Source: Methylibium sp.
GTDB lineage: Bacteria > Pseudomonadota > Gammaproteobacteria > Burkholderiales > Burkholderiaceae_C
NCBI GenBank assembly: GCA_013824165.1
Contig: PNNH01000079.1
Coordinates: 1 to 64,000, forward strand
Direction of reading: 5' to 3'
DNA: 64,000 bases
The notes under the pieces are model-generated. The model was not told where the DNA came from and did no database searches. It worked only from the letters and a program-made list of their open reading frames with translations. Positions 1 to 64,000 of the stretch are shown one piece after another (the stretch's first letter is position 1; every line of letters starts with the position of its first letter). Position numbers and translations under genes: made by a program.

Positions 1-1
1 T

Positions 2-529
2 GCGTCCAAGGCTGCCGAGGCCGCCGTGGCCTGCCCGCTGCTGGAAGGCATCGATCTGTCCGGCGCACGCGGCGTGCTGGTGCTGATCGCCGCCAACCGC
101 AACACCTTCAAGCTGGCCGAAAGTCGCAATGCGATGAACGCGATCAAGCGCTACGCCGCTGAAGACGCGCACATCATCTACGGCACGGCCTACGACGAAA
201 GCTTGGGCGACCAGCTGCGCGTCACCGTGATCGCCACCGGTCTGAGTTCCAGCCGCGCGCGCGCTCAGGCGCCGCTGCAGGTGGTGCAGACCCAGGCTGC
301 GCTGCGTACCGGCACCGACAACCTGCCGGTGCTGAACCAGGCGGTGAACCTGCCTGGCAACGGCGCCACGACGAACGCACCGTCCATGGGCGGCAACGAT
401 TTCGCCGGCATGAGCGTGCCCAGCGTCTGGCGCCATGGCCGCACGGCAGCCGCCAAGGTCGAGGCCCTGTCGTCCAACGGCATGGACGAGATCGAGATCC
501 CGGCCTTCCTGCGCAAGCAGGCCGATTGA
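2..529 (+). CDS. ftsZ: Cell division protein FtsZ, C-terminal part (5' end outside window)
   Basis: Tubulin-like GTPase that polymerises into the Z-ring at midcell. Only the last ~175 residues are here; the reading frame is open from base 2, so the gene begins upstream of the window. The fragment covers the end of the GTPase-activating domain (PLLEGIDLSGARGVLVLIAA), then a low-complexity linker rich in N, G and A, and finally the conserved C-terminal peptide DEIEIPAFLRKQAD, which in this family binds FtsA and ZipA. An intrinsic terminator follows 42 bases after the stop, so the dcw cluster transcript probably ends here. Identity is secure. Confidence 0.97.
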   Translation, partial: ASKAAEAAVACPLLEGIDLSGARGVLVLIAANRNTFKLAESRNAMNAIKRYAAEDAHIIYGTAYDESLGDQLRVTVIATGLSSSRARAQAPLQVVQTQAALRTGTDNLPVLNQAVNLPGNGATTNAPSMGGNDFAGMSVPSVWRHGRTAAAKVEALSSNGMDEIEIPAFLRKQAD

Positions 530-571
530 GGTCGTCCGGCGGCGCTTGGCTCGCCGGTGTTTGACTCAGAC

Positions 572-598
572 GAACCGGCCCCTGTGGCCGGTTCTTTC
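572..598 (+). terminator. Rho-independent terminator after ftsZ
   Basis: A perfect 9-bp stem, GAACCGGCC (572-580) and GGCCGGTTC (586-594), with a 5-base loop and followed by TTTC. It sits 43 bases after the ftsZ stop and would separate the cell-division transcript from the downstream histidine kinase. Confidence 0.8.
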
Positions 599-663
599 AT
601 TCGAGCCCTCATTTTTGCGCTGCTGACAACAGCCAAGCCCGACGCCCTGGCTTGCCCGGCTAG

Positions 664-699
664 GCAGCGCTTCAGTCTGCGTGCAGACTGACGCGCTGC
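664..699. promoter_or_regulatory. 36-bp near-perfect palindrome upstream of the histidine kinase
   Basis: Two 17-base arms (664-680 and 683-699) separated by GT pair at 16 of 17 positions; the inner arm is TCAGTCTGC/GCAGACTGA. It lies between the ftsZ terminator and the kinase start at 765. It has no T-run on the + side, so an operator or a structured leader is more likely than a terminator. The palindrome covers a possible GTG start at 681, which is a reason to prefer the ATG at 765. Confidence 0.55.
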
Positions 700-764
700 G
701 CCTTCGGTGCCAGGTCTTGCCTCACCCATCGGCGCGCGAACCCCGTCGCCTCCCCAGCCCTGCC

Positions 765-2804
765 ATGCGCCTCAGCCATTTTCAGCGACGCCGCTCCAAG
801 TCACCGGCCTGGCCGGTTTGGCTTGCCCTGCTGCTGGCTGGCCTGATCGCGCTGGGCGACGTCTGTGCGCAGAGCCAGATGCTGCCCTTGCCGTTTGAGC
901 TCGATGGCGGGCCGCCCGAGCACCTGGCGCAGGCGCAGCTGGCCGTCACTCCGATGAGCCGCAGCCAGCTCGATCGCTGGTGGGAGACGCTCAAGGGTCT
1001 GGAGGGCCGTGGCCTGCCCCTGAGCGGCATGCTGCAGCCGCCGCGGGATGAGTCGGCCTGGACCGAGGTGAACCTGCCCGATGTCAGGCGCCGCCCGCCG
1101 ATCGGCAGCAGTGTGCCCGTTGGTTCTCAACTGGCGTTCGAGATGCGCTGGTACCGAATGCAGTATTCAACGCCCGACCCCTCCAGGCTCGGCCGCCTGG
1201 CTGTCTACATGGCACGCGCGCGCGCGCTGCCGGTGGCGCTGCTGATGCGAACCGATGCCGGCTGGGTGCCGGTTTTCGATAACACCGCTGACGCGCGCGA
1301 GCAGTGGGTGCGGCCGATGATGGCCAGCCTGCCGGGCTTTGCCAGCGAGCAGCTGATGCGCGAGGGCAGGCTGGAAATGATGCTGGCTGTGCCGGTGACG
1401 CGCCACGAGGCCTTCATGGTGCCCAGTGCATGGATGGGGTCGCGCGAGTCGGTCGAGCCCTTGTACCGCGCCCGCTGGCTGATGCAGATCATGCTGCCGC
1501 AAGGCGCCGGCCTGCTGCTGGCGGTGGTGGCGGTGTTCGCGCTGTCCGTCTGGCTGCGCAATCGCCAGGAGCGCGCCTACCTGCTTTGCAGTGCGCTGGC
1601 ACTGTTCTCGATGTTCCGCAACCTGCACTACTACGCCGACATGCCGCGCGACCCGGTGGTGTTCCAGTGGTTCTGGTGGCTGACGCATGCCTCGATGTCC
1701 TGGGTGCTGCTGACCTGTTTCCTGCTGGCCCTGGTGTTTGTGCAGCGCCGTTACCGGGCGTTCGAGCGCATGCTGGTTGGTGTCGTGGTCTTCAGCACCA
1801 CGCTGACCATGCCGCTGTGGCCCTGGCCCATCAACACCTTGCTGGTCCAGCATCTGGTGAATGCGATGGTCGCGCTGGGCGGCACCGGCTTCGTTGGTTT
1901 CATTGCCTGGCGTAGCGGCCACCGTGAGCTGCGACTCATCTCGTTTGGCCTGGCGGTGGCGGTGATGCTGGGCCTGCATGATCTCGCCCTGCTGGCCGGC
2001 CTGGCCTGGCATGAGCAGGCCTCGGTGCTGCCGTATGCCACGCTGGTGATCGCGGTGTGCTTCCTGATCGCTATCCGCGGCCGCTTCGTCAATGCGCTGC
2101 ATCAGGTCGAGCAGGCCAACGACCAACTCGCCCGCCGGCTGGTGGAGCAGGGCACGCAGTTGCAACTGCAGCACGAGCAACTCGGCGAGGCCGAGCGCCA
2201 GCAGGCTTTGCTGCTGGAGCGCCAGCGCCTGATGCAGGACATGCACGACGGCCTGGGCTCGTCACTGCTGTCGGCCATGGTGGCGGTGGAGCAGGGCCGC
2301 ATGCAGCAGGACGAAGTCGTCGGCGTACTGCGCGAATGCGTGGACGATCTGCGACTGGTGATCGATTCGCTAGAGCCGGTGGGCCACGACCTGGTCTCGC
2401 TGCTGGCGACCATGCGCTACCGCCTTGGCAAGCGTCTGCAGACGGGCGGATTGACGCTCGAATGGGATGTGCAGGACCTGCCGACCCTGGACTGGCTGGA
2501 GCCGCCGGATGCTCTGCATGTGCTGCGTCTGCTCCAGGAGGCGCTGAACAATGTGCTCAAGCATGCGCGTGCCACGAAGGTGCGGATTTCCACCCGTGAC
2601 CTCGGGGAACGGGTCGAAATCCGCGTCGAGGACGATGGCCAGGGCTTCGATCTGGCCACGTCCCAGAAGGGGCGCGGCCTGCGCAGCCAGCTCAAGCGCG
2701 CGCAGCGCCTGGGGGGCACGGTTCTGGTCGAAGCCCGGCCCGGGCATGGCACCCGCTTGAGCCTGCGCCTGCCGGTGCAGCGCACGCCGCCGGTGGCCAC
2801 CTGA
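765..2804 (+). CDS. Sensor histidine kinase, 7TM N-terminus with HisKA_3/HATPase (NarX/DesK type)
   Basis: Membrane histidine kinase of about 679 residues. The N-terminus has a signal-like hydrophobic segment (LALLLAGLIALGDVCA), then a periplasmic-looking region to about residue 240, then several hydrophobic helices to about residue 440, a layout resembling 7TMR-DISM sensors. A short coiled-coil linker leads to the phosphoacceptor motif MQDMHDGLGSSL (His-494), typical of the HisKA_3 class whose partners are usually LuxR-type response regulators. The ATPase domain has an N-box (QEALNNVLKHA, about residue 590), DDGQGFDL and a C-terminal GHGTRLSLRLP. No response regulator is adjacent on either side, so within this window it is unpaired. 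The ATG at 765 is preferred over a GTG at 681 that lies inside a palindrome. Confidence 0.85.
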   Translation: MRLSHFQRRRSKSPAWPVWLALLLAGLIALGDVCAQSQMLPLPFELDGGPPEHLAQAQLAVTPMSRSQLDRWWETLKGLEGRGLPLSGMLQPPRDESAWTEVNLPDVRRRPPIGSSVPVGSQLAFEMRWYRMQYSTPDPSRLGRLAVYMARARALPVALLMRTDAGWVPVFDNTADAREQWVRPMMASLPGFASEQLMREGRLEMMLAVPVTRHEAFMVPSAWMGSRESVEPLYRARWLMQIMLPQGAGLLLAVVAVFALSVWLRNRQERAYLLCSALALFSMFRNLHYYADMPRDPVVFQWFWWLTHASMSWVLLTCFLLALVFVQRRYRAFERMLVGVVVFSTTLTMPLWPWPINTLLVQHLVNAMVALGGTGFVGFIAWRSGHRELRLISFGLAVAVMLGLHDLALLAGLAWHEQASVLPYATLVIAVCFLIAIRGRFVNALHQVEQANDQLARRLVEQGTQLQLQHEQLGEAERQQALLLERQRLMQDMHDGLGSSLLSAMVAVEQGRMQQDEVVGVLRECVDDLRLVIDSLEPVGHDLVSLLATMRYRLGKRLQTGGLTLEWDVQDLPTLDWLEPPDALHVLRLLQEALNNVLKHARATKVRISTRDLGERVEIRVEDDGQGFDLATSQKGRGLRSQLKRAQRLGGTVLVEARPGHGTRLSLRLPVQRTPPVAT

Positions 2805-2859
2805 GGCCTTGCCTGCGGCTGGCCTGCAAAAATCAGGGTAATCACCGACAATCGAGCCC

Positions 2860-3795
2860 ATGCTGAAACAAAGAACCTTGAAATCGCTGACCCGCGCGGT
2901 CGGGGTCGGCATTCACAGCGGCCAGAAGGTGGAAATGACGCTGCGCCCGGCGGCGCCCAATACCGGCATCGTGTTCCGGCGCGTCGACCTGAACTCGCCA
3001 GTGGACATCCAGGTGCGAGCCGACAGCGTCAGCGACACCCGCATGGCCACCACGGTCAGCGCCGGCGGCGATCCGGGCGCACCCAAGGTGCAGACCATCG
3101 AGCATCTGCTGTCGGCCTGTGCCGGCCTGGGCCTGGACAACCTCTACGTCGACATCAATGCCGACGAGGTGCCCATCCTCGACGGCTCCGCCGCCAGCTA
3201 TGTCTACCTGCTGCAGAGCGCCGGCATTGAGCTGCAGAACGCGCCCAAGAAGTTCCTGCGCGTCAAGAAGACGGTGGAAGTGCGCCAGGGTGAGGGCAAG
3301 CGCCTGATGTGGGCCAAGCTGGAGCCGCACCACGGCTACACGCTGTCCTTCCAGATCGAGTTCGACAACCCGGCGGTGGCGGCCACCGGCCAGTCCTATG
3401 TGTTCGACATGGGCAGCGGCCAGTACAAGAAGGAAATTGCGCGGGCGCGCACCTTCGGCATGACCAGCGATATCGAGACCATGCGCTCGCGCGGCCTGAC
3501 GCTGGGCGGCTCGATGGACAACGCCATCGTTGTCGACGACTACCGCGTGCTGAATGCCGACGGGCTGCGCTACGACGACGAGTTCGTCAAGCACAAGATC
3601 CTCGACGCCATTGGCGACATGCATGTGGCGGGCCATCCGCTGCTAGGCGCCTACACCTCGTTCAAGGGCGGCCACGCCTTGAACAACAAGCTGCTGCGCG
3701 CCCTGCTGGCGGACGAGACGGCGTACGAGCTTGTGAGCTTCGAAGACGAGCGCGAGGCGCCGCAGGGCTTTGCGCAGTTGGCGCCCGCCTGGTAA
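2860..3795 (+). CDS. lpxC: UDP-3-O-acyl-N-acetylglucosamine deacetylase LpxC
   Basis: Zinc enzyme for the first committed step of lipid A synthesis: deacetylation of UDP-3-O-acyl-GlcNAc in the cytoplasm. Length 311 is standard. Zinc ligands are visible: His-82 in TIEHLLSA, and His-245 and Asp-249 in HKILDAIGD. The catalytic base is His-272 in KGGHALNNK. The substrate-site motif VPILDGSA is also present. It starts 55 bases after the histidine kinase stop. The position near ftsZ is the usual one in proteobacteria, where lpxC closes the dcw cluster, but here a kinase gene is inserted between them. Confidence 0.98.
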
Positions 3796-3810
3796 GCCGG
3801 GAGCCGCGCG

Positions 3811-3996
3811 ATGATGATGTTCCGCCTGGTCGTCGGCCTGCTCCTGTTCGCGGCAGTGCTGTGCTTTGCGATGTATGTCGGCACGCGCCAGGCCGCATGG
3901 CGCCGCCGCGGCGTCGTGATCCTGAAGTGGACGCTGCTGGCCGCTTTCGGCTTCTTTGCCGTCCTGATCCTGGAGCGGCTGGCGCTGATGCTCTAA
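3811..3996 (+). CDS. Small two-helix membrane protein, unknown function
   Basis: A 61-residue protein beginning MMMFRLVVGL. It has a first hydrophobic helix (about residues 4-23), a short basic stretch RQAAWRRRG, and a second helix (about 37-56). It begins 15 bases after lpxC with no terminator between, so it is probably co-transcribed. Its position right behind lpxC suggests a cell-envelope role, but that is only association. The family is not recognised beyond 'conserved small membrane protein'. The convergent ABC exporter gene ends 8 bases downstream. Confidence 0.6.
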   Translation: MMMFRLVVGLLLFAAVLCFAMYVGTRQAAWRRRGVVILKWTLLAAFGFFAVLILERLALML

Positions 3997-4004
3997 GCGC
4001 CGCG

Positions 4005-5777
4005 CTACTCCTCGAGCGCCTGCAGTTGAACCAGGCGCTGGTAGATGCCGCCGTCGATCGCCATCAGCGCGGCGTGGTTGCCACGCTCGGCCAGGCGGCC
4101 GTGGTTCAGCACGATGATTTGGTCGGCTTCGCGGATGGTCGACAGGCGGTGCGCGATCGCCACCACCGTCACCCGCCCGCGCAGCGCCAGCAGTGCCTCG
4201 GAGATCAGCGCCTCGGTGGCGCTGTCGATATTGGAGGTGGCCTCGTCCAGGAACAGCAGCGTCGGCGCGCCGGCCAGTGCGCGCGCCATCGCGATCAGCT
4301 GCTTCTGCCCGGTGGAGACGCGCACGCCGCCTTCGCCCAGCACCGTGTCATAGCCCTGCGGCAGGCTGCTCAGAAATTCGTGCACGCGCGCGGCCTGCGC
4401 CGCTGCCAGCAACTGCTCTTCACTGATGGCGCGCCCCATTGCGATGTTCTCGCGCGCCGTGCCGGCCACCAGATAGGGCTCCTGAGGCACCAGGCCGACG
4501 CGGGCGCGGAAGGCCTCGTCCGGGATGTCTTCCAGCGCCAGGCCGTCGATGCGCAAGCTGCCGGCCTGCGGGCGATAAAAGCGCAGCAGGAGCGACAGCA
4601 GCGTGGACTTGCCGCTGCCGGTGTGGCCGACGATGCCCACGAAGCTGCCGGCCTCGAACTGCAGGTCGAGATCGTGCAGCACCGGGCGCGCCGGGTCGTA
4701 GCCGAAGCGCAGCCCCGCGATGTCGATGCGGCCGGCGCCGATCTGCAGGCCGACGCGGCTGCTCGATACGGCTTGTGTCTCCTGCAGCAGGCTGCGCACG
4801 CGGCTGGCCGCCACCATCGACTGCTGCAGCAGGCTGAACTGCATGGTGATCTGGATCAGCGGCTCCACCACGCGGGCGATATAGCTGAGGAAGGCGTACA
4901 GCAGGCCCACCTCCATCACGCCCTGGCCCAGGCTCACATCGCGCTGGCCGAAGCCGTAGATCACCGTGATCACCAGCAGCACATTCAGAAGGTCCAGCGC
5001 TGGCCGCAGCAGCAGGGCGTTGGCGCGCAGTTCGTCGCGGCGCGCCTTCAGATGGGCCGCATTGGTCCGCCCGAAGCGCTCGGCAAAGCGCGGCGCGGCG
5101 CCGGCTGCCTGCAGCATCGCCATACCGGCCATGCTCTCGGCCATCTGCGCATTGATGTCGCTGCGCAGTTCGCGCGAGCGCGTCACCGCCGGTGCGGACA
5201 GGCGCTGGTAGACCGTCACGATGATCAGCATCGCTGGCACCAGCGTGGCCACGATCAGCATCAGGTGCCAGTCCAGCCAGGCCATCGCCACCAGCGAGCC
5301 CAGCACCATGATGCTGGAGTCCAGCATCACGAACAGAACCTGGCGGTAGAGCTGGTTGACGGCCTCGGTGTCGTTGGTGACGCGGCTCACCAACTGGCCG
5401 GTGATGGCTTTGTCGAAAAAGGCCATCGGCAGCGCAAGCACATGGCGGTACACCCGTTCGCGCAGGCGCAGCACCGAGCGCCGCGCCACGCCGGCCATGC
5501 GCGCGAGCTGGCCATAGCGGATCCAGGCCGCAGCCCAACCGCCCAGCAGCAGTACGGCCAGCAGCCCGCCCATCGCCAGCGCATCGAAACGCCGCGGCAG
5601 CAGGTAGTGGTCGATGAAGTACTTGCCGATGATGGGGCCCAGCGCTTCCAGTCCGGCGGCCAGCACCAGCCAGGCGAGGCCGCGCAGCAGCGTGGCACGC
5701 TCGCCTGCTGCCGATTCCAGCAGCAGACCGATGGCTGCCCAGGGGCGCGGCTTGGCGCCGCCGTCTTCAGAGCGCAT
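4005..5777 (-). CDS. ABC exporter half-transporter, MdlB-like (TMD-NBD fusion)
   Basis: About 590 residues: six transmembrane helices (ABC_membrane type) in the first ~320 residues, then an ATPase domain. Walker A is GHTGSGKST (near residue 382) and Walker B is LLFLDEATSNID with the catalytic Glu intact. The C-loop is degenerate: VSTGQKQ instead of LSGGQ. This is the pattern of MdlB (YheH) partners in heterodimeric exporters. The ATG at 5777 overlaps the end of the upstream MdlA-like gene by 11 bases, which implies coupled translation and equal stoichiometry. An upstream start at 5819 would overlap further and is less likely. The substrate is unknown; this family exports lipids, peptides or drugs. 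Confidence 0.88.
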   Translation of the reverse strand: MRSEDGGAKPRPWAAIGLLLESAAGERATLLRGLAWLVLAAGLEALGPIIGKYFIDHYLLPRRFDALAMGGLLAVLLLGGWAAAWIRYGQLARMAGVARRSVLRLRERVYRHVLALPMAFFDKAITGQLVSRVTNDTEAVNQLYRQVLFVMLDSSIMVLGSLVAMAWLDWHLMLIVATLVPAMLIIVTVYQRLSAPAVTRSRELRSDINAQMAESMAGMAMLQAAGAAPRFAERFGRTNAAHLKARRDELRANALLLRPALDLLNVLLVITVIYGFGQRDVSLGQGVMEVGLLYAFLSYIARVVEPLIQITMQFSLLQQSMVAASRVRSLLQETQAVSSSRVGLQIGAGRIDIAGLRFGYDPARPVLHDLDLQFEAGSFVGIVGHTGSGKSTLLSLLLRFYRPQAGSLRIDGLALEDIPDEAFRARVGLVPQEPYLVAGTARENIAMGRAISEEQLLAAAQAARVHEFLSSLPQGYDTVLGEGGVRVSTGQKQLIAMARALAGAPTLLFLDEATSNIDSATEALISEALLALRGRVTVVAIAHRLSTIREADQIIVLNHGRLAERGNHAALMAIDGGIYQRLVQLQALEE

Positions 5778-7596
5778 CGAGGCTGGCCTCCAGTTGTTGG
5801 TAGCGCCACTGCGCGGCATACCAGCCGCCCAGGGTCAGCAGCTCGGCATGCGTGCCGCGCTCGACGATGCGGCCGGCCTTCAGCACCACGATCTGATCGG
5901 CTTCCATCACCGCGCTAAGCCGGTGGCTGACGATGATGGCGCTGCGCTCGGGATGGCGGCTGCGCAGCTCGCGCAGATGCGCCAGGATCTGTGTCTCGGT
6001 GCCGGTGTCGACGGCCGACAGCGCATCGTCCAGCAGCAGCAGCGGCGCCTGGCTGAGCAGCGCGCGGGCGATCGCCACGCGCTGGCGCTGGCCGCCCGAC
6101 AGCGTCACGCCACGCTCGCCGACCACGGTCTGGTAGCCCTGTGGCAGGCGCTGGATGTCCTCGTGCACGGCGGCCATCTGCGCTGCGGCCTCAATCTCCG
6201 CCGGGCTGGCCTCGGGCCGCGCCAGCGCGATGTTCTCGGCAATGCTGGCCGAGAACAGGAAGGGTTCCTGCGGAACCCAGGCCAGCCCTTCGCGCAGCGA
6301 TTGCAGTGCGATGGCAGGCAGCGGCAGCGTGCCGACGCGGATGCCGCCGCCGTCTGGCTCGAACTGGCGCAGCAGCAGCTTCAGCAGCGTGGACTTGCCG
6401 GCACCGGTTGGCCCGACAAGGCCCAGGGTCTGGCCCGGCTGCAGCTCCAGCTGGATGCCTTGCAGCGCGGGGCGCGGTGCCGTGGGCGCTTCTGTGGTGG
6501 CCTGCGCTACCGGGTAGGCAAAGTCCACCGCCTCAAGCGTCAGCGCGGCCTGCGGCGGCCAGGCCGCGCGCCCCTCGTCGGCTAGCGTCAGCGGCGCCTC
6601 CAGCATTGGCCCCAGGCGCCGCCAGGCGGCACGGCCGCGCTCCAGCAGCGACAGCACCCAGCCGGCGGCGAACATCGGCCAGATCAGCTGGCCCAAGTAC
6701 ATCGTGAAGGCGGTCAGCTGGCCGATGCTCAGCTCCTCGCGCGCCACCAGCCAGCCGCCCAGGCCCAGCGCGGTGGCGGTGGCGGCGCTCAGCGTCATGC
6801 CCACCGCGGGTTCATAGGCGGCCTCCCAGCGCTGCGCCTGGTAGCTGGCATCGCCGGCGTCCTGGGCCAGTTGCGACAGCTGGTCGGCATTGCGCCCGGT
6901 CAGCCCCAGGGCGCGCAGCGTGCGCACGCTGGACAGCCCCTCCTGCACATGCTGGTTCAGTGCCGAGAAACGGTCCAGCGAGGACTTCCAGGCCAGATGC
7001 ACCCGCTCGGAGATGCGCGCGAAAGCCAGCGCCATCAGCGGAAAAGGAAGCAGCGCCGCCAAGCCCAGGCGCCAGTCGATGCCCACCGTCATCATGGCCA
7101 CCACCAGCAGCAGCGTCAGGCTGCCGTCGAAGGCGGCCAGCAAGGCTTCGCCAGCGGCCATCTCGACGGCATCCACATCGTTGGTGGCCAGCGCCATCAG
7201 GTCGCCGGTGCGCTGGCTCTGGAAGAACTCTGGGCCCTGCAGCGTCAGCACCCGGTAGAGCTGGGTGCGCAGGTCGCGCCCGAGCTTGTAGGCGGCGCCA
7301 AACAGCGCCAGCCGCCAGCCCGCCCGCAGCACATAGATGCCGCAGCCCGCCAGCAGCAGCCAGCCCAGCTCCTGCAGCAAGGCGCGGCCCGCGAGCCGGC
7401 CGCTGGCCAGGCCGTCGACCACCGTACCGACCTGACGCGGGATCCATACCGTCATCAGCGCAATCGCCGCCAGCATCAGGGCCGAGGCGGCATAAGCCTG
7501 CCAATGCCGGCGCACATGGCGGGCAATCAGCTGGGACAGGTTTAGCGCGGCGGGTTGGGGCGAGGGACTTTGCAAGGCTGTGGATTGTGCCAACAA
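5767..7596 (-). CDS. ABC exporter half-transporter, MdlA-like
   Basis: First gene of the two-gene exporter operon, 609 residues from a TTG codon; no in-frame ATG lies near the N-terminus. Six predicted membrane helices are followed by an ATPase domain with Walker A GPTGAGKST (near residue 393) and canonical C-loop LSGGQRQRVAIARAL. Its Walker B reads LLLLDDALSAVD, with Asp where the catalytic Glu normally stands, as in E. coli MdlA. The partner carries the reverse defect (intact Glu, poor C-loop). The dimer is therefore predicted to have one hydrolytic and one degenerate ATP site. It is divergent from the helical-protein gene at 7663. Confidence 0.88.
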   Translation of the reverse strand: MLAQSTALQSPSPQPAALNLSQLIARHVRRHWQAYAASALMLAAIALMTVWIPRQVGTVVDGLASGRLAGRALLQELGWLLLAGCGIYVLRAGWRLALFGAAYKLGRDLRTQLYRVLTLQGPEFFQSQRTGDLMALATNDVDAVEMAAGEALLAAFDGSLTLLLVVAMMTVGIDWRLGLAALLPFPLMALAFARISERVHLAWKSSLDRFSALNQHVQEGLSSVRTLRALGLTGRNADQLSQLAQDAGDASYQAQRWEAAYEPAVGMTLSAATATALGLGGWLVAREELSIGQLTAFTMYLGQLIWPMFAAGWVLSLLERGRAAWRRLGPMLEAPLTLADEGRAAWPPQAALTLEAVDFAYPVAQATTEAPTAPRPALQGIQLELQPGQTLGLVGPTGAGKSTLLKLLLRQFEPDGGGIRVGTLPLPAIALQSLREGLAWVPQEPFLFSASIAENIALARPEASPAEIEAAAQMAAVHEDIQRLPQGYQTVVGERGVTLSGGQRQRVAIARALLSQAPLLLLDDALSAVDTGTETQILAHLRELRSRHPERSAIIVSHRLSAVMEADQIVVLKAGRIVERGTHAELLTLGGWYAAQWRYQQLEASLDAL

Positions 7597-7662
7597 TCGC
7601 AGCAGTGCCCGCCGCCAAACGGACGGGCTGTGCGGCTGCAGCCCAGATCAAGGAAAACGCTG

Positions 7663-8523
7663 ATGAACCGATTTGACGAGCTGATCGAGCAGGCGCTCGA
7701 CATCCATCCCCACGACGGGCCAGGCGCCGCCTTGCTGCTGCGCGAAGCCGCCGCCGAGCGCGCCGATGCCACGACCGAGCAGCTGGAGGGCTGGCTGCGC
7801 GCCGCCGAGCATGTACTGCTCGGGCATCTGGACGATGCGGCCGGGCTGGAAACACTGCTGCATGACGTGGAGCCGGCGCTGGCCGGGCGGGCGCTCTGCG
7901 CGATCGCCTTGGCCCGCGGCCAGCATGCCGAACTGGGCGGGCTGGACGCCGCCGATCGAGTACGCGCCCACTACAACGCCGCCCTGGCCCTGAGCCGGCG
8001 GCGTGATTTCGACGGCATGCGTCGGCTGATGGCGGCTGCGCAGCAGCAGGTGCAGGCCGACGATGCCGGCAGCGCACGCGCCTGGGCCGCGGTGGCCAAC
8101 AACATCGCCGCCGACCTGCGCTTCTATCACCAGCGTGGCGATGCCCCGCACGCGGCTTTGATGATCGAGGCTGCCCGCCTGGCCTGCCAGGCTTGGGCGG
8201 CAGCGGGTGGCTGGCTGGAGCAGGAGCGGGCCGACTGGCAACTGGCGATGTGTGCGGCTGCAGCGGGCGAGGGGGCGCTGGCCCTGCAGTCCGCGCACTC
8301 GGGCCTGGCGGCCTGCGAGCGCCACGGCGCTGACGACTATGAGTTCTGCTTTGCGCAGCAGGCGCTGGCCCAGGCGGCGCTGGCGGCGGCTGATCTGCCG
8401 CTGGCGCAGCAAGCGCGCGCGGCGATGGTGCAGCGCCTGGCCGGCGTGCCCGAGGCCAACCGCGGCTATGCCCAGCGCTGCCTGGAGGAAATCGACGCGG
8501 CGCTACAGGAGCGCCGCGCCTGA
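7663..8523 (+). CDS. Alpha-helical, TPR-like protein of unknown function
   Basis: A 286-residue soluble protein rich in Ala, Leu, Gln and Arg with no signal peptide or membrane helix. Repeated paired-helix patterns such as AHYNAALALSRRRDFDGMRRLM and FAQQALAQAALAAADLPLA resemble tetratricopeptide folds, which usually mediate protein contacts, though no clean TPR consensus is seen. The ATG at 7663 has AAGGAAA 7-13 bases upstream; the frame is open further upstream but that part looks non-coding. It is divergent from the ABC exporter and ends 7 bases before the convergent chemoreceptor. Function is unknown. Confidence 0.7.
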   Translation: MNRFDELIEQALDIHPHDGPGAALLLREAAAERADATTEQLEGWLRAAEHVLLGHLDDAAGLETLLHDVEPALAGRALCAIALARGQHAELGGLDAADRVRAHYNAALALSRRRDFDGMRRLMAAAQQQVQADDAGSARAWAAVANNIAADLRFYHQRGDAPHAALMIEAARLACQAWAAAGGWLEQERADWQLAMCAAAAGEGALALQSAHSGLAACERHGADDYEFCFAQQALAQAALAAADLPLAQQARAAMVQRLAGVPEANRGYAQRCLEEIDAALQERRA

Positions 8524-8530
8524 GCAGGGT

Positions 8531-10075
8531 TCAGAGCTTGAAGCCCGACATCACCTCGGCCACGCGGGCCGCCTGCTCCTTCAGGCTCTCGGCGGCAGCC
8601 GCGCTCTGCTCCACCAGCGCGGCGTTCTGCTGCGTCATCTGATCCAGCTCGGTCATCGAGCTGTTGATGCGCTGGATGCCCTCGGACTGCTCGCTGCTGG
8701 TGGCGCTGATCTCGGCAATGATGTCCTTGACGCGCTGCACCGAGCCGACGATGTCCTGCATGGTCGAACCAGCCTGCGCCACCAGACGGCTGCCCGAGTC
8801 GACGTTCTCGACCGAGGCGCTGATCAGACTCTTGATTTCGCGTGCCGCATCGGCGGAGCGGCCCGCCAGGCTGCGCACTTCCGAGGCCACCACCGCGAAG
8901 CCGCGACCCTGCTCGCCGGCGCGCGCCGCTTCGACGGCCGCGTTCAGCGCCAGGATATTGGTCTGGAAGGCAATGCCATCGATCACGCCGATGATGTCGG
9001 CGATCTTGCGCGAGCTGCCGGCGATGGTCTCCATCGTGGCGACCACATCCGACACCACGACGCCACCGCGCGCCGCCACCTCGGCGGCTGAGTTGGCGAG
9101 TTGATCGGCCTGGCGTGCCGCGTCGGAGGACTGGCGCACGGTGTCCGTCAGCTCATGCATCGACGAGGCCGCCCGCTGCAGGCTGGAGGCCGTGCTTTCG
9201 GTGCGCTGGCTCAGGTCCAGCGAACCGGTGGCGATCTCGCTGCTGGCAGTCGAAATGCTGTCGGTGGCATGACGCACCTGGCCGACGATGCCGGCCAGAT
9301 GGCTCTGCATGCCGGCCAGCGCCTCGATCATCAACCCCAGCTCGTCCTGGCGTGGTGCCGGCAGCGCCGAGGCCAGATCGCCATCGGCGATGCGCGCCAT
9401 CGAGCGGCGCACCTCGGTCAGGGGCACCAGCACCGAGCGCAGCGTGAACCAGGCTACCACCACCAGCGCCAGCACGCTGACACCGCCACCGACGATGGCC
9501 AGCGTCAGCAGCTTTGTGCTGGACGACTGCGCCGTGCCGTAGGACTCCTGTGCATGTTGCTGCGCCAGCGGGATCAGCGACTGCAGCGGCTTGACGGCGG
9601 TCTTGTGCATCACCGGCCAGTCTTCTTCCAGCACGCTGCCGAGCTGGTTCTTGTCCTTGGCCGTGTAGGCCGCTTCGAGCTTGGCAAGCGTGGCGTCGAT
9701 CTGCTTCCACTCGCTGCCCAGCTGCTCGAACAGCGGCCGCGAGGCCTCGTCGGTGAACAGCGCGCTGCCCAGCGGCTGCAATTCCTTCCAGGCGTCGGAC
9801 AGCTCCTTGCGGGCTTCCCTCAGGTGGTTTAGCGAGCCGGGCATCGGCAGCTGGTCCAGCAGCACGCCGGCGGTGCGGAAACGCACTTCCAGCAGACTGT
9901 TCTCGATGCGCTGCATGCGCAGCAGGCTGACGGTGTCGCGCTCATACAGCTCGGTCATCGCGGCGCTGTTGATGCGGTTCGAGATCAGCGACAGCCCGGC
10001 AATCAGCGTCATGCCCAGCACTGCCAGGCCGGCCAGCGTCCACAGACGGGCCTTGATCGTGAAACTGACTCGCAT
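8531..10075 (-). CDS. Methyl-accepting chemotaxis protein
   Basis: Chemoreceptor of 514 residues. Layout: first membrane helix (about 11-31), a periplasmic four-helix-bundle sensor of the 4HB_MCP type, second helix (about 191-211), HAMP (about 212-265), then the signalling hairpin. The hairpin tip, which contacts CheA and CheW, contains the conserved EVRSLAGRSADAAREIK. The C-terminus (VAEVMSGFKL) has no NWETF-type pentapeptide, so adaptation probably depends on other receptors or on direct CheR access. A strong ribosome site (GGGGGAAG) precedes the ATG. No other chemotaxis genes are nearby, so it is a solitary receptor; its ligand is unknown. Confidence 0.93.
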   Translation of the reverse strand: MRVSFTIKARLWTLAGLAVLGMTLIAGLSLISNRINSAAMTELYERDTVSLLRMQRIENSLLEVRFRTAGVLLDQLPMPGSLNHLREARKELSDAWKELQPLGSALFTDEASRPLFEQLGSEWKQIDATLAKLEAAYTAKDKNQLGSVLEEDWPVMHKTAVKPLQSLIPLAQQHAQESYGTAQSSSTKLLTLAIVGGGVSVLALVVVAWFTLRSVLVPLTEVRRSMARIADGDLASALPAPRQDELGLMIEALAGMQSHLAGIVGQVRHATDSISTASSEIATGSLDLSQRTESTASSLQRAASSMHELTDTVRQSSDAARQADQLANSAAEVAARGGVVVSDVVATMETIAGSSRKIADIIGVIDGIAFQTNILALNAAVEAARAGEQGRGFAVVASEVRSLAGRSADAAREIKSLISASVENVDSGSRLVAQAGSTMQDIVGSVQRVKDIIAEISATSSEQSEGIQRINSSMTELDQMTQQNAALVEQSAAAAESLKEQAARVAEVMSGFKL

Positions 10076-10165
10076 TGTTTTACTTCCCCCTTGGTTGCGC
10101 GTCCCGAGCAGGACGCAGCGCCCGCTGGCGCAGCCATGCGCGCGGGCGCCTCGCCTGCGACCACC

Positions 10166-10618
10166 TTACTGTGTCGGCAGGCCCTTGGAGGTCCACTCCG
10201 GCATGCCGCCGCGGAACCAGTGCACCTGCTTGTAGCCGGCCTTCTGGGCGACGAACGATGCCTTGTAGCTGCGCCAGCACTCGCCGGCATTGCAGAAGAA
10301 AACCACTGGCGCCGCCTTGTCGGTCGGCAGCTTGCTCAGGTCGAACTGATCCTGCGAGGCATCGAAGTCGGCCGTCTTGGCACTCTTCTCGCGGTAGGTG
10401 AGGCTCTTGGCGCCTTTGATGGTTTTCTCGGCGTACTCTGCGGCCACGCGGGTGTCGAAGAAGGGCACGCCGCTGTCCAGCAGCTTCTTGGCCTCTTCAG
10501 CCTTGATCAGCTTGACGCCGGCCAGCGTGGCGGGCGTCTCGGCAGCGTGGGCGGGTGCCAGCGAGCCGGCACACAGCAGAGCTGCGGGAATCCAGAGCAG
10601 GAAATTGCGCTTGTGCAT
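10166..10618 (-). CDS. Exported rhodanese-like protein with CxxGxCW active loop
   Basis: A 150-residue single-domain rhodanese with an N-terminal signal peptide (hydrophobic LLWIPAALLCAGSLAPAHAA), so it is expected in the periplasm. The active-site loop reads VVFFCNAGECWRSYKA, with two cysteines rather than the usual single CxxxxR(S/T). The GECWRS portion recalls the CxxCW proteins linked to PQQ-dependent catabolism. Rhodaneses move sulfane sulfur or bind thiolates; which applies here is unclear. The start at 10618 is set by AAGGAG 9 bases upstream; a frame start at 10648 would spoil the signal peptide. It lies downstream of the symporter gene with a 108-base gap. Confidence 0.83.
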   Translation of the reverse strand: MHKRNFLLWIPAALLCAGSLAPAHAAETPATLAGVKLIKAEEAKKLLDSGVPFFDTRVAAEYAEKTIKGAKSLTYREKSAKTADFDASQDQFDLSKLPTDKAAPVVFFCNAGECWRSYKASFVAQKAGYKQVHWFRGGMPEWTSKGLPTQ

Positions 10619-10726
10619 GACAGGTGACTCCTTGTGAGGTTGACACAAAGGAGCACTGCATGAATTGAATCATGTCGCGCGTGACTGGCGTGCCGCTCAA
10701 GCGGCATCTGCTCCCTTGTGATCCCT

Positions 10727-12196
10727 CTATCGGACGAATTCCTGAGGACTTGAGTGCTTTGCCTGGCGCAGCAGCCACAAACCGGCAAAAGTCAACGCGC
10801 CGTTGAGCAGCAGCAATTCCAGCCCCAGCTCGTAGCCGCCGAACAGGCGCTTTTGCTGGCTGTCCAGCCACCAGCAGATCAGCGGCGCGGCCAGCGCCAC
10901 CAGCGGCACCCAGCGGTCATGCACCGCCTGGCGGGTCAAGATGCCGAAGGCGAACAGGCCCAGCAGCGGGCCGTAGGTGTAGCCGGCGATCTTCAGGATC
11001 AGGCCCACCATGCTGGGGTCGTCCAGCCACTTGAAGCCCATCACCAGCAGCATGAACAGCGCGGCAAAGCCCAGGTGCACCGCCTTGCGAACCTGCTGCT
11101 TGCGCGCCTCGCTCCAGTCGCTGCGGCGCTGCATGCCGAGCAGGTCGATGCAGGTGCTGGAGGTCAGTGCGGTGATGGCGCCATCGGCGCTGGGGAACAG
11201 CGCCGAGATCAGCGCGATCACGAACACCAGCTGCACCCAGGCTGGCAGATGCTGCAGCACCACCGCGCCGAACAGCGCATCGCCCCGGGCCGTGATGCCG
11301 GCCTGCGCGGCGAACAGATGCAGCAGACCGCCCAGGAACAGGAACAGTGCCACCACGCCCAGCATGATGGTGGCCAGCAGCATCACGTTCTTCTGCGAGT
11401 CGGCCAGGCGCTTGACCGAGATGTTCTTCTGCATCATTTCCTGGTCCATGCCCGTCATCGCGATGGCGATGAACATGCCGGCCAGCACCTGTTTGCCCCA
11501 GAAGCTGCGGCTGAAGGGATCGTCGACGAACACCTGCGACAGTCCCGCCGCGTCCAGCGCTGTCAGGCTCTGGCCCAGCGTCAGGCCCAGGCTGTGCAGC
11601 AGAAAGGCCACGCACACCAGCAGGCCGGTCAGCATCGCGGCGGTCTGCAGCGTGTCGGTCCAGACAATGGTCTTGACGCCGCCCTTGAAGGTGTAGAGCA
11701 GGATCATCAGCAGGATGGCCAGTGCGGTGAACCAGAAGGGCAGGCCCATCTGCGCCAGGATCGCGTCCTGCAGCACCTTGACCACCAGATACAGGCGCGC
11801 GGTGGCGCCCAGCGTGCGCGACAGGATGAAGAAGCCCGCGCCCGTGCGGTAGGCGCGCGGCCCCAGACGCTGGCCCAGGTAGTCGTAGATCGAGGTCAGC
11901 TGCAGCCGGTAGTACAGCGGCAGCAGCACATAGGCGATCACCGCATAGCCGATGAACTGCCCCAGCACGATCTGGAAGTAGCTGAAGGCGGTGCTGCCCA
12001 CCGCACCCGGCACGCTGATGAAGGTGACGCCCGACAGCGAGGTGCCGATCATGCCGAAGGCCACCAGCAGCCAGTGGCTGTTGCGGTCGCCGATGAAAAA
12101 ACTGTTGTTGTCAGCGCGGCGCGAAGTCCACCAGGCGACCCCCAGCAGCAGGGCGAAATAGGCGAGCACAAAGCCCAGCAGCAGCACAGGAGTCAT
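10727..12196 (-). CDS. Sodium:solute symporter (SSS family)
   Basis: A 489-residue integral membrane protein with about 13 predicted helices, beginning MTPVLLLGFVLAYFALLLGV. The motif GTSLSGVTFISVPG in helix 2-3 and the pattern around YDYLGQRLGPRAYRTGAGFF are typical of the SSS (PutP/SGLT) superfamily, which couples Na+ entry to uptake of amino acids, sugars, carboxylates or vitamins. The substrate cannot be told from sequence. It follows the LysE-family gene on the same strand with a 90-base gap and may be co-transcribed with it. Confidence 0.88.
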   Translation of the reverse strand: MTPVLLLGFVLAYFALLLGVAWWTSRRADNNSFFIGDRNSHWLLVAFGMIGTSLSGVTFISVPGAVGSTAFSYFQIVLGQFIGYAVIAYVLLPLYYRLQLTSIYDYLGQRLGPRAYRTGAGFFILSRTLGATARLYLVVKVLQDAILAQMGLPFWFTALAILLMILLYTFKGGVKTIVWTDTLQTAAMLTGLLVCVAFLLHSLGLTLGQSLTALDAAGLSQVFVDDPFSRSFWGKQVLAGMFIAIAMTGMDQEMMQKNISVKRLADSQKNVMLLATIMLGVVALFLFLGGLLHLFAAQAGITARGDALFGAVVLQHLPAWVQLVFVIALISALFPSADGAITALTSSTCIDLLGMQRRSDWSEARKQQVRKAVHLGFAALFMLLVMGFKWLDDPSMVGLILKIAGYTYGPLLGLFAFGILTRQAVHDRWVPLVALAAPLICWWLDSQQKRLFGGYELGLELLLLNGALTFAGLWLLRQAKHSSPQEFVR

Positions 12197-12286
12197 GGCC
12201 GCCGATTATGGGAAGCGCCCCTGCGCGACGGGCCGCCGCTGCCATCACGATGCGGCAGGCGGCCATCACCGCCGGCTATGGCCGGC

Positions 12287-12904
12287 TCAGCGCGACAGCG
12301 CCAGCTTGATGCCGAAGCCGATCAGCACCACGCCGGCCAGCTTCTCCAGCCCACGCGAAATCGCCGGCATGCGGCGGATCTGCTCGGCCAGGAAATAGGT
12401 CAGCAAGGTGACGATCAGCCCGTAGGCAAAGGTCAGCGCGGCGATGGTGGCCGCCATGGTGCCGAAGGTCAGCAGGCCCTGGTGGCGCGCCGGATCGACG
12501 AACAGCGGGAAGAAGGCCATGTAGAACACGATGGCCTTGGGGTTCAGCAGCGTGATGAACAGCGCCTGCTGCAGATACTGGCGCGGGCGGATCTGCAGCA
12601 CCGGCGCATCGCCCGGCTTGGCGCTGAGCATCTTCCAGCCCAGCCAGGCCAGATAGGCCGCGCCCAGCCACTGCACCACGGCAAACACCGTCGGGGCAGC
12701 CGCCAGCAAGGCGGCCACGCCGGCCACCGCCGCCCACATCAGCACCTGGTCGCCCAGGATCACCCCCAGCGTGGCGGCCAGCCCGCCGGCAATGCCGCCC
12801 TTGCCGGTGGACGAGATCAGCGCCAGATTGCCCGGGCCGGGGATTGCCAGGAACACGATGATGGCCAGCACGAAGGCGGGGTAGTCTGTGATGCCGAAGA
12901 ACAT
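12287..12904 (-). CDS. LysE/RhtB-family amino-acid exporter
   Basis: A 205-residue membrane protein with six hydrophobic segments. The N-terminal PGPGNLALIS is the family hallmark (PGP in the first helix), and the middle contains FITLLNPKAIVFYMAFFPLF, also highly conserved in LysE/RhtB exporters. Members expel amino acids or related metabolites. It is divergent from the GbsR-cydAB unit. The ATG at 12904 gives a first helix immediately at the N-terminus, as expected. Confidence 0.9.
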   Translation of the reverse strand: MFFGITDYPAFVLAIIVFLAIPGPGNLALISSTGKGGIAGGLAATLGVILGDQVLMWAAVAGVAALLAAAPTVFAVVQWLGAAYLAWLGWKMLSAKPGDAPVLQIRPRQYLQQALFITLLNPKAIVFYMAFFPLFVDPARHQGLLTFGTMAATIAALTFAYGLIVTLLTYFLAEQIRRMPAISRGLEKLAGVVLIGFGIKLALSR

Positions 12905-13065
12905 GGCTGCAAGGATCTGGGTGCAGGAAGAAGTAGGCCGCTTGTCGCGGCGCCGGGGTTCAGACCGGATGGTACGGGCCGGCGCCGCGCGCGCGCGGGC
13001 GCAGCCTGCGGTCTGGCCTAGTAAATACCCTTGCCTTGCGCAGGGGCGCTCCGCCGCAGTCTGCT

Positions 13066-13091
13066 GAATTTTCAGTAATTACTGAAAATTC
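13066..13091. promoter_or_regulatory. Perfect 26-bp palindrome, probable operator of the GbsR-cydAB operon
   Basis: Each half is GAATTTTCAGTAA and its exact reverse complement, with no spacer. It is AT-rich in a GC-rich setting and lies 67 bases upstream of the regulator start, inside the divergent LysE/GbsR intergenic region. A symmetric site of this size fits a dimeric winged-helix protein such as the GbsR/MarR-type regulator encoded next to it. No T-run follows, so a terminator is unlikely. Confidence 0.75.
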
Positions 13092-13158
13092 GCAAGGTCG
13101 TTCAGCCGTTACAGGGTGCTCAAGTGAATGGGCCGGGCTGGCGCAAGGAGCTTGTTCG

Positions 13159-13719
13159 ATGAATACGATGAGTCCGCTGGTGCGCAGCTTTGTGGCGCAT
13201 TTTGGTGAGATGGGCAGCCGCTGGGGCATCAATCGCACCGTCGGCCAGATTTATGCACTGATCTTTGTGTCGCCGCGTCCGCTCAATGCAGACGAGATGG
13301 CAGAGGCGCTGGAGTTCAGCCGCTCCAATGTCTCGATGGGCCTGAAGGAGTTGCAGGCCTGGCGCCTGGTGCGGCTCAAGCACCTGCCCGGTGATCGGCG
13401 CGAGTACTTCGAGGCGCCGGGCGATGCCTGGGAGATCTTCCGCACCCTGGCCGAAGAGCGCCGCCGCCGCGAGGTGGAGCCCACGCTGTCGATGTTGCGC
13501 AATGCCCTGCTGGAAACCGCCAGCAGCGCGGAAGACCGCTATGCCCAGGAGCGCATGCGCAGCATGCACGACCTGATCGAGCTGCTGACCGACTGGTTCA
13601 GCGATGTGCAGCGCATGGACAGCCAGACCCTGGCCCAGCTGATGAAGATGGGTTCCAAGGTGCAGAAGCTGCTGGAGTTCACCGGCAAGGTGCGCCTGGT
13701 GGGCGGCGGCAAGGAGTGA
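13159..13719 (+). CDS. GbsR/MarR-family transcriptional regulator
   Basis: A 186-residue winged-helix regulator. The DNA-binding region is centred on LNADEMAEALEFSRSNVSMG (about residues 40-60), with a wing LVRLKHLPGDRREYFEA, which matches GbsR-type proteins. A helical C-terminal dimerisation region follows. The ATG at 13159 has AAGGAG 8 bases upstream. It is 6 bases ahead of cydA and surely co-transcribed with cydAB, so it is the likely local controller of the oxidase, perhaps through the palindrome at 13066-13091. The signal it senses is unknown. Confidence 0.87.
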   Translation: MNTMSPLVRSFVAHFGEMGSRWGINRTVGQIYALIFVSPRPLNADEMAEALEFSRSNVSMGLKELQAWRLVRLKHLPGDRREYFEAPGDAWEIFRTLAEERRRREVEPTLSMLRNALLETASSAEDRYAQERMRSMHDLIELLTDWFSDVQRMDSQTLAQLMKMGSKVQKLLEFTGKVRLVGGGKE

Positions 13720-13725
13720 TGAGCG

Positions 13726-15072
13726 ATGGATGCCTTGCTGCTGGCGCGGCTGCAGTTCGCCGCCAATATCTCCTTTCACATCCTGTTCCCCACCATCACC
13801 ATCGCCCTGGGCTGGGTGCTGCTGTTCCTGCGCTGGCGCTGGGTGCGCAGCCGCGATGCCGTCTGGCTGGAGGCCTACCGTTTTTGGACCAAGGTGTTCG
13901 CGCTGAGCTTTGCGCTGGGCGTGGTCAGCGGCATCACGATGAGTTTCCAGTTCGGCACCAACTGGCCGGGCTTCATGGAGAAGGTGGGCAATGTCGCCGG
14001 CCCGCTGCTGGGCTATGAGGTGCTCACAGCCTTCTTCCTGGAGGCCAGCTTTCTTGGAGTGATGCTGTTCGGCCATGACAAGGTGTCCGAACGGGTGCAC
14101 CTGATCGCCACGGCCCTGGTGGCCATCGGCACCACCTTGTCGGCGTTCTGGATCCTGAGCCTCAACTCCTGGATGCAGACGCCGCAGGGCTTCGAGATCA
14201 TTGCCGGCGAGTTCCATGTGCAGGACTGGTCGGCGCTGATCTTCAACCCCTCATTCCCCTACCGACTGACGCACAAGCTGCTGGCCTCGGGCCTGACCGT
14301 GGCATTCTTGATCGCCGGGCTCAGCGCCTGGCAGCTGCTGAAGGGCTGCGCCAAGGACTACACCGCGCCGATGCTGCGCCTGGGCCTGTGGATGGGCGCG
14401 CTGCTGATCCCGCTGCAGATTCTGGTGGGCGATCTGCATGGCCTGAACACGCTCAAGCACCAGCCCGCCAAGATCGCGGCGATGGAAGGCGTGTGGGACA
14501 CCGCCAAGGGCGTGCCGCTGCTGCTGTTCGCGGTACCTGATGAGGCCAGCCGCAGCAACGCGCTTGAGGTGGGCATTCCCAAGCTGGCGAGCCTGATCCT
14601 CACGCACGACGCCAACGGCGAGATCCGCGGCCTGAACGAGTTCATCGGTGAGCACCCGCCGGTAGCGCCCTTGTTCTACGGCTTCCGGGTGATGGTCGGC
14701 ATCGGCATGCTGATGCTGGGCTTCAGCTGGCTGAGCCTGTGGCTGCTGCGGCGCCGCAAGCCTGCTGACTTGCCGCCTTACTGGCTGCGTGGCCTGGCCC
14801 TGATGAGCTTCTCTGGCTGGGTGGCGACGCTGGCCGGCTGGTATGTCACCGAGATCGGCCGTCAGCCCTTCGTCGTCTACGGCCTGCTGCGCACCGCTGA
14901 TGTGGCCTCCAGCACGCCGGCCCCCACCATTGCCTGGAGCCTGGCGGCCTACGTGACGCTGTATCTGGCGCTGCTGTTCGCCTATGTGATGGTGATCAAG
15001 CAGATGGCTGAAGGCCGCAGCGGCAAGGCGGCAGCTGAGAGCAATAGCAACAACACCAAGGTGATGGCATGA
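13726..15072 (+). CDS. cydA: Cytochrome bd ubiquinol oxidase subunit I, CIO-like
   Basis: Heme-bearing subunit of a quinol oxidase that reduces O2 to water in the inner membrane without pumping protons. 448 residues, clearly shorter than E. coli CydA (522), consistent with a short quinol loop as in CioA (cyanide-insensitive) enzymes. Family landmarks: LLLARLQFAANISFHILFP with the heme-ligand His-18, GYEVLTAFFLEASFLGVMLFG with the conserved acidic residues, KHQPAKIAAMEG containing a Met in the heme b558 ligand region, and GRQPFVVYGLLRTADV. It overlaps cydB by 4 bases. Confidence 0.95.
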   Translation: MDALLLARLQFAANISFHILFPTITIALGWVLLFLRWRWVRSRDAVWLEAYRFWTKVFALSFALGVVSGITMSFQFGTNWPGFMEKVGNVAGPLLGYEVLTAFFLEASFLGVMLFGHDKVSERVHLIATALVAIGTTLSAFWILSLNSWMQTPQGFEIIAGEFHVQDWSALIFNPSFPYRLTHKLLASGLTVAFLIAGLSAWQLLKGCAKDYTAPMLRLGLWMGALLIPLQILVGDLHGLNTLKHQPAKIAAMEGVWDTAKGVPLLLFAVPDEASRSNALEVGIPKLASLILTHDANGEIRGLNEFIGEHPPVAPLFYGFRVMVGIGMLMLGFSWLSLWLLRRRKPADLPPYWLRGLALMSFSGWVATLAGWYVTEIGRQPFVVYGLLRTADVASSTPAPTIAWSLAAYVTLYLALLFAYVMVIKQMAEGRSGKAAAESNSNNTKVMA

Positions 15073-16079
15073 CGACGCTTTGGCAAGGGCAGGAAGGGCT
15101 GCCGCTGATCTTCATGGCCCTGATGGGTCTGGCCATGCTGCTGTACGTGGTGCTGGACGGTTTCGATCTGGGCGTGGGCCTGCTGATGGGCGTGGCGCCC
15201 GAGCCGCACAAGGACCGCATGGTAGCCAGCATCGGGCCGTTCTGGGATGCCAATGAAACCTGGCTGGTGCTGGGTGTGGGGCTGCTGCTGGTGGCTTTTC
15301 CCAAGGCGCAGGGCCTGATCCTCAGCAGCCTCTATGTGCCGGTGGTGCTGATGCTGCTGGGCTTGATGCTGCGTGGCGTGGCGTTTGATTTCCGCGTCAA
15401 GGTGCAGGCTCAATGGAAGCCTTTGTGGAACTTCGCCTTCAGCGCGGGTTCGCTGCTGGCGGCGCTGTCGCAAGGCTGGATGCTGGGGCGCTACATCACC
15501 GGTTTTGGGCAGGGCTGGGGCTACGACCTGTTTGCCGCGCTGATCGCGCTGTCGCTGTCGGCCGCCTACCTGCTGCTGGGCGCCGGCTGGCTGCTGATGA
15601 AGACCGACGGCGCGCTGCAAGTGCTGGCACAGCGCTGGGCCAAGTGGGCCTGGCCTGCGGTGGTGCTGGGCCTGGGCCTGGTGTCGGTGGCCACGCCCTG
15701 GATCAGCCCGACGGTGCGCGAGCGTTGGTTCGCGCTGCCCGAGTTGATCGCGCTGCTGCCCATCCCCCTGGTCAGCGCCTTGGCCTTGCTGGCACTGCGC
15801 GCCAATCTCAATTCGCGCCGGGTGCTGGACAAGCTCTGCTGGTTGCCGTTTGCGCTGATGGTGCTGGTGATGGTGATGGCCTTCTTCGGCCTGGCCTACA
15901 GCCTCTACCCCTATGTGCTGATCGACCGCATGACGGTGTGGCAGGCCGCGGCGGCACCAAAGTCGCTGCAGTTCCTGCTGGTCGGGGCGCTGATCACCGT
16001 GCCCGTCATCCTGGCCTACACCGTCTTTGCCTACCGCGTGTTCTGGGGCAAGAGCAAGGAGTCCCTGTCCTACGGCTGA
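15069..16079 (+). CDS. cydB: Cytochrome bd ubiquinol oxidase subunit II
   Basis: 336 residues, eight to nine membrane helices, the second subunit of the bd oxidase. The N-terminal MALMGLAMLLYVVLDGFDLG and IGPFWDANETWLVLGVG are signature CydB motifs. Its ATG overlaps the cydA stop (ATGA), so translation is coupled. No CydX-type small subunit could be recognised in the 33 bases before the convergent ruvC gene, in keeping with CIO-type oxidases, which often lack one nearby. Confidence 0.95.
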   Translation: MTTLWQGQEGLPLIFMALMGLAMLLYVVLDGFDLGVGLLMGVAPEPHKDRMVASIGPFWDANETWLVLGVGLLLVAFPKAQGLILSSLYVPVVLMLLGLMLRGVAFDFRVKVQAQWKPLWNFAFSAGSLLAALSQGWMLGRYITGFGQGWGYDLFAALIALSLSAAYLLLGAGWLLMKTDGALQVLAQRWAKWAWPAVVLGLGLVSVATPWISPTVRERWFALPELIALLPIPLVSALALLALRANLNSRRVLDKLCWLPFALMVLVMVMAFFGLAYSLYPYVLIDRMTVWQAAAAPKSLQFLLVGALITVPVILAYTVFAYRVFWGKSKESLSYG

Positions 16080-16112
16080 GGTGGCGTGAATGCCGAGGGC
16101 TGGCGAGATCAG

Positions 16113-16661
16113 TCAGTAAGTCCGCCCGCCCTTGAACTGCGCATGCTGCTTGCGCTGCAGCGTGGTGCTTTTGCCCATCGCCTCGAAAGAGACGCGGGCA
16201 TGGGCATGCATGATGGCGATGCCCAAAGCGTCAGCCGCGTCCTTGCCCGGCAGGCCGGGCAGATTCAGCAGGCGCTGCACCATCATCTGGATCTGCTCCT
16301 TCTTGGCGTGGCCGTGGCCGACGATGGCTTTCTTCATCTGCAGCGCGGTGTATTCGGACACCGGCAGATCGCAGCTCACCAGCGCCGTGATCGCCGCGCC
16401 GCGTGCCTGGCCCAGCAGCAGCGTGGACTGCGGGTTGACGTTGACGAACACGATCTCCACGGCAGCGCACTGCGGCTGGTAGCGGGTGTGGACCTCGCGG
16501 ATGCCGTCGAACAGGATCTTCAGCCGCGCCGGCAGATCGCCGGTGGCGACGGCATTGGTCTTGATGGTGCCGCTGGCCACATAGGACAGACGCGGGCCGT
16601 CGGCCTCGATCACGCCAAAGCCCGTTGTCTGCAAACCGGGGTCGATGCCGAGGATCCTCAT
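16113..16661 (-). CDS. ruvC: Holliday junction resolvase RuvC
   Basis: 182-residue endonuclease that cuts Holliday junctions after RuvAB branch migration. All four catalytic acids are visible: Asp-7 in [10 protein letters not shown], Glu-69 in CAAVEIVFV, and Asp-141 and Asp-144 in [11 protein letters not shown]. The ATG at 16661 overlaps the stop of the upstream CDP-diglyceride synthase-like gene by one base, so it is the third gene of an acyltransferase-cytidylyltransferase-ruvC unit. In many relatives ruvC sits near purH-fis; here that cluster is 8-10 kb away. Confidence 0.97.
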
Positions 16662-17647
16662 CAGACGTTCACCTTGAAATACCAGCGCACCGAGTGGAAG
16701 AACACCGGTGCTGCGAAGCACAGCACCGCGATGCGGTCCAGCAGGCCCACTGCGCCGGTGATGGAGCTGAGATTGCCCCAGTAGACGACACCGGCATCGC
16801 GCTTCAGCGCCTTCATCACCAGGCCGCCCATGCTGCCGGCTGCGGCGGCAATGGCCGCCATCACCAGCGCCTGCCCAGCCTTGAAGGGCGTGATCCAGTA
16901 CAGCAGCGCGCCACTCAGCGCGGCAGCCGCCAGCCCCAGGCCCCAGGCGCGCAGCGAGAAGCTGCGGCTGATGCGGCGCACCAACGGCCGGCTGCGCAGC
17001 GAACGGCTGGCCACCTCCTGAACGATCTGCCCGATGCCCACCACCATCACCAGGAAGAACAGAAGGAAGGCGCCGCGCCCCTCATAACCCTTGAAGTCCA
17101 GCAGCAGCAGGGCCGGACCGTGCGAGAGGCCGTAGACGCAGACCATGATGCCCCACTGGATCTTGGCATTCCGCTCCAGAAAGCGCGCGGGGTCGTCGGC
17201 CAGCGCCGCCACCACTGGAATGGCCAGAAAACCGTAGACCGGGATCAGCACGCTGAACACATCGAAATGCCTCGTGCCCACCAGCATGTATTGCAGTGGC
17301 AGCAGCACGAAGAAGGCCAGGATCAGGCTGCGGTGGTCGGCGCGTCGTGTGTGCATCAGCGTGATGAACTCGCGCAGCGCCAGAAAGGACAGCACGCCGA
17401 ACAGCAGCGTGGCGCCTACCGGCCCCGACACCCAGGCGGCCCAGAACACCATCGAGCCCACCCACACACCGCTGAGGTCGCGCTTGAATCGGCGCCAGTT
17501 GGCGACGGCCTCGGGGCTGTTGCTCTCGCCGCGCTCGCGCAGCGAGTACAGAAAAGCCCCCAGGCTCACCAGCATCAGCGCGCCGAACAGGATCACGAAC
17601 AGCAGCGCGATCTGGTCGCTGGCCTCCATCAGACGCAGGTTCTTCAT
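16661..17647 (-). CDS. Phosphatidate cytidylyltransferase-like membrane protein (CdsA family, YnbB-like)
   Basis: About 328 residues with eight or so membrane helices. The C-terminal region [15 protein letters not shown]...GLLDRIA aligns with the CDP-diglyceride synthase signature, which makes CDP-diacylglycerol from phosphatidate and CTP. In classic CdsA the signature ends DR(I/L)D; here the last Asp is Ala, and the KD dipeptide before the Gly-rich turn is altered. It may be a divergent or paralogous enzyme rather than the main CdsA. The start overlaps the acyltransferase stop (ATGA), giving a phosphatidate-making then phosphatidate-using pair. Confidence 0.8.
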
Positions 17648-18282
17648 CGAGCGGCCTCCTGCGGGCCGGGGCGCTGCGCCAGCACGGCGGCGCGGGCGCG
17701 CTCCAGGAAGGCGCGCTTGTCCTCGCCCGGCTGTAGCTGCAGCGGCTCGCCGAAAGTCACGGTGCACAGAATCGGCACCGGCACCACCTCGCCCTTGGGC
17801 ATCACGCGCTGCACGTTGTCGATCCAGGTGGGGATCAGCTGCACATGCGGAAACTGTTCGGCCAGGTGGTAGAGCCCGGCCTTGAAGGCCTGCGGCTCGC
17901 CCTTGTTGGAGCGCGTGCCCTCGGGAAAGATCACCACCGAATCACCCGCGGCCAGCGCATCGGCCAGCGGCTCCAGCGGGTCTTCATCGGGCGTGCTGCG
18001 GGTGCGCGACACATAGATGGCGTTGAACACCGCCCCGGTCAGCCAGGCCTTGAAGCGGCTGGCCGTCCAGTAATCACGCGCCGCGATCGGCCGTGTGTTG
18101 GCGCGCAGTTCGGCCGGCAGCGCGGCCCAGATCAGCACCCAGTCGAAATGGCTCTGGTGGTTGGCGAAGTAGATGCGCTGCTCGGCGGTAGGCGGGCAGC
18201 CCTTCCAATGGCCTTGCGCGCCAGTGATCAGGCGCGCCAGCGAGGCGAGGAACAAGCCGGTGAGTTCGGCGACGGAGGTCAT
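17644..18282 (-). CDS. 1-acyl-sn-glycerol-3-phosphate acyltransferase (PlsC family)
   Basis: 212 residues. The acyltransferase motif NHQSHFDWV (HX4D) carries the catalytic His-Asp pair, and FPEGTRSNKGE forms the glycerophosphate-binding block; PTWIDNVQRVMP corresponds to the fourth block. It transfers an acyl chain to lysophosphatidate to make phosphatidate at the inner membrane. It is the first gene of a unit with the CdsA-like gene and ruvC, with coupled start/stop overlaps. A second PlsC-type gene lies at 38.5 kb, so the strain has at least two. Confidence 0.9.
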   Translation of the reverse strand: MTSVAELTGLFLASLARLITGAQGHWKGCPPTAEQRIYFANHQSHFDWVLIWAALPAELRANTRPIAARDYWTASRFKAWLTGAVFNAIYVSRTRSTPDEDPLEPLADALAAGDSVVIFPEGTRSNKGEPQAFKAGLYHLAEQFPHVQLIPTWIDNVQRVMPKGEVVPVPILCTVTFGEPLQLQPGEDKRAFLERARAAVLAQRPGPQEAAR

Positions 18283-18341
18283 GGGCGGGATGCTAGCCCA
18301 TGGGGGTGACTGAGCAGCAAGAGCCGGCTGGGTGCGGCGCT

Positions 18342-18377
18342 GTGTTGGAGTTCGCGGGGCTCACTCCAACCTACGCG
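18342..18377. repeat. Left copy of an inverted hairpin repeat flanking a small gene
   Basis: Contains an 8-bp stem GTTGGAGT (18344-18351) / ACTCCAAC (18363-18370) around a GC-rich loop. On the - strand the element starts with the TAG stop codon of the 104-residue gene. The core TCGCGGGGCTCACTC (18352-18366) is repeated exactly, in inverted orientation, at 18748-18762. Confidence 0.7.
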
Positions 18378-18685
18378 ATGGCCTTGTTGATCCTCCTTCT
18401 GGCGACAAAGTAGAGGAGCCATGTGATCGGAATGATCGGCAACGAGAGGAGGCTAGCAACGCTACCTCCGCCCGTCTTCAAATCCAGGTATAGAAGATAC
18501 GTAGGGACGCCAGGCGATAGGAGAGCATTCAGTACGTGAAGGAAAACACCTTTCGTGAACAGATCGTCGTCGGCTACCTTGCCACGCTTCGCCGATACGA
18601 ATGCCATCAAGAGGCCGAAGAGTGCCGGGCAAAACAGCACGATCAATATTGGCAAGGCAATGAGATCTTCGGTGGTCTTGATCAT
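18371..18685 (-). CDS. Small membrane protein of a low-GC cassette, unknown function
   Basis: 104 residues with three predicted membrane helices (about 9-30, 46-66 and 78-96) and a basic C-terminus VARRRINKAIA. Codon use differs from neighbours: many A/T-ending codons (for example ATA, AGA-type positions, CTA) in a window where G/C endings dominate. It is enclosed by inverted copies of a ~30-bp hairpin element, one of which includes its stop codon. Not recognised as a known family. The ATG at 18685 lacks a strong ribosome site. The structure suggests a transferable single-gene unit. Confidence 0.6.
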   Translation of the reverse strand: MIKTTEDLIALPILIVLFCPALFGLLMAFVSAKRGKVADDDLFTKGVFLHVLNALLSPGVPTYLLYLDLKTGGGSVASLLSLPIIPITWLLYFVARRRINKAIA

Positions 18686-18740
18686 GGCAATGACGGGTCT
18701 TTGGAATAATTACCAAAGTGTGCGGCTCAACCCAACCCAA

Positions 18741-18772
18741 TAGGTTCGAGTGAGCCCCGCGACCTCAAACGA
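18741..18772. repeat. Right copy of the inverted hairpin repeat
   Basis: Reads TAGGTTCGAGTGAGCCCCGC and onward to CTCAAAC. It matches the reverse complement of the left copy at nearly every position, with a 15-base identical core (18748-18762). Its own stem GTTCGAG/CTCAAAC has one mismatch, so this copy is slightly decayed. It separates the low-GC gene from the end of the GMC oxidoreductase gene. Confidence 0.7.
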
Positions 18773-18784
18773 TCAAGCCGCCCG

Positions 18785-20413
18785 TCAAGCCAGCGCCTCC
18801 ACCTTGCCCCCCATCCGCGCAATCAGCCCCTGCGTCATGCGATTCGCCAGGCCGTAGACGCTGAGCTGCGGGTTGGCGCCGATGCTGGTGGGGAAGAGTG
18901 AGCCGTCGTGCACCGACAGATTGGCGATCTGCCAGTGCTGGCCGTCGGGGCGCACCACGCCGCGCTTGGCGTCGGCGGCCATGCCGCAGCCGCCCATCAC
19001 ATGCGCGCTGCCCACCATGGTGACGAAGGGGCGCAGGTCCAGCTTGGCAATCGCGGCGCGGGCTTGGACCATGCTGGTGTAGTCGCCGGCCAGCTCATGC
19101 ACCGGGCACACGCTCTTGGCGCCAGCGGCGAACTGGATCTCGGCCATGGCCAGGAAGGCGCGGCGCACGCCGTCGAACAGGTAGTCGTTGAGCGGATAGT
19201 CCAGCACCGCGCTGCCGTCCTTGCGCAGCTGCACCTGGCCGCCCACCGATTGCGCATGGAAGCCGTCGCGCAGCAGCGCGATCATTACCTGCGTGTTGGG
19301 AAACCGGCGCACGCGCTCGGCCAGTGCCGGGCCGAAGCCGCCCAGATTGGTGGCGGCAAAGCCCGGGTGAACCGGCGCCACTTCGAGCTTGAAGCCCATC
19401 GGGCCATCGACCGGGCCCTGGTGCAGGAAGTGGTCGCTGAACACCGACAGCGGCGCGCCGGCCCAGCCCTCCACCGGCGCGGGCATCAGCGCGCCGCTGG
19501 CCACCGTGGGGTGCAAGAAGGTGCGCTTGCCCAGCAGCGTATGTGGGTCGGGTGCCTTGGAACGCAGCAGCAGGCCCGGGTTGTTGATGGCGCCGCCGCC
19601 CAGCACATAGTGGCGGGCGCGGATGCGCACCGGCGCGCCGGCCGGGGTGCCGTTCAGCTCGATGGGCTGGCACAGCAGGGCCTGCACCAGGCCGTCCTTG
19701 CCGAACTCCAGCTGCTGCGCGCGGGTCTGCACCAGCAGCTGCGCACCGCGGTCCAGTGCCGCCGGGATGGTGGTGACCAGCATCGACTGCTTGGCATTGG
19801 TGGGACAGCCCATGCCGCAGGAGCCCAGATTCCAGCACCCCTTGACGTTGCGCTGCACGACGAAGGCGGGGATGCCCAGCTTGTCGGCGCCGCGCTTGAG
19901 CACCGCATTGTTTTCGTTGGGCGAGGTCTGCCATTCGCCGATATTGAGCCGGCGCTCGACCTGCTCGAACCAGGGCGCCATCTGCGATTCGGTGAACTCG
20001 TTGAGGCCGAATTCGCGCGCCCAGGTCTCCAGCGCGTCCTTGGGTGTGCGGAAGGAGCCGGTCCAGTTGATCGTGGTGGACCCGCCCACGCAGCGGCCCT
20101 GCAGAATGTTCATGCCCTGGTCGGCGGTCTTGCGGCCGGCGGCTTCCTGGTAGAGGTTGGCGTAAGCCGTGTCTTCGCGCTGCGGCTTGAAGTCGCTGCT
20201 GGAGCGCAGCGGGCCTTCCTCGACGAGGACGACGCGCAGGCCGGCGCGCGTCAGCAGCTCGGCTGTGATGCCGGCGCCGGCGCCGCTGCCGACGATGGCC
20301 ACATCGCACTCCAGCTCGGCCGGGGCAGCGGCGCGTGCGCCGCCGAAGACCTTCCAGCCGCGCTGCAGGCCTTCGAGGATGGGATCGGGAATGCTGCTGT
20401 TGGAAGAACTCAT
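18785..20413 (-). CDS. GMC-family FAD alcohol dehydrogenase, LaoA-like
   Basis: About 542 residues. The FAD dinucleotide fold is CDVAIVGSGAGAG (Gly-42 to Gly-48). GMC hallmarks are GRCVGGSTTINWTG in the N-terminal half and SAHVMGGCGMA plus GANPQLSVYGLA at the C-terminus. It oxidises primary alcohols to aldehydes. The order of its operon (aldehyde dehydrogenase, small Tat-like protein, GMC enzyme, all with tight junctions) matches laoCBA (PA0366-PA0364) of Pseudomonas aeruginosa, which oxidises long-chain alcohols. The start at 20413 overlaps the preceding stop (ATGA). Confidence 0.85.
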   Translation of the reverse strand: MSSSNSSIPDPILEGLQRGWKVFGGARAAAPAELECDVAIVGSGAGAGITAELLTRAGLRVVLVEEGPLRSSSDFKPQREDTAYANLYQEAAGRKTADQGMNILQGRCVGGSTTINWTGSFRTPKDALETWAREFGLNEFTESQMAPWFEQVERRLNIGEWQTSPNENNAVLKRGADKLGIPAFVVQRNVKGCWNLGSCGMGCPTNAKQSMLVTTIPAALDRGAQLLVQTRAQQLEFGKDGLVQALLCQPIELNGTPAGAPVRIRARHYVLGGGAINNPGLLLRSKAPDPHTLLGKRTFLHPTVASGALMPAPVEGWAGAPLSVFSDHFLHQGPVDGPMGFKLEVAPVHPGFAATNLGGFGPALAERVRRFPNTQVMIALLRDGFHAQSVGGQVQLRKDGSAVLDYPLNDYLFDGVRRAFLAMAEIQFAAGAKSVCPVHELAGDYTSMVQARAAIAKLDLRPFVTMVGSAHVMGGCGMAADAKRGVVRPDGQHWQIANLSVHDGSLFPTSIGANPQLSVYGLANRMTQGLIARMGGKVEALA

Positions 20414-20970
20414 GGAATCGCTCGCGGTCCGGGGTAGCCGACCAGGGCCCAATGGGTGGGGTCGGTGAAGAAGGCCAGGCTGCTGAGGTCGCGCAGCGCG
20501 CGGTAGATCTGCTGGCGGGTGTTGCTGTCCGAGACGCGCAGCTGCTCCAGCACGCCGGCCAGCTCGGGCGTGCTGACCGTGTCCCAGCTGCTCTTCAGGC
20601 CGATCAGCCCGAAGCGGCCGGGCGCGGTGTCCAGCAGGCTCAGCACTTGCGAGAGCTCGGCGCGCACCGGCGCCGGGAAGACTGCGATATTGGCGTCCAA
20701 TCGGTCCAGGAAGGCGTTCAGTGTCGTCTCGCGCGCGGCTGCGTCGCTGGGCAGCAGGCCGCCATCAAACACCGCCAGCGCCACCGCGCGGAACAGGCTG
20801 CGCGCGCCGGGGCTGAGCTTCTTGTCGCCGTCGACCAGGCCGGGCTTGAGCAGGGCCACGCCGCCGCCGGCCACCGCCAGCACGACGGCCGCGCCCAGGC
20901 CCAGCTTGAGCAGGCGGCGGCGCTTGGGATCAGGTGTTGCCATCGGGGAACTCTTCGAGCTGCTTGTCAT
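20410..20970 (-). CDS. Small subunit-like protein of the alcohol oxidation operon, LaoB-like
   Basis: 186 residues. The N-terminus DPKRRRLLKLGLGAAVVLAVAGGG resembles a twin-arginine signal or a membrane anchor with a basic run, and the rest is helical and soluble, like gluconate-dehydrogenase subunit 3 proteins. In such systems the small protein helps fold, export or anchor the GMC partner. The ATG at 20970 has GAGGA upstream and follows the aldehyde dehydrogenase stop by 8 bases; the next gene overlaps it by 4. Assignment rests on operon position plus this architecture. Confidence 0.7.
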   Translation of the reverse strand: MTSSSKSSPMATPDPKRRRLLKLGLGAAVVLAVAGGGVALLKPGLVDGDKKLSPGARSLFRAVALAVFDGGLLPSDAAARETTLNAFLDRLDANIAVFPAPVRAELSQVLSLLDTAPGRFGLIGLKSSWDTVSTPELAGVLEQLRVSDSNTRQQIYRALRDLSSLAFFTDPTHWALVGYPGPRAIP

Positions 20971-20978
20971 CGGTGTCC

Positions 20979-22388
20979 TCAGGCAATCTTCTTCAGCAGG
21001 CCCAGCAGGCGGTTGAAGGTGGCGCCATAGGGCGGGTAGAACAGCTTGGTGCCGGCGAAGAAGCGCGGCTGGCTGAACACCGGCTTCATCTTGCTGAAGG
21101 TGTTGAAGCCCCAGACGCCGTGATAGGCGCCCTGGCCGCTGGCGCCGACGCCGCCGAAGGGCTGGTCTTCCTGGCCGATGTGCCAGATGCAATCGTTCAG
21201 CGTCACGCCGCCGGCGTGGGTCTGCGCCAGCACGCGCTCGCGCGCGCCGCTGTCGGCGCCGAACCAGTACAGCGCCAGCGGGCGCTCATGGTCCTTGATG
21301 TAGTCCAGCGCCTGCTGCTCGCTGTCGTAGGGCAGGATGGGCAGCAGCGGGCCGAAGATTTCTTCCTGCATCACCGTCATGCCCTCGTTGACGTCCAGCA
21401 GCAGGTGCGGCACCAGCTTGCGGCCTTCGCTCCCCTCATGCGTGGGCAGCAGGCGGGCGCCCTTGGCGCTGGCGTCGTCCAGCAGGCCCTGCAGGCGCGC
21501 CAGGTGGCGCGGCGTGGCAATGGCGCTGTAGTCGGGGTTACCGGCGATGCTCGGGTAGAGGCGCCGCACCGCGGAGATCAGTGCGTCGGCCAGCGGCTGC
21601 ACCATGGCGCGCGGCGCCAGGATGTAGTCGGGCGCGATGCAGGTCTGGCCGGCATTGAGCAACTTGCCGAAGGCCAGGCGCTCGGCCACCAGTGCGATAT
21701 CGGCGCTGGCATCCACCAGCGCCGGCGACTTGCCGCCCAACTCCAGCGTCACCGGGGTCAGGTGTTGCGCCGCGGCCTGGGCCACCAGCTTGCCCACCGC
21801 GGTGGAGCCGGTGAAGAACAGGTGGTCGAAGGGCAGGGCCGAGAAGGCACGGCCCACTGTGGCGTCGCCGGTGATGACCTGCATTTCTTCGGGCGCGAAG
21901 AACTCGCCCACCATGCGCGCCATCAGCGCCGAGGTCTCGGGCGTCAGCTCAGAGGGCTTGATCATCACGCGGTTGCCGGCGGCCAGCGCGGCGATGGCCG
22001 GGCTCATGGCCAACTGGTAGGGGTAGTTCCAGGGCGCGATCACGCCCACCACACCCAGCGGCTGCGGGATCAGGCGGTTGCTGGCCGGGAGGTAGTGCAG
22101 CGCGGTGGGCATGCGGCGCTGGCGCATCCAGCGGCCCAGATGCGAAGCAGCATGCTTGGCCGCCATCTCGACCGTTGCCACATCGGCCAGCAGGGTCTCG
22201 TGGCGCGAGCGGTGGCTGAAATCGCGCGAGATGGTGTCGGCCAGTTCGTCGGCGTACTTGCGCGTCATCGTCAGCACGCGGGCCAGGCGATCGCGGCGCG
22301 TGGCCAGGCTGGGCATGGGCTCGGCGCGGTAGGCGGCGCGCTGCAGCTCAAGGGCCAGGTTCAATGTCTCGTTGATGGTGTTGTCCAC
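20979..22388 (-). CDS. Coniferyl-aldehyde-dehydrogenase-like enzyme, LaoC-like
   Basis: 469-residue NAD(P)-dependent aldehyde dehydrogenase. Catalytic residues are visible: Glu in VTLELGGKSPALVD and Cys in NAGQTCIAPDY; cofactor-site motifs APWNYPYQLAMSP and FTGSTAVGK are intact. The C-terminus is basic (GLLKKIA), as in membrane-associated coniferyl-type ALDHs. It is the first gene of the laoCBA-like operon and would convert the aldehyde made by the GMC enzyme to a fatty acid. No TetR-type LaoR gene is adjacent; the divergent neighbour encodes a YciI protein. Confidence 0.87.
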   Translation of the reverse strand: MDNTINETLNLALELQRAAYRAEPMPSLATRRDRLARVLTMTRKYADELADTISRDFSHRSRHETLLADVATVEMAAKHAASHLGRWMRQRRMPTALHYLPASNRLIPQPLGVVGVIAPWNYPYQLAMSPAIAALAAGNRVMIKPSELTPETSALMARMVGEFFAPEEMQVITGDATVGRAFSALPFDHLFFTGSTAVGKLVAQAAAQHLTPVTLELGGKSPALVDASADIALVAERLAFGKLLNAGQTCIAPDYILAPRAMVQPLADALISAVRRLYPSIAGNPDYSAIATPRHLARLQGLLDDASAKGARLLPTHEGSEGRKLVPHLLLDVNEGMTVMQEEIFGPLLPILPYDSEQQALDYIKDHERPLALYWFGADSGARERVLAQTHAGGVTLNDCIWHIGQEDQPFGGVGASGQGAYHGVWGFNTFSKMKPVFSQPRFFAGTKLFYPPYGATFNRLLGLLKKIA

Positions 22389-22570
22389 GCTGCGCTCCTC
22401 CGCGGTGAGAGTTGGAGGCTAACCCCTCGCGCGGGGTGCGCCAAGCGTGTTGGCCCTCGGCTAGAGGCGAGGCTCTATAACGGGGCTGTCTCCGGTGTGA
22501 CAGTCGCCAGCGCCGCGCATCAAACTGCCTGCGCCAGAATCGCGGCACGTACAAGGCAAAGGGGGTAGAC

Positions 22571-22864
22571 ATGAGACTGGTGGTGATCTTTGACGACACG
22601 CCGCCGATGGTGGCGATCCGCGCCGCGCAGGAGCCGGCGCATCTGGACTATCTGCGCCAGCATGCGGACGAAATCCTGATCGGCGGCGGGCTGCGCGATC
22701 AGCCGGGCGGCGGCTATGTGGGCGGGCTCTGGGTGCTGGAGGTGGCCAGCAAGGCGCGCGCCATCGAGCTGATCGAGGCCGACCCGTATTTCCTGGCCGA
22801 GCCTCGCCCCTACCGCCTGCTGGTCTGGGGCAAGGCCTGCCCGGATCTGATGGTGACGCTTTGA
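22571..22864 (+). CDS. YciI-family protein
   Basis: 97 residues, ferredoxin-like alpha+beta fold expected. The conserved His (His-24 in EPAHLDYLRQ) and the acidic residue in HADEILIGGG correspond to the active-site pair proposed for YCII proteins. GGGYVGGLWVLEV and ADPYFLAE follow the usual pattern. The biochemical role of the family is mostly undefined. It overlaps the following GNAT gene (TTGA), so the two form a small operon divergent from laoCBA. Confidence 0.88.
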   Translation: MRLVVIFDDTPPMVAIRAAQEPAHLDYLRQHADEILIGGGLRDQPGGGYVGGLWVLEVASKARAIELIEADPYFLAEPRPYRLLVWGKACPDLMVTL

Positions 22865-23388
22865 GCCTTGTGCTGACGCTGGCCTCGGGGCGCCAGTTGC
22901 GCGACTTTTGCGCAGATGATCTGGCGGCCTATCAGGCGCTGCGCAGCGAGGCCAAGTTCGGCCGCTTCTATGCCGCCGCGGATTGCTCGGCCGCGCGTTC
23001 GGCCGAGTTGCTGCAGATGTTCATGGCCCAGGCACAGCAGCAGCCCCGGCAGCGCTTCCAGCTGGCCCTCGTGTCGGCTGCGGATGAGTTGATGGGCTCC
23101 TGCGGCGTGCGCATCGAGGCGCCGGGCCAGGGCTCGATCGGCTGCGAGCTGGGCCGCCCCTGGCAGGGCAGCGGCGCGGCGCTGGAGGCCGCGCGCGCCA
23201 TCGTGGCGTTTGGTTTTGGCGAGTTGGGCCTGCGGCAGATCTACGCCGACACCAAGGCCGGCAATCTGGCGGCGCTGCGCCTGTGCCGGCAGCTGGGCAT
23301 GCGGCCGGATCCGACTGAGGCGGCCGGCGCGGACGGCGTGCGCCTGGTGCTAGCGCGTGGAGATTGGCGGGCCGCAGGCGCAGCCTGA
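22861..23388 (+). CDS. GNAT-family N-acetyltransferase (RimJ/RimL type)
   Basis: 175 residues starting at a TTG that overlaps the YciI stop. N-terminal LRDFCADDLAAYQALRSE and C-terminal FGFGELGLRQIYADTKAGNLAALRLCRQLGM are characteristic of the RimJ/RimL-like GNAT branch, which acetylates N-terminal or side-chain amines using acetyl-CoA. The acetyl-CoA loop is unusual in that the canonical RxxGxG is replaced by ELGRPWQGSGAA. Substrate unknown. A hairpin terminator lies 20-40 bases downstream, shared with the convergent purH. Confidence 0.85.
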   Translation: MSLVLTLASGRQLRDFCADDLAAYQALRSEAKFGRFYAAADCSAARSAELLQMFMAQAQQQPRQRFQLALVSAADELMGSCGVRIEAPGQGSIGCELGRPWQGSGAALEAARAIVAFGFGELGLRQIYADTKAGNLAALRLCRQLGMRPDPTEAAGADGVRLVLARGDWRAAGAA

Positions 23389-23399
23389 TCCCCTCGCTC

Positions 23400-23430
23400 A
23401 AGAAAAGAGAGAAGCCGCCCGAAGGCGGCC
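23400..23430 (-). terminator. Terminator between GNAT gene and purH
   Basis: Stem GCCGCC (23414-23419) / GGCGGC (23424-23429) with a CGAA loop. Read on the - strand it is followed by TTCTCTCTTTTCTTG, so it fits best as the terminator of purH, although it may act in both directions. Confidence 0.7.
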
Positions 23431-23460
23431 TCTGTTGCAGTCACGCAAGGCGTGACGCGA

Positions 23461-25068
23461 TCAATGGCGGAAGTGGCGCACGCCGGTGAAGACCATCGCG
23501 ATGCCGCGTTCGTTGGCGGCGGCGATCACCTCGTCGTCGCGCATCGAGCCGCCCGGCTGGATCACGCAAGACGCACCGGCATCGGCCAGCACATCCAGGC
23601 CGTCGCGGAAGGGGAAGAAGGCGTCGCTGGCCACCACCGCGCCCTTCAGGCTCAGGCCGGCGTTTTCGGCCTTGATTGACGCAATGCGCGCGCTGTCGAT
23701 GCGGCTCATCTGGCCGGCGCCCACGCCCAGCGTCATGCCACCACCGCAGAAGACGATGGCATTGCTCTTCACATACTGGGCCACGGTCCAGGCGAACATC
23801 ATGTCTTCCAGCTGCAGGCCGGTGGGATGCAGCGTGGTGACCATCTTCAGGTCGCTCTTCTTCAGGAAGTGGTTGTCAGCGCTCTGCACCAGGATGCCCG
23901 AGCCCACGCGCTTGATGTCCTGCGCGTTGCGGCCATGCTCCCAGGGCGTCTTGGCCTGGGTGCCGTCATTGATGCTGTGCAGGCCTTGCGGCAGCGTGAT
24001 CTGCAGCAGACGCACATTGACCTTGCTCTTGAAGATCTCCAGCGCCTCGGCGCTGAAGCTGGGCGCCATCAGCACTTCGACGAACTGCTTGGAGACCAGC
24101 TGCGCGGCCAGTCCATCGACCTCGCGGTTGAAGGCGATGATGCCGCCGAAGGCGCTGGTCGGGTCGGTCTTGAAGGCCTTGGCATAGGCATCGGCGGCAG
24201 TCAGCGCAATCGCCACGCCGCAGGGGTTGGCATGTTTGACGATCACGCAGGCCGGTGCCTCGAAGCTCTTCACGCATTCCCAGGCTGCATCGGCATCGGC
24301 GATGTTGTTGTAGCTGAGTTCCTTGCCCTGCAGCTGCTTGCCCGTCACCAGCGAACCAGGGGCGGGATACAGGTCGCGATAGAGCGCGGCGCTCTGGTGG
24401 CTGTTCTCGCCGTAGCGCATGTCCTGCACCTTGACGAAGCTGCTGTTGAGCTGGGCCGGGTAAGCGGCCTGCGTGCCGTCGTCCTGGCGGGCGCTCAGGT
24501 AGTTGCTGATGGCAGCGTCGTACTGGGCGATGCGGTTGAAGGCGGCCACGCTGCAGGCGAAGCGGGTCTTGTCGCTGGTCTTGCCCTCGGCCTTCAGCTC
24601 GGCCAGCACGTCGGCGTACTGACCGGCGTCGGTCAGCACGGTCACATCTTTCCAGTTCTTGGCTGCGCTGCGCACCATGGCCGGGCCGCCGATGTCGATG
24701 TTCTCGATCGCGTCTTCCAGCGTGCAGCCGGGCTTGGCCACGGTGGCCTCGAAGGGGTAGAGGTTGACCGCCAGGATGTCGATCATCGTGATGCCGTGCT
24801 GGCCGGCAGCGGCCATGTGCTCGGGCAGATCGCGGCGCGCCAGCAGGCCGCCGTGGATCATCGGGTGCAGGGTCTTGACGCGGCCGTCCAGCATCTCGGG
24901 GAAGCCGGTGTGCTCGGCCACCTCGGTGACGGGAATCCCGGCATCGGCCAGCAGCTTGGCGGTGCCGCCGGTGGAGAGGATGCGCACCTTCAGCGCATGC
25001 AGCTCCTTGGCGAACTCGACGATGCCGGTCTTGTCGGACACGGAGATCAGGGCGGTGAGTTGGGACAT
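23461..25068 (-). CDS. purH: Bifunctional AICAR formyltransferase/IMP cyclohydrolase PurH
   Basis: 535 residues, catalysing the last two steps of IMP synthesis: formylation of AICAR with 10-formyl-THF and ring closure. The N-terminal MGS-like cyclohydrolase domain shows LISVSDKTG and the K-T-L-H-P block [14 protein letters not shown]; the formyltransferase domain has the catalytic Lys-His in [12 protein letters not shown] and ends with [20 protein letters not shown]. It is the last gene of dusB-fis-purH, an arrangement common in Burkholderiales, with a terminator behind it. Confidence 0.98.
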
Positions 25069-25110
25069 GGCTTCAGTCTCGGGAGTTTGATGAATTCGTG
25101 GTGGCGCCGT

Positions 25111-25344
25111 TTACAGCATCTGATGCTCGGTCAGCTTGCGGCGCAGCGTGTTGCGGTTGATGCCCAGCCATTCGGCGGCCTTGCTCTGGTTGCCGCCGGT
25201 GTGCTGCATCACGATCTCGAGCAGCGGTTTCTCGACCAGCTTGATCAGCATCTCATGCATGGAATGCGGCTCCTCGCCGTCGAGGTCGCGGAAGTAGAGC
25301 TCGAGGTTCTCGCGCACGCTTTGGTCAATCGGTTTGGGCGTCAT
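25111..25344 (-). CDS. fis: DNA-binding protein Fis
   Basis: 77-residue nucleoid protein that bends DNA and acts at rRNA promoters and inversion sites. The C-terminal helix-turn-helix GGNQSKAAEWLGINRNTLRRKL is strongly conserved; the N-terminus (residues 1-30) is acidic and variable, and the core helix is MHEMLIKLVEKPLLEIVM. The short length is typical of betaproteobacteria, where E. coli Fis has 98. The start overlaps the dusB stop (ATGA), so expression follows dusB. Confidence 0.96.
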   Translation of the reverse strand: MTPKPIDQSVRENLELYFRDLDGEEPHSMHEMLIKLVEKPLLEIVMQHTGGNQSKAAEWLGINRNTLRRKLTEHQML

Positions 25345-26426
25345 GCCAGCAGCCTTCTTGTTGTTGCTTCTTCTGTGAGATCGTTGTCGTCATTGGCCGC
25401 CGTCTCTGCCAGCGGCAGATAGGGCAGGCGCTCATGCTGCTCGGCCAGGCTGCCGAACCATTGGTTCAGCGCCTCCACCTGGGCTTCGCAGCTTTCCAGT
25501 TGATTCATCGCGCGCCGGAAGGCGTCGCCGCCCGGCAGCCCCTGCACGGCCCAGCCGATGTGCTTGCGCGCACTGCGCATGCCGGTGAGCTCGCCGTACA
25601 GGCTGTAATGGTCGTGCAGATGCTCGATCAGCCAGGCGCGAGCATCGGCGACACGCGGCGCCGGCAGTGTCTCGCCGGTGCTCAGGAAATGCGCGATCTC
25701 GGCAAAAATCCACGGCCGGCCTTGCGCCGCGCGCCCCACCATCACGGCGTCGGCGCCGGTGTAAGCCAGTACCTGGCGCGCCTTGTGCGGGCTGTCGATG
25801 TCGCCGTTGGCCACCACCGGGATCTTCAGCGCGGCCTTCACCGCGGCCACCGTGTCGTATTCCGCCAGGCCGCTGTAGCCCTGCTCGCGGGTGCGGCCAT
25901 GCACCGTCACCAGCGCCACGCCGGCACTTTCGGCGGCCCGGGCAATCGTCAACGCGTTCTTCTCGGCGGCGCACCAGCCGGTGCGCATCTTCAGCGTCAC
26001 CGGCACGCCCTGCGGCGCGCAGGCCGCCACCACCGCCTCGATGATCTGCAGCGCCAGCGCCTCGTCCTGCATCAGCGCGGAACCGGCCCATTTGTTGCAC
26101 ACCTTCTTGGCCGGGCAACCCATATTGATGTCAATGATCTGCGCGCCGCGGTCGACGTTGTAGGCCGCTGCCTCGGCCATCATGGCTGCGTCGGTGCCGG
26201 CGATCTGCACCGCGATCGGCCCGGGCTCGCCTTCATGGTTGGCGCGGCGCGAAGTCTTGAGGCTGTTCCACAAGTCCTTGCGCGAGGTCACCATCTCGCT
26301 GACCGCATGCCCCGCGCCCAGGCGCCGGCACAGCTGCCGGAACGGACGATCGGTGACGCCCGCCATCGGCGCGACGAACAAATTGTTCGGCAGCTCGAAG
26401 GGGCCGATGCGAGGGCGGGCCAGCAT
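25341..26426 (-). CDS. dusB: tRNA-dihydrouridine synthase DusB
   Basis: Flavoenzyme of 361 residues that reduces uridine to dihydrouridine in the tRNA D-loop, using FMN and NADPH. FMN-site motif APMAGVTDRPFR lies near the N-terminus, the catalytic Cys is Cys-104 in INMGCPAKKV, and VVANGDIDSP and GADAVMVGRAAQGRPW bind the FMN phosphate. The start at 26426 gives the normal N-terminus (LARPRIGPFELPNNL). The ribosome site is weak. A terminator-like hairpin 20-50 bases upstream may regulate entry into this operon. Confidence 0.96.
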   Translation of the reverse strand: MLARPRIGPFELPNNLFVAPMAGVTDRPFRQLCRRLGAGHAVSEMVTSRKDLWNSLKTSRRANHEGEPGPIAVQIAGTDAAMMAEAAAYNVDRGAQIIDINMGCPAKKVCNKWAGSALMQDEALALQIIEAVVAACAPQGVPVTLKMRTGWCAAEKNALTIARAAESAGVALVTVHGRTREQGYSGLAEYDTVAAVKAALKIPVVANGDIDSPHKARQVLAYTGADAVMVGRAAQGRPWIFAEIAHFLSTGETLPAPRVADARAWLIEHLHDHYSLYGELTGMRSARKHIGWAVQGLPGGDAFRRAMNQLESCEAQVEALNQWFGSLAEQHERLPYLPLAETAANDDNDLTEEATTRRLLA

Positions 26427-26446
26427 GGGGGGAGGGGGAGAGGGCG

Positions 26447-26479
26447 TGCTTAAAAAAGAGGCAGAAGTATACCTCTGCC
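26447..26479 (-). terminator. Terminator-like hairpin in the dusB leader (possible attenuator)
   Basis: On the - strand a 20-base near-palindrome (arms GGCAGAGGTA and TACTTCTGCC, 9 of 10 pairs) is followed at once by TCTTTTTT. This looks like a Rho-independent terminator, yet no - strand gene lies upstream for it to serve; the dusB start is 20 bases further on. It may end read-through antisense transcription or attenuate dusB-fis-purH. The TATACT inside the stem could alternatively be a -10 element. Confidence 0.55.
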
Positions 26480-26543
26480 GCTGCGGCCCGCCGCTGTGAG
26501 CCTGGCAGGCAGCTTGGCGCTGGGGCCACTTGATAATGCGGTG

Positions 26544-27041
26544 ATGGAAGCCTGGTTGCATGAAATGACCGCCGCGCTGCTGGCGGCGCTGGCCTTGCCG
26601 GAGATCGGGCTGTCGGCCGTCTTCATCATTGCGCTGATCTCGGCCACCTTGCTGCCGATGGGCTCGGAGCCGGCGGTGTTCGCGCTGGTCAAGCTGGAGC
26701 CGACTATGTTCTGGCCGGTGATCGTGGTGGCCACGCTGGGCAACACCGTGGGCGGCGCCATCAGCTGGTGGATGGGCTATGGCGCCGAGCGTGCCTATGA
26801 GCATGCGCGCCAGCGCAAGCCGCCGGATGCGCGTGCGCTGCAATGGCTGCAGCGCTTCGGTGCTAAGGCCTGCTTGCTGAGCTGGTTGCCGGTGGTGGGC
26901 GATCCGCTGTGCGCGGTGGCCGGCTGGCTGCGCCTGCCGTTCTGGCCCTGTCTGGCTTACATGGCGATCGGCAAGTTCGCCCGCTATCTGAGCGCGACTG
27001 CCGCACTGCTGTGGGTCTTCCCGGGGCAGTATTCGGGCTGA
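26544..27041 (+). CDS. YqaA/DedA-like membrane protein
   Basis: 165 residues with four to five hydrophobic segments. The core ATLLPMGSEPAVFALV, then VVATLGNTVGGAISWWMGYG, and SWLPVVGDPLCAVAGWLRLPFW are typical of YqaA proteins, a branch of the DedA/SNARE-associated superfamily. The partly buried acidic residue and Pro-rich turn match their re-entrant loops. DedA relatives flip lipids such as undecaprenyl phosphate; the exact role of YqaA is not established. The start at 26544 is chosen because the frame upstream looks non-membrane and lacks a ribosome site. Confidence 0.84.
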   Translation: MEAWLHEMTAALLAALALPEIGLSAVFIIALISATLLPMGSEPAVFALVKLEPTMFWPVIVVATLGNTVGGAISWWMGYGAERAYEHARQRKPPDARALQWLQRFGAKACLLSWLPVVGDPLCAVAGWLRLPFWPCLAYMAIGKFARYLSATAALLWVFPGQYSG

Positions 27042-27138
27042 AGTCGGCACAATCACGGCACGGCCTACCGGCCGCCGCTTTCCCGACGATCCATCCGGCC
27101 GACCGGCCCTGATCGCCCAACTTGCTGCCTAACTTGCC

Positions 27139-28629
27139 ATGAGTACACCCGCCTACGACGACCTCTGCCAGCGCCACCAGCGCATTCACCGGCTTGCGCA
27201 TCTGCAATCGATCGCCTCCTGGGACCAGTCCGCCAATATGCCGCCCAAGGGCAATGAGGCGCGCTCGCTGGCGCTGGCCGAGATGGGCGGGCTGCTGCAT
27301 CAGCTGGCCACCGAGCCGGTTCTGAAGGATCTGCTGGCGCGTGCCGAGCAGGAGAATCTTGACGATGTGCAGCGCGCCAGCCTGCGCGAGATGAAGCGCG
27401 TCTGGCGCTCGTCGAATGCACTGCCTCAGTCGCTGGTGGAGGCCAAGAGTCTGGCCAATTCGCGCTGCGAACATGCCTGGCGCAGCCAGCGCCCCGCGAA
27501 TGACTGGGCCGGCTATCTGGAAAACATGCGCGAGGTGGTGCGTCTGGCGCGTGAAGAGGCCCGTCTGCTAGCCGAGGACAGCGGCCTCGCCAAGTACGAC
27601 GCGCTGATGGACCAGTACGAACCCGGCATGCGCGCCGCCGAGGTGGACCGCGTGTTCGGCGATCTGCGCCAGTGGCTGCCGGGCCTGATCCAGCAGGTGC
27701 AGGAGAAGCAGAAGGGCGAGACGGTGATGCAGCCGGTCGGCTCCTTCCCGACGGCCGCGCAGCGCGCGCTGGGCCAGGATGCGATGACGCTGATGGGCTT
27801 CGATTTCGAGGCCGGCCGCCTGGACGAGAGCGCACATCCGTTCTGCGGTGGCGTGCCCGAGGACGTGCGACTGACCACGCGCTATCGCGAAGACAACTTC
27901 CTGCCCAGCTTGACCGGCACCATCCACGAGACCGGCCATGCACGCTACGAGCAGAACCTGCCGCGCCACTGGCTGGGTCTGCCGATCGGGCAGGCACGCT
28001 CGATGGGCCTGCACGAAAGCCAGAGCCTGTCCTTCGAGATGCAGCTGGGCAGCCACCCGGGCTTTGCCAAGCTGCTGAGCCCGCTGGTGAGCAAGCACCT
28101 GGGCCAGCAGCCAGCCTTTGCGGCCGACAACCTGAACCGCCTGATGACGCGGGTCGAGCGCGGCTTCATCCGTGTGGATGCCGACGAGGTGACCTACCCG
28201 GCCCACGTGATCCTGCGCTACGAGATCGAGCGCGCACTGATCGAAGGCGAGATTGAGTGCGAGGACATTCCGGCGCTGTGGGACCAGAAGATGATGGAGC
28301 TGCTGGGCCTGGACACGCGCGGCAACTACAAGAACGGCTGCATGCAGGACGTGCACTGGGGTTGCGGCCTCTATGGCTACTTCCCCTGCTACACGCTGGG
28401 CGCGATGTATGCCGCGCAGTGGTTCGCCACCATGCGCCGCGCGATGCCGGATCTGGACGCCAGGATTGCCGCGGGCGATCTGGCGCCGGTGTTCGACTGG
28501 CTCAAGTCCAATGTCTGGAGCCAGGGCAGCCGCTGGGAAACGCCGGAGCTGGTGCAGCGCGCCAGCGGCGAGACGCTGAATCCGGCGCACTTCCGCGCGC
28601 ATCTGCAGGCGCGCTATCTGGGCGCCTGA
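27139..28629 (+). CDS. Carboxypeptidase M32 (Taq carboxypeptidase family)
   Basis: 496-residue cytoplasmic zinc metallocarboxypeptidase that removes C-terminal residues from peptides. The zinc site is HETGH (263-267; Glu-264 catalytic) with the third ligand in LHESQS (Glu-293). Other M32 landmarks are present: ASWDQSANMPPKGNEAR near the N-terminus, DVRLTTRYREDNF, and VTYPAHVILRYEIERALIEG. Length matches the family. It stands alone between the YqaA gene and a strong terminator. Confidence 0.95.
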   Translation: MSTPAYDDLCQRHQRIHRLAHLQSIASWDQSANMPPKGNEARSLALAEMGGLLHQLATEPVLKDLLARAEQENLDDVQRASLREMKRVWRSSNALPQSLVEAKSLANSRCEHAWRSQRPANDWAGYLENMREVVRLAREEARLLAEDSGLAKYDALMDQYEPGMRAAEVDRVFGDLRQWLPGLIQQVQEKQKGETVMQPVGSFPTAAQRALGQDAMTLMGFDFEAGRLDESAHPFCGGVPEDVRLTTRYREDNFLPSLTGTIHETGHARYEQNLPRHWLGLPIGQARSMGLHESQSLSFEMQLGSHPGFAKLLSPLVSKHLGQQPAFAADNLNRLMTRVERGFIRVDADEVTYPAHVILRYEIERALIEGEIECEDIPALWDQKMMELLGLDTRGNYKNGCMQDVHWGCGLYGYFPCYTLGAMYAAQWFATMRRAMPDLDARIAAGDLAPVFDWLKSNVWSQGSRWETPELVQRASGETLNPAHFRAHLQARYLGA

Positions 28630-28653
28630 GCCACCCGCCTGGCGGGCATGCAG

Positions 28654-28682
28654 AAGGGCGCCAGCATAGGCGCCCTTTTTTC
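28654..28682 (+). terminator. Rho-independent terminator after the M32 peptidase
   Basis: Stem GGGCGCC (28656-28662) / GGCGCCC (28669-28675), loop AGCATA, followed by six T. AA precedes the stem, so it may also serve the convergent PEP-CTERM gene. Confidence 0.9.
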
Positions 28683-28710
28683 CTTCAATCGGAACGACTG
28701 AGGCCGAGGC

Positions 28711-29328
28711 TCAGGCCTTGCGGCGGCGCGAGAAACCGACGCAGGCGGCCAGGCCGGCCAGAGCCAGAGCGAGGCTGGCGGGCTCAGGCACTGCGTTGAC
28801 GCTGACATTGTCCAGCGAGGTGCCATAGCTGTCGGAACTGCCGAGGGCGCCGAAGCTCAGGCGCGTCTGCGAGCCCTGGGCTACGAAGCTGGTGCTCAGC
28901 GTGGTCCAGCCGGTCTTGCTGTCCTGGCCGAAGGCGTTGCAATCCATGTCGCCGATCTTCCAGCACAGGCCGTTGCTGGCCTGGCCCTTGTGGTCCGGAC
29001 GCTGGGCATAGGAGAAGCTCAGCTCGTAACGCTGGCCGGCGACGGTGTTCAGCATCTGCCAGATCGAGCTGTTGCCGGTGGTGTCCAGCTCGACAAAGTA
29101 CTTGCCAAACGGTGTGCTGCCAGCGGCGCCATTGCGCACTTCGATATTGCCGTTCCAGCCGGCGATGCCGTTGAAATTGCTCCAGCTACCTTGCGCCAGG
29201 GTCTGGTTCGGCTGGGCCAGACTCTCGAAGCTGCCGTTGACGACGATGTTGGGGGACACCGGGCCTGCCAGTGCCTGGCTGGCCCACAGCGGGCAGCTCA
29301 TCAGGATGGCAAGGAGGACTGGGCGCAT
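28711..29328 (-). CDS. PEP-CTERM sorting-domain protein
   Basis: 205-residue exported protein. An N-terminal signal peptide (VLLAILMSCPLWASQALA) is followed by a beta-rich region with NIVVNGSFE, IAGWNGNIEV and FVELDTTG, resembling DUF642-like carbohydrate-binding modules. The C-terminus carries the exosortase signal: VPEPASLALALAGLAACVGF then RRRKA. Such proteins are processed by an exosortase and linked to exopolysaccharide or biofilm matrix. No exosortase gene is in this window. Upstream in-frame codons are excluded because they would bury the signal peptide. Confidence 0.92.
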   Translation of the reverse strand: MRPVLLAILMSCPLWASQALAGPVSPNIVVNGSFESLAQPNQTLAQGSWSNFNGIAGWNGNIEVRNGAAGSTPFGKYFVELDTTGNSSIWQMLNTVAGQRYELSFSYAQRPDHKGQASNGLCWKIGDMDCNAFGQDSKTGWTTLSTSFVAQGSQTRLSFGALGSSDSYGTSLDNVSVNAVPEPASLALALAGLAACVGFSRRRKA

Positions 29329-29467
29329 TCGGGACTCCGGGGGGGTGAGAGGATCAATGCCGGAATTGTCCCGAGCTGCGCCGCAGCCGGCTTTCCCGCG
29401 GCCGCGGGGGAGCCGCTGCTGATTCGTGACGGAGTTGGCGGCGCGCCGAACGGCGCCGCGGGCTGCC

Positions 29468-30712
29468 TCAGGCCGGCTGGCGTGCTTCCAGCGTGCGCAG
29501 GCTGTGATCCAGGCGTTGCAGCGCCTGCTCCAGGCGGCAACCGGTCTGCGGCTGCTCGGCGAGCAGGCGTCGCTGCGGATCGTGCAGCACATCCATGCGC
29601 AGGCTCAGGCCATGCGGCGCCAGCTGGTGCTGCAGCTTGATATGGCGCTTCAGAAGCAGCGCGCGCGTGGCCTGGTAGGCATGCTCGGCCAGATGCCGGC
29701 GCTGCGAGTAGCTGAAGGTGTTGGCCAGAAACAGCTCAGGGTCGCGCGGATCGGGCTCGAACAGCAGGATGTCGGTCTCCGGGTGGCTGCGCGCATAGCC
29801 ACGCATGCCCAGCTCCAGCCGCGAGTGGATCAGCGAGCGCAGCGTCTGGCTCAGCACCACCGGCAGGCCGCCATCAACCAGGCGCGGAATCGGCGGTGCG
29901 CTGGCGTGGGGCGCGAGCTCGGCCTGGTCGTCCTCGCGGTGCGCTTGATACGGCACCAGCGGGTTCAGGCAGATCAGCAGATCCAGCCCTTCGTTGAGCA
30001 GCACCGAGGCGTGGATGGTGCGCTTGAGCGCACCGTCGACGAAGTGGCGGCCCTCGATCTCGACCGGTGGGAAAAGGCCGGGCAGTGCCGCGCTGGCCTG
30101 CACCGCGCGCGAGATCGGCACATGGTCGTGCCCCGGCATGCCGAAGGGCACGGATTCGCCGCTGTCCAGGTCGGTGGCCACCAGCACCAGGCGCCGCTTG
30201 AGCTTGCGGAAGTCGTCGCTGCGGCCCTTCTGGCTGAACTGCAGATGCACCTGCTCGGCCAGCTTCTCGCCGGACAAGAGGCCGGTGGGCAGGGCCCGCG
30301 CCAGGCGCTCGAAAGCCCCCAGCAGCGAGCGCCGCTCCACCACGCGCTGCCATAGTGCCTCGCCCAGCAGGGCCGGCAGGCTGCGCAGGCGCCGCAGGTA
30401 TTCATCCCAGGCCGGATGCAGCAGCACGCTGGGGTCGAAGCTGTCGGGCGGCGGCGCGGTGTTCTCGATGAAGGCCGCGCAGATCTGGCGCGGCGTCATG
30501 CCGTTGACCAGCGCGGCAGCGATGAAGCCGCCAGCGCTGACGCCGATATAGCTGTCGCAGCGCGTCAGGTCGAGCCCGTCGATCGATTCCTGGATCGCGC
30601 ACAGCGCGCCGATTTCGTAGATCGCGCCCAGTGGCCCACCTCCGGCCAGCGCCAGGCCGATGCGTGGCTTGGCCTGCTCCTGGGTCGGGCGGCGGCTACT
30701 GCTTTTGCTCAT
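29468..30712 (-). CDS. Patatin-like phospholipase
   Basis: 414 residues. The oxyanion hole is LALAGGGPLGAIYEIG (GGGxxG/A near residues 24-30), the nucleophile is Ser-59 in YIGVSAGG, and the dyad Asp is Asp-226 in FVDGALKRT. These are the Ser-Asp lipase residues of patatins, which hydrolyse phospholipids, acylglycerols or granule-associated lipids. No signal peptide, so cytoplasmic. It lies 15 bases after the phasin gene on the same strand, which suggests a link to storage granules; some PHA and lipid granules carry patatin-type hydrolases. Confidence 0.92.
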   Translation of the reverse strand: MSKSSSRRPTQEQAKPRIGLALAGGGPLGAIYEIGALCAIQESIDGLDLTRCDSYIGVSAGGFIAAALVNGMTPRQICAAFIENTAPPPDSFDPSVLLHPAWDEYLRRLRSLPALLGEALWQRVVERRSLLGAFERLARALPTGLLSGEKLAEQVHLQFSQKGRSDDFRKLKRRLVLVATDLDSGESVPFGMPGHDHVPISRAVQASAALPGLFPPVEIEGRHFVDGALKRTIHASVLLNEGLDLLICLNPLVPYQAHREDDQAELAPHASAPPIPRLVDGGLPVVLSQTLRSLIHSRLELGMRGYARSHPETDILLFEPDPRDPELFLANTFSYSQRRHLAEHAYQATRALLLKRHIKLQHQLAPHGLSLRMDVLHDPQRRLLAEQPQTGCRLEQALQRLDHSLRTLEARQPA

Positions 30713-30727
30713 CGGCGTGCGTCAGCC

Positions 30728-31393
30728 TCAGGCCTTGGCTGCCGGCTGGCTGGCCGCTGCGCGCTTGCGCGGTGCTGCGGCTTTCTTGGCGGGAGCGGCC
30801 GGTGCCGCCTTCTTGGCGGGCGCTGCCTTCTTTGCGGCGGGCTTGGCGGCTGGCTTGGCAGCCGCCTTCTTGACCGCAGGTTTGGCCGCGGCTTTGGGTG
30901 CAGCCTTCGTCGGGGCCTTCTTCTTGGCTGCGGCCGAGGCCGCCGGCTTGCCGCTGACTTTGCCGCCCAGCGCATCAATGCGCGCGATCAGCGCATCGAT
31001 TTCCTTGGCGGTCGGCACACCCAGGCGCTTGAGGGCGCGAGCGACGCGCTCTTCAAAGATGGTTTCGAGCTTGTCCCAATGCTGGCCGGCCTTGGTGCCG
31101 ACTTCATCGGCCATGCCGCTCATCTTCTGCGCCACCGCGCCGAGCTTTTCCTCGGCCACCGATTGGGTCTTCTTCTGCAGCTTCATGCCTTCATGCACCA
31201 GCGCATCGAAGACCTTGCCGCCTTCGCCCTGTGCCTTGGCAAAGGCGCCCAGGCCGGCTGCCCAGATCTGGTGTGCCGAGTCGCGCACGCTTTGACCCAG
31301 AGCGCCGTCCAGCAGTCCGGCGGGCAGGCCGGGAATCGCCGAGCTGGCCGTTGCCTTCTGCTTGGCGGCCATTTTCTGAAGCTTCTTGACCAT
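30728..31393 (-). CDS. Phasin-family granule-associated protein with histone-like AKPA tail (PhaF/PhaI type)
   Basis: 221 residues in two parts. Residues ~1-140 are amphipathic and helical (SVRDSAHQIWAAGLGAFAKA, then GKVFDALVHEGMKLQ), the poly(hydroxyalkanoate) granule-associated domain. Residues ~150-221 are low-complexity A/K/P repeats such as AAKPAVKKAAAKPAAKP, as in PhaF, where this tail binds DNA and helps segregate granules at division. It is co-directional with the patatin gene and divergent from the fatty acyl reductase. No PHA synthase is in the window. Confidence 0.9.
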   Translation of the reverse strand: MVKKLQKMAAKQKATASSAIPGLPAGLLDGALGQSVRDSAHQIWAAGLGAFAKAQGEGGKVFDALVHEGMKLQKKTQSVAEEKLGAVAQKMSGMADEVGTKAGQHWDKLETIFEERVARALKRLGVPTAKEIDALIARIDALGGKVSGKPAASAAAKKKAPTKAAPKAAAKPAVKKAAAKPAAKPAAKKAAPAKKAAPAAPAKKAAAPRKRAAASQPAAKA

Positions 31394-31593
31394 ATAGACA
31401 GTCCTTTATCGGTGAGTGGCAGGCGGCCGCAGCGTGGGCCTGTTTCGACTATAGGCCTGTCTTCAGCCGGCAGGCGCTGTGATTCCTAGTGTGCCGGCTC
31501 TACGACGCGCCCTGGGGAAAGTGCGCAGCAGCGCCGGCTGGCGCCTGGTCAAGAATCGGGCCACAACAAGCCCATGCAACGCAGGAGACAGGC

Positions 31594-33597
31594 ATGCAGT
31601 ATTTCGTCACCGGAGCCACTGGCTTCATCGGCAAGCGTCTGGTCAAGAAGCTGCTCGCGCGGCGCGGCAGCACGGTCTACTTCCTGCTTCGCGAGGAAAG
31701 CCGCGACAAGTTGCCCGAACTGCTGAACTTCTGGGGCGTCAGTAAGACGCGCGCGGTGCCGGTGTGGGGCGATCTCACCAGCAAGAAGCTGGGCGTGGCG
31801 GCCGAGCAGATCAAGGCCTTGAAGGGGCAGATCGACCACCTCTACCACCTGGCCGCCGTCTACGACCTGAAGGCCGACGAGGAAAGCCAGGTCAAGACCA
31901 ATATCGAAGGCACGCGCGCCATGGTGGAGTTTGCCCAGGCCATCGATGCCGGGCATGTGCACCATGTGTCGTCGATCGCCGCGGCCGGTCTGTACGAAGG
32001 CGTGTTCCGCGAGGACATGTTCAGCGAGGCCGAAGGACTGGAGCACCCTTACTTCATGACCAAGCACGAGAGCGAGAAGATCGTGCGCAAGGAGTGCAAG
32101 AAGCCCTGGACCGTCTACCGCCCGGCCATGGTGGTGGGCGACTCGCACACCGGCGAGATGGACAAGGTGGACGGCCCCTACTACTTCTTCAAGCCGATCC
32201 AGCGCCTGCGCCAGATCCTGCCGCCGTGGATGCCGGCCGTTGGCCTGGAGGGCGGGCGCGTCAACATCGTGCCGGTGGACTATGTGGTGGCGGTGCTCGA
32301 CCACATCAGCCACCACAGCCGCAAGAGCGGCGGCTGCTTCCACATCGTCGATCCGGTGGGCTACCGCGTCGGCGATGTGCTGGACATCTTCTCCAAGGCC
32401 GGCCATGCGCCGAAGATGAACCTGTTCATCAATGCGGCGCTGCTGGGCTTCATTCCGAAGAGCGTCAAGAAGGGCCTGATGGCGCTGGCGCCGGTGCGCC
32501 GCATCCGCCATGCGGTGATGAAGGATCTGGGCCTGCCCGAGGACATCCTCACCTTCATCAATTACCCGACCCGCTTCGACTGCCGCGAGACCGAGGCGAT
32601 GCTGAAGGGCTCGGGCATCAGCTGTCCCAATCTGCATGATTACGCCTGGCGGCTGTGGGACTACTGGGAACGCCACCTGGACCCGGACCTCTTCATCGAC
32701 CGCAGCCTGAAGGGCGCGACGAGCGGCAAGGTGGTGCTGGTCACCGGCGGCTCTTCCGGCATCGGCCTGGCGGCGGCCAAGAAGTTTGCCGAGGCCGGCG
32801 CCATCACGCTGATCTGCGCGCGTGACGAGGACAAGCTGGCTGAAGCCGTGGCCGATATCCGTGCATTCGCCGGCCCGAAGGCGCAGGTGCACAGCTTCTC
32901 GGCCGACATCGCCGACGAAGCCAGCTGCGCCGCGCTGATGGCCTGGATCCAGCAGAACTTCGGCGGCGTCGATTTCCTGATCAACAACGCCGGCCGTTCG
33001 ATCCGCCGCGCCATCGAGAGCAGCTACGACCGATTCCACGACTATCAGCGCACGATGGATCTGAACTACTTCGGCTGCCTGCGCGTCACGATGGGCCTGC
33101 TGCCCGGCATGGTGGCCAAGAAAAAGGGTCATGTGGTGAACATCTCCAGCATCGGCGTGCTGACCAATGCGCCGCGCTTCTCGGCCTATGTGGCCAGCAA
33201 GGCCGCGCTGGACGCCTGGACGCGCTGCGCCTCCAGCGAGTACGCCGATCTGGGCATCACCTTCACCACCATCAACATGCCGCTGGTGCGCACGCCGATG
33301 ATCGCGCCCACCAAGATCTACAACAACGTGCCGACGCTGAGCCCGGAGGAGGCCGCCGACATGGTGGCGCAGGCCTGCATCGCCAAGCCGGTGCGCATCG
33401 CCACCCGCCTGGGCGTGACCGGCGAGCTGATGCATTCGCTGATGCCGCGCGTGGCGCAGATCGTGATGAACACCAGCTTCCGCATGTTCCCCGACAGCGA
33501 TGCGGCCAAGGGTGATGCCGCGGGCAAGGGCGGCAAGCCTCAGCTCTCGGCCGAGGCCATCGCGCTGCAGCAGATGATGCGGGGCATCCACTTCTGA
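31594..33597 (+). CDS. Two-domain SDR protein, probable fatty acyl-CoA/ACP reductase (FAR)
   Basis: 667 residues made of two dehydrogenase domains. The N-terminal extended SDR has TGATGFIG (6-13) and a Y-x-x-x-K pair (Tyr-153, Lys-157), as in NAD_binding_4 acyl-CoA reductases. The C-terminal classical SDR has TGGSSGIG (384-391), NNAGRSIRR, NISSIGVLTNAPRFSAY and Tyr-532/Lys-536. Length, domain order and these blocks match the Marinobacter-type bifunctional reductase (about 660 residues) that reduces acyl-CoA through aldehyde to fatty alcohol for wax ester formation. The ATG at 31594 has AGGAGA upstream. The phasin and patatin next door support a storage-lipid role. The match is from memory, not a search. 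Confidence 0.82.
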   Translation: MQYFVTGATGFIGKRLVKKLLARRGSTVYFLLREESRDKLPELLNFWGVSKTRAVPVWGDLTSKKLGVAAEQIKALKGQIDHLYHLAAVYDLKADEESQVKTNIEGTRAMVEFAQAIDAGHVHHVSSIAAAGLYEGVFREDMFSEAEGLEHPYFMTKHESEKIVRKECKKPWTVYRPAMVVGDSHTGEMDKVDGPYYFFKPIQRLRQILPPWMPAVGLEGGRVNIVPVDYVVAVLDHISHHSRKSGGCFHIVDPVGYRVGDVLDIFSKAGHAPKMNLFINAALLGFIPKSVKKGLMALAPVRRIRHAVMKDLGLPEDILTFINYPTRFDCRETEAMLKGSGISCPNLHDYAWRLWDYWERHLDPDLFIDRSLKGATSGKVVLVTGGSSGIGLAAAKKFAEAGAITLICARDEDKLAEAVADIRAFAGPKAQVHSFSADIADEASCAALMAWIQQNFGGVDFLINNAGRSIRRAIESSYDRFHDYQRTMDLNYFGCLRVTMGLLPGMVAKKKGHVVNISSIGVLTNAPRFSAYVASKAALDAWTRCASSEYADLGITFTTINMPLVRTPMIAPTKIYNNVPTLSPEEAADMVAQACIAKPVRIATRLGVTGELMHSLMPRVAQIVMNTSFRMFPDSDAAKGDAAGKGGKPQLSAEAIALQQMMRGIHF

Positions 33598-33644
33598 GGG
33601 GGCTGCGGGACAATGCGGGCTGATCAACCCATTCGAGGCCAGCC

Positions 33645-33932
33645 ATGAGCATGAAACGTACCGACCTCGAGAAGAAGCTGGCCAAGAAGCTGGACGGCCG
33701 GCTGAAGTCCAGCCTGCCGCCACAGCGCTTTGCGCAGGGCGCCGCTGTTGCGGCCGCCCAAGAAGAGCGCAAGGCCAGCAAGAAGGAAGCCGCGCCCAAG
33801 CTGGTGCCGCTGGCCTGCCGGCTGCCCGCCGATCTGGTGGCGCGTCTGCGCGAACGCGCCGTGGCGCATGAAGGCGGCATCCACGGCCTGATGACCGAGG
33901 CGGCCGAGGCCTGGCTCAGCAAGAAGGCCTGA
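33645..33932 (+). CDS. Small basic protein with ribbon-helix-helix-like C-terminus
   Basis: 95 residues, very rich in Lys, Ala and Arg. The first half (KRTDLEKKLAKKLDGRLKSS) is a charged helix; the second half has LACRLPADLVARLRERAVAHEGG, the beta-strand plus helix pattern of CopG/ribbon-helix-helix proteins, which bind DNA as dimers. It could be a small DNA-binding or nucleoid-type protein. No partner toxin is nearby. It begins 48 bases after the acyl reductase and may be read through from it. Confidence 0.6.
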   Translation: MSMKRTDLEKKLAKKLDGRLKSSLPPQRFAQGAAVAAAQEERKASKKEAAPKLVPLACRLPADLVARLRERAVAHEGGIHGLMTEAAEAWLSKKA

Positions 33933-33976
33933 ACGGTCGGAGCTGCCCCTGGCCCGAAGGGTAAGCTCACTCGCGT

Positions 33977-33993
33977 ATGAGAATTATTCTCAT
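33977..33993. promoter_or_regulatory. Fur box upstream of feoAB
   Basis: ATGAGAATTATTCTCAT, a perfect 17-bp palindrome (8-1-8), 21 bases before the feoA start. It matches the Fur consensus half-site with a TGAGAAT core. Under iron-replete conditions Fur-Fe2+ would block feoAB transcription. Confidence 0.88.
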
Positions 33994-34013
33994 TTGCGGC
34001 TATCATCGCCGCC

Positions 34014-34307
34014 ATGAGTTCCGTCTTTCCTTCCGCAGCCGCTGTGCCGGCTTCTTGCCCGCCGCCGGTCACGCTAGATCAACTGGCCAGCGGCCAGCGC
34101 GCCCGCGTGCGCGGCCTGAGCGTGCCTCCTCAGCAGGCTGAGTGGGCCCGCCAGCTGGAGGATCTGGGCTTTGTGCCGGGGGCCGAGGTGCAGCTGCTGC
34201 GCCGTTCCGTCTGGGGTGATCCGCTGGTGGTGGGCGTGGAGGGCAGCCGCTTCGCGCTGCGCCGCGCTGAGGCCCAGTGCGTGCAGATCGAGGCGCTGCC
34301 AGCATGA
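34014..34307 (+). CDS. feoA: Ferrous iron transport protein A
   Basis: 97-residue SH3-like protein that assists FeoB. The conserved pattern LGFVPGAEVQLLRRSVWGDPLVVGVEG contains the FeoA core (G-x-x-P-G-x-x-V, then D-P). The N-terminus is extended by about 20 residues relative to E. coli FeoA (75). A Fur box lies just upstream and its stop overlaps the feoB start (ATGA). Confidence 0.94.
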   Translation: MSSVFPSAAAVPASCPPPVTLDQLASGQRARVRGLSVPPQQAEWARQLEDLGFVPGAEVQLLRRSVWGDPLVVGVEGSRFALRRAEAQCVQIEALPA

Positions 34308-36181
34308 GTGCCGAGGCCGTCATCCATGTCCACCGCGGCGGGCCGCTGGTGGCGCTGCTGGGCAATCCCAACTGCGGCAAGACCTCCCTGTTCAACCGCC
34401 TTACCGGCAGCCATCAGAAGGTGGCCAACTACGCCGGCGTCACGGTGGAGCGCAAGGAAGGTCGCTTTGCCAGCGCGGCCGGCAAGGCCTTGCGCCTGCT
34501 GGACCTGCCGGGCGCCTACAGCCTGTATCCGCGCAGCCCGGACGAGCGCGTCACCGTGGAGGTGCTGCGCGGCCAGGCCCGCGGCGAGAAGCGGCCCGAC
34601 CTGCTGCTGTGCGTGGTGGACGCCTCCAACCTGCGCCGCCACCTGCGACTGGTGCTGGCCGCGCGCCGCCTGGGCCTGCCCTGTGTGGTTCTGCTGAACA
34701 TGGCCGATGTGGCCGAACGCCGCGGCCTGAGGCTCAACCCCGAGGCGCTGGCGAGCGAGCTGGGCGTGCCGGTGCTACGCCTGGTTGCGGTCAGCGGCGA
34801 GGGCGTGGCCGAGCTGCGCACGCTGCTCGATCAGCCGCAGGTCTGGCAGACGCCCGCCACGCTGCCTGCCGATGAGGGAGATGAAGCCGGTGATCACCAG
34901 CGCGTGCAGACGCTGCTGGATCGGCTGGGCCTGGCCAATAGCCTGCCCGAGACCGGCAGCGACCGCCTCGACCGCGTGCTGCTGCACCCGGTGGCAGGGC
35001 CGGCGCTGCTGGCGCTGCTGCTGTTCCTGATCTTCCAGGCCGTGTTCTCCTGGGCCGAGGCGCCGATGAACGCGATCGAGGCCGGCAGCGCCTGGCTGGG
35101 CCAGCAGCTGTCCGCGCAGCTGCCGGACGGCTGGCTGCGCAGCCTGCTGGTGGACGGCCTGCTGGCCGGCGTGGGTGGCGTGCTGGTGTTCCTGCCGCAG
35201 ATCCTGATCCTGTTCTTCTTCATCCTGGTGCTCGAAGAGTCGGGCTATCTGCCGCGCGCGGCCTGGCTGCTGGACCGCCTGATGGGCAGTCTGGGCCTGT
35301 CGGGGCGCAGCTTCATTCCGCTGCTGTCCAGCTTCGCCTGCGCCATTCCCGGCGTGATGGCCACGCGCAGCATCTCCAACCCGCGCGACCGCTGGGTGAC
35401 CATGGCGCTGGCACCGCTGATGACCTGCTCGGCGCGACTCCCGGTGTATGCCCTGCTGATCGGCGCCTTCATCCCGCAACGCAGCCTGGCCGGCGGCTGG
35501 GTGGAGCTGCAGGGCCTGGTGCTGTTCGGCCTCTATCTGGCCGGCATCGTCGGCGCAGCCGGAGTGGCCTGGCTGCTCAAGCTGTTTGGCGGTGGCGGCC
35601 AAGTGCGCACGCTGATGATGGAGCTGCCGGCCTACCACTGGCCGCGGCTGCTGAATGTGGCACTGGGCCTGTGGCAGCGCGCGCTGGTGTTCCTGAAGCG
35701 GGTCGGCTCCATCATCCTGATCATGTCACTGGTGATCTGGGCGCTGGCCAGCTTCCCTGCCGGGCCGGACGGCGCACCGGCCATCGAGGCGAGCCTGGCT
35801 GGCCAGCTGGGCCGCGCGATGGCGCCGTTGTTCGAGCCCATCGGCTTCAACTGGCAGATATCGGTGGCGCTGGTGCCCGGATTGGCGGCGCGCGAGGTGG
35901 CGGTCAGCGCGCTGGCCACTGTCTATGCGCTGTCGGATGCCGGCGCGGAGGACGCTGCCGGCACGCTGGGGCCGTTGATCGGTGCGCAGTGGAGCCTGGC
36001 TACCGGCCTGGCGCTGCTGGCTTGGTATGTGTTCGCGCCGCAATGCCTGGCCACGCTGGCCGCCATCCGGCGCGAGAGCGGCAGCTGGCGCTTCCCGCTG
36101 TTGTTGGCGGCCGGGCTGTTCGGCCTGGCCTATCTGGCGGCCTTCATCGTGTTCAGGCTGGCCACGGCGCTGGGAGGCTAA
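34304..36181 (+). CDS. feoB: Ferrous iron transporter B
   Basis: 625-residue inner-membrane Fe2+ transporter with an N-terminal G-protein domain. G1 is GNPNCGKTSLFN, G3 is LDLPGAYSLYP and G4 NMAD. A short GDI-like region follows, then about nine membrane helices containing the two Gate motifs (LEESGYLPRAAWLLDRLM; VPGLAAREVAVSAL) and the Cys-bearing FACAIPG. It is shorter than E. coli FeoB (773), as usual in betaproteobacteria. No feoC follows. Regulation by Fur is implied by the upstream box. Confidence 0.96.
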   Translation: MSAEAVIHVHRGGPLVALLGNPNCGKTSLFNRLTGSHQKVANYAGVTVERKEGRFASAAGKALRLLDLPGAYSLYPRSPDERVTVEVLRGQARGEKRPDLLLCVVDASNLRRHLRLVLAARRLGLPCVVLLNMADVAERRGLRLNPEALASELGVPVLRLVAVSGEGVAELRTLLDQPQVWQTPATLPADEGDEAGDHQRVQTLLDRLGLANSLPETGSDRLDRVLLHPVAGPALLALLLFLIFQAVFSWAEAPMNAIEAGSAWLGQQLSAQLPDGWLRSLLVDGLLAGVGGVLVFLPQILILFFFILVLEESGYLPRAAWLLDRLMGSLGLSGRSFIPLLSSFACAIPGVMATRSISNPRDRWVTMALAPLMTCSARLPVYALLIGAFIPQRSLAGGWVELQGLVLFGLYLAGIVGAAGVAWLLKLFGGGGQVRTLMMELPAYHWPRLLNVALGLWQRALVFLKRVGSIILIMSLVIWALASFPAGPDGAPAIEASLAGQLGRAMAPLFEPIGFNWQISVALVPGLAAREVAVSALATVYALSDAGAEDAAGTLGPLIGAQWSLATGLALLAWYVFAPQCLATLAAIRRESGSWRFPLLLAAGLFGLAYLAAFIVFRLATALGG

Positions 36182-36190
36182 GCCCCGCGC

Positions 36191-37228
36191 TCAAAAGCCC
36201 TCCAGCACCAGCTTGCCGCGTTGGCGCTGGCTCTCCTGCTGCGCATGGGCACGCTTCAGGGTCGCCGCGTTGATGGGCCCCATCACCTCGGCCAGGGTAC
36301 TGCGCAGCCGGCTGTCATCCACCAGGCGCGCCACCTCAACCAGCAAGCGGCCCTGCTCGGCAATGTCATGCGTGCCGTGCACGGAGCGGGTGAACATCAT
36401 CTCCCAGTGCAGCGACAGGGCCTTGCCCTTGAGCGCCATCACATCGATGTCGCCGGGGCCGAATTCGTCGATCAGGCCCAGGCGGCCCTGGGGTTCCAGC
36501 GCGGCCACCAGATCGGCGAAATGCGCCGGCGTGTGCGTCAGGCTGGCGGCATAGCGCAGCGGGGGCAGGCCCTGCTCGGCCTGCAGGCGCGCGATCTGCG
36601 GGGCCAAGGGCTCGCGGTGGCTGATCACGTGATGAGCACCCAGCTCGCGCAGCCATGCCCCGCCCGCGCCCTCGGGCTCGGAACTCGTGCCCACCACCAG
36701 CAGATGCGGCAGCTGGCGGGCCAGTTGCACGAGGATGGAGCCCACGCCGCCGGCCGCGCCGGTCACCAGCAGGCTTACCGGGCGCTCGGTCTGCTGCTGC
36801 ACCTGCAGGCGGTCGTGAAGCAGCTCCCAGGCGGTGATGGCGGTCAGGGGCAGGGCTGCGGCCTCGGCGTCGCTGAGCGAGGCCGGGGCACGGGCCACTA
36901 TGCGGTGATCGACGGCTTGGTACTGGGCATTGCTGCCGGGGCGGTTGATGTCGCCCGCGTACCAGACCCGGTCGCCCAGGTCGAAGCCCCGCACCTCGGC
37001 GCCAAGGGCGCGCACCACGCCCACGGCGTCCCAACCCAGCACCACGGGCGTCTGGCCATCGGTGCTGGCGCGGCGCAGGCGCAGCTTGGTGTCCACCGGG
37101 TTGAGGGCAATGGCACTCACCTCCACCAGCAGGTCCTGCGGACCTGGGGTGGGTATGGGCAGCTCCAGGTCCAGCAGGGACTCCGGGTCGTTGATGGGCA
37201 GGCTCTTGAAGTAACCGACGGCTTTCAT
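36191..37228 (-). CDS. Zinc-type alcohol dehydrogenase/quinone oxidoreductase family protein
   Basis: 345-residue MDR-family NAD(P)H oxidoreductase. Start motif MKAVGYFKSLPINDPESLLD; ALNPVDTKLR and VLGWDAVGVV are typical of the ZADH/quinone-oxidoreductase branch; the nucleotide fold is VTGAAGGVGSILVQLARQ. Zinc-binding cysteines are absent, as in quinone oxidoreductases, so it probably reduces quinones or enones. An AGGAGA ribosome site precedes 37228. It is divergent from a LysR gene, which probably controls it. Confidence 0.88.
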   Translation of the reverse strand: MKAVGYFKSLPINDPESLLDLELPIPTPGPQDLLVEVSAIALNPVDTKLRLRRASTDGQTPVVLGWDAVGVVRALGAEVRGFDLGDRVWYAGDINRPGSNAQYQAVDHRIVARAPASLSDAEAAALPLTAITAWELLHDRLQVQQQTERPVSLLVTGAAGGVGSILVQLARQLPHLLVVGTSSEPEGAGGAWLRELGAHHVISHREPLAPQIARLQAEQGLPPLRYAASLTHTPAHFADLVAALEPQGRLGLIDEFGPGDIDVMALKGKALSLHWEMMFTRSVHGTHDIAEQGRLLVEVARLVDDSRLRSTLAEVMGPINAATLKRAHAQQESQRQRGKLVLEGF

Positions 37229-37321
37229 GCTAATGATTCTCCTGATGCGCCACCACATGGGCGCGATGACGTATCTTGGGGGTTGGGGCAGAATCAATGA
37301 AGACGCATTAATCGCTATCAG

Positions 37322-37340
37322 TTTCAAATGGAAATTGAAA
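37322..37340. promoter_or_regulatory. Inverted repeat at the LysR start, possible autoregulatory site
   Basis: TTTCAA and TTGAAA arms separated by 7 bases overlap the LysR ATG. It lies in the 99-base divergent region with the dehydrogenase gene, where LysR regulators commonly bind. Weak by itself because the arms are short. Confidence 0.35.
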
Positions 37341-38332
37341 ATATCCAGGAGCTACGCCTGCTGGTGGAATGTGCCCGCGGCGGCAGCCTGAGCGCGGCGG
37401 CTGTCGAGTTGCAGATCACCCCGGCCGCGGCCAGCGCCTTACTCAAGCGCCTGGAGGCGCGCCTTGGCGTGCGCCTGGCCGAGCGCAGCACGCGAGCACT
37501 GCGGCTCACACCGGCGGGCGAGCAGTTGCGCGACTATGCGCAGCGCGTGCTGGAGCTGCTGGAGGAGGGCGTGGCCCAGCTCAGCGAGGGCGGGGCCGCG
37601 CCCGGGCGTGCTGGATCCGCAGCGGCGGCAGCGTTGCGCGGTCGGATCCGCGTGAGCGGCTCCAGCGATCTGACGCGGCGGGTGCTGCTGCCCCTGCTGG
37701 ATGAATTCCTGGCCCGGCATCCTGGCGTTGAGCTGCAGCTGCAGGTGGGAGACTCCCTCTTGGACGTGGTGCGCGACCAGGTAGACCTGGCGCTGCGCTA
37801 CGGCGAGTTGGCTGACTCGGGCCTGGTGGCGCGCCAGCTCTGGAGCGGCCGTCGCCTGCTGGTGGCCGCGCCCGACTACCTGAAGCGCCGCGGCTGGCCC
37901 CGCCATCCGCATGAGCTGGACGGGCATGAGTGCATACGCTTCAAGATCGGCAACCGGCTGGAGCGGGAGTGGGCCTTCTGGCCGCGTGCGGCGCCCCAGG
38001 GCGCGCCCCTGGTGGTGGCGGTGAAGGGCCAGCGCAGTGCGGACGATGGCAGCATCGCCCATCAATGGGCGCTGGAGGGCCAGGGCCTGAGCTACAAGAG
38101 CGAGCTGGATGTGCGCGACAGCCTGGCCAGCGGCGCCTTGGTGGAGGTGCTGCCCGACTGGTTGGGCCGCCCCATGCCCCTGCATGCGGTGCTGCCCAGC
38201 CAGCGCTTTCTGCCTCTGCGGCTGCGGGCCCTGGTGGACCATCTGGCCGAAGGGCTGGCCGCGCCATCGCCGGCGCCGCCGCGGGCCCCTGCCGCTCAGG
38301 GGCGGGGCAGGCGCTTGTTGCTCGCACCATGA
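37328..38332 (+). CDS. LysR-family transcriptional regulator
   Basis: 334 residues. N-terminal winged helix-turn-helix: LVECARGGSLSAAAVELQIT then AASALLKRLEARLGVRL (residues ~8-60). The effector domain (about 95-300) carries the usual GRIRVSGSSDL and DLALRYGELADSGLVARQL. The C-terminal ~25 residues are Pro/Ala/Arg-rich and variable. Divergent from the quinone-oxidoreductase-like gene and probably its activator or repressor; related LysR regulators respond to small organic molecules. Confidence 0.92.
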   Translation: MEIENIQELRLLVECARGGSLSAAAVELQITPAAASALLKRLEARLGVRLAERSTRALRLTPAGEQLRDYAQRVLELLEEGVAQLSEGGAAPGRAGSAAAAALRGRIRVSGSSDLTRRVLLPLLDEFLARHPGVELQLQVGDSLLDVVRDQVDLALRYGELADSGLVARQLWSGRRLLVAAPDYLKRRGWPRHPHELDGHECIRFKIGNRLEREWAFWPRAAPQGAPLVVAVKGQRSADDGSIAHQWALEGQGLSYKSELDVRDSLASGALVEVLPDWLGRPMPLHAVLPSQRFLPLRLRALVDHLAEGLAAPSPAPPRAPAAQGRGRRLLLAP

Positions 38333-38510
38333 GGCGAGGACTCTGCTCGAGGCGCGCCAGCGGCGCCATCCGCGCGCGGGGTAGATACATCTGGCCACTG
38401 CCTTGGGCGGCTGAGAGCCAAAGTGCGTCCTGCCTGCCCGGCGTCAAGGGCGCCGGGCGCGGACTGCGGCATGATGGCGCACCTGTTCCATTCCTCCCGG
38501 GCCCTTGCTG

Positions 38511-39407
38511 ATGCTGAGATTCCTACCTGCTCCGCTGCGCGGTGCGCTTGCCGCCGTCCTGCTGGGGCTGAACACCGTGATCGGTGTGTCGCTGATGATC
38601 GTGCCGGCCTTGATCAAGCTGCTGCTGCCCATCGATGGTGTGCGCAAGCTCTGCACTCGCGTGATCAGCGGCATCGCCACCGGCTGGGTGGCGGTCAACA
38701 ACGGCTGGATCGCCAGCGTCGGCGCGGCGCCTTGGGACGTCAAGGGCTTGGACGACCTGCACCAGCGCGGCTGGTACCTGGTCTCGCCCAATCACCAGAG
38801 CTGGGTCGACATCCTGGTGCTGCAGCGCGTGTTCCATGGCCGCATCCCCTTCCTGAAGTTTTTCCTCAAGCAGGAGCTGATCTGGGTGCCGGTGATTGGC
38901 CTGGCCTGGTGGGCGCTGGACTTTCCCTTCATGAAGCGCGGCCGCAGCCAGGGCTCGAAGGCGGCCGATATGGTCACCACGCGCCAGGCCTGCGAGAAGT
39001 TCAAGAAGCTGCCCACCACAGTGATCAACTTCGTCGAAGGCACGCGATTCACCGAGGCCAAGCACACCAAGCAGAACAGCCCTTACCGCCACCTGCTGAA
39101 GCCCAAGATCGGCGCCTTGTGCGTGGCGCTGGCCACGATGGGTGAACAATTCGAGGCCCTGCTCGACGTGACCCTGGTCTATCCCGACGGCCGGCCCACC
39201 TTCTGGCACCTGCTTTGCGGCGATGTAGGGCGGGTGATCGTGCGGGTGCAGCAGCGGCCCATCCCGGCGGAGCTGGTCGGGCGCGACCCGCAGCAGGACC
39301 GCGCTCTACTGGTGCAGACCGGCCGCTGGATCGAAGCGCAATGGCGCGAGAAGGACGAGCTGATCGAGCAACTGCGCCGCGACGCCGGCATGCCCGGCAG
39401 CTCCTGA
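38511..39407 (+). CDS. PlsC-type acyltransferase (YihG/LPAAT-like)
   Basis: 298 residues with one or two N-terminal membrane helices (LRGALAAVLLGLNTVIGVSLMIVPAL). The active motif is SPNHQSWVDIL (HX4D) and the glycerophosphate block is FVEGTRFTEAKH. The 'acyltransferase' branch of E. coli YihG and eukaryotic LCLAT shares FMKRGRSQGSKAADM-like spacing. It would acylate lysophosphatidate or lysophospholipids. Second PlsC-type gene in the window (the other is at 17.6 kb), with a longer hydrophobic N-terminus. The ATG at 38511 is preferred over a TTG at 38505. Confidence 0.87.
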   Translation: MLRFLPAPLRGALAAVLLGLNTVIGVSLMIVPALIKLLLPIDGVRKLCTRVISGIATGWVAVNNGWIASVGAAPWDVKGLDDLHQRGWYLVSPNHQSWVDILVLQRVFHGRIPFLKFFLKQELIWVPVIGLAWWALDFPFMKRGRSQGSKAADMVTTRQACEKFKKLPTTVINFVEGTRFTEAKHTKQNSPYRHLLKPKIGALCVALATMGEQFEALLDVTLVYPDGRPTFWHLLCGDVGRVIVRVQQRPIPAELVGRDPQQDRALLVQTGRWIEAQWREKDELIEQLRRDAGMPGSS

Positions 39408-39483
39408 GCGAAGCGGTCTACTGGAGGAGGGCCCAGCGCTGCCGCGCGGTGCTGCGCTCTCGACCGCTCAGGCGATCAGGCGC

Positions 39484-39741
39484 TCATGCCTCGGGTGCAT
39501 CGACGTAATAGGCCTCGACCGTGCCCTTGAGCTTGATCGTCAGCGGCTGGCCGCGGCGATCCACCGCCTTGCCCGCCGGCACCTTGATCCAGCCTTCGCT
39601 GATGCAGTATTCCTCGACGTCCTTGCGCTCCTTGCCGTTGAAGCGGATGCCGATCTCGGCTTGCTGCTCCATGATGGCCTTGTTGAAGTGCGGGCTGCGC
39701 GGGTCGACGGACAGGTGGTCGGGCAGGGAAATCTGGCTCAT
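39484..39741 (-). CDS. DUF3297-family protein
   Basis: 85-residue acidic protein. The N-terminal PDHLSVDPRSPHFN and central GIRFNGKERKDVEEYCISEGWIKV correspond to DUF3297, a widespread proteobacterial family of unknown role. Ends in YYVDAPEA. It sits between the acyltransferase and an antiporter gene and does not appear to form an operon with them. Confidence 0.85.
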   Translation of the reverse strand: MSQISLPDHLSVDPRSPHFNKAIMEQQAEIGIRFNGKERKDVEEYCISEGWIKVPAGKAVDRRGQPLTIKLKGTVEAYYVDAPEA

Positions 39742-39792
39742 GGTCGGGTCTGGGGGTAAGCGTTTCGACGGAAGGCCGCATTGTCGGCGAAG

Positions 39793-40803
39793 CTAGCCGC
39801 CGTGAATGAACACCATCGCCGCATTGATCACATAGGTGGCCACCAGGCCGGCGCTGATCCAGCTCACCATGCGCAGCACCCGGCCATGCGGCCGCATCAG
39901 TAGGCCGACCATGACCAGCCCGCTCATCACGATGGCTGCGGCGGCGCTGCCTATATGCACCGGCGACGCCGCCGCCAGCAGCGGCGCGCCGCGGTAGAAC
40001 AGGTCGTCCACCGCCAGGATGCACAGATTGAAGAGATTGCTGCCCAGCAAGTTGCCGATCGCCATGTCCAGCGCACCCAGGCGCAGCGCACCCAGCGTCA
40101 CCGCCATCTCGGGCAGGGTGGTGACAAAGGCCATGAACAGCGTGCCGACGAAGCTGCGGTTCCAGCCCATTTCCAAGGCTAGGCGGTCGGCCAGATGGGG
40201 CAGCCAGATGCCCGCGCCCAGCACCACGGCGGCGGCAAGCCCGAAGCGCAGCAACTCAGGTCGCAGCGCAAGCAGCGGCGTGCCGGGCTGCGCCGCGGCC
40301 GTCTGAGGCGTGCCCGCATGGGCCTGCTCATGCCTGAACCCGCTGCGCAGGGCCAGCAGATATAGCGCCAGCAGAACCGGGCTGTATAGACCCAGGTTGA
40401 GCAGCGCTGGCGCCCGACTGCCCAGCGCGAGACTGAGAACCACAAATCCCAGCATCACGATGCCAAAGGCGGCTGAGAGCAGGTGCACGTCGCTGGCGCG
40501 ACGGTACATCGGCTGCTGGCGTTGCAGCGCATCCACCACCGCCAGGAACAGCAGATTGAACACGCAGGCGCCCAGCACATTGCCCACCGCCAGATTGGGT
40601 GCTTGCACCACCGCTACCGCCGTGATGCCCGAGGCCAGTTCGGGCAGCGATGTCACTGTGGCCAGTAGCGCCAGGCCCACCCAGCCGCCGGTCAGTCCGG
40701 TGGCTTGGGCGATGCGGTCGGCGCTGCGGCTCAGCGCAAAGCCGGCGCGCCCGATCAGCAAGCCGCAGAGCAGGAATTGGAGAATCAACCAGACAAGGCT
40801 CAT
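39793..40803 (-). CDS. Calcium/sodium antiporter (CaCA family)
   Basis: 336 residues with ten or so membrane helices in two inverted halves. Each half carries the alpha-repeat: LATVTSLPELASGITAV with GNVLGACVFNLLFL, and MAFVTTLPEMAVTLGAL with GNLLGSNLFNLCIL. The paired acidic residues (PE) form the ion site in YrbG/NCX-type exchangers, which move Ca2+ against Na+ or H+. It starts 12 bases after the P-type ATPase stop, so the two cation transporters are co-transcribed. Confidence 0.9.
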   Translation of the reverse strand: MSLVWLILQFLLCGLLIGRAGFALSRSADRIAQATGLTGGWVGLALLATVTSLPELASGITAVAVVQAPNLAVGNVLGACVFNLLFLAVVDALQRQQPMYRRASDVHLLSAAFGIVMLGFVVLSLALGSRAPALLNLGLYSPVLLALYLLALRSGFRHEQAHAGTPQTAAAQPGTPLLALRPELLRFGLAAAVVLGAGIWLPHLADRLALEMGWNRSFVGTLFMAFVTTLPEMAVTLGALRLGALDMAIGNLLGSNLFNLCILAVDDLFYRGAPLLAAASPVHIGSAAAAIVMSGLVMVGLLMRPHGRVLRMVSWISAGLVATYVINAAMVFIHGG

Positions 40804-40815
40804 TGCGGGCGAACT

Positions 40816-43539
<2,724 letters not shown>

Positions 43540-43652
43540 CGGACAGCGGGCCCTCTGGGTTGACATCTCTTGCCATCATCACCGATGCCAGAGCGGGCCG
43601 ACGCGGCTGGCCTTCTGGTAAGTTCACGGCAGCCTGGCGCTGGTGAGTTTTC

Positions 43653-43666
43653 TTGCGTTGAATCAA
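43653..43666. promoter_or_regulatory. Possible FNR/ANR-type site between P-type ATPase and UspA genes
   Basis: TTGCG-TTGA-ATCAA matches the FNR/ANR consensus TTGAT-N4-ATCAA in the right half and in 3 of 5 positions on the left. It is 33 bases before the universal stress protein start, in the divergent promoter region. Anaerobic control of such gene pairs is known in proteobacteria, but this single weak match is only suggestive. Confidence 0.3.
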
Positions 43667-43698
43667 CACCGGCGGGCTGACTAAGGATGGAGAACGCC

Positions 43699-44604
43699 AT
43701 GCCCTCACTGCAGAACTTGCTGGTCGCCACCGATTTCTCGGCTGAAGCGGCCAAGGCCCTTGAACGTTCGGCGCTGCTGGCCGCAGCGCTGGATGCCCGC
43801 CTGCTGCTGCTGCATGCCTTGGACATGGGCGCGCTGGACGATCTGCGCCTCTGGCTGGACGGCAAGGAACCGTCTGTGGTGGCTGCGGCCATGGCCGAGC
43901 AGGCTGAGCGCCAGATCGCCGAGCAGGCCGCCGCGCTGGCGCTGGCCCATGGCATTGCCGTGCGGGGCGGTGTGCGCCAAGGCGAAGCCCTGCAGCAGAT
44001 CATCGCAGCGGCGCGGGAATCGGAAGCGGGCCTACTCGTCATCGGTCGACGCGGGCTCAGCGGGCTGCACCGCGCGCTGCTGGGCTCCACCGCCGAGCGC
44101 GTGGCGCGCCGGGCTGACTTGCCCGTGTTGATGGTCAACCGCCCGCCCCAGGGGCCGTATCGGCGCGTGCTGGTGCCGGTGGACTTCTCGGCCTGGAGTC
44201 TGCCGGCGCTGCAGCTAGCGCAGCAGCTGGCTGGCGACGCGGAGATCGTCCTGATGCATGGTCTTGAGCTGGTTTCCGTGGGCCAGCTGCGTCTGGCCGA
44301 TGTGGCGGAGGAGAAGATCCAGCACTACCGCCTGCAGGTGCGGCTGCGGGCCGTCGCCCGCCTGGTCGAGCTGGCGGCCCAAGCGGGCCTGCGCCCAAGC
44401 GCGCAGCCGCCCAGCACGCCTGACGGCGCTTCGCCCTGGGTTCTGATCGTCGAGGAGGCGCGGCGTCTTGATTGCGACCTGATCGTGATCGGCCGCCATG
44501 GGCGCCACCACATCGACGAGCTTCTGCTTGGTGGCACCACGCGCGTCGTGCTGGCCGAGAGCGATTGCGATGTGCTGGTCTGCAGCGCGCCGCCCCGCGC
44601 CTAG
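43699..44604 (+). CDS. Universal stress protein, tandem UspA domains
   Basis: 301 residues with two UspA domains. Each has the ATP-binding G-x2-G-x9-G(S/T) pattern: VIGRRGLSGLHRALLGSTAE (about residues 113-132) and VIGRHGRHHIDELLLGGTTR (about 265-284). N-terminal LQNLLVATDFS and second-domain RVLVPVDFSAWS mark the starts. Double-domain Usps are usually induced by oxygen limitation or starvation. A GGAG ribosome site at 43688-43691 favours the ATG at 43699 over one at 43687. It overlaps the convergent TRAP gene by 4 bases. Confidence 0.92.
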   Translation: MPSLQNLLVATDFSAEAAKALERSALLAAALDARLLLLHALDMGALDDLRLWLDGKEPSVVAAAMAEQAERQIAEQAAALALAHGIAVRGGVRQGEALQQIIAAARESEAGLLVIGRRGLSGLHRALLGSTAERVARRADLPVLMVNRPPQGPYRRVLVPVDFSAWSLPALQLAQQLAGDAEIVLMHGLELVSVGQLRLADVAEEKIQHYRLQVRLRAVARLVELAAQAGLRPSAQPPSTPDGASPWVLIVEEARRLDCDLIVIGRHGRHHIDELLLGGTTRVVLAESDCDVLVCSAPPRA

Positions 44605-46457
44605 CCGCCTCGTGCGGCGCGCAGCAGCGTTGCCAGCCCGGTGCTCAGCCCCGGCAGCAGCGCTATCAGCAGCGTGCCGACGAAGATCGCCAACATGGCC
44701 GGCAACACCGCGCGAGCCACATAGCGGATCGACTTGCCGAACATCGCGGCGGCAAAGTAGATGTTCATGCCGGCCGGCGGGCACAGAAAGCCCACCTCCA
44801 TCGCAGCCAGGAAGATGATGCCGAAGTGCACCGGGTCGATGCCGTAGGCGAGCGCCAGCGGCAGCAGTAGCGGCACCAGCACCGCCAGAGCGGCAAAGAT
44901 TTCCATCAGCGCCGCGGCGGCGAACAGGAAAACGCACAGCGCCAGCAGGAACAGGTATTTGTTGGGAATCGCGCCCTGCACCCATTCCACCGCCAGGTCC
45001 GGAATGCCGGCATCCACCAGGAAATTGGTCAGCGCCAGCGCCATGCCCAGGATCAGCATCACGCCGCCGATCAGCTGCGCGCACTCGGACAGGCAGCGCG
45101 CGAGCAGGCGCCAGCCCAGCTCGCGGTGTGCCAGCGCCTGCGTCAGCAACGCATAGGCGGCCGTCAGCGCCGCGCTCTCGGTGGGCGTGGCCAGGCCGCT
45201 GGCCAGCGAGCCGATCGCCACCACCGGGGCCAGGATCTCCCACTTGGCGGTCCAGGCCGCCGCCATCGCCTGGCGCGCGTTCGGCCGGCTTGCTGGGGCG
45301 GCCGTGGCGCTGCCACCACCACGCAAGAAGCCGCCAAACAGCAGCAGGCAGGCCACCATCACCAGCGCCGGCACCAGGCCGGCCAGGAACATGTCCATGA
45401 TGGGCACGCGGGCGATCACTGCATACATGATCAGCGGCACCGAAGGCGCCAGCAGCACGCCCAAGGCGCTGGCGCTGGTCACCAGGCCGATGCCGCGCTG
45501 CTCCGGATAGCCGGCATTGCGCAGCAGCGGCAGCAGCAGGCCACCCAGGGCCAGAATCGTCACGCCGCTGCCGCCGGTGAAAGCGGTGAAGGCCGAGCAC
45601 AGCACGGCTGCTGCCAGCACCGTGCCGCGCGCGCCGCCGCCGAACAGAGCCACGAACAGCGTGCCCAGGCGCTGTGCCGCCCCCGTGCGCGCCATCACCA
45701 GGCCGGCCAGCGTGAACAGCGGCAGCGCCGGCAGCGAAGGGTTGACGGTGATCTGGTAGTGCGACAGCGCGATCGAAGCCAGCGGCAGCCCGTCGCTCCA
45801 GAACAGCGCCAGCGCCAGTCCTCCCAGCACCGCAAACACCGGAGCACCCGCCAGCAGCGCCAGCAGCAGCAAGGCCAGCGCCGGCCACAGCAGGCCGCCC
45901 TGGCCATCGCCTGCGGCGGCCAGCAACCAGCCGCTCAGCGGCAGCGTCAGGCCCAGCGCGAGGCGTGCCAGCAGGCCCGGCGCGCAGCGCAGGCCCAGCT
46001 TGAAGCCCAGCAGTGCAAAGCCCAGCGGCATGCCGGCCTGCACCCACCACACCGGCAGGCCGTAGGCCAGTGTCTGGGCGCCCTCGATCTCGCTGGCCAC
46101 AAAGCGCCAGCTGGCCAGCGCCAGCATGCCGCACAGCAGCGCGGCGCTGCCCTTGGCGAAGGCCTGAACCAGGGCCTGGCTGCGCTCGCTGCCGCGTTGG
46201 CTCAGGCTGCTGCCCAGCGTGCTGAGGTGGCCATGGCGCTCGGCCGCCACCGCGCCGAACATCGCCAGCAGCAGGCCCAGGTGCTGCACCAGCACCGAAG
46301 CGTTCTCGATGCCGCGGCCCATCAGCGGGCGCAGCGCGATCTCGGCGAGTGGCAGCAGCACCATCAGCGCCAGCGCCACCGAGGCGATGCCCTCGTCGAA
46401 GCGCGGCAGCCAGCGGGTCAGCCCGCCAGCTACGGGCACCGCGGCTTGTTCAGCCAT
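44601..46457 (-). CDS. TRAP transporter membrane protein, fused small (Q) and large (M) subunits
   Basis: About 618 residues, some 16-17 membrane helices. Residues ~1-190 form the DctQ part (NASVLVQHLGLLLAMFGAVAAERHGH), the rest the DctM part with FTGGSGVTILALGGLLLPLL, SLPALPLFTLAGLVMARTG and MNIYFAAAMFGKSIRYVAR. The two are fused, as in some TRAP systems. It would drive Na+-coupled uptake of an organic acid or other ligand captured by the periplasmic partner. The stop of dctP sits 7 bases before the chosen ATG (46457); a GTG at 46463 is an alternative. Confidence 0.9.
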   Translation of the reverse strand: MAEQAAVPVAGGLTRWLPRFDEGIASVALALMVLLPLAEIALRPLMGRGIENASVLVQHLGLLLAMFGAVAAERHGHLSTLGSSLSQRGSERSQALVQAFAKGSAALLCGMLALASWRFVASEIEGAQTLAYGLPVWWVQAGMPLGFALLGFKLGLRCAPGLLARLALGLTLPLSGWLLAAAGDGQGGLLWPALALLLLALLAGAPVFAVLGGLALALFWSDGLPLASIALSHYQITVNPSLPALPLFTLAGLVMARTGAAQRLGTLFVALFGGGARGTVLAAAVLCSAFTAFTGGSGVTILALGGLLLPLLRNAGYPEQRGIGLVTSASALGVLLAPSVPLIMYAVIARVPIMDMFLAGLVPALVMVACLLLFGGFLRGGGSATAAPASRPNARQAMAAAWTAKWEILAPVVAIGSLASGLATPTESAALTAAYALLTQALAHRELGWRLLARCLSECAQLIGGVMLILGMALALTNFLVDAGIPDLAVEWVQGAIPNKYLFLLALCVFLFAAAALMEIFAALAVLVPLLLPLALAYGIDPVHFGIIFLAAMEVGFLCPPAGMNIYFAAAMFGKSIRYVARAVLPAMLAIFVGTLLIALLPGLSTGLATLLRAARGG

Positions 46458-46463
46458 GATCAC

Positions 46464-47486
46464 TCACTGCCCCTTGCTGGCGCGGTAGGCCTTCAGATGC
46501 ATGAAGACTTCGTCAAAGGTGTCGGCCGGCACCATGCTGCCGCGGATGCGCGGGTATAGGCGCTCGGCCAGTTCGTTCCATTCGCGCATCTGCTCGGCCG
46601 AGGGCTTGTTCACCTTCAGGCCGCGCTTCTTCATGGCCTCCACCGCCTCGTCCACTTCCTTGCGGGCCTGCTGGCGCATCACCACGCCAGCCTTCTCGCC
46701 GCTGCTCTTCAGCGACTGCTGGGCGGCGGGCGACATTGCATCCCAGGCCTTCTTGGTGACCACCAGCGCGCCGACGATGGGCGCCCAATTGATGTCCAGC
46801 ATATTGCTGGCGGTGTCGTAGACCTGGCTGGCCAGCGCGAAGTACGGCGTCGACGGCACCACATTGATCATGCCGGTCTGCATCGCGGGCAGGATGTCGG
46901 CCGTCTCCAGCGGCACCGGCGTGTAGCCCAGGCTCTTCATGATGGCCTGCTGCTCAGGCTCCGAGCCCCAGGCGAAGAACTTCATGCGCTTGAAGTCATC
47001 CGGCCGCAGCGCCGGCTCTTTGGAGAAGAAGCGCACCCAGCCCGCATCGCCCCAGGCCACCACCACGAAGCCGCGCTCCAGAAAGCGCTTCTCCATGGCC
47101 GGGCGCATCTTCTCGCGCACATGGTCCACTTCGTCCCAGTTGCGAAACAGCAGCGGCAGGTTCTGCAGCGCGGCCACCGTGGGCTCGATCTCGCGCAGCC
47201 CCACCACCGACATCAGCGCGCCCTGCAGCTGGCCGATGCGCATGCGCCGCGCCAGCTCGGCCTCGCCGCCCTGGCTGCCATCGGTGAACACCACAAAGCG
47301 CGCATTGCCGCCCTGCGCAGCGCGCCAGCTCTCGCCCATCTCCATCAGCTGTTGGTGGTATTGCGAGTTCTTCGGCACCAGGCTGCCGATGCGCAGCTGC
47401 ACCGGCGCCTGCGCCCAGGCGCTGCCGGCGGTGGACATCAAGGCCAGCAGCAGGGCTGCGGCGTGGCGGCGGTGGAGTCTTGTCAT
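46464..47486 (-). CDS. TRAP transporter solute-binding protein (DctP family)
   Basis: 340 residues. Signal peptide LHRRHAAALLLALMSTAGSAWA, then mature protein VQLRIGSLVPKNSQYHQQLM. The conserved Arg that pairs with carboxylate ligands is probably in the region ERGFVVVAWGDAGWVRFFSK, and EIEPTVAALQNLPLLFRNWDEVDHV is typical of DctP proteins. The binding pocket is not assignable from sequence. A TatT-type lipoprotein encoded just upstream may share its ligand. The ATG at 47486 is preferred over a TTG at 47501. Confidence 0.9.
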   Translation of the reverse strand: MTRLHRRHAAALLLALMSTAGSAWAQAPVQLRIGSLVPKNSQYHQQLMEMGESWRAAQGGNARFVVFTDGSQGGEAELARRMRIGQLQGALMSVVGLREIEPTVAALQNLPLLFRNWDEVDHVREKMRPAMEKRFLERGFVVVAWGDAGWVRFFSKEPALRPDDFKRMKFFAWGSEPEQQAIMKSLGYTPVPLETADILPAMQTGMINVVPSTPYFALASQVYDTASNMLDINWAPIVGALVVTKKAWDAMSPAAQQSLKSSGEKAGVVMRQQARKEVDEAVEAMKKRGLKVNKPSAEQMREWNELAERLYPRIRGSMVPADTFDEVFMHLKAYRASKGQ

Positions 47487-47541
47487 CGTGGGGTGCGTCA
47501 AAGAAACGTAGAAGGCGAGGGGGCAGAGGGGTTGCGTGGCC

Positions 47542-48420
47542 TCAGAACAGATCGTCAGCCGTGTCGAGCAGCCATTGCGCGCGCTGGCGCATCACCTGGT
47601 TGCCCAGGCTCTGCCCCGGCACGGCCAGCGCCTGGCGCAGCAGCGCCTCGAAGGCGGGGCGATCACCGGATGGCAGGGCCAGCGCCTCGGCCTTGCCCAC
47701 CAGGGCGCCGGCATTGCGGCCCTTGCCGGCGGCCAGGGCTTGATCAAACAGCGCTTCGGCGCGGCGTGCGCTGCCGCCGGGGCGCGAGGCTTCCAGCGTG
47801 CCCAGCAGCGCGGCCACTGCGCCGTCGCCATGCGCAGGCTGCGTGGCCCAGGCCCGCTCGGCCAGGCGCAGTGCCAGCGGCAGATCGGCCACCGCCTCGG
47901 GGCTGTCTTTGGACAGCGCGATATAGGCGCCCCACGAAGCCGCGGCCCAGTAAGCCACGCCCACCTGTTCAGGCGGCAAGGGCGGCAGCGGCTGCGCCGC
48001 CGGCTGCTGCAAAGACTTCAGAAGATTGCCGCCGTGGTGCTGCTCCAGCGCCGCCATCGCGTGGCGATGGGCGCGCAGATACAGGCGCGCGGCACGCTGG
48101 CGCAGCGCTTGCGCGGCGCGCGCATCGCGGCTCTCCAGGCGCTCGGCCTCGAAGGCCACAAAGGCGTAGCCATATTGCGTGAAGCCGCCCGCCACTGATT
48201 CGGCCAGCGCCAGATGGCCCGGCGTCTGGCGTAGCAGCGATTCCGACAGCTTCAGATAGAAGGCGCCGGCCTCGCGCGCCAGCACCAAGTCTTCCTCTTC
48301 GGCCTGCCCCTGGCTGGCCAGCTCATCCGCCACGCTGCGCACGAGCATCAGCCGCGGCGAGCAGGCGCTGAGCAGGCTTGCCAGCAGCAGCAAGGCGAGA
48401 AGTCGAGAGGGCAGCATCAT
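47542..48420 (-). CDS. TRAP-associated TatT-family lipoprotein
   Basis: 292 residues, first gene of the TRAP operon. A lipoprotein signal (LALLLLASLLSACSPR; lipobox LSAC) precedes a helical TPR-like protein. Motifs PGHLALAESVAGGFTQYGYAFVAFEAE and GVAYWAAASWGAYIALSKD follow the TatT family found beside DctP genes, first described in Treponema pallidum, where TatT trimers bind the P component and are thought to handle hydrophobic ligands. It is probably tethered to the outer or inner membrane face of the periplasm. It precedes dctP by 55 bases. Confidence 0.85.
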   Translation of the reverse strand: MMLPSRLLALLLLASLLSACSPRLMLVRSVADELASQGQAEEEDLVLAREAGAFYLKLSESLLRQTPGHLALAESVAGGFTQYGYAFVAFEAERLESRDARAAQALRQRAARLYLRAHRHAMAALEQHHGGNLLKSLQQPAAQPLPPLPPEQVGVAYWAAASWGAYIALSKDSPEAVADLPLALRLAERAWATQPAHGDGAVAALLGTLEASRPGGSARRAEALFDQALAAGKGRNAGALVGKAEALALPSGDRPAFEALLRQALAVPGQSLGNQVMRQRAQWLLDTADDLF

Positions 48421-48514
48421 GCGGGGATGACGAGAAAGACAGCGGGGCGGCGCAAGAACGAACAAAAACAACAACAGCAGCCGCGGGCAGTCTAGGCAGG
48501 CTTGATGAAGAAGC

Positions 48515-48551
48515 TGTGACGCTGTCACACACCGCGCCATCGGCTGTCACA
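48515..48551. promoter_or_regulatory. TGTGACAGC repeats upstream of the TRAP operon
   Basis: On the - strand TGTGACAGC occurs at 48551-48543 and again at 48529-48521, 22 bases apart (two helical turns). The second copy continues into a 15-base inverted repeat TGTGACGCTGTCACA (48515-48529). The position, about 95-130 bases before the TatT start and also before the divergent ExoD gene, fits an operator. It resembles CRP or GntR half-sites, but the spacing (TGTGA-N5-TCACA) is not the CRP one. Confidence 0.5.
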
Positions 48552-48657
48552 GGCGCGTCGCAATCGGCGCGAGATGTGTCGGTTTGTCATCTGCGCTGCC
48601 GATACTTGGCGGCACATCACAGCACCACATCACCCAGCCCTACCGACCGAGGCCCCA

Positions 48658-49344
48658 TTGAGCAGCGAAAGCAGCAGCCGTTCTTCCAGCGCGCAGCAGG
48701 CGCACGAGCCTCTGCCGCCATGCCAGCGCCTGCGCCAGGCCGCTGCAGAGCTGGGCGCCGGGCCGGTGACGCTGGCTCAGCTAGCCGCGCTGCAAGGGCC
48801 GGCCGCGCTGGGCTCGCTGCTGGTGCTGCTGGCCGCGCCCTGCGTGCTGCCTGTGCCCGGTGTGGGCAATGTGATGGGCCTGGCGCTGATGATGCTGGCC
48901 CTGCCGATGTGGCGGGGCGAGCGCATCGGCGCCTTGCCTGCCGGCGTTGCCGGCTTTCAGATGCCGGCCCGCTGGGCGCGCCGTGCGCTGCTGCTGATGG
49001 CGGGGCTCTATGCGCTGGCCGACCGCATCACGCGCGGCGGGCGCCAACGGCCAAGTGGCGCGGTGCCGCAGCCAGCACAGCATTCGGGGCCGCGCCCCTG
49101 GCTGGCCACCCATGTGGCCCTGATGGGCGGGCTGATCTTTCTGCCGCTGCCGCTGGGCAACGTGCTGCCGGCGCTCAGCCTAGCGCTGCTGGGCCTGGCT
49201 CTGGCCTTGCATGACCGGTTGTTGATGACTGGCGCGCTAGGCGCCGGCCTGCTGGCCTGGGCCTACACCGCGGCACTGGGTCTGGCGGTCTGGGCCTGGG
49301 GGCTGGCGCCGGTGCTGAACTACCTGGGCCTCTCGGCCGCCTGA
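48658..49344 (+). CDS. Exopolysaccharide synthesis ExoD-like membrane protein
   Basis: 228 residues from a TTG with GAGG upstream. Four to five hydrophobic segments (for example LLVLLAAPCVLPVPGVGNVMGLALMMLALPMW) and the signature PxPGxG region match ExoD proteins, linked to exopolysaccharide production and alkali tolerance in rhizobia. Molecular function is not known. It converges on a DUF3820 gene and overlaps it by 25 bases at the 3' ends. Confidence 0.83.
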   Translation: MSSESSSRSSSAQQAHEPLPPCQRLRQAAAELGAGPVTLAQLAALQGPAALGSLLVLLAAPCVLPVPGVGNVMGLALMMLALPMWRGERIGALPAGVAGFQMPARWARRALLLMAGLYALADRITRGGRQRPSGAVPQPAQHSGPRPWLATHVALMGGLIFLPLPLGNVLPALSLALLGLALALHDRLLMTGALGAGLLAWAYTAALGLAVWAWGLAPVLNYLGLSAA

Positions 49345-49562
49345 CGCGCACCACGCTCCCTGAGCGGCCGCAGCAGATCGCTCAGGCCGTTGTGGTCGAT
49401 CTCATGCATCAGCGCCAGCAGGCGACCGATTTCGCTCTTGGGAAAACCCTCGCGCGCAAACCAGTTCAGGTAATTGCCCGGCAGATCCGCCAGCAGCACA
49501 CCCTTGTGCTTGCCAAAGGGCATGGGGGTGGTGACAAGTTTCTGCAGGTCGGCGGGGTTCAT
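49320..49562 (-). CDS. DUF3820-family protein
   Basis: 80 residues, MNPADLQKLVTTPMPFGKHKG then LLADLPGNYLNWFAREGFP. This is the DUF3820 pattern (putative quorum-sensing-regulated virulence factor family), with FGKHKG forming a nucleotide-handling-like strand. Biological role unclear. It overlaps the end of the ExoD gene by 25 bases on the opposite strand. Confidence 0.88.
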   Translation of the reverse strand: MNPADLQKLVTTPMPFGKHKGVLLADLPGNYLNWFAREGFPKSEIGRLLALMHEIDHNGLSDLLRPLRERGARQAAERPR

Positions 49563-50001
49563 GGGGTGGGAGGGTAGCGCAGCGTGAGTCTCCGCCGTCT
49601 CGGCGCTAGCCGGAGCGCCGCCGTGAGCGCACCGGCAACGCGCTTCTTCTCGACACCCACAGCGTGGCAGCAAGACCGTGCTGAATGCGCTCGGCCCAGG
49701 GGCTCGGACTGCACGATTGGGCCAACCCCGATCAGCGCGCCAACGCGCCAAACCTCCCGGCGGCGCCCCGCAGCAACACTTCACCGTGAAAGCCCGTGCT
49801 TTGCACCAGCATGGGCTGCAACACAATCAGCTGAAATAGCGTCCCGGGTCGAGACAATCCGCCAAGGGTGCAAACCAAAGAGACCAACATGGCCAGGGAC
49901 GGTGCGATGGTTCAGTTCAACACGGTTTGTCTGCCTCGGCATGCCGCCGTGCGTGTTCGCTGCGCTGGCGCTCGGCAGATCAATGCTATCCGTTTCGCCT
50001 C
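49563..50001. other. 439-base non-coding stretch
   Basis: No frame here has convincing codon usage, a ribosome site or family motifs. GC and codon habits shift to lower GC around 49.8 kb, which marks the left edge of the accessory run. A 38-codon frame from about 49890 was examined and has no support. Confidence 0.5.
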
Positions 50002-50988
50002 ATGAACATGCGCGTGGCTGTCTGTCTGCTTGTTGCTTCAGCCGCGCTTCTGCTCGTTGGCTGCGCTACGCCCACTTCAAACACATCTGAGGATGACCGT
50101 CTTCCTGAGGACATCTCTCAGTCAGCAGAGTGGCGGGCCTTCGTTGGTATTGCCTCGCGGTCTAGGTTCGAGCCGTTCTCAGCCCCGACACTGGCTCAGG
50201 CATGTAAGAACGCTGTCGCGGCTCGTCCTCCCGACATTCCGCTGGCAATGGCGTATGACGCCTGCATTGACGCCGCAGCCAAGATGCTAGAGCCCGGCAA
50301 CTTCTATATCAGCGATATCGAGGCGAGGGCACTGATTGGTTCGCGTCCGAAGCACGAGGCGCCTGTCGTCAAGCGCGTCCGCGCCGATGTGCTGCTTGTG
50401 TCTATTCCAACCTTTAGCCCAAGTGCGTATGCGGCCATAAGTTCGCAATTACGCGGACTCGCACTCGATCCGCGCATTCGCAATGTCATCATTGATATTC
50501 GCGGAAGTAGTGGGGGCGTGCTTGAGGACATTAAGGAAGCAGGCTCACTGTTCATGAATGGAGGACACCTCGGCTATGCACGCGGTAGCAAGGACACTCC
50601 TGTGCGAGCAGTAGTTTCCCCAGAACGGGTCCGCTCCTATCCCGCACTGTTGGCTGCAGACTTGCACCAAGCCCGACTCGTGATCCTCGTAGATGGGAGG
50701 ACCGCCTCTGGGGCGGAGTTGTTCGCGCAGGGCCTACGTCTGAATCGATCAGCAGATCTGATGGGATCTAGGACTGCGGGGATCGCAGGCCTCTATGCAC
50801 TCCAGAGGCTCACGCGCAAGGATCGAGTGCTCAAGATGTGGATTGCGACTCTGTACGACACCATGGATCGCACTTGGGAAGGCATCGGCTTGGAGGTCGA
50901 TATCGGATTGGTCGCCTTGGGTGCCGGAGCGCCAAGCAATGTGATCGATGGCTGGGTTGCGGCTGCGATGAATCATCTTGCGCCCTGA
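50002..50988 (+). CDS. S41-family peptidase-like lipoprotein
   Basis: 328 residues. Lipoprotein signal ends LLLVGC. The core has FYISDIEARALIG (S41 N-terminal pattern), NVIIDIRGSSGGVLEDI (S41 strand before the active site) and the nucleophile-like TASGAE (Ser in the third position). The Ser-Lys dyad Lys of CtpA/Tsp, expected about 25 residues later, is replaced by Ile within GSRTAGIAG; this TAG pattern is more like tricorn/IRBP-type S41 enzymes that use Ser-His. No PDZ domain is seen. Lower GC than the surroundings. May process envelope proteins, or be inactive. Confidence 0.75.
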   Translation: MNMRVAVCLLVASAALLLVGCATPTSNTSEDDRLPEDISQSAEWRAFVGIASRSRFEPFSAPTLAQACKNAVAARPPDIPLAMAYDACIDAAAKMLEPGNFYISDIEARALIGSRPKHEAPVVKRVRADVLLVSIPTFSPSAYAAISSQLRGLALDPRIRNVIIDIRGSSGGVLEDIKEAGSLFMNGGHLGYARGSKDTPVRAVVSPERVRSYPALLAADLHQARLVILVDGRTASGAELFAQGLRLNRSADLMGSRTAGIAGLYALQRLTRKDRVLKMWIATLYDTMDRTWEGIGLEVDIGLVALGAGAPSNVIDGWVAAAMNHLAP

Positions 50989-51486
50989 GGCTTGTACCCA
51001 GCGTAGGCTGGCTCGACCGCAGCGCTTGGTCTTGACGTTCATTGTCTCGTCATCGGGGATCTTGGTGCCCGGCCGATGTGCGCACCGCTCTTGGATTGCT
51101 GCAAGTCCCCGCCGCATCGCCACCGTGGAGCCGTAGTTCGCCAATCTGCGCCACAGCAAGCGGCTGGGCCGCTTCATGCTCAGGGGCTAGGCCAAGGTCA
51201 ACAGGCAGTGGCAGCGGTTCTGCCTGGTGCACAACATCGAGAAGCTGGCGAAGCGCGGGTGGAGAGGGTGAGGACAGCAGTGGGACACGGGCCAGGCGCT
51301 CATCAGGCCCACGAATGCGGGTTCGGCCGGGTACGATGCACTGCGAAGACGCGCACAATGGGCGCTATTAAACCAACGCTTTCCGATCGCTCGCCATGTG
51401 ACACAACCGCTCTGGTAGCAGCGGCGCGGGGGGATTTTGGAAAGTTGCGCTAGGCCTGCTCACCGCCCTCTTTTTCTCAGCCAAGT
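50989..51486. other. Non-coding stretch holding a transposase relic
   Basis: No intact gene. It contains a broken IS1182-type transposase C-terminus (51104-51271) and otherwise nothing with coding character. Several overlapping frames on both strands are shadows of that relic. Confidence 0.6.
51104..51271 (+). pseudogene. Remnant of an IS1182-type DDE transposase (C-terminus)
   Basis: The frame from about 51104 reads ...RRIATVEP, stop, FANLRHSKRLGRFMLRG, stop, AKVNRQWQRFCLVHNIEKLA then KRG. This is the recognisable C-terminal block of IS1182-family transposases (TVEPVFGNLR...LRGxxKVxxQWxxFCLVHNIEKLA), interrupted by TAG at 51134 and TAG at 51191. The rest of the element and its inverted repeats are not seen. 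It shows that an insertion sequence once sat in this accessory stretch. Confidence 0.82.
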
Positions 51487-51975
51487 ATGACCAAGCTCCT
51501 GACTGCTATTGCAATCCCGCTTCTTCTCTCTGCTTGCGCTGCGACTCAACCTCCAGTGCCAGAGTCATACGGTGGCCCCATCGCCAAGGTCACTGACTCG
51601 ATGGCCAACGTGACTTCCAAGCAAGGCGACTTTTGTGTTCTGCGCAGCATCGATGGTCGCCAGATTAGTAATTCGATCAACGAAACGCTTGAGCGCGGAC
51701 GCGGGAAGGGTCTCACTTTGCATGCCTGGGTCACAGACCGCCGCATACCGGCGGTGCCGGCCAAGGTGGGGCTCAAATGTCAGACCGTGCATGCTGCACC
51801 CATACTTGCGCTCGCAGGCACGGTCTACGCCGTAGAAGGTACTGTCGATTTCAAACCGAGTTCGGACGGCCGATACGTCGTCAAGGGCGTTCTCGCTCCT
51901 GGCGGATCCTCCGTATGGATCGAAGACGCCACGTCGGGTGAGGTCGTCACAACCAAAGTCACCAGTGCGAAGTAG
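51487..51975 (+). CDS. Lipoprotein of unknown function
   Basis: 162 residues. Signal peptide ends with lipobox LLSAC (Cys near residue 17). The mature part is beta-rich with two Cys (GDFCVLRSIDG, VGLKCQTVH) that could form a disulfide, and a C-terminal Gly/Ser-rich part GVLAPGGSSVWIEDATSGE. No family recognised. Codon use is less GC-biased than in the core genes around it. Confidence 0.65.
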   Translation: MTKLLTAIAIPLLLSACAATQPPVPESYGGPIAKVTDSMANVTSKQGDFCVLRSIDGRQISNSINETLERGRGKGLTLHAWVTDRRIPAVPAKVGLKCQTVHAAPILALAGTVYAVEGTVDFKPSSDGRYVVKGVLAPGGSSVWIEDATSGEVVTTKVTSAK

Positions 51976-52053
51976 ACCTTGTCCGCGCTGCGTGTTGCCG
52001 GTGCGCGTGCACGAGAATGGCATGACCCGCCAACTCCGCTCCTTCAATCGCCC

Positions 52054-52350
52054 ATGAGCACGTGCAATCTGCTTCTTCAGGCATCACAACTGACTCACGC
52101 ATGGCGCTCCACCGTCATCGGACAAGCCGCTGGCGCCAATCTCAAGGTCCTTCGCATGGACGAGCTAGCCTATCCGGATGAGACGCACGATTTCGACGAG
52201 GCGCTTCTTGTCCTTGAGGGCCAGATGAACCTCGAGATTCAAGGCCAGCTCATCGCCGTCAAGCAAGGCGAGGTCTACCTTGTTCCCGCTGGCGTAGCCC
52301 ATGCTGTCGCCCCTGGAAGTCAAGGCACCCTCGTCATCATTGATCGGTGA
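52054..52350 (+). CDS. Cupin-fold protein
   Basis: 98 residues. Cupin motif 1 is DETHDFDEALLVLEGQMNLE and motif 2 GEVYLVPAGVAHAV. Of the usual metal ligands only one His of HxH is present (the second is Phe), so metal binding may be weaker or absent. Small cupins of this kind bind sugars or regulate. Its stop overlaps the next start (TGATG), so it is translationally coupled to the DUF3592 gene. Confidence 0.8.
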   Translation: MSTCNLLLQASQLTHAWRSTVIGQAAGANLKVLRMDELAYPDETHDFDEALLVLEGQMNLEIQGQLIAVKQGEVYLVPAGVAHAVAPGSQGTLVIIDR

Positions 52351-52844
52351 TGCTCGGCTACCTGCAGAGAATGCTGGACCTGGCGCTAGACAAGCAGCTG
52401 CAGGGCATTCACTTCTGGGGCACGGTCTACACCGTGCTGGTGCTGGCCGGCAGCTTGTGGCATGTGCTGCGGGTACGGCGCTGGCCCGGCACGCCGGGCG
52501 AGCTGCTGCGCCTGGGCGTGCGGCCAATCGGCGGGGCGGAGCCGCTGCGCGCCGATCAGGCCTTTGTGCCGGATGCGCTCTATGCCTATCAGGTGGATGG
52601 GCAGCGTTACGAGGGCAGCGAACTGTCGGTCTGGAAGTTGTCGGCCTCGGGCTTGCTGCGTTCTGCCGCGGCGCTGCAGCCCAGGCAGGTGAGGGCTGTC
52701 GAAGCAGCCTCAGGCGTGGTCACGGTGTATTACAACCCCCGGCGACCACACAAGAGCCTGCTGGTGCGGCCGGGCTGGGCCAGCGTGTGCTTCATGTGCT
52801 GCTGCATCGCTGCGGTGGCTGGCTTCTACCTGTGGCGCTGGTAA
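52350..52844 (+). CDS. DUF3592-type membrane protein
   Basis: 164 residues with two membrane helices (about 20-40 and 145-163) enclosing a beta-rich cytoplasmic or periplasmic domain (ALYAYQVDGQRYEGSELSVWK; VTVYYNPRRPHKSLL). This layout, and VxVxYNPxxP, are DUF3592 features; function unknown. Overlaps the cupin gene by 1 base. A GTG at 52347 is an alternative start. Confidence 0.75.
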   Translation: MLGYLQRMLDLALDKQLQGIHFWGTVYTVLVLAGSLWHVLRVRRWPGTPGELLRLGVRPIGGAEPLRADQAFVPDALYAYQVDGQRYEGSELSVWKLSASGLLRSAAALQPRQVRAVEAASGVVTVYYNPRRPHKSLLVRPGWASVCFMCCCIAAVAGFYLWRW

Positions 52845-52965
52845 GCGGGTGCTGTGGCCCAAGGCCGCTGGACTTGCCGGGCTGCCTGCCCACAGGCGAG
52901 GCGCTGAGCCCGCACGGCCCGAGTAGCATGCAGCCAACGCAGCCTCCCACTCATCGCTCTGCACC

Positions 52966-53421
52966 ATGAACATCCTCCTGCCGTCGCTGGCGCGACCGAT
53001 GTCTCTTGTTCTTGTTCTTCTTGCTGCTGGTACGGCGCAAGGTGCCGAGACCCAGGCGGTGCAGCGCTGCGCGGCGCAGCTGCAGTCGGAGCAAGCTCGG
53101 ATCGAGCAGGCTTTCGCCCGCGAGCGCCCGCCCGAAAGTGACAAGGTCGCCTTCCAGCGTTGGGCGAGGAATCTGCATGCGGCCCTCAACGCCGCAGGTC
53201 GGTCCGCCGAGTCTTGTGAGCGCCAGAGCCAGCCGGCCATGGCAACGGACCGCCGCTCCGCGCTGGAGGCCTGCATTTCTCGGGTGACGGCCAAGTCGGA
53301 CGAAGTCAATCGCCGCTACGCCGGACGGACGCTGTCCCGGGAAGAGCAAGCGCAGTTGCGAGCCGCACAACTGGATTTGCATGAGCAGCGCATCACTTGC
53401 GATGTGGCCTCACGGAGGTAG
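52966..53421 (+). CDS. Exported protein of unknown function
   Basis: 151 residues with signal peptide (LVLVLLAAGTAQGA). The mature part is helical, rich in Arg, Gln, Glu and Ala, and has four cysteines (AVQRCAAQL, AESCERQ, LEACISRV, RITCDVA), spaced to allow two disulfides. Not recognised as a family. Confidence 0.6.
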   Translation: MNILLPSLARPMSLVLVLLAAGTAQGAETQAVQRCAAQLQSEQARIEQAFARERPPESDKVAFQRWARNLHAALNAAGRSAESCERQSQPAMATDRRSALEACISRVTAKSDEVNRRYAGRTLSREEQAQLRAAQLDLHEQRITCDVASRR

Positions 53422-53604
53422 GCCGCCAGGCCTGGCCGCGGCCCGCTCCTTCGCTGATGGGTGATTCACGGGGGGGAGGCTGATGAATCCGTGCGGCTGC
53501 GATCGGTCTGCCGCTACAGTTGTGGCGTGCTGACGATGAAGATCAGCGCCCGGAGAGGCGCAACGAGTAAGCTAGCAAGCGGTCCATCCAGGGAGATGCC
53601 CATC

Positions 53605-53949
53605 ATGTTTAAGACGCCGACAACGCCCGCAGACTTCCACGTTCACGCCTTGAAGCAAGCAGCGCAAACCCGACAGGTGTTTGAGCGGGCTGCAGCGACA
53701 TCGCTCAAGCGCTGGGAAGCGCCGCTGGCCTACCTGTTGGGTGCCGCAGTCGCAGGCATGGCCTACGTCGCACAAGACAGTGTGTTCGTGGCGCTCGCAG
53801 CCGGCGCTGCTGTTGCCGCACTCCAGCTGGCCACTGCCTGCTTCGCGGTGACGCTGCGCACCCACGCTGCGGTGCAGGCGCTGATTCGCCAGGGCGAAGG
53901 CGAAGCGCACCATGTCGGCAAGAGCAGTGCTGGAAAGATGGATGAGTGA
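53605..53949 (+). CDS. Two-helix membrane protein of unknown function
   Basis: 114 residues. Helical N-terminus (FHVHALKQAAQTRQVFERAAA), two membrane helices (about 36-54 and 56-75), and a C-terminal tail KSSAGKMDE. The ATG at 53605 has GGGAG about 10 bases upstream; two upstream ATGs (53536, 53596) have none well placed. Its stop codon TGA lies in the first units of a GAGT tandem repeat. Confidence 0.55.
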   Translation: MFKTPTTPADFHVHALKQAAQTRQVFERAAATSLKRWEAPLAYLLGAAVAGMAYVAQDSVFVALAAGAAVAALQLATACFAVTLRTHAAVQALIRQGEGEAHHVGKSSAGKMDE

Positions 53950-53985
53950 GCGAGTGAGTGAGTGAGTGTGAGTGAGTGAGTGAGT
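53944..53985. repeat. Tetranucleotide GAGT tandem repeat
   Basis: Ten GAGT-type units over 42 bases with one GAGC variant and one 2-base slip (GT at 53968-53969). The array starts at the stop codon of the preceding gene and ends about 86 bases before the DUF4124/excalibur gene. Because the stop is in the first units, copy-number change would not extend the protein, but it would alter spacing upstream of the next gene. Confidence 0.9.
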
Positions 53986-54071
53986 GCTTGATTGGTCCAA
54001 GCCCCGAAGCGCCGGCTGTTTCGGCGACCCCGTCCCCGTCCGTTCACCGTCCTCCTGGTCCTGAGCTCCCC

Positions 54072-54587
54072 ATGCCCAAGGTTTCATCCCGCCTGCTTTC
54101 AGTCGCACTTTTTCTTCTTGTTCTTGCCTTTGCGTCCCCAGGTGTCAAGGCCGCGCAGGTGAACAAGTGCATCATCAACGGCGCCGTCAGCTATCAGCAG
54201 GACCCCTGTCCGTCGGGCCAGGCGCGCAAGCAGCCCAGCCTTGAGGAGCTGAACGCCGCGGAGAAGAAGAAGCGCGCGGTTGCGGCGGCTGCTGCAGCTG
54301 CTGCAGCGGCTGATTCAGCGTCTTCGCCCGCCACTGCTGGCCGGAGGCTTGCGGCACCGCCGGTTGCGCCTTCACCCGCTGCTGCCATGACGCCGGCGCT
54401 GGCGTCGCCCACCTTTCCCACTGGCTTTCGCTGCGATGGGCGGCAGCACTGCCGGCAGATGAAGTCCTGCGAGGAGGCCAAGTACTTCCTGCGCAACTGC
54501 CCCGGTGTGAAGATGGACGGCGACAGGGATGGCTTTCCGTGCGAGCTTGATGTGTGCAGGAACGAGCTTCCCGGCGCTGCTCGCTGA
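54072..54587 (+). CDS. DUF4124 plus excalibur-domain exported protein
   Basis: 171 residues. Signal peptide VALFLLVLAFASPGVKA; then a DUF4124-like module QVNKCIINGAVSYQQDPCPSG (two Cys); an Ala-rich linker with a run of ten Ala; and a C-terminal excalibur domain FRCDGRQHCRQMKSCEEAKYF...MDGDRDGFPCE, the extracellular calcium-binding D-x-D-x-D-G-x-x-C-E motif. The combination suggests a Ca2+-responsive surface or periplasmic protein. Confidence 0.8.
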   Translation: MPKVSSRLLSVALFLLVLAFASPGVKAAQVNKCIINGAVSYQQDPCPSGQARKQPSLEELNAAEKKKRAVAAAAAAAAAADSASSPATAGRRLAAPPVAPSPAAAMTPALASPTFPTGFRCDGRQHCRQMKSCEEAKYFLRNCPGVKMDGDRDGFPCELDVCRNELPGAAR

Positions 54588-54728
54588 CGTGCCGGGCCAC
54601 CACCCTGCCGCACGTCGCATCCCCAGGCCTGCAAGCGTCTGGAAATCCCGCGTGGCTTGGCGCCAAGGCCAGGGCATGATGGACGGCGCCTGAAGACGGG
54701 GCGCAAGAAAACCAACCGGAGGTGCGTG

Positions 54729-55106
54729 ATGCCAGCTGGCGGCAACTGGAAAGAGATGTTCAACGCAGCCTGCGAGGGCGACATCGAGCTGCTGCGTTAT
54801 CACGTGGACTGCGGCGTGGATGTGGATTACGCGCACCCGGAGTTTTTGTCGACGCCGCTGGTGGCCTGCATCCTGGCCCGGCAGCAGGCCTCGGCCGAGC
54901 TGCTGATCGAGTGCGGCGCCAACATCAATCTGCAATCGGAGTTCGATGAGGGCATGACGCCGCTGCAGGCGGCCCGCCATGTGGGGCTGCAGGCGGTGGA
55001 GGCGCGCTTGCTGGCGCTGGGCGCGACAGCGCCGCCGCAACGGGCGGCCCCGGCCCGGGCTGCGGCACCGTCCAAGCCGGTCTGGTGGCGCGCCTGGCTG
55101 GGCTGA
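54729..55106 (+). CDS. Ankyrin-repeat protein
   Basis: 125 residues with a GGAGG ribosome site before ATG 54729. About two to three ankyrin repeats: NAACEGDIELLRYHVDCGVDVDY, TPLVACILARQQASAELLIECGANIN, MTPLQAARHVGLQAVEARLLALGA. Ankyrin domains mediate protein contacts; the C-terminal tail is Pro/Ala-rich with WWRAWLG. No signal peptide. Confidence 0.8.
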   Translation: MPAGGNWKEMFNAACEGDIELLRYHVDCGVDVDYAHPEFLSTPLVACILARQQASAELLIECGANINLQSEFDEGMTPLQAARHVGLQAVEARLLALGATAPPQRAAPARAAAPSKPVWWRAWLG

Positions 55107-55227
55107 GCGGCTGCGCTGCCGGCCTGCGATGCGAGCGGCCGGTCGGGCGGGCGACTGGTGGTGCGCGGCCGGGCTGGCATCATGCGCCGGGTGTTGGCTT
55201 GATGATCGACCACAGGAGCGTGCGCAG

Positions 55228-55545
55228 ATGGCTTGGCTGTATTTGATCCTCGCGGGCTTGGCCGAAATCGGCTGGCCCGTCGGCCTGAAGGTTTCGCAGG
55301 CGCCGGAAACCCGCTGGACGGGCATCGCCATCGCGGTGGGCTTCATGTCGGTGAGCGGCTTCCTGCTGTGGCTGGCGCAGCGGCAGATCCCGATCGGCAC
55401 GGCCTATGCGGTCTGGACCGGCATCGGCGCGGCCGGCACCTTCATGGTGGGCGTTCTGTACTACGGTGACCCGAGTTCCTTCATGCGCTACCTTGGTGTG
55501 GCGCTGATCGTGGCCGGGGTGGTGGTGCTGAAGCTGGCGCATTGA
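55228..55545 (+). CDS. sugE: SMR-family efflux protein, SugE/Gdx type
   Basis: 105 residues, four helices. The conserved Glu-13 is in LAGLAEIGWPVGLKVS, and GTAYAVWTGIGAAGTFMVG is the SugE/Gdx signature rather than that of EmrE. This branch exports guanidinium or quaternary ammonium ions, working as an inverted dimer. A quick look for a guanidine riboswitch upstream found none. Follows the ankyrin gene by 121 bases. Confidence 0.9.
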   Translation: MAWLYLILAGLAEIGWPVGLKVSQAPETRWTGIAIAVGFMSVSGFLLWLAQRQIPIGTAYAVWTGIGAAGTFMVGVLYYGDPSSFMRYLGVALIVAGVVVLKLAH

Positions 55546-55629
55546 AGCGGGGCAAAAGCTTGCCCGAGCCCGAGCCTGAGCCAGCAGCTGGCCACAGCTT
55601 GCAGCGCCAACTTATCGAGTGGAGGTGCC

Positions 55630-56445
55630 ATGCAGTCAAGCAGAAGAAGACCACGACTCGTCGCGGCGGCCTTGCTCGCGGCCTTACTGGTCGCCGCATT
55701 CAGCTATTCCGCCTGGAAGAGCCGCGAGATGGAGCGCTTTCTGGCCGAGTATCTGCCCAGCAGCCGAGCGGCTGGGGCCGGCGATGCGGTGCTGGGCGCG
55801 GTCGGCGTGAAGCGCTATGGCGAGTCCACCTGGTTTGAGCGCGCGCATGCGCCGCGCTGGAGCGCTGCCGGTGTGCATGAGGCGGCGGTACTGAGTCTGG
55901 ACAACAAGCTCAGCGCCAAGCTCAGCGAAATTGGTGTGGGCGCGCAAGCGCTTGGCCATGCCAGGGTATCGGCCGGCATCGATGCCGGAGAAGAGGCCAA
56001 GCTGGCCCTGCTGCAAGTGACTGATCCCGGCGCCTTGGCCCGCGAGATTCAGGCCTTGGCCAGCGCTGAGCCTGCCTTTGCCAGTCTGGTCGCGGGGCGC
56101 GATAGCCGGGTCATCACTGCCGTGGGCGTGGTCGTTAGCCAGAAGGCGGCGCAGACGCTGAGCTTGGACCTGAGCGCTGCCACACTCACGAGCCGCAGCG
56201 CATCGGCCGCCTCGGCCCCAGGCGCAACGGCAGCCTCGATGCAGGCGGGGGCGCTGCTGTCCTCATCCTTTGCCGTGTCGCCCGGCTCGGTGCTGCTGTA
56301 CCGGATGTCGCGGCTGTGCTGGGACCAGAGCCAGGTGCTGGTGCTGCTGCGGGTTGATGCAAAAGGGGCCGATGACTGTCCAGCGGGGCTTTCAGCGGTG
56401 CGTCCGGGCAAGCCGGGCGATCCAGGTACGCAGCTGTCGCGCTGA
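55630..56445 (+). CDS. Membrane-anchored protein of unknown function
   Basis: 271 residues with an N-terminal anchor (LVAAALLAALLVAAFSYSAW). The rest is Ala/Ser/Leu-rich, weakly beta, with a Ser/Ala stretch LTSRSASAASAPGATAASMQ. GGAGGTG precedes the ATG. No motif recognised. Confidence 0.55.
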   Translation: MQSSRRRPRLVAAALLAALLVAAFSYSAWKSREMERFLAEYLPSSRAAGAGDAVLGAVGVKRYGESTWFERAHAPRWSAAGVHEAAVLSLDNKLSAKLSEIGVGAQALGHARVSAGIDAGEEAKLALLQVTDPGALAREIQALASAEPAFASLVAGRDSRVITAVGVVVSQKAAQTLSLDLSAATLTSRSASAASAPGATAASMQAGALLSSSFAVSPGSVLLYRMSRLCWDQSQVLVLLRVDAKGADDCPAGLSAVRPGKPGDPGTQLSR

Positions 56446-56935
56446 GGCGCTGGGACGCGATACGACCCATCGCAGCGCGGAGGCTGCCTGACCTGAAGGC
56501 ATGGGGCGCGAATGCAGCAGGCGCCATGCCGCTGGTGCTTGCTGCCCGCTGGCCATGCAGCGGCCGCCGAAGTTTGCTCAGGCCATTGAGTTCGGCCTGG
56601 TGCGTCAGGGCCAGCGGCAATGGCCCGATCCTGCCCGTCAGCAATGCCGCAACAAGTCGCCAGACCGTCTGCGCAGTGTCGCGGGGCAGCTTGCTCTGCG
56701 TCGGACTCGCCACAGGGTTTGTTTGGGCTGGTGCTAACGTTCACAGTCATGACATCATGATTTCCGTGGATCTCCAATCGGACTGGATAGTTGACATTGC
56801 AGACAGCCATCGGGCTGGTTCGGAGAACTTGTGTTCAGGAGTCATGCTGTAGGCGGGGGAGGGAGCCTTGTGCCAAGTAGTCCCGAAGACATCAAGCTGC
56901 CAATCGAATTGAAAGAACAACAGCAAAAGGTGCTT
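56446..56935. other. 490-base non-coding stretch
   Basis: No supported gene. A long - strand frame (56186-56713) overlaps the preceding gene and was rejected. Toward the right end GC falls sharply and TCATGACATCATGA (about 56747-56760) gives a pair of small palindromes that could mark a regulatory region for the lipoprotein at 56936. Confidence 0.45.
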
Positions 56936-57628
56936 ATGAATGCCTCACGAAGTGTCCTAACTGTTTGCGCGGTGGCCAGTTTGATTGGCTGTGCAGCACC
57001 GCCCCAGAGAGTTTTCAGCCCTCCGGTGGACTACGTGCCAATGGGCGATGTCAGGATTGAAAGCAAGTTCAAGGTCATCAAGCTGGAGCGAGAAAACTTG
57101 GCGGCCGAAATCAATCGTTGCGTTCCTCAGATCAGTGCCACGTCTCCGGGTGTGGTTCGGGCACTTTCCGAATTCCCTAGCCGCAGCACCTCGGTCTCAG
57201 TCCATGGGCACGTCAGTTCCGCGAACGCATTCTGGGCAAGCGGCACCACGGGCATCTGCCTGCAAAGCAGCTCAGAGGGCTTCCCCATCTTCGCTGCCGA
57301 GGCGTTTCTCAACACTGTCAATCCGTCAGGCGTTCCCCCCGATGTGACCGACGCTTGGTACAAGCAGATCGCGCTGCTGGTCGCCACAAAAGGCACAGCG
57401 AAGGTTGCGTACGTTTTTGAAAAGGGCACAGCGTTCGTCGCGGATTACTGGGTTCAGCAGCCAAATACCCGCATGCTGAACTACTCGGTTGCCTTCCGGA
57501 AAGTGGGCGAGTGGGAATCCCAGGTGTTTGATGTTCGTTTCTCCCATCCAGGGATGTCGTCTGTGGCGGAAACGAAGCGAGGTGGTTCCGCCACTAAGAG
57601 CAATCTGCTGGCCCACCGAAACTTGTGA
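56936..57628 (+). CDS. Lipoprotein of unknown function
   Basis: 230 residues. Signal ends SLIGC (lipobox; Cys near residue 19). The mature part begins AAPPQRVFSPPVDYVPMG and is beta-rich. Codon use is close to neutral GC, unlike core genes. A weak AAGG ribosome site precedes ATG 56936. Not recognised. Confidence 0.6.
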   Translation: MNASRSVLTVCAVASLIGCAAPPQRVFSPPVDYVPMGDVRIESKFKVIKLERENLAAEINRCVPQISATSPGVVRALSEFPSRSTSVSVHGHVSSANAFWASGTTGICLQSSSEGFPIFAAEAFLNTVNPSGVPPDVTDAWYKQIALLVATKGTAKVAYVFEKGTAFVADYWVQQPNTRMLNYSVAFRKVGEWESQVFDVRFSHPGMSSVAETKRGGSATKSNLLAHRNL

Positions 57629-57723
57629 GGTCTGATACAAGCGCTGCCGCATTTCGGAGCTGCGAATCACGGGCCTTGATCGATCTGGCTCAACGCGCAA
57701 GCTTCCCCTATCGAGGTCACCCG

Positions 57724-58173
57724 ATGCGACCACTGATTGCCCTCATCGCACTGTTCCTCTCAGCCTGTGCGACTCCTGTGCACGAGATCGAGGCTCCAGG
57801 ACTCGGTGCCACCAAGGCGACGTCCATAGAAGTCTGTCGCCCGGAGGGGCAACGCGCCTACCTGGATCGACTGCTCTGCACTGATGGCAGTCCGGTCGCG
57901 TACCGGCGTACGGGCAGCCACGGTCCTCGCAACGCGATTCCGATCACGATGAGCGAGGAAGAAATGAACAGGCAGCTGCTGAGGCGTTATGCGCCTTTGG
58001 CTGCTGGCGAGGTGGATCACCACACCATTGACATGTACGAGTTGACCTGCGGCGGCAAGAAGAGCTTTGTCTACATGGACATGTATCACTGTGACAAACC
58101 CGCTCCGGTTCTGGCGCCCAAAGGCTTCACGATCAAGGTCCCTCCAGCTGTGCGCAGGGAAGGCGCGGTCTAG
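57724..58173 (+). CDS. Lipoprotein of unknown function
   Basis: 149 residues. Signal ends FLSAC (Cys-15). Four further Cys (EVCRPEG, LLCTDGS, ELTCGGK, MYHCDKP) probably pair. YRRTGSHGPRNAIPITM and a His-rich HHTIDMYELT lie in the middle. Family unknown. Third of the small lipoproteins in this stretch. Confidence 0.62.
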   Translation: MRPLIALIALFLSACATPVHEIEAPGLGATKATSIEVCRPEGQRAYLDRLLCTDGSPVAYRRTGSHGPRNAIPITMSEEEMNRQLLRRYAPLAAGEVDHHTIDMYELTCGGKKSFVYMDMYHCDKPAPVLAPKGFTIKVPPAVRREGAV

Positions 58174-58257
58174 GCCCTGTTTGCCGCGCACGCACGTTCG
58201 TGAGCGTGGACGCCTGGACCTCTCGCTGTCCCGCTCCACGTGCAAGCGCAATTGGGG

Positions 58258-59280
58258 CTAGTTTGAGCGCCCCCGCCACTCTCCCGGCGTCACCCCCGTC
58301 CAGCGCCTGAACGCCCGCCAGAAGGTGCTGGGCTCGGCGAAGCCCAGGCTCTGGCCGATTTCGGCCAGCGGGCGCTCGGTGTCGGCCACGGCCGCCAATG
58401 CGGCATCGCGCCGGGCCTCGTCCAGCAGGGTGCTGAAATCCAGCGGCGGTGCGGCCGCCGCCATGCGCCGTGCCAGCGTGCGCGGGCTCAGGCCCAGCGC
58501 TTGCGCGGCCTGCTCGCGCGCGGGCAGCTGGCCCTGCTGTTGCAATTGCGCGGCGATCCAGCGGCGCAGCTCCTGCGCCAGTGCGTCAGGCGTCGAGAGT
58601 TCGGCCAGCCGTGCCGCCGCCTGGCGGTGGTGCAGGCTGGCTTGCTGTGCATCGGCCTGCGGCAGCGGCGCGTCGAGCAGGGCGTTATCGAAGCGCACGC
58701 CGCTGAAGGCCTGGTCGAATTCCACCGGGCAGCGGAACACCGCCTGATAACCGGCCAGCGGGCCGATGGCCGGCTGGTTGAACTGCACCTGCAGCGGCCG
58801 CAGTCGCGGCTTGGCGGTGACGCGGCGCGCAAAGCTCACCACCGCGGCCAGCACTGCCTCGATCTGATGCGGGCTGAAGGCCAGCGTGCCCTGGCGCGGG
58901 TGGTAGACCACCCAGCCGGATTCGGTGCCGGCAATGGTCTGCAGCCGGGCGCCGTCGCTGATCAGGCGCTGGTATTTCTGCGCCAGCGCAATGGCCTCGC
59001 GCAGCGTGGCCGAGGCGCGCAGCGCATCGCCCAGCACCGCAAAGCTGCCCGGTCCCACCTGGGCGCCGGCCTGCAGGCCGAAGCCGGGGTCTTGCGTGCA
59101 TTGCACGGCCGCGCGCCACAGGCGGGTCACCTGGTCGATGTGCCAGCGCTGCTGCTCGCGCAAGGCGTTGTCTGGCAGGCCGGCCGCCGCCAGCACGGCC
59201 GAGCGTGGCGCGCCCAGGCGCTCGGCCGCGACCAGCACGGTGTTCACCCAGTCCAGCGAGACGGTGGCCTGCAAAGTCAA
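58258..59280 (-). CDS. AraC-family regulator with N-terminal arabinose-binding-type domain (OruR-like)
   Basis: 340 residues from a TTG with GGAGG nine bases upstream. Residues ~1-230 are the AraC-type ligand-binding domain seen in OruR/ArgR relatives (SWDxVNTVLVAAERLG, GPGSFAVLGDALRAS). The C-terminus has two helix-turn-helix units: QAAQALGLSPRTLARRM and LAEIGQSLGFAEPSTFWRAFRRWTGVTP. It is divergent from a dehydrogenase-transporter-TPP enzyme operon which it probably controls, with paired direct repeats between them. Confidence 0.9.
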   Translation of the reverse strand: MTLQATVSLDWVNTVLVAAERLGAPRSAVLAAAGLPDNALREQQRWHIDQVTRLWRAAVQCTQDPGFGLQAGAQVGPGSFAVLGDALRASATLREAIALAQKYQRLISDGARLQTIAGTESGWVVYHPRQGTLAFSPHQIEAVLAAVVSFARRVTAKPRLRPLQVQFNQPAIGPLAGYQAVFRCPVEFDQAFSGVRFDNALLDAPLPQADAQQASLHHRQAAARLAELSTPDALAQELRRWIAAQLQQQGQLPAREQAAQALGLSPRTLARRMAAAAPPLDFSTLLDEARRDAALAAVADTERPLAEIGQSLGFAEPSTFWRAFRRWTGVTPGEWRGRSN

Positions 59281-59304
59281 TCTTTGTGTCCTCCAAAGTC
59301 AATC
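59272..59304. promoter_or_regulatory. Paired direct repeats, probable AraC-type operator
   Basis: CAAAGTCAATC occurs at 59272-59282 and at 59294-59304, an exact 11-base repeat with 22-base spacing (two turns), as expected for AraC-family half-sites. One copy overlaps the regulator's own start codon, so binding would also autoregulate. The region lies between the AraC gene and the divergent dehydrogenase operon. Confidence 0.72.
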
Positions 59305-59408
59305 GAGCCGCGATCATAGGCGGCTAATCTCCGGCCCATCTGACAAGACCCGGAGCGGGCGCGCTGCAGCGGCGGTGCCGGCTCAGCTCCGGCGCAGGAG
59401 ACACAGCA

Positions 59409-61043
59409 ATGGTTCAGCAAGCGCGACAGCAGCAGCAGTCCGATCTGGTCGTGGCCGGCGGCGGCCTGGCCGGCATCGTCACCGCGCTGGAGGCGCTGCG
59501 CGCAGGCCAGCGCGTGACCCTGGTGGACCGCGACACGCCGGAGCGCTTCGGCGGCCTGGCGCTGTGGGCCTTCGGCGGCATGGCTCTGGTGGACACGCCG
59601 CTGCAGGCGCGCATGAAGATCCCCGACAGTGCCGAGCGCGCGTACCGCGACTGGCTGCGCTTCGGCGCGCTGGAGGCCGAAGACCCGCAAAGCCCACGCA
59701 TGCAGTGGGCGCGTTACTACGTCGAGCACTCACGCGCCCAGGTGTACGACTGGCTGCTGAGTGAGGGCCTGAAGTTCATGCCCGCGGTGAACTGGGTGGA
59801 GCGCGGCATGCAGGGCGACGGCAACAGCGTGCCGCGCTATCACGTTGTCTGGGGTACCGCGCGCGAGCTGACGCGCCGGATGATTGCGGCGCTGCGCGCT
59901 GCCGATGGCGGCAGCGGACGGCTGACGATCTTGCACGAGCACCGCATCACCGCGCTGGATCACGAGGGCGGTGCGATTGCCGGAGCTATCGCCGTACATG
60001 AGCGCTCAGGCGCCGAAGTGCGCCTGAGCGCGCCGGTGGTGGTGCTGGCCATGGGCGGCATCAACGGCAGCCACGAGCAGACCCGCGCCCACTGGCCCCG
60101 CCACCGCTCCATGCCGGCGACGATGCTCAACGGCGCGCATCCGTTTGCCGACGGCCAGCTGCACCACTGGGTGGACCGCCACCTGGGAGCACCGATCACC
60201 AACGCGGGCGAGATGTGGAACTACGCGGCCGGATTCCCGCACCCGTATCCGCATTTCCCTGGCCACGGGCTCTCGACTATTCCGTGCAAATCGGCGCTGT
60301 GGCTGGACCATGCGGGCCGGCGCATCGGCCCCGAGCCGCTGGTCACCGGCTTCGACACGCACTGGCTCTGCCAGCGCGTCGCCGCCCAGGAGAAGCCCTG
60401 GACCTGGCATCTGCTGAACTGGCGCATCGCGGCCAAGGAATTCGCGATCTCCGGTGCCGAGCACAACCAGCGCATCCGCGACAAGCAGTTCCCGCTCTTT
60501 CTCAAGGAAACGCTGCTGGGCAACCACCGCCTGGTGAAGCAGATGGCTTCGGAAAGCCCGTACTTCCTGGTGGACGACACGGTGGCCGGCCTGGCCGCCA
60601 AGATGAATGCGCTGACCGCCTCGCACGATGTGGAGCCGGCCGTTCTGCAGGCCACGGCGGATGCCTTCGACGCCAATTTCGCCAACGGCGCCAAGCTGCA
60701 CAACGACGACCAGATCCGCCGCATCCTGCATGCGCGCCAATGGGGGCCGGACAAGCTCCGCACCTGCAAGCCCGCGCCGCTGCAGATGGCGGGCGCCGGT
60801 CCCTTCATCGCGATCCACATTCAGCTGATCACGCGCAAGAGCCTGGGCGGCCTGCAGACCGATCTGCAAAGCCGCGTGCTCGACGGCGCCGGCCAGCCCA
60901 TCGCTGGCCTCTATTGCGTGGGCGAGGCAGCCGGCTTCGGCGGCGGCGGCGCCAGTGGCAAGCGTTCGCTGGAAGGCACCTTCCTGCCCGGCTGCATCCT
61001 TACCGCGCGCGCGGCGGCCCGGTCCATCGTCGCGGGGCGCTGA
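59409..61043 (+). CDS. FAD-dependent dehydrogenase (KstD/fumarate-reductase flavoprotein-like)
   Basis: 544 residues. FAD-binding LVVAGGGLAGIVTALEALR at the N-terminus, then FGGLALWAFGGMALVDTP (substrate-loop region of 'FAD-binding dehydrogenases'), ending GGASGKRSLEGTFLPGCILTARAAA. Such enzymes dehydrogenate or reduce C-C bonds in cyclic ketones, steroids or dicarboxylates. No signal peptide, so cytoplasmic. First gene of a three-gene operon with a BASS transporter and a TPP enzyme. Substrate unknown. Confidence 0.82.
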   Translation: MVQQARQQQQSDLVVAGGGLAGIVTALEALRAGQRVTLVDRDTPERFGGLALWAFGGMALVDTPLQARMKIPDSAERAYRDWLRFGALEAEDPQSPRMQWARYYVEHSRAQVYDWLLSEGLKFMPAVNWVERGMQGDGNSVPRYHVVWGTARELTRRMIAALRAADGGSGRLTILHEHRITALDHEGGAIAGAIAVHERSGAEVRLSAPVVVLAMGGINGSHEQTRAHWPRHRSMPATMLNGAHPFADGQLHHWVDRHLGAPITNAGEMWNYAAGFPHPYPHFPGHGLSTIPCKSALWLDHAGRRIGPEPLVTGFDTHWLCQRVAAQEKPWTWHLLNWRIAAKEFAISGAEHNQRIRDKQFPLFLKETLLGNHRLVKQMASESPYFLVDDTVAGLAAKMNALTASHDVEPAVLQATADAFDANFANGAKLHNDDQIRRILHARQWGPDKLRTCKPAPLQMAGAGPFIAIHIQLITRKSLGGLQTDLQSRVLDGAGQPIAGLYCVGEAAGFGGGGASGKRSLEGTFLPGCILTARAAARSIVAGR

Positions 61044-61080
61044 AGCCCGCATCACCTAAAGACAACAAGGGGAGACTGCC

Positions 61081-61959
61081 GTGCAAGGTGACATCGTTTC
61101 CGGCCTGCTGCTGCCGCTGATCCTGGCCTTCATCATGTTCTCGCTGGGCCTGGGGCTGACGCCGGCCGATTTCCGGCGCATCTTCGCGCAGCCGCGCGCG
61201 CTGCTAGTGGGCGTGTTCTGCCACTTCGTGCTGCTGCCGCTGGCCTGCTATCTGCTGCTGACGCTGTTCGGCATGGGCGGCGTGTTCGCGGTGGGCTTCA
61301 TGATCCTGGCGGCTTGCCCCACCGGCAGCACCTCCAACCTGCTGACTTATCTGGCGCGCGGCGACGTGGCGCTGGCGCTGAGCTTCACCGCGGTGGCCAG
61401 CGTGCTGACCATCTTCACGCTGCCCATCATCGTCACCTGGGCGCTGGGCCATTACCTGGGTGCGGCCCGTGCGGTGGATGTGCCGGTGGGCCTGATGATG
61501 GGACAGGTGGCGCTGGTGCTGGGCGTGCCGGTGAGTCTGGGCATGCTGGCGCGTCAGCGCTTCAGTGCCTGGGCGCTGCGCTTCGAGCCGCGCGCCACGC
61601 GCGTGGCCACGCTGCTGTTCATCCTGATCGTGGTGCTGGCGGTGCTGAAGAACTGGGCGCTGCTGCGCGAGAACTTCGCCACGCTGGCGCCTTTCGCGGT
61701 GCTGCTCAACATCAGCATGCTGTGCGTGGGCTTTGCGGTGGCCTGGGCCGCGCGGCTGTCGCGCAGCCAGTCGGTGACGCTGGGCATCGAGACCGCGGTG
61801 CAGAACGCCGCGCTCTCGCTGGTGATCGCCAGCAGCGTGCTGAAGGATGATGCGATGGCCATTCCCGGTGCGCTCTACGGCGTGCTGATGTATGCCGGCG
61901 GGCTGCTGTTCGCCTTCACCATGCGGCGCTTTCTGCCCGCCCAGCCGGCCCGGACCTGA
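61081..61959 (+). CDS. Bile acid:sodium symporter family (BASS) transporter
   Basis: 292 residues from GTG with GGGGAG upstream; about ten membrane helices. MFSLGLGLTPADFRRIFAQPRALLVG and CPTGSTSNLLTYLARGDVALAL are BASS hallmarks, the GS-N motif forming the Na+ site. Members take up bile acids, pantothenate, pyruvate or other carboxylates. It is 37 bases behind the dehydrogenase gene. Confidence 0.9.
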   Translation: MQGDIVSGLLLPLILAFIMFSLGLGLTPADFRRIFAQPRALLVGVFCHFVLLPLACYLLLTLFGMGGVFAVGFMILAACPTGSTSNLLTYLARGDVALALSFTAVASVLTIFTLPIIVTWALGHYLGAARAVDVPVGLMMGQVALVLGVPVSLGMLARQRFSAWALRFEPRATRVATLLFILIVVLAVLKNWALLRENFATLAPFAVLLNISMLCVGFAVAWAARLSRSQSVTLGIETAVQNAALSLVIASSVLKDDAMAIPGALYGVLMYAGGLLFAFTMRRFLPAQPART

Positions 61960-61982
61960 CAACGAGACAAGAGGAGCCCACG

Positions 61983-63647
61983 ATGGCAAACAAGAACGGC
62001 GCACAAGCCCTGATGAAGACCCTGGTCGATGCCGGGGTCGAGGTCTGCTTCAGCAACCCCGGCACCAGCGAGATGCACTTCGTCGCCGCGCTGGACAGCG
62101 AGCCGCGCATGCGCGCGGTGCTGGCCCTGTTCGAGGGTGTGGCCACGGGTGCGGCCGACGGCTATGCGCGCATGGCCGACAAACCCGCCGCCACGCTGCT
62201 GCACCTGGGCTGCGGCCTGGGCAATGGGCTGGCCAATCTGCACAATGCGCGCAAGGGAAAGGTACCGGTGGTCAACATCGTCGGCGACCACGCGACCTAT
62301 CACACCCAGTACGACGCGCAGCTGCAGTCCGACATCGAGACCGTGGCGCGCAATGTCTCGCCCGGCTTCGTGCGCACCTCGCAGAAGACCAGCGAGCTCT
62401 GCCGTGACGCGGCCGAGGCCGTGGCTGCCGCGCGCGGCTTGCCGGGCCAGGTGGCCACGCTGATCCTGCCTGCCGATGTGTCCTGGGGCGAGGGCGCGGT
62501 GCCGGTACCGCCGCCTGCCATGCCTAAGCCTGCAGCGGCCGATGACGCGACCGTCGCCGCCATTGCCGATGCGGTGCGCTCGGGCCAGACCTGTGCGCTG
62601 CTGCTGGGCGGCCGCGCGCTGCGTGAGCCGGCGCTGCTGGCCGCCGCGCGCCTTGCCGCGCACAGCGGCGTGCGCGTGCTGGCGGAGGTGTTTCCGACGC
62701 GGCTGACGCGCGGCGCAGGCGTGCCGCCGGTGGAGCGCATCGCCTATCTGGCCGAGCTGGCGGGCGTGCAGCTGGCCGATGTGAAGCATCTGATCCTGGT
62801 GGACGCCAAATCGCCGGTGTCTTTTTTCGCCTACCCGGGCAAGGCCAGCGACCTGGTGCCGGCGGGCTGCACGGTGCACATGCTGAGCGCACCCGAGCAG
62901 GATGCCACCGCCAGCCTTGGCAAGCTGGTGCAGGCGCTGGGTGCTGAGCAGGCGCAACCGGCGCTGCAGCCGGCGCAGCGGCCCGGCCGGCCCAAGGGCA
63001 AGCTGAACGCGCCCAAGGTCTGCAAGGCGCTGGGTCATCTGCTGCCTGAGAACGCCATCGTTGTCGACGAGGCCATCACCTCGGGCCTGATGCTTGGCGC
63101 GATGACGGCCGGCGCGCCGCGCCACGATCTGATCACGCTGACCGGCGGCGCCATCGGCCAGGGCCTGCCCAGCGCTGTGGGTGCGGCGGTAGCCTGCCCG
63201 GACCGGCCGGTGCTGGCGCTGATCGGCGATGGCTCCTCGATGTACACCATCCAGGCGCTGTGGACCATGGCGCGCGAGAAGCTGAACGTCACCTCGGTGA
63301 TCTTCAACAACGCGTCCTACTCGGTGCTCAATGTCGAGCTGGAACGGGTGGGTGCCGAGGAATCCGGCCCCAAGGCCAAGGCGCAATTCGACCTGACCGG
63401 CCCGGTGCTGAACTTCGCGCAGCTGGCGCAAGGGATGGGCGTGCACGCGGTGCGCGTGAGCACGGCCGAAGAATTCTGCAAGGCGCTGGAGTACGCGCTG
63501 GCCCACCCGGGGCCACACCTGATCGAAGCCATGGTGCCCGAGTCGCTCAGCGGTGCGAAGCGCAAGGTGCTGCCCTGGCTGCTGCGCACCCTGCCCAATC
63601 TGCCGCAGGGCATGGCCCGCGCCCTCAAACGCAAGATCGCTCCCTGA
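61983..63647 (+). CDS. TPP-dependent enzyme, acetolactate synthase/benzoylformate decarboxylase type
   Basis: 554 residues. Catalytic Glu-30 in FSNPGTSEMHFV resembles benzoylformate decarboxylase (NPGSNE) more than anabolic acetolactate synthase; the TPP fold is GDGSSMYTIQALW...NN with the usual spacing. ALS-type FAD-site features are weak. It would decarboxylate or ligate a 2-oxo acid. Last gene of the FAD-dehydrogenase/BASS/TPP operon, starting 23 bases after the transporter. Hence possibly uptake, oxidation and cleavage of a carboxylate. Confidence 0.85.
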   Translation: MANKNGAQALMKTLVDAGVEVCFSNPGTSEMHFVAALDSEPRMRAVLALFEGVATGAADGYARMADKPAATLLHLGCGLGNGLANLHNARKGKVPVVNIVGDHATYHTQYDAQLQSDIETVARNVSPGFVRTSQKTSELCRDAAEAVAAARGLPGQVATLILPADVSWGEGAVPVPPPAMPKPAAADDATVAAIADAVRSGQTCALLLGGRALREPALLAAARLAAHSGVRVLAEVFPTRLTRGAGVPPVERIAYLAELAGVQLADVKHLILVDAKSPVSFFAYPGKASDLVPAGCTVHMLSAPEQDATASLGKLVQALGAEQAQPALQPAQRPGRPKGKLNAPKVCKALGHLLPENAIVVDEAITSGLMLGAMTAGAPRHDLITLTGGAIGQGLPSAVGAAVACPDRPVLALIGDGSSMYTIQALWTMAREKLNVTSVIFNNASYSVLNVELERVGAEESGPKAKAQFDLTGPVLNFAQLAQGMGVHAVRVSTAEEFCKALEYALAHPGPHLIEAMVPESLSGAKRKVLPWLLRTLPNLPQGMARALKRKIAP

Positions 63648-63650
63648 GCC

Positions 63651-63743
63651 CGCGCACGGTGTCCGGAAGGACGCCGCGGCAGGCGAAGGCCAAGCCGCGA
63701 TATACGCGGCTTGGCTGAGTGCGCGCACAGGGTCCGGAAGGAC
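63651..63743. repeat. Two 22-base direct repeats around a perfect hairpin
   Basis: CGCGCAC...GTCCGGAAGGAC occurs at 63651-63672 and 63722-63743 (20 of 22 identical, 71 bases apart). Each can form a small stem with a GGAA loop (GTCC/GGAC), and the flanking pairs differ but still pair. Between them lies a perfect 11-bp hairpin (GCCAAGCCGCG / CGCGGCTTGGC, 63689-63715, loop ATATA). No T-run follows. It lies between the convergent TPP-enzyme and PEP-CTERM genes. Confidence 0.7.
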
Positions 63744-63796
63744 CCAGGGGCTGAGCCGCGCTCACGCCGGCTAGCCGGCCCGCGCGCGTCGGCTGA

Positions 63797-64000
63797 TCAG
63801 CGGCGGCGGCGGCGTGCGGCCAGCAGCAGGCCGCCCAGGGCGCCAAGCGCCAGGACCAGGCTGCCGGGCTCGGGCACTGTGCCCGTGCCGACGATCACGT
63901 CGATCTCGCTGCGCGCCAACAGTCCACCATTGGCATTGAACGCCTCCAGGTAGATCGAGTAGTTGCCATTCAGGTTCGGATCGAACAGGTGGCTGGCATC
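63797..64000 (-). CDS. PEP-CTERM protein, C-terminal 67 residues (5' end outside window)
   Basis: Frame is open to the window edge. The visible part ends ...SEIDVIVGTG then VPEPGSLVLALGALGGLLL and AARRRRR, the exosortase sorting signal (PEP, hydrophobic helix, Arg tail). The preceding YSIYLEAFNANGGLLARS is beta-like. Second PEP-CTERM protein in the window, so the strain surely has an exosortase elsewhere. Confidence 0.92.
   Translation of the reverse strand, partial: DASHLFDPNLNGNYSIYLEAFNANGGLLARSEIDVIVGTGTVPEPGSLVLALGALGGLLLAARRRRR

Follow-up and report, generated by a model that had tools for sequence, protein, structure and literature searches.

A two-domain fatty acyl-CoA reductase beside a phasin and a patatin-like hydrolase in Methylibium sp.: a probable part of wax-ester storage

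The gene of a fatty acyl-CoA reductase (FAR) placed next to the genes of a phasin and a patatin-like hydrolase raises the question of whether a bacterium with PHA synthase genes also makes and stores wax esters. The locus lies in a stretch of 64,000 nucleotides from Methylibium sp. (contig PNNH01000079.1), referred to here as the window. We give a probability of roughly three in four to the reading that the FAR makes fatty alcohols for wax-ester storage, that a wax ester synthase (WS/DGAT) esterifies them, that the phasin coats the droplets and that the patatin hydrolyses or trims. A preliminary description had proposed a wax ester or fatty alcohol storage module; the reductase, the WS, their co-occurrence and the conserved neighbourhood speak for it, while the roles of the phasin and the patatin are drawn from linkage and the connection to a lao-like operon from proximity.

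The FAR gene extends over 31594..33597 on the forward strand, with an ATG start codon at 31594 and the stop at 33597 (an alternative GTG at 31489 would give a longer frame), and encodes a two-domain protein of 667 amino acids. In the profile search, residues 1-667 matched positions 1-657 of NF005539 with 997.9 bits, the curated cut-off being 549 bits, and the Pfam domains NAD_binding_4 and adh_short were assigned to residues 5-234 and 379-571, respectively. The protein resembles maFACR from Marinobacter aquaeolei VT8 (Willis 2011), which is presumably MAQU_2507, in having two SDR domains, about 660 residues and both conserved Ser-Tyr-Lys sets, and differs from it in length, as maFACR comprises 661 residues. 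The catalytic residues of maFACR, N-terminal Ser126/Tyr152/Lys156 and C-terminal Ser515/Tyr527/Lys532 (PMC7573125), are kept in the alignment as S127, Y153, K157 and S519, Y532, K536; in relatives of 661 amino acids they are S126, Y152, K156, S515, Y528 and K532, the second tyrosine being one off the printed 527. The earlier assignment to the Marinobacter FAR type is thus upheld by the full-length match and the catalytic residues. Three 661-residue FARs of a single genus (g173, suspected, not established, to be Marinobacter) are 58% identical to the protein described here, and no phasin was found near the FAR in these three genomes. The residue numbering of the 661-residue proteins was dropped as a sign of Marinobacter, as G427, G301, G152, G736 and G547 are numbered alike.

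On the reverse strand, divergent from the FAR, lie the genes of a PhaF/PhaI-family phasin of 221 amino acids (30728..31393) and, 15 bp downstream of it, of the patatin-like hydrolase (29468..30712), in agreement with the arrangement described earlier. The interval given in the preliminary description takes in the phasin and the FAR and leaves out the patatin. The phasin matched PF05597 in Pfam with 150.6 bits and TIGR01837 with 99 bits (cut-off 94.7), and with a Lys/Ala/Pro-rich C-terminal tail (K, A and P account for 19, 36 and 11 of the last 75 residues of the protein) it combines the PF05597 domain and the basic Ala/Lys/Pro tail of the PhaF type. At least 12 K/R are present in the tails of 65 of 77 relatives' phasins. 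PHA synthase and depolymerase, as expected of an mcl-PHA locus, are absent beside the phasin, its neighbours being the FAR and the patatin. Of 80 named relatives, 77 have an opposite-strand phasin near the FAR, 73 of them at no more than 0.4 kb, and a divergent phasin lies within 1.5 kb in 69 of the 73 FAR-bearing family genomes; because of this recurrence, the arrangement is not attributed to chance. The patatin-like protein matched PF01734 with 104.1 bits, carries GVSAG at 57 and DGA at 226, and has a single relative in the PDB by sequence at E 0.001, PlpD. It is a probable lipase or phospholipase, likely co-transcribed with the phasin given the short gap, and occurs in only 50 of the 80 named FAR loci. 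The neighbourhood noticed in the window is kept in relatives, to the extent of these counts.

The preliminary description had also suggested a search for a wax synthase elsewhere in the genome, and one WS/DGAT was found, on a contig other than that of the FAR (L146:7908-9398). It matched PF03007 with 110.1 bits, PF06974 (WS_DGAT_C) with 130.3 bits and TIGR02946 with 366.4 bits (cut-off 310), contains the HHxxxDG motif as HHCIADG, is related to the solved WS/DGATs 7nxg and 6chj, and has an acyl-CoA-binding protein (ACBP) and a PHA_gran_rgn protein as neighbours. Since its PF03007 score of 110-112 bits is low in a family listing that reaches 264, it is less than certain that the enzyme acts as a wax synthase rather than as a DGAT. 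In raw counts over 150 genomes of the family, which ignore shared ancestry, FAR and WS occur together in 73, WS alone in 9, neither in 68 and FAR alone in none. A sample of 398 genomes of the phylum contains 42 with WS, including all 14 with FAR. Outside the family, WS/DGAT is present in 15 of 17 FAR genomes and a PF03007 match is absent from G547 and G736 (97% and 98% complete), so that FAR is not strictly tied to WS. The divergent FAR-phasin pair is present in G736, though without WS. Within the family, the WS starts no more than 10 kb from the FAR in at least 13 of the 73 genomes, and 14 FAR-WS loci at this distance or nearly so contain ACBP (14), TetR (13), phasin (13), TPR (11), PHA_gran_rgn (11) and patatin (10). 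PHA synthase (PhaC) was rejected as a discriminator: it is near-universal (148/150 family genomes) and thus uninformative on FAR. The source genome itself has two PhaC_N matches, the better one on contig C4, not C3.

By homology, conserved residues and the analogy of maFACR, the SDR domain at the C-terminus of the FAR would convert acyl-CoA and NADPH to the aldehyde, which the N-terminal domain would reduce to the alcohol without release. The WS/DGAT, judging from the gene, the co-occurrence and the linkage in relatives, would join this alcohol with a second acyl-CoA to form the wax ester. This would gather in droplets with the divergent PF05597 phasin as their coat, a role that linkage suggests. 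The basic tail of the phasin may tether the droplets to the nucleoid, like PhaF with PHA granules. The weakest step, again suggested by linkage, is that of the patatin, which probably cleaves the stored wax ester or trims the surface phospholipids. The gene set is found again in dozens of genera of this kinship, so that these Roseateles relatives probably accumulate wax in addition to bioplastic.

SDR families differ widely in the substrates they accept, and the protein could be a two-domain SDR with a substrate other than acyl-CoA; moreover, no match covering the full protein is found among the best 60 of 625 PDB matches. We consider this highly improbable in view of an NF005539 score far beyond the cut-off over the full length, the conservation of both catalytic triads and the co-occurrence with WS. 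A different objection concerns the product: the WS/DGAT might act mainly as a DGAT and yield triacylglycerol, with the alcohol from the FAR destined for excretion, surface lipid or a redox sink. This is compatible with the normally bifunctional nature of WS/DGATs, as stated in the accessible part of PMC2667194, with the position of the source genome's enzyme among the low PF03007 scorers and with the two FAR genomes without WS, G547 and G736. It is nevertheless improbable, as WS is present in all 73 FAR genomes of the family and in at least 13 genomes both genes sit at one locus, which a role in triacylglycerol only would leave unexplained.

The phasin and the patatin could also be ordinary PHA-granule housekeeping proteins, with the FAR merely an old neighbour. 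This explanation concerns the phasin and the patatin alone and would leave wax synthesis by FAR and WS untouched. PF05597 is a PHA phasin family according to PMC5658603, PhaC is nearly ubiquitous in the family, and PF05597, found in 110 of 150 family genomes, still occurs in 28 of the 68 without WS; furthermore, 13 of the 17 non-family FAR genomes have no PF05597 match at 3 kb or less from either FAR or WS. Yet the other phasin family, PF09361, is found in as many family genomes as PhaC (148/150), whereas PF05597 tracks WS (82/82 genomes) and FAR (73/73). Linkage of PF05597 to FAR or WS also recurs in four other families, and in 4 of the 17 non-family FAR genomes it lies within 2 kb of one of them, where a simple density estimate predicts about 0.1. 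Housekeeping is on this evidence less likely than not, and the phasin and the patatin are tentatively assigned here to wax-ester storage.

Wax-ester potential in Burkholderiales has already been published (PMC10351704), and with this reservation the earlier remark that such a pathway has seldom been described for the group is a reasonable one. In the accessible part of that paper, betaproteobacterial ws/dgat scaffolds from Antarctic and Subantarctic sediments carry, as in the loci described here, an adjacent ACBP, an SDR (59% identical to MAQU_2507) and a PHA-system protein, a phasin being on a separate scaffold; 'patatin' is absent from the main text. In contrast, the present analysis counts the gene set in 150 genomes of the family and traces it beyond that family, with the phasin-FAR pair as its conserved core. 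The newer point is the wax locus carrying PHA-granule accessory genes. A phasin on a wax droplet is not described in the literature searched, which leaves out most subscription papers, and the accessible parts of PMC5648520 and PMC2667194 discuss phasins for PHA only. The mcl-PHA cluster phaC1ZC2D-phaIF of Pseudomonas putida, as described in the accessible parts of PMC9049629 and PMC5658603, is similar in its PF05597 phasin, which has a basic tail of the AAKP-like kind, in a TetR-family regulator, a protein of this type (PF13972) being encoded in many relatives' FAR loci, and in the PF09650 protein of the accessory set. It differs in that the phasin here adjoins FAR and patatin without PHA synthase or depolymerase, relatives having WS or another hydrolase. 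For the phasin tail, the role proposed is that of MLDS of Rhodococcus jostii, a droplet protein joining neutral-lipid droplets to DNA (PMC5504291, accessible part), to which it is likened by role alone.

Tentatively, storage bodies may share an exchangeable accessory kit, in which phasin, TetR and PHA_gran_rgn would serve the wax droplet, the phasin as a dedicated coat and chromosome tie, with PF09361 phasins for PHB in the same cell, and in which FAR, WS and lipase would replace PHA synthase and depolymerase in several proteobacterial families. The kit families (PhaF/PhaI phasin, TetR, PHA_gran_rgn) are known from PHA granules or take their name from them. In a search for an annotated PhaD, the regulator of the mcl-PHA cluster, three plasmid-record matches of two locus TetR proteins were examined; pha genes are lacking around two of them, and the third record bears no annotation there; a phasin query for pha context gave three places only, all unannotated. 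If wax storage is correct, a large group (Roseateles, Acidovorax, Hydrogenophaga, Rubrivivax and relatives) stores wax besides PHA, and wax could come from sugars or acids, not alkanes alone, because the FAR supplies the alcohol. Wax-ester droplets would gain a candidate protein for structure and segregation, and the exchange of coat and control genes between PHA granules and neutral-lipid droplets would become a testable idea.

The phasin-FAR intergenic region (31394..31593) contains conserved non-coding blocks in a MAFFT alignment of 81 upstream regions, around CTAGTG..CTCTA, GGG(T/A)AAGCGCGCA and TGG.CAAGAAT. The best copy of the conserved block upstream of the FAR lies at 31515..31557 on the forward strand (weight-matrix score 42.5), the next best in the window scores 6.6, and the best in L146 scores 7.2, away from the ACBP-WS gap. 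With no second block near the WS or elsewhere in the window, a shared FAR-WS regulon through this block is unsupported. Some building sites of the matrix score below 0 and the exact word CAAGAAT is present in only 47 of the 81 regions, hence part of the set behind the matrix was misaligned. The iron-transport gene FeoB, downstream at 34277, was dropped as a FAR partner, as the flanks of the 80 named loci contain no FeoB match. A re-oxidation arm had been proposed from a lao-like operon, and the reverse-strand genes of a GMC oxidoreductase (18785..20452, PF00732/PF05199) and an aldehyde dehydrogenase (ALDH; 20979..22388, PF00171 with 285.4 bits) are indeed present. They are neighbours, as are the genes of the GMC alcohol dehydrogenase and the aldehyde dehydrogenase in the lao operon of Pseudomonas aeruginosa. 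Their association with the FAR is one of proximity only: GMC and ALDH genes occur in the flanks of 1 and 3 of the 80 named loci, respectively, these flanks being at most 10 kb long and many ending before the lao-like genes would be reached. A small protein is encoded between the GMC oxidoreductase and ALDH genes.

The gene of the two-domain fatty acyl-CoA reductase (FAR; 31594-33597, forward strand) starts with ATG and encodes 667 residues, with an alternative longer frame from a GTG at 31489. In a profile search its product matched NF005539 over the whole length with 997.9 bits (cut-off 549 bits), and Pfam placed NAD_binding_4 in the N-terminal half and adh_short in the C-terminal half. In maFACR of Marinobacter (661 residues), Ser126/Tyr152/Lys156 are responsible for aldehyde reduction and Ser515/Tyr527/Lys532 for acyl-CoA reduction (PMC7573125). 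The aligned residues of the window FAR are S127, Y153, K157, S519, Y532 and K536, while several relatives carry S126, Y152, K156, S515, Y528 and K532, including the 661-residue FARs of three genomes of one genus (G321, G285, G218), which are 58% identical to the window FAR. The profile match and these residues bear out the preliminary description of a Marinobacter-type two-domain reductase, and the enzyme belongs to a known family, of which it is an ordinary member. No full-length PDB counterpart was present among the best 60 of 625 PDB matches. In the plasmid collection, a FAR relative covering 95% of the protein with 41-43% identity occurs on two Tsukamurella plasmids, and in four Acinetobacter records there is a protein that corresponds to just the C-terminal FAR domain, at 54% identity.

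A wax synthase (WS/DGAT, WS), which had been proposed as a search elsewhere in the genome, was found on another contig (C2). At an E-value of 0.001 the genome has exactly one PF03007 match (G000:C2:97988-98797, 112 bits), and the encoded protein (7908-9398 of the fetched locus L146) has both WS/DGAT domains, a score of 366 bits against TIGR02946 and a preserved HHCIADG motif. The PF03007 scores of the WS/DGATs of the family range from about 100 to 264 bits among the matches listed, and this WS lies at the low end together with the FAR-linked WS of the loci L123-L134 and L136 (about 102-134 bits). Among 150 sampled genomes of the family, representing 141 genera, FAR exceeded the cut-off in 73, WS in 82 and the PhaF/PhaI-type phasin PF05597 in 110. 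FAR and WS occurred together in 73 genomes, FAR alone in none, WS alone in nine and neither in 68 (Fisher p = 3.6e-33, with shared ancestry left in); in one of the nine (G050), a fragment of the FAR C-terminus scored below the cut-off. Wax-ester synthesis, in which FAR and WS would act jointly, is the simplest account of this co-occurrence.

The starts of WS and FAR are no more than 10 kb apart in at least 13 of the 73 genomes. Fourteen family loci (L123-L136), picked for a WS-FAR distance within about 14 kb, all contain WS and an acyl-CoA-binding protein (ACBP), together with a phasin (13), TetR (13), TPR (11), PHA_gran_rgn (11) and patatin (10). WS and FAR share the strand in 11 of them, in the order ACBP, WS (forward), then TPR, TetR, patatin and phasin (all reverse), and FAR (forward), with one gene absent in some of these loci. 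The WS of the window's genome is 48-66% identical to those of the 14 loci and has ACBP (PF00887, 99 bits) and PHA_gran_rgn (PF09650, 104 bits) beside it. The set is split here into at least two pieces, patatin-phasin and FAR on contig C3 and PHA_gran_rgn/ACBP and WS on C2. TetR and TPR were not found within the window or L146.

The phasin-patatin pair was observed divergent from the reductase as described, with the PF05597 phasin at 30728-31393 (Pfam) and the patatin at 29468-30712, 15 bp behind it. Directly behind the patatin gene lies a DUF642 protein with a PEP-CTERM signal (28711-29592). Conservation of this arrangement was examined in the 80 best loci among 576 relatives confirmed in a scan of genome contigs, whose record titles name Burkholderiales genera or MAGs labelled just to family, order, class or phylum; their FARs are 78-90% identical to that of the window. 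Of the proposed conserved trio, the phasin was present in 77 of the 80 loci, in each on the strand opposite to FAR (tblastn), and patatin in part, in 50, in 49 of which it follows the phasin directly and in the same orientation. The phasin is at most 0.4 kb upstream of FAR in 73 loci and 1.9-6.1 kb away in four (L073, L076, L083, L110), and in the three without a match (L079, L082, L093) the contig ends at most 1.8 kb from FAR. TetR was detected in 19 of these 80 loci, TPR in 18, WS in one (L100, Hydrogenophaga) and the DUF642 PEP-CTERM protein near FAR in just seven. Conserved non-coding blocks common to many genera lie within 31394-31593 upstream of FAR, the main one scoring 42.5 at its own site versus 6.6 at the next best in the window. 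The C-terminal 75 residues of the window phasin comprise 19 K, 36 A and 11 P, and the tails of the 77 named relatives have a median length of 70 residues with about one quarter K+R, 65 of them with at least 12 K/R. DNA binding by a tail of this kind is known in PhaF (PMC5658603; PMC9049629).

The phasin could simply be a companion of PHA. However, PHA synthase (PhaC_N) and the other phasin family, PF09361, each occur in 148 of the 150 family genomes as opposed to 110 for PF05597, which argues against this reading. PF09361 was above the cut-off in 147, with a match below it in G140, and had no match in G118, which has FAR and WS. PF05597 accompanied FAR in all 73 FAR genomes (PF05597 only 37, neither 40) and WS in all 82 WS genomes (PF05597 only 28, neither 40). 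In 69 of the 73 it is divergent from FAR and lies within 1.5 kb; of the others, one has it at 3 kb and three have it on a separate contig.

Outside the family, FAR was found in 14 of 398 genomes of a phylum sample, nine of them non-family and all 14 with WS, and in 12 of 369 genomes of a class sample, which added eight new FAR genomes, six with WS. WS thus accompanies FAR in 15 of 17 non-family genomes, with no match in G547 and G736 of the class sample. PF05597 was above the cut-off in eight of the nine and three of the eight, respectively, and lay no more than 2 kb from FAR or WS in four of the 17, where a simple density estimate predicts about 0.1; the other 13 have no phasin within this distance. 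In G427, FAR is followed by the phasin and the patatin; TPR, TetR, ACBP and PHA_gran_rgn are in the vicinity, and WS lies on a separate contig. G384 has two phasins, WS, an Abhydrolase_3 hydrolase, TetR, a DUF2505 protein (L145, 8645-9136, between TetR and FAR) and FAR, G601 a WS-phasin pair with FAR on a different contig, and G736 TetR, FAR and a divergent phasin (L147, 3112-11935). The genes upstream in G736 resemble, by eye, those of DUF1329-type and BNR-type proteins and of an RND-type transporter. With 52-61% identity to the window FAR, the four FARs are unlikely to have been transferred recently from the window's family. A TetR relative is part of the FAR locus in four of the 17 genomes (L140, L141, L145, L147), and ACBP in two.

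The module is a variant in which the phasin is conserved. Linkage makes the phasin the best candidate coat protein of a putative wax inclusion, and patatin, or the Abhydrolase_3 protein in G384, the best candidate for breakdown of the stored wax. PF05597 and PF09650 are phasin families of PHA systems (PMC5658603), and PhaD, a TetR-like protein, activates pha and phasin genes in P. putida (PMC9049629). The FAR/WS loci therefore look like the PHA-granule kit applied to a different lipid, with the TetR of the loci as a possible PhaD. Scaffolds of Betaproteobacteria that carry ws/dgat alongside ACBP, an SDR with some 59% identity to MAQU_2507, a PHA-system protein and, on another scaffold, a phasin have been described in a report that calls the capacity of these classes for TAG, wax esters or PHA mostly unknown (PMC10351704). 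Among the papers listed by our search, which covered few subscription journals, neither measured wax esters in this bacterial group nor a wax-droplet phasin was reported.

The lao operon of P. aeruginosa serves the oxidation of long-chain alcohols, and by analogy the GMC (18785-20452) and aldehyde dehydrogenase (ALDH; 20979-22388) genes of the window could be candidates for this function. Both lie on the reverse strand in an adjacent run with a small protein between them. The lao-like operon of the preliminary description is thus present as a GMC/ALDH run, while its tie to FAR consists of distance only, about 9-13 kb.
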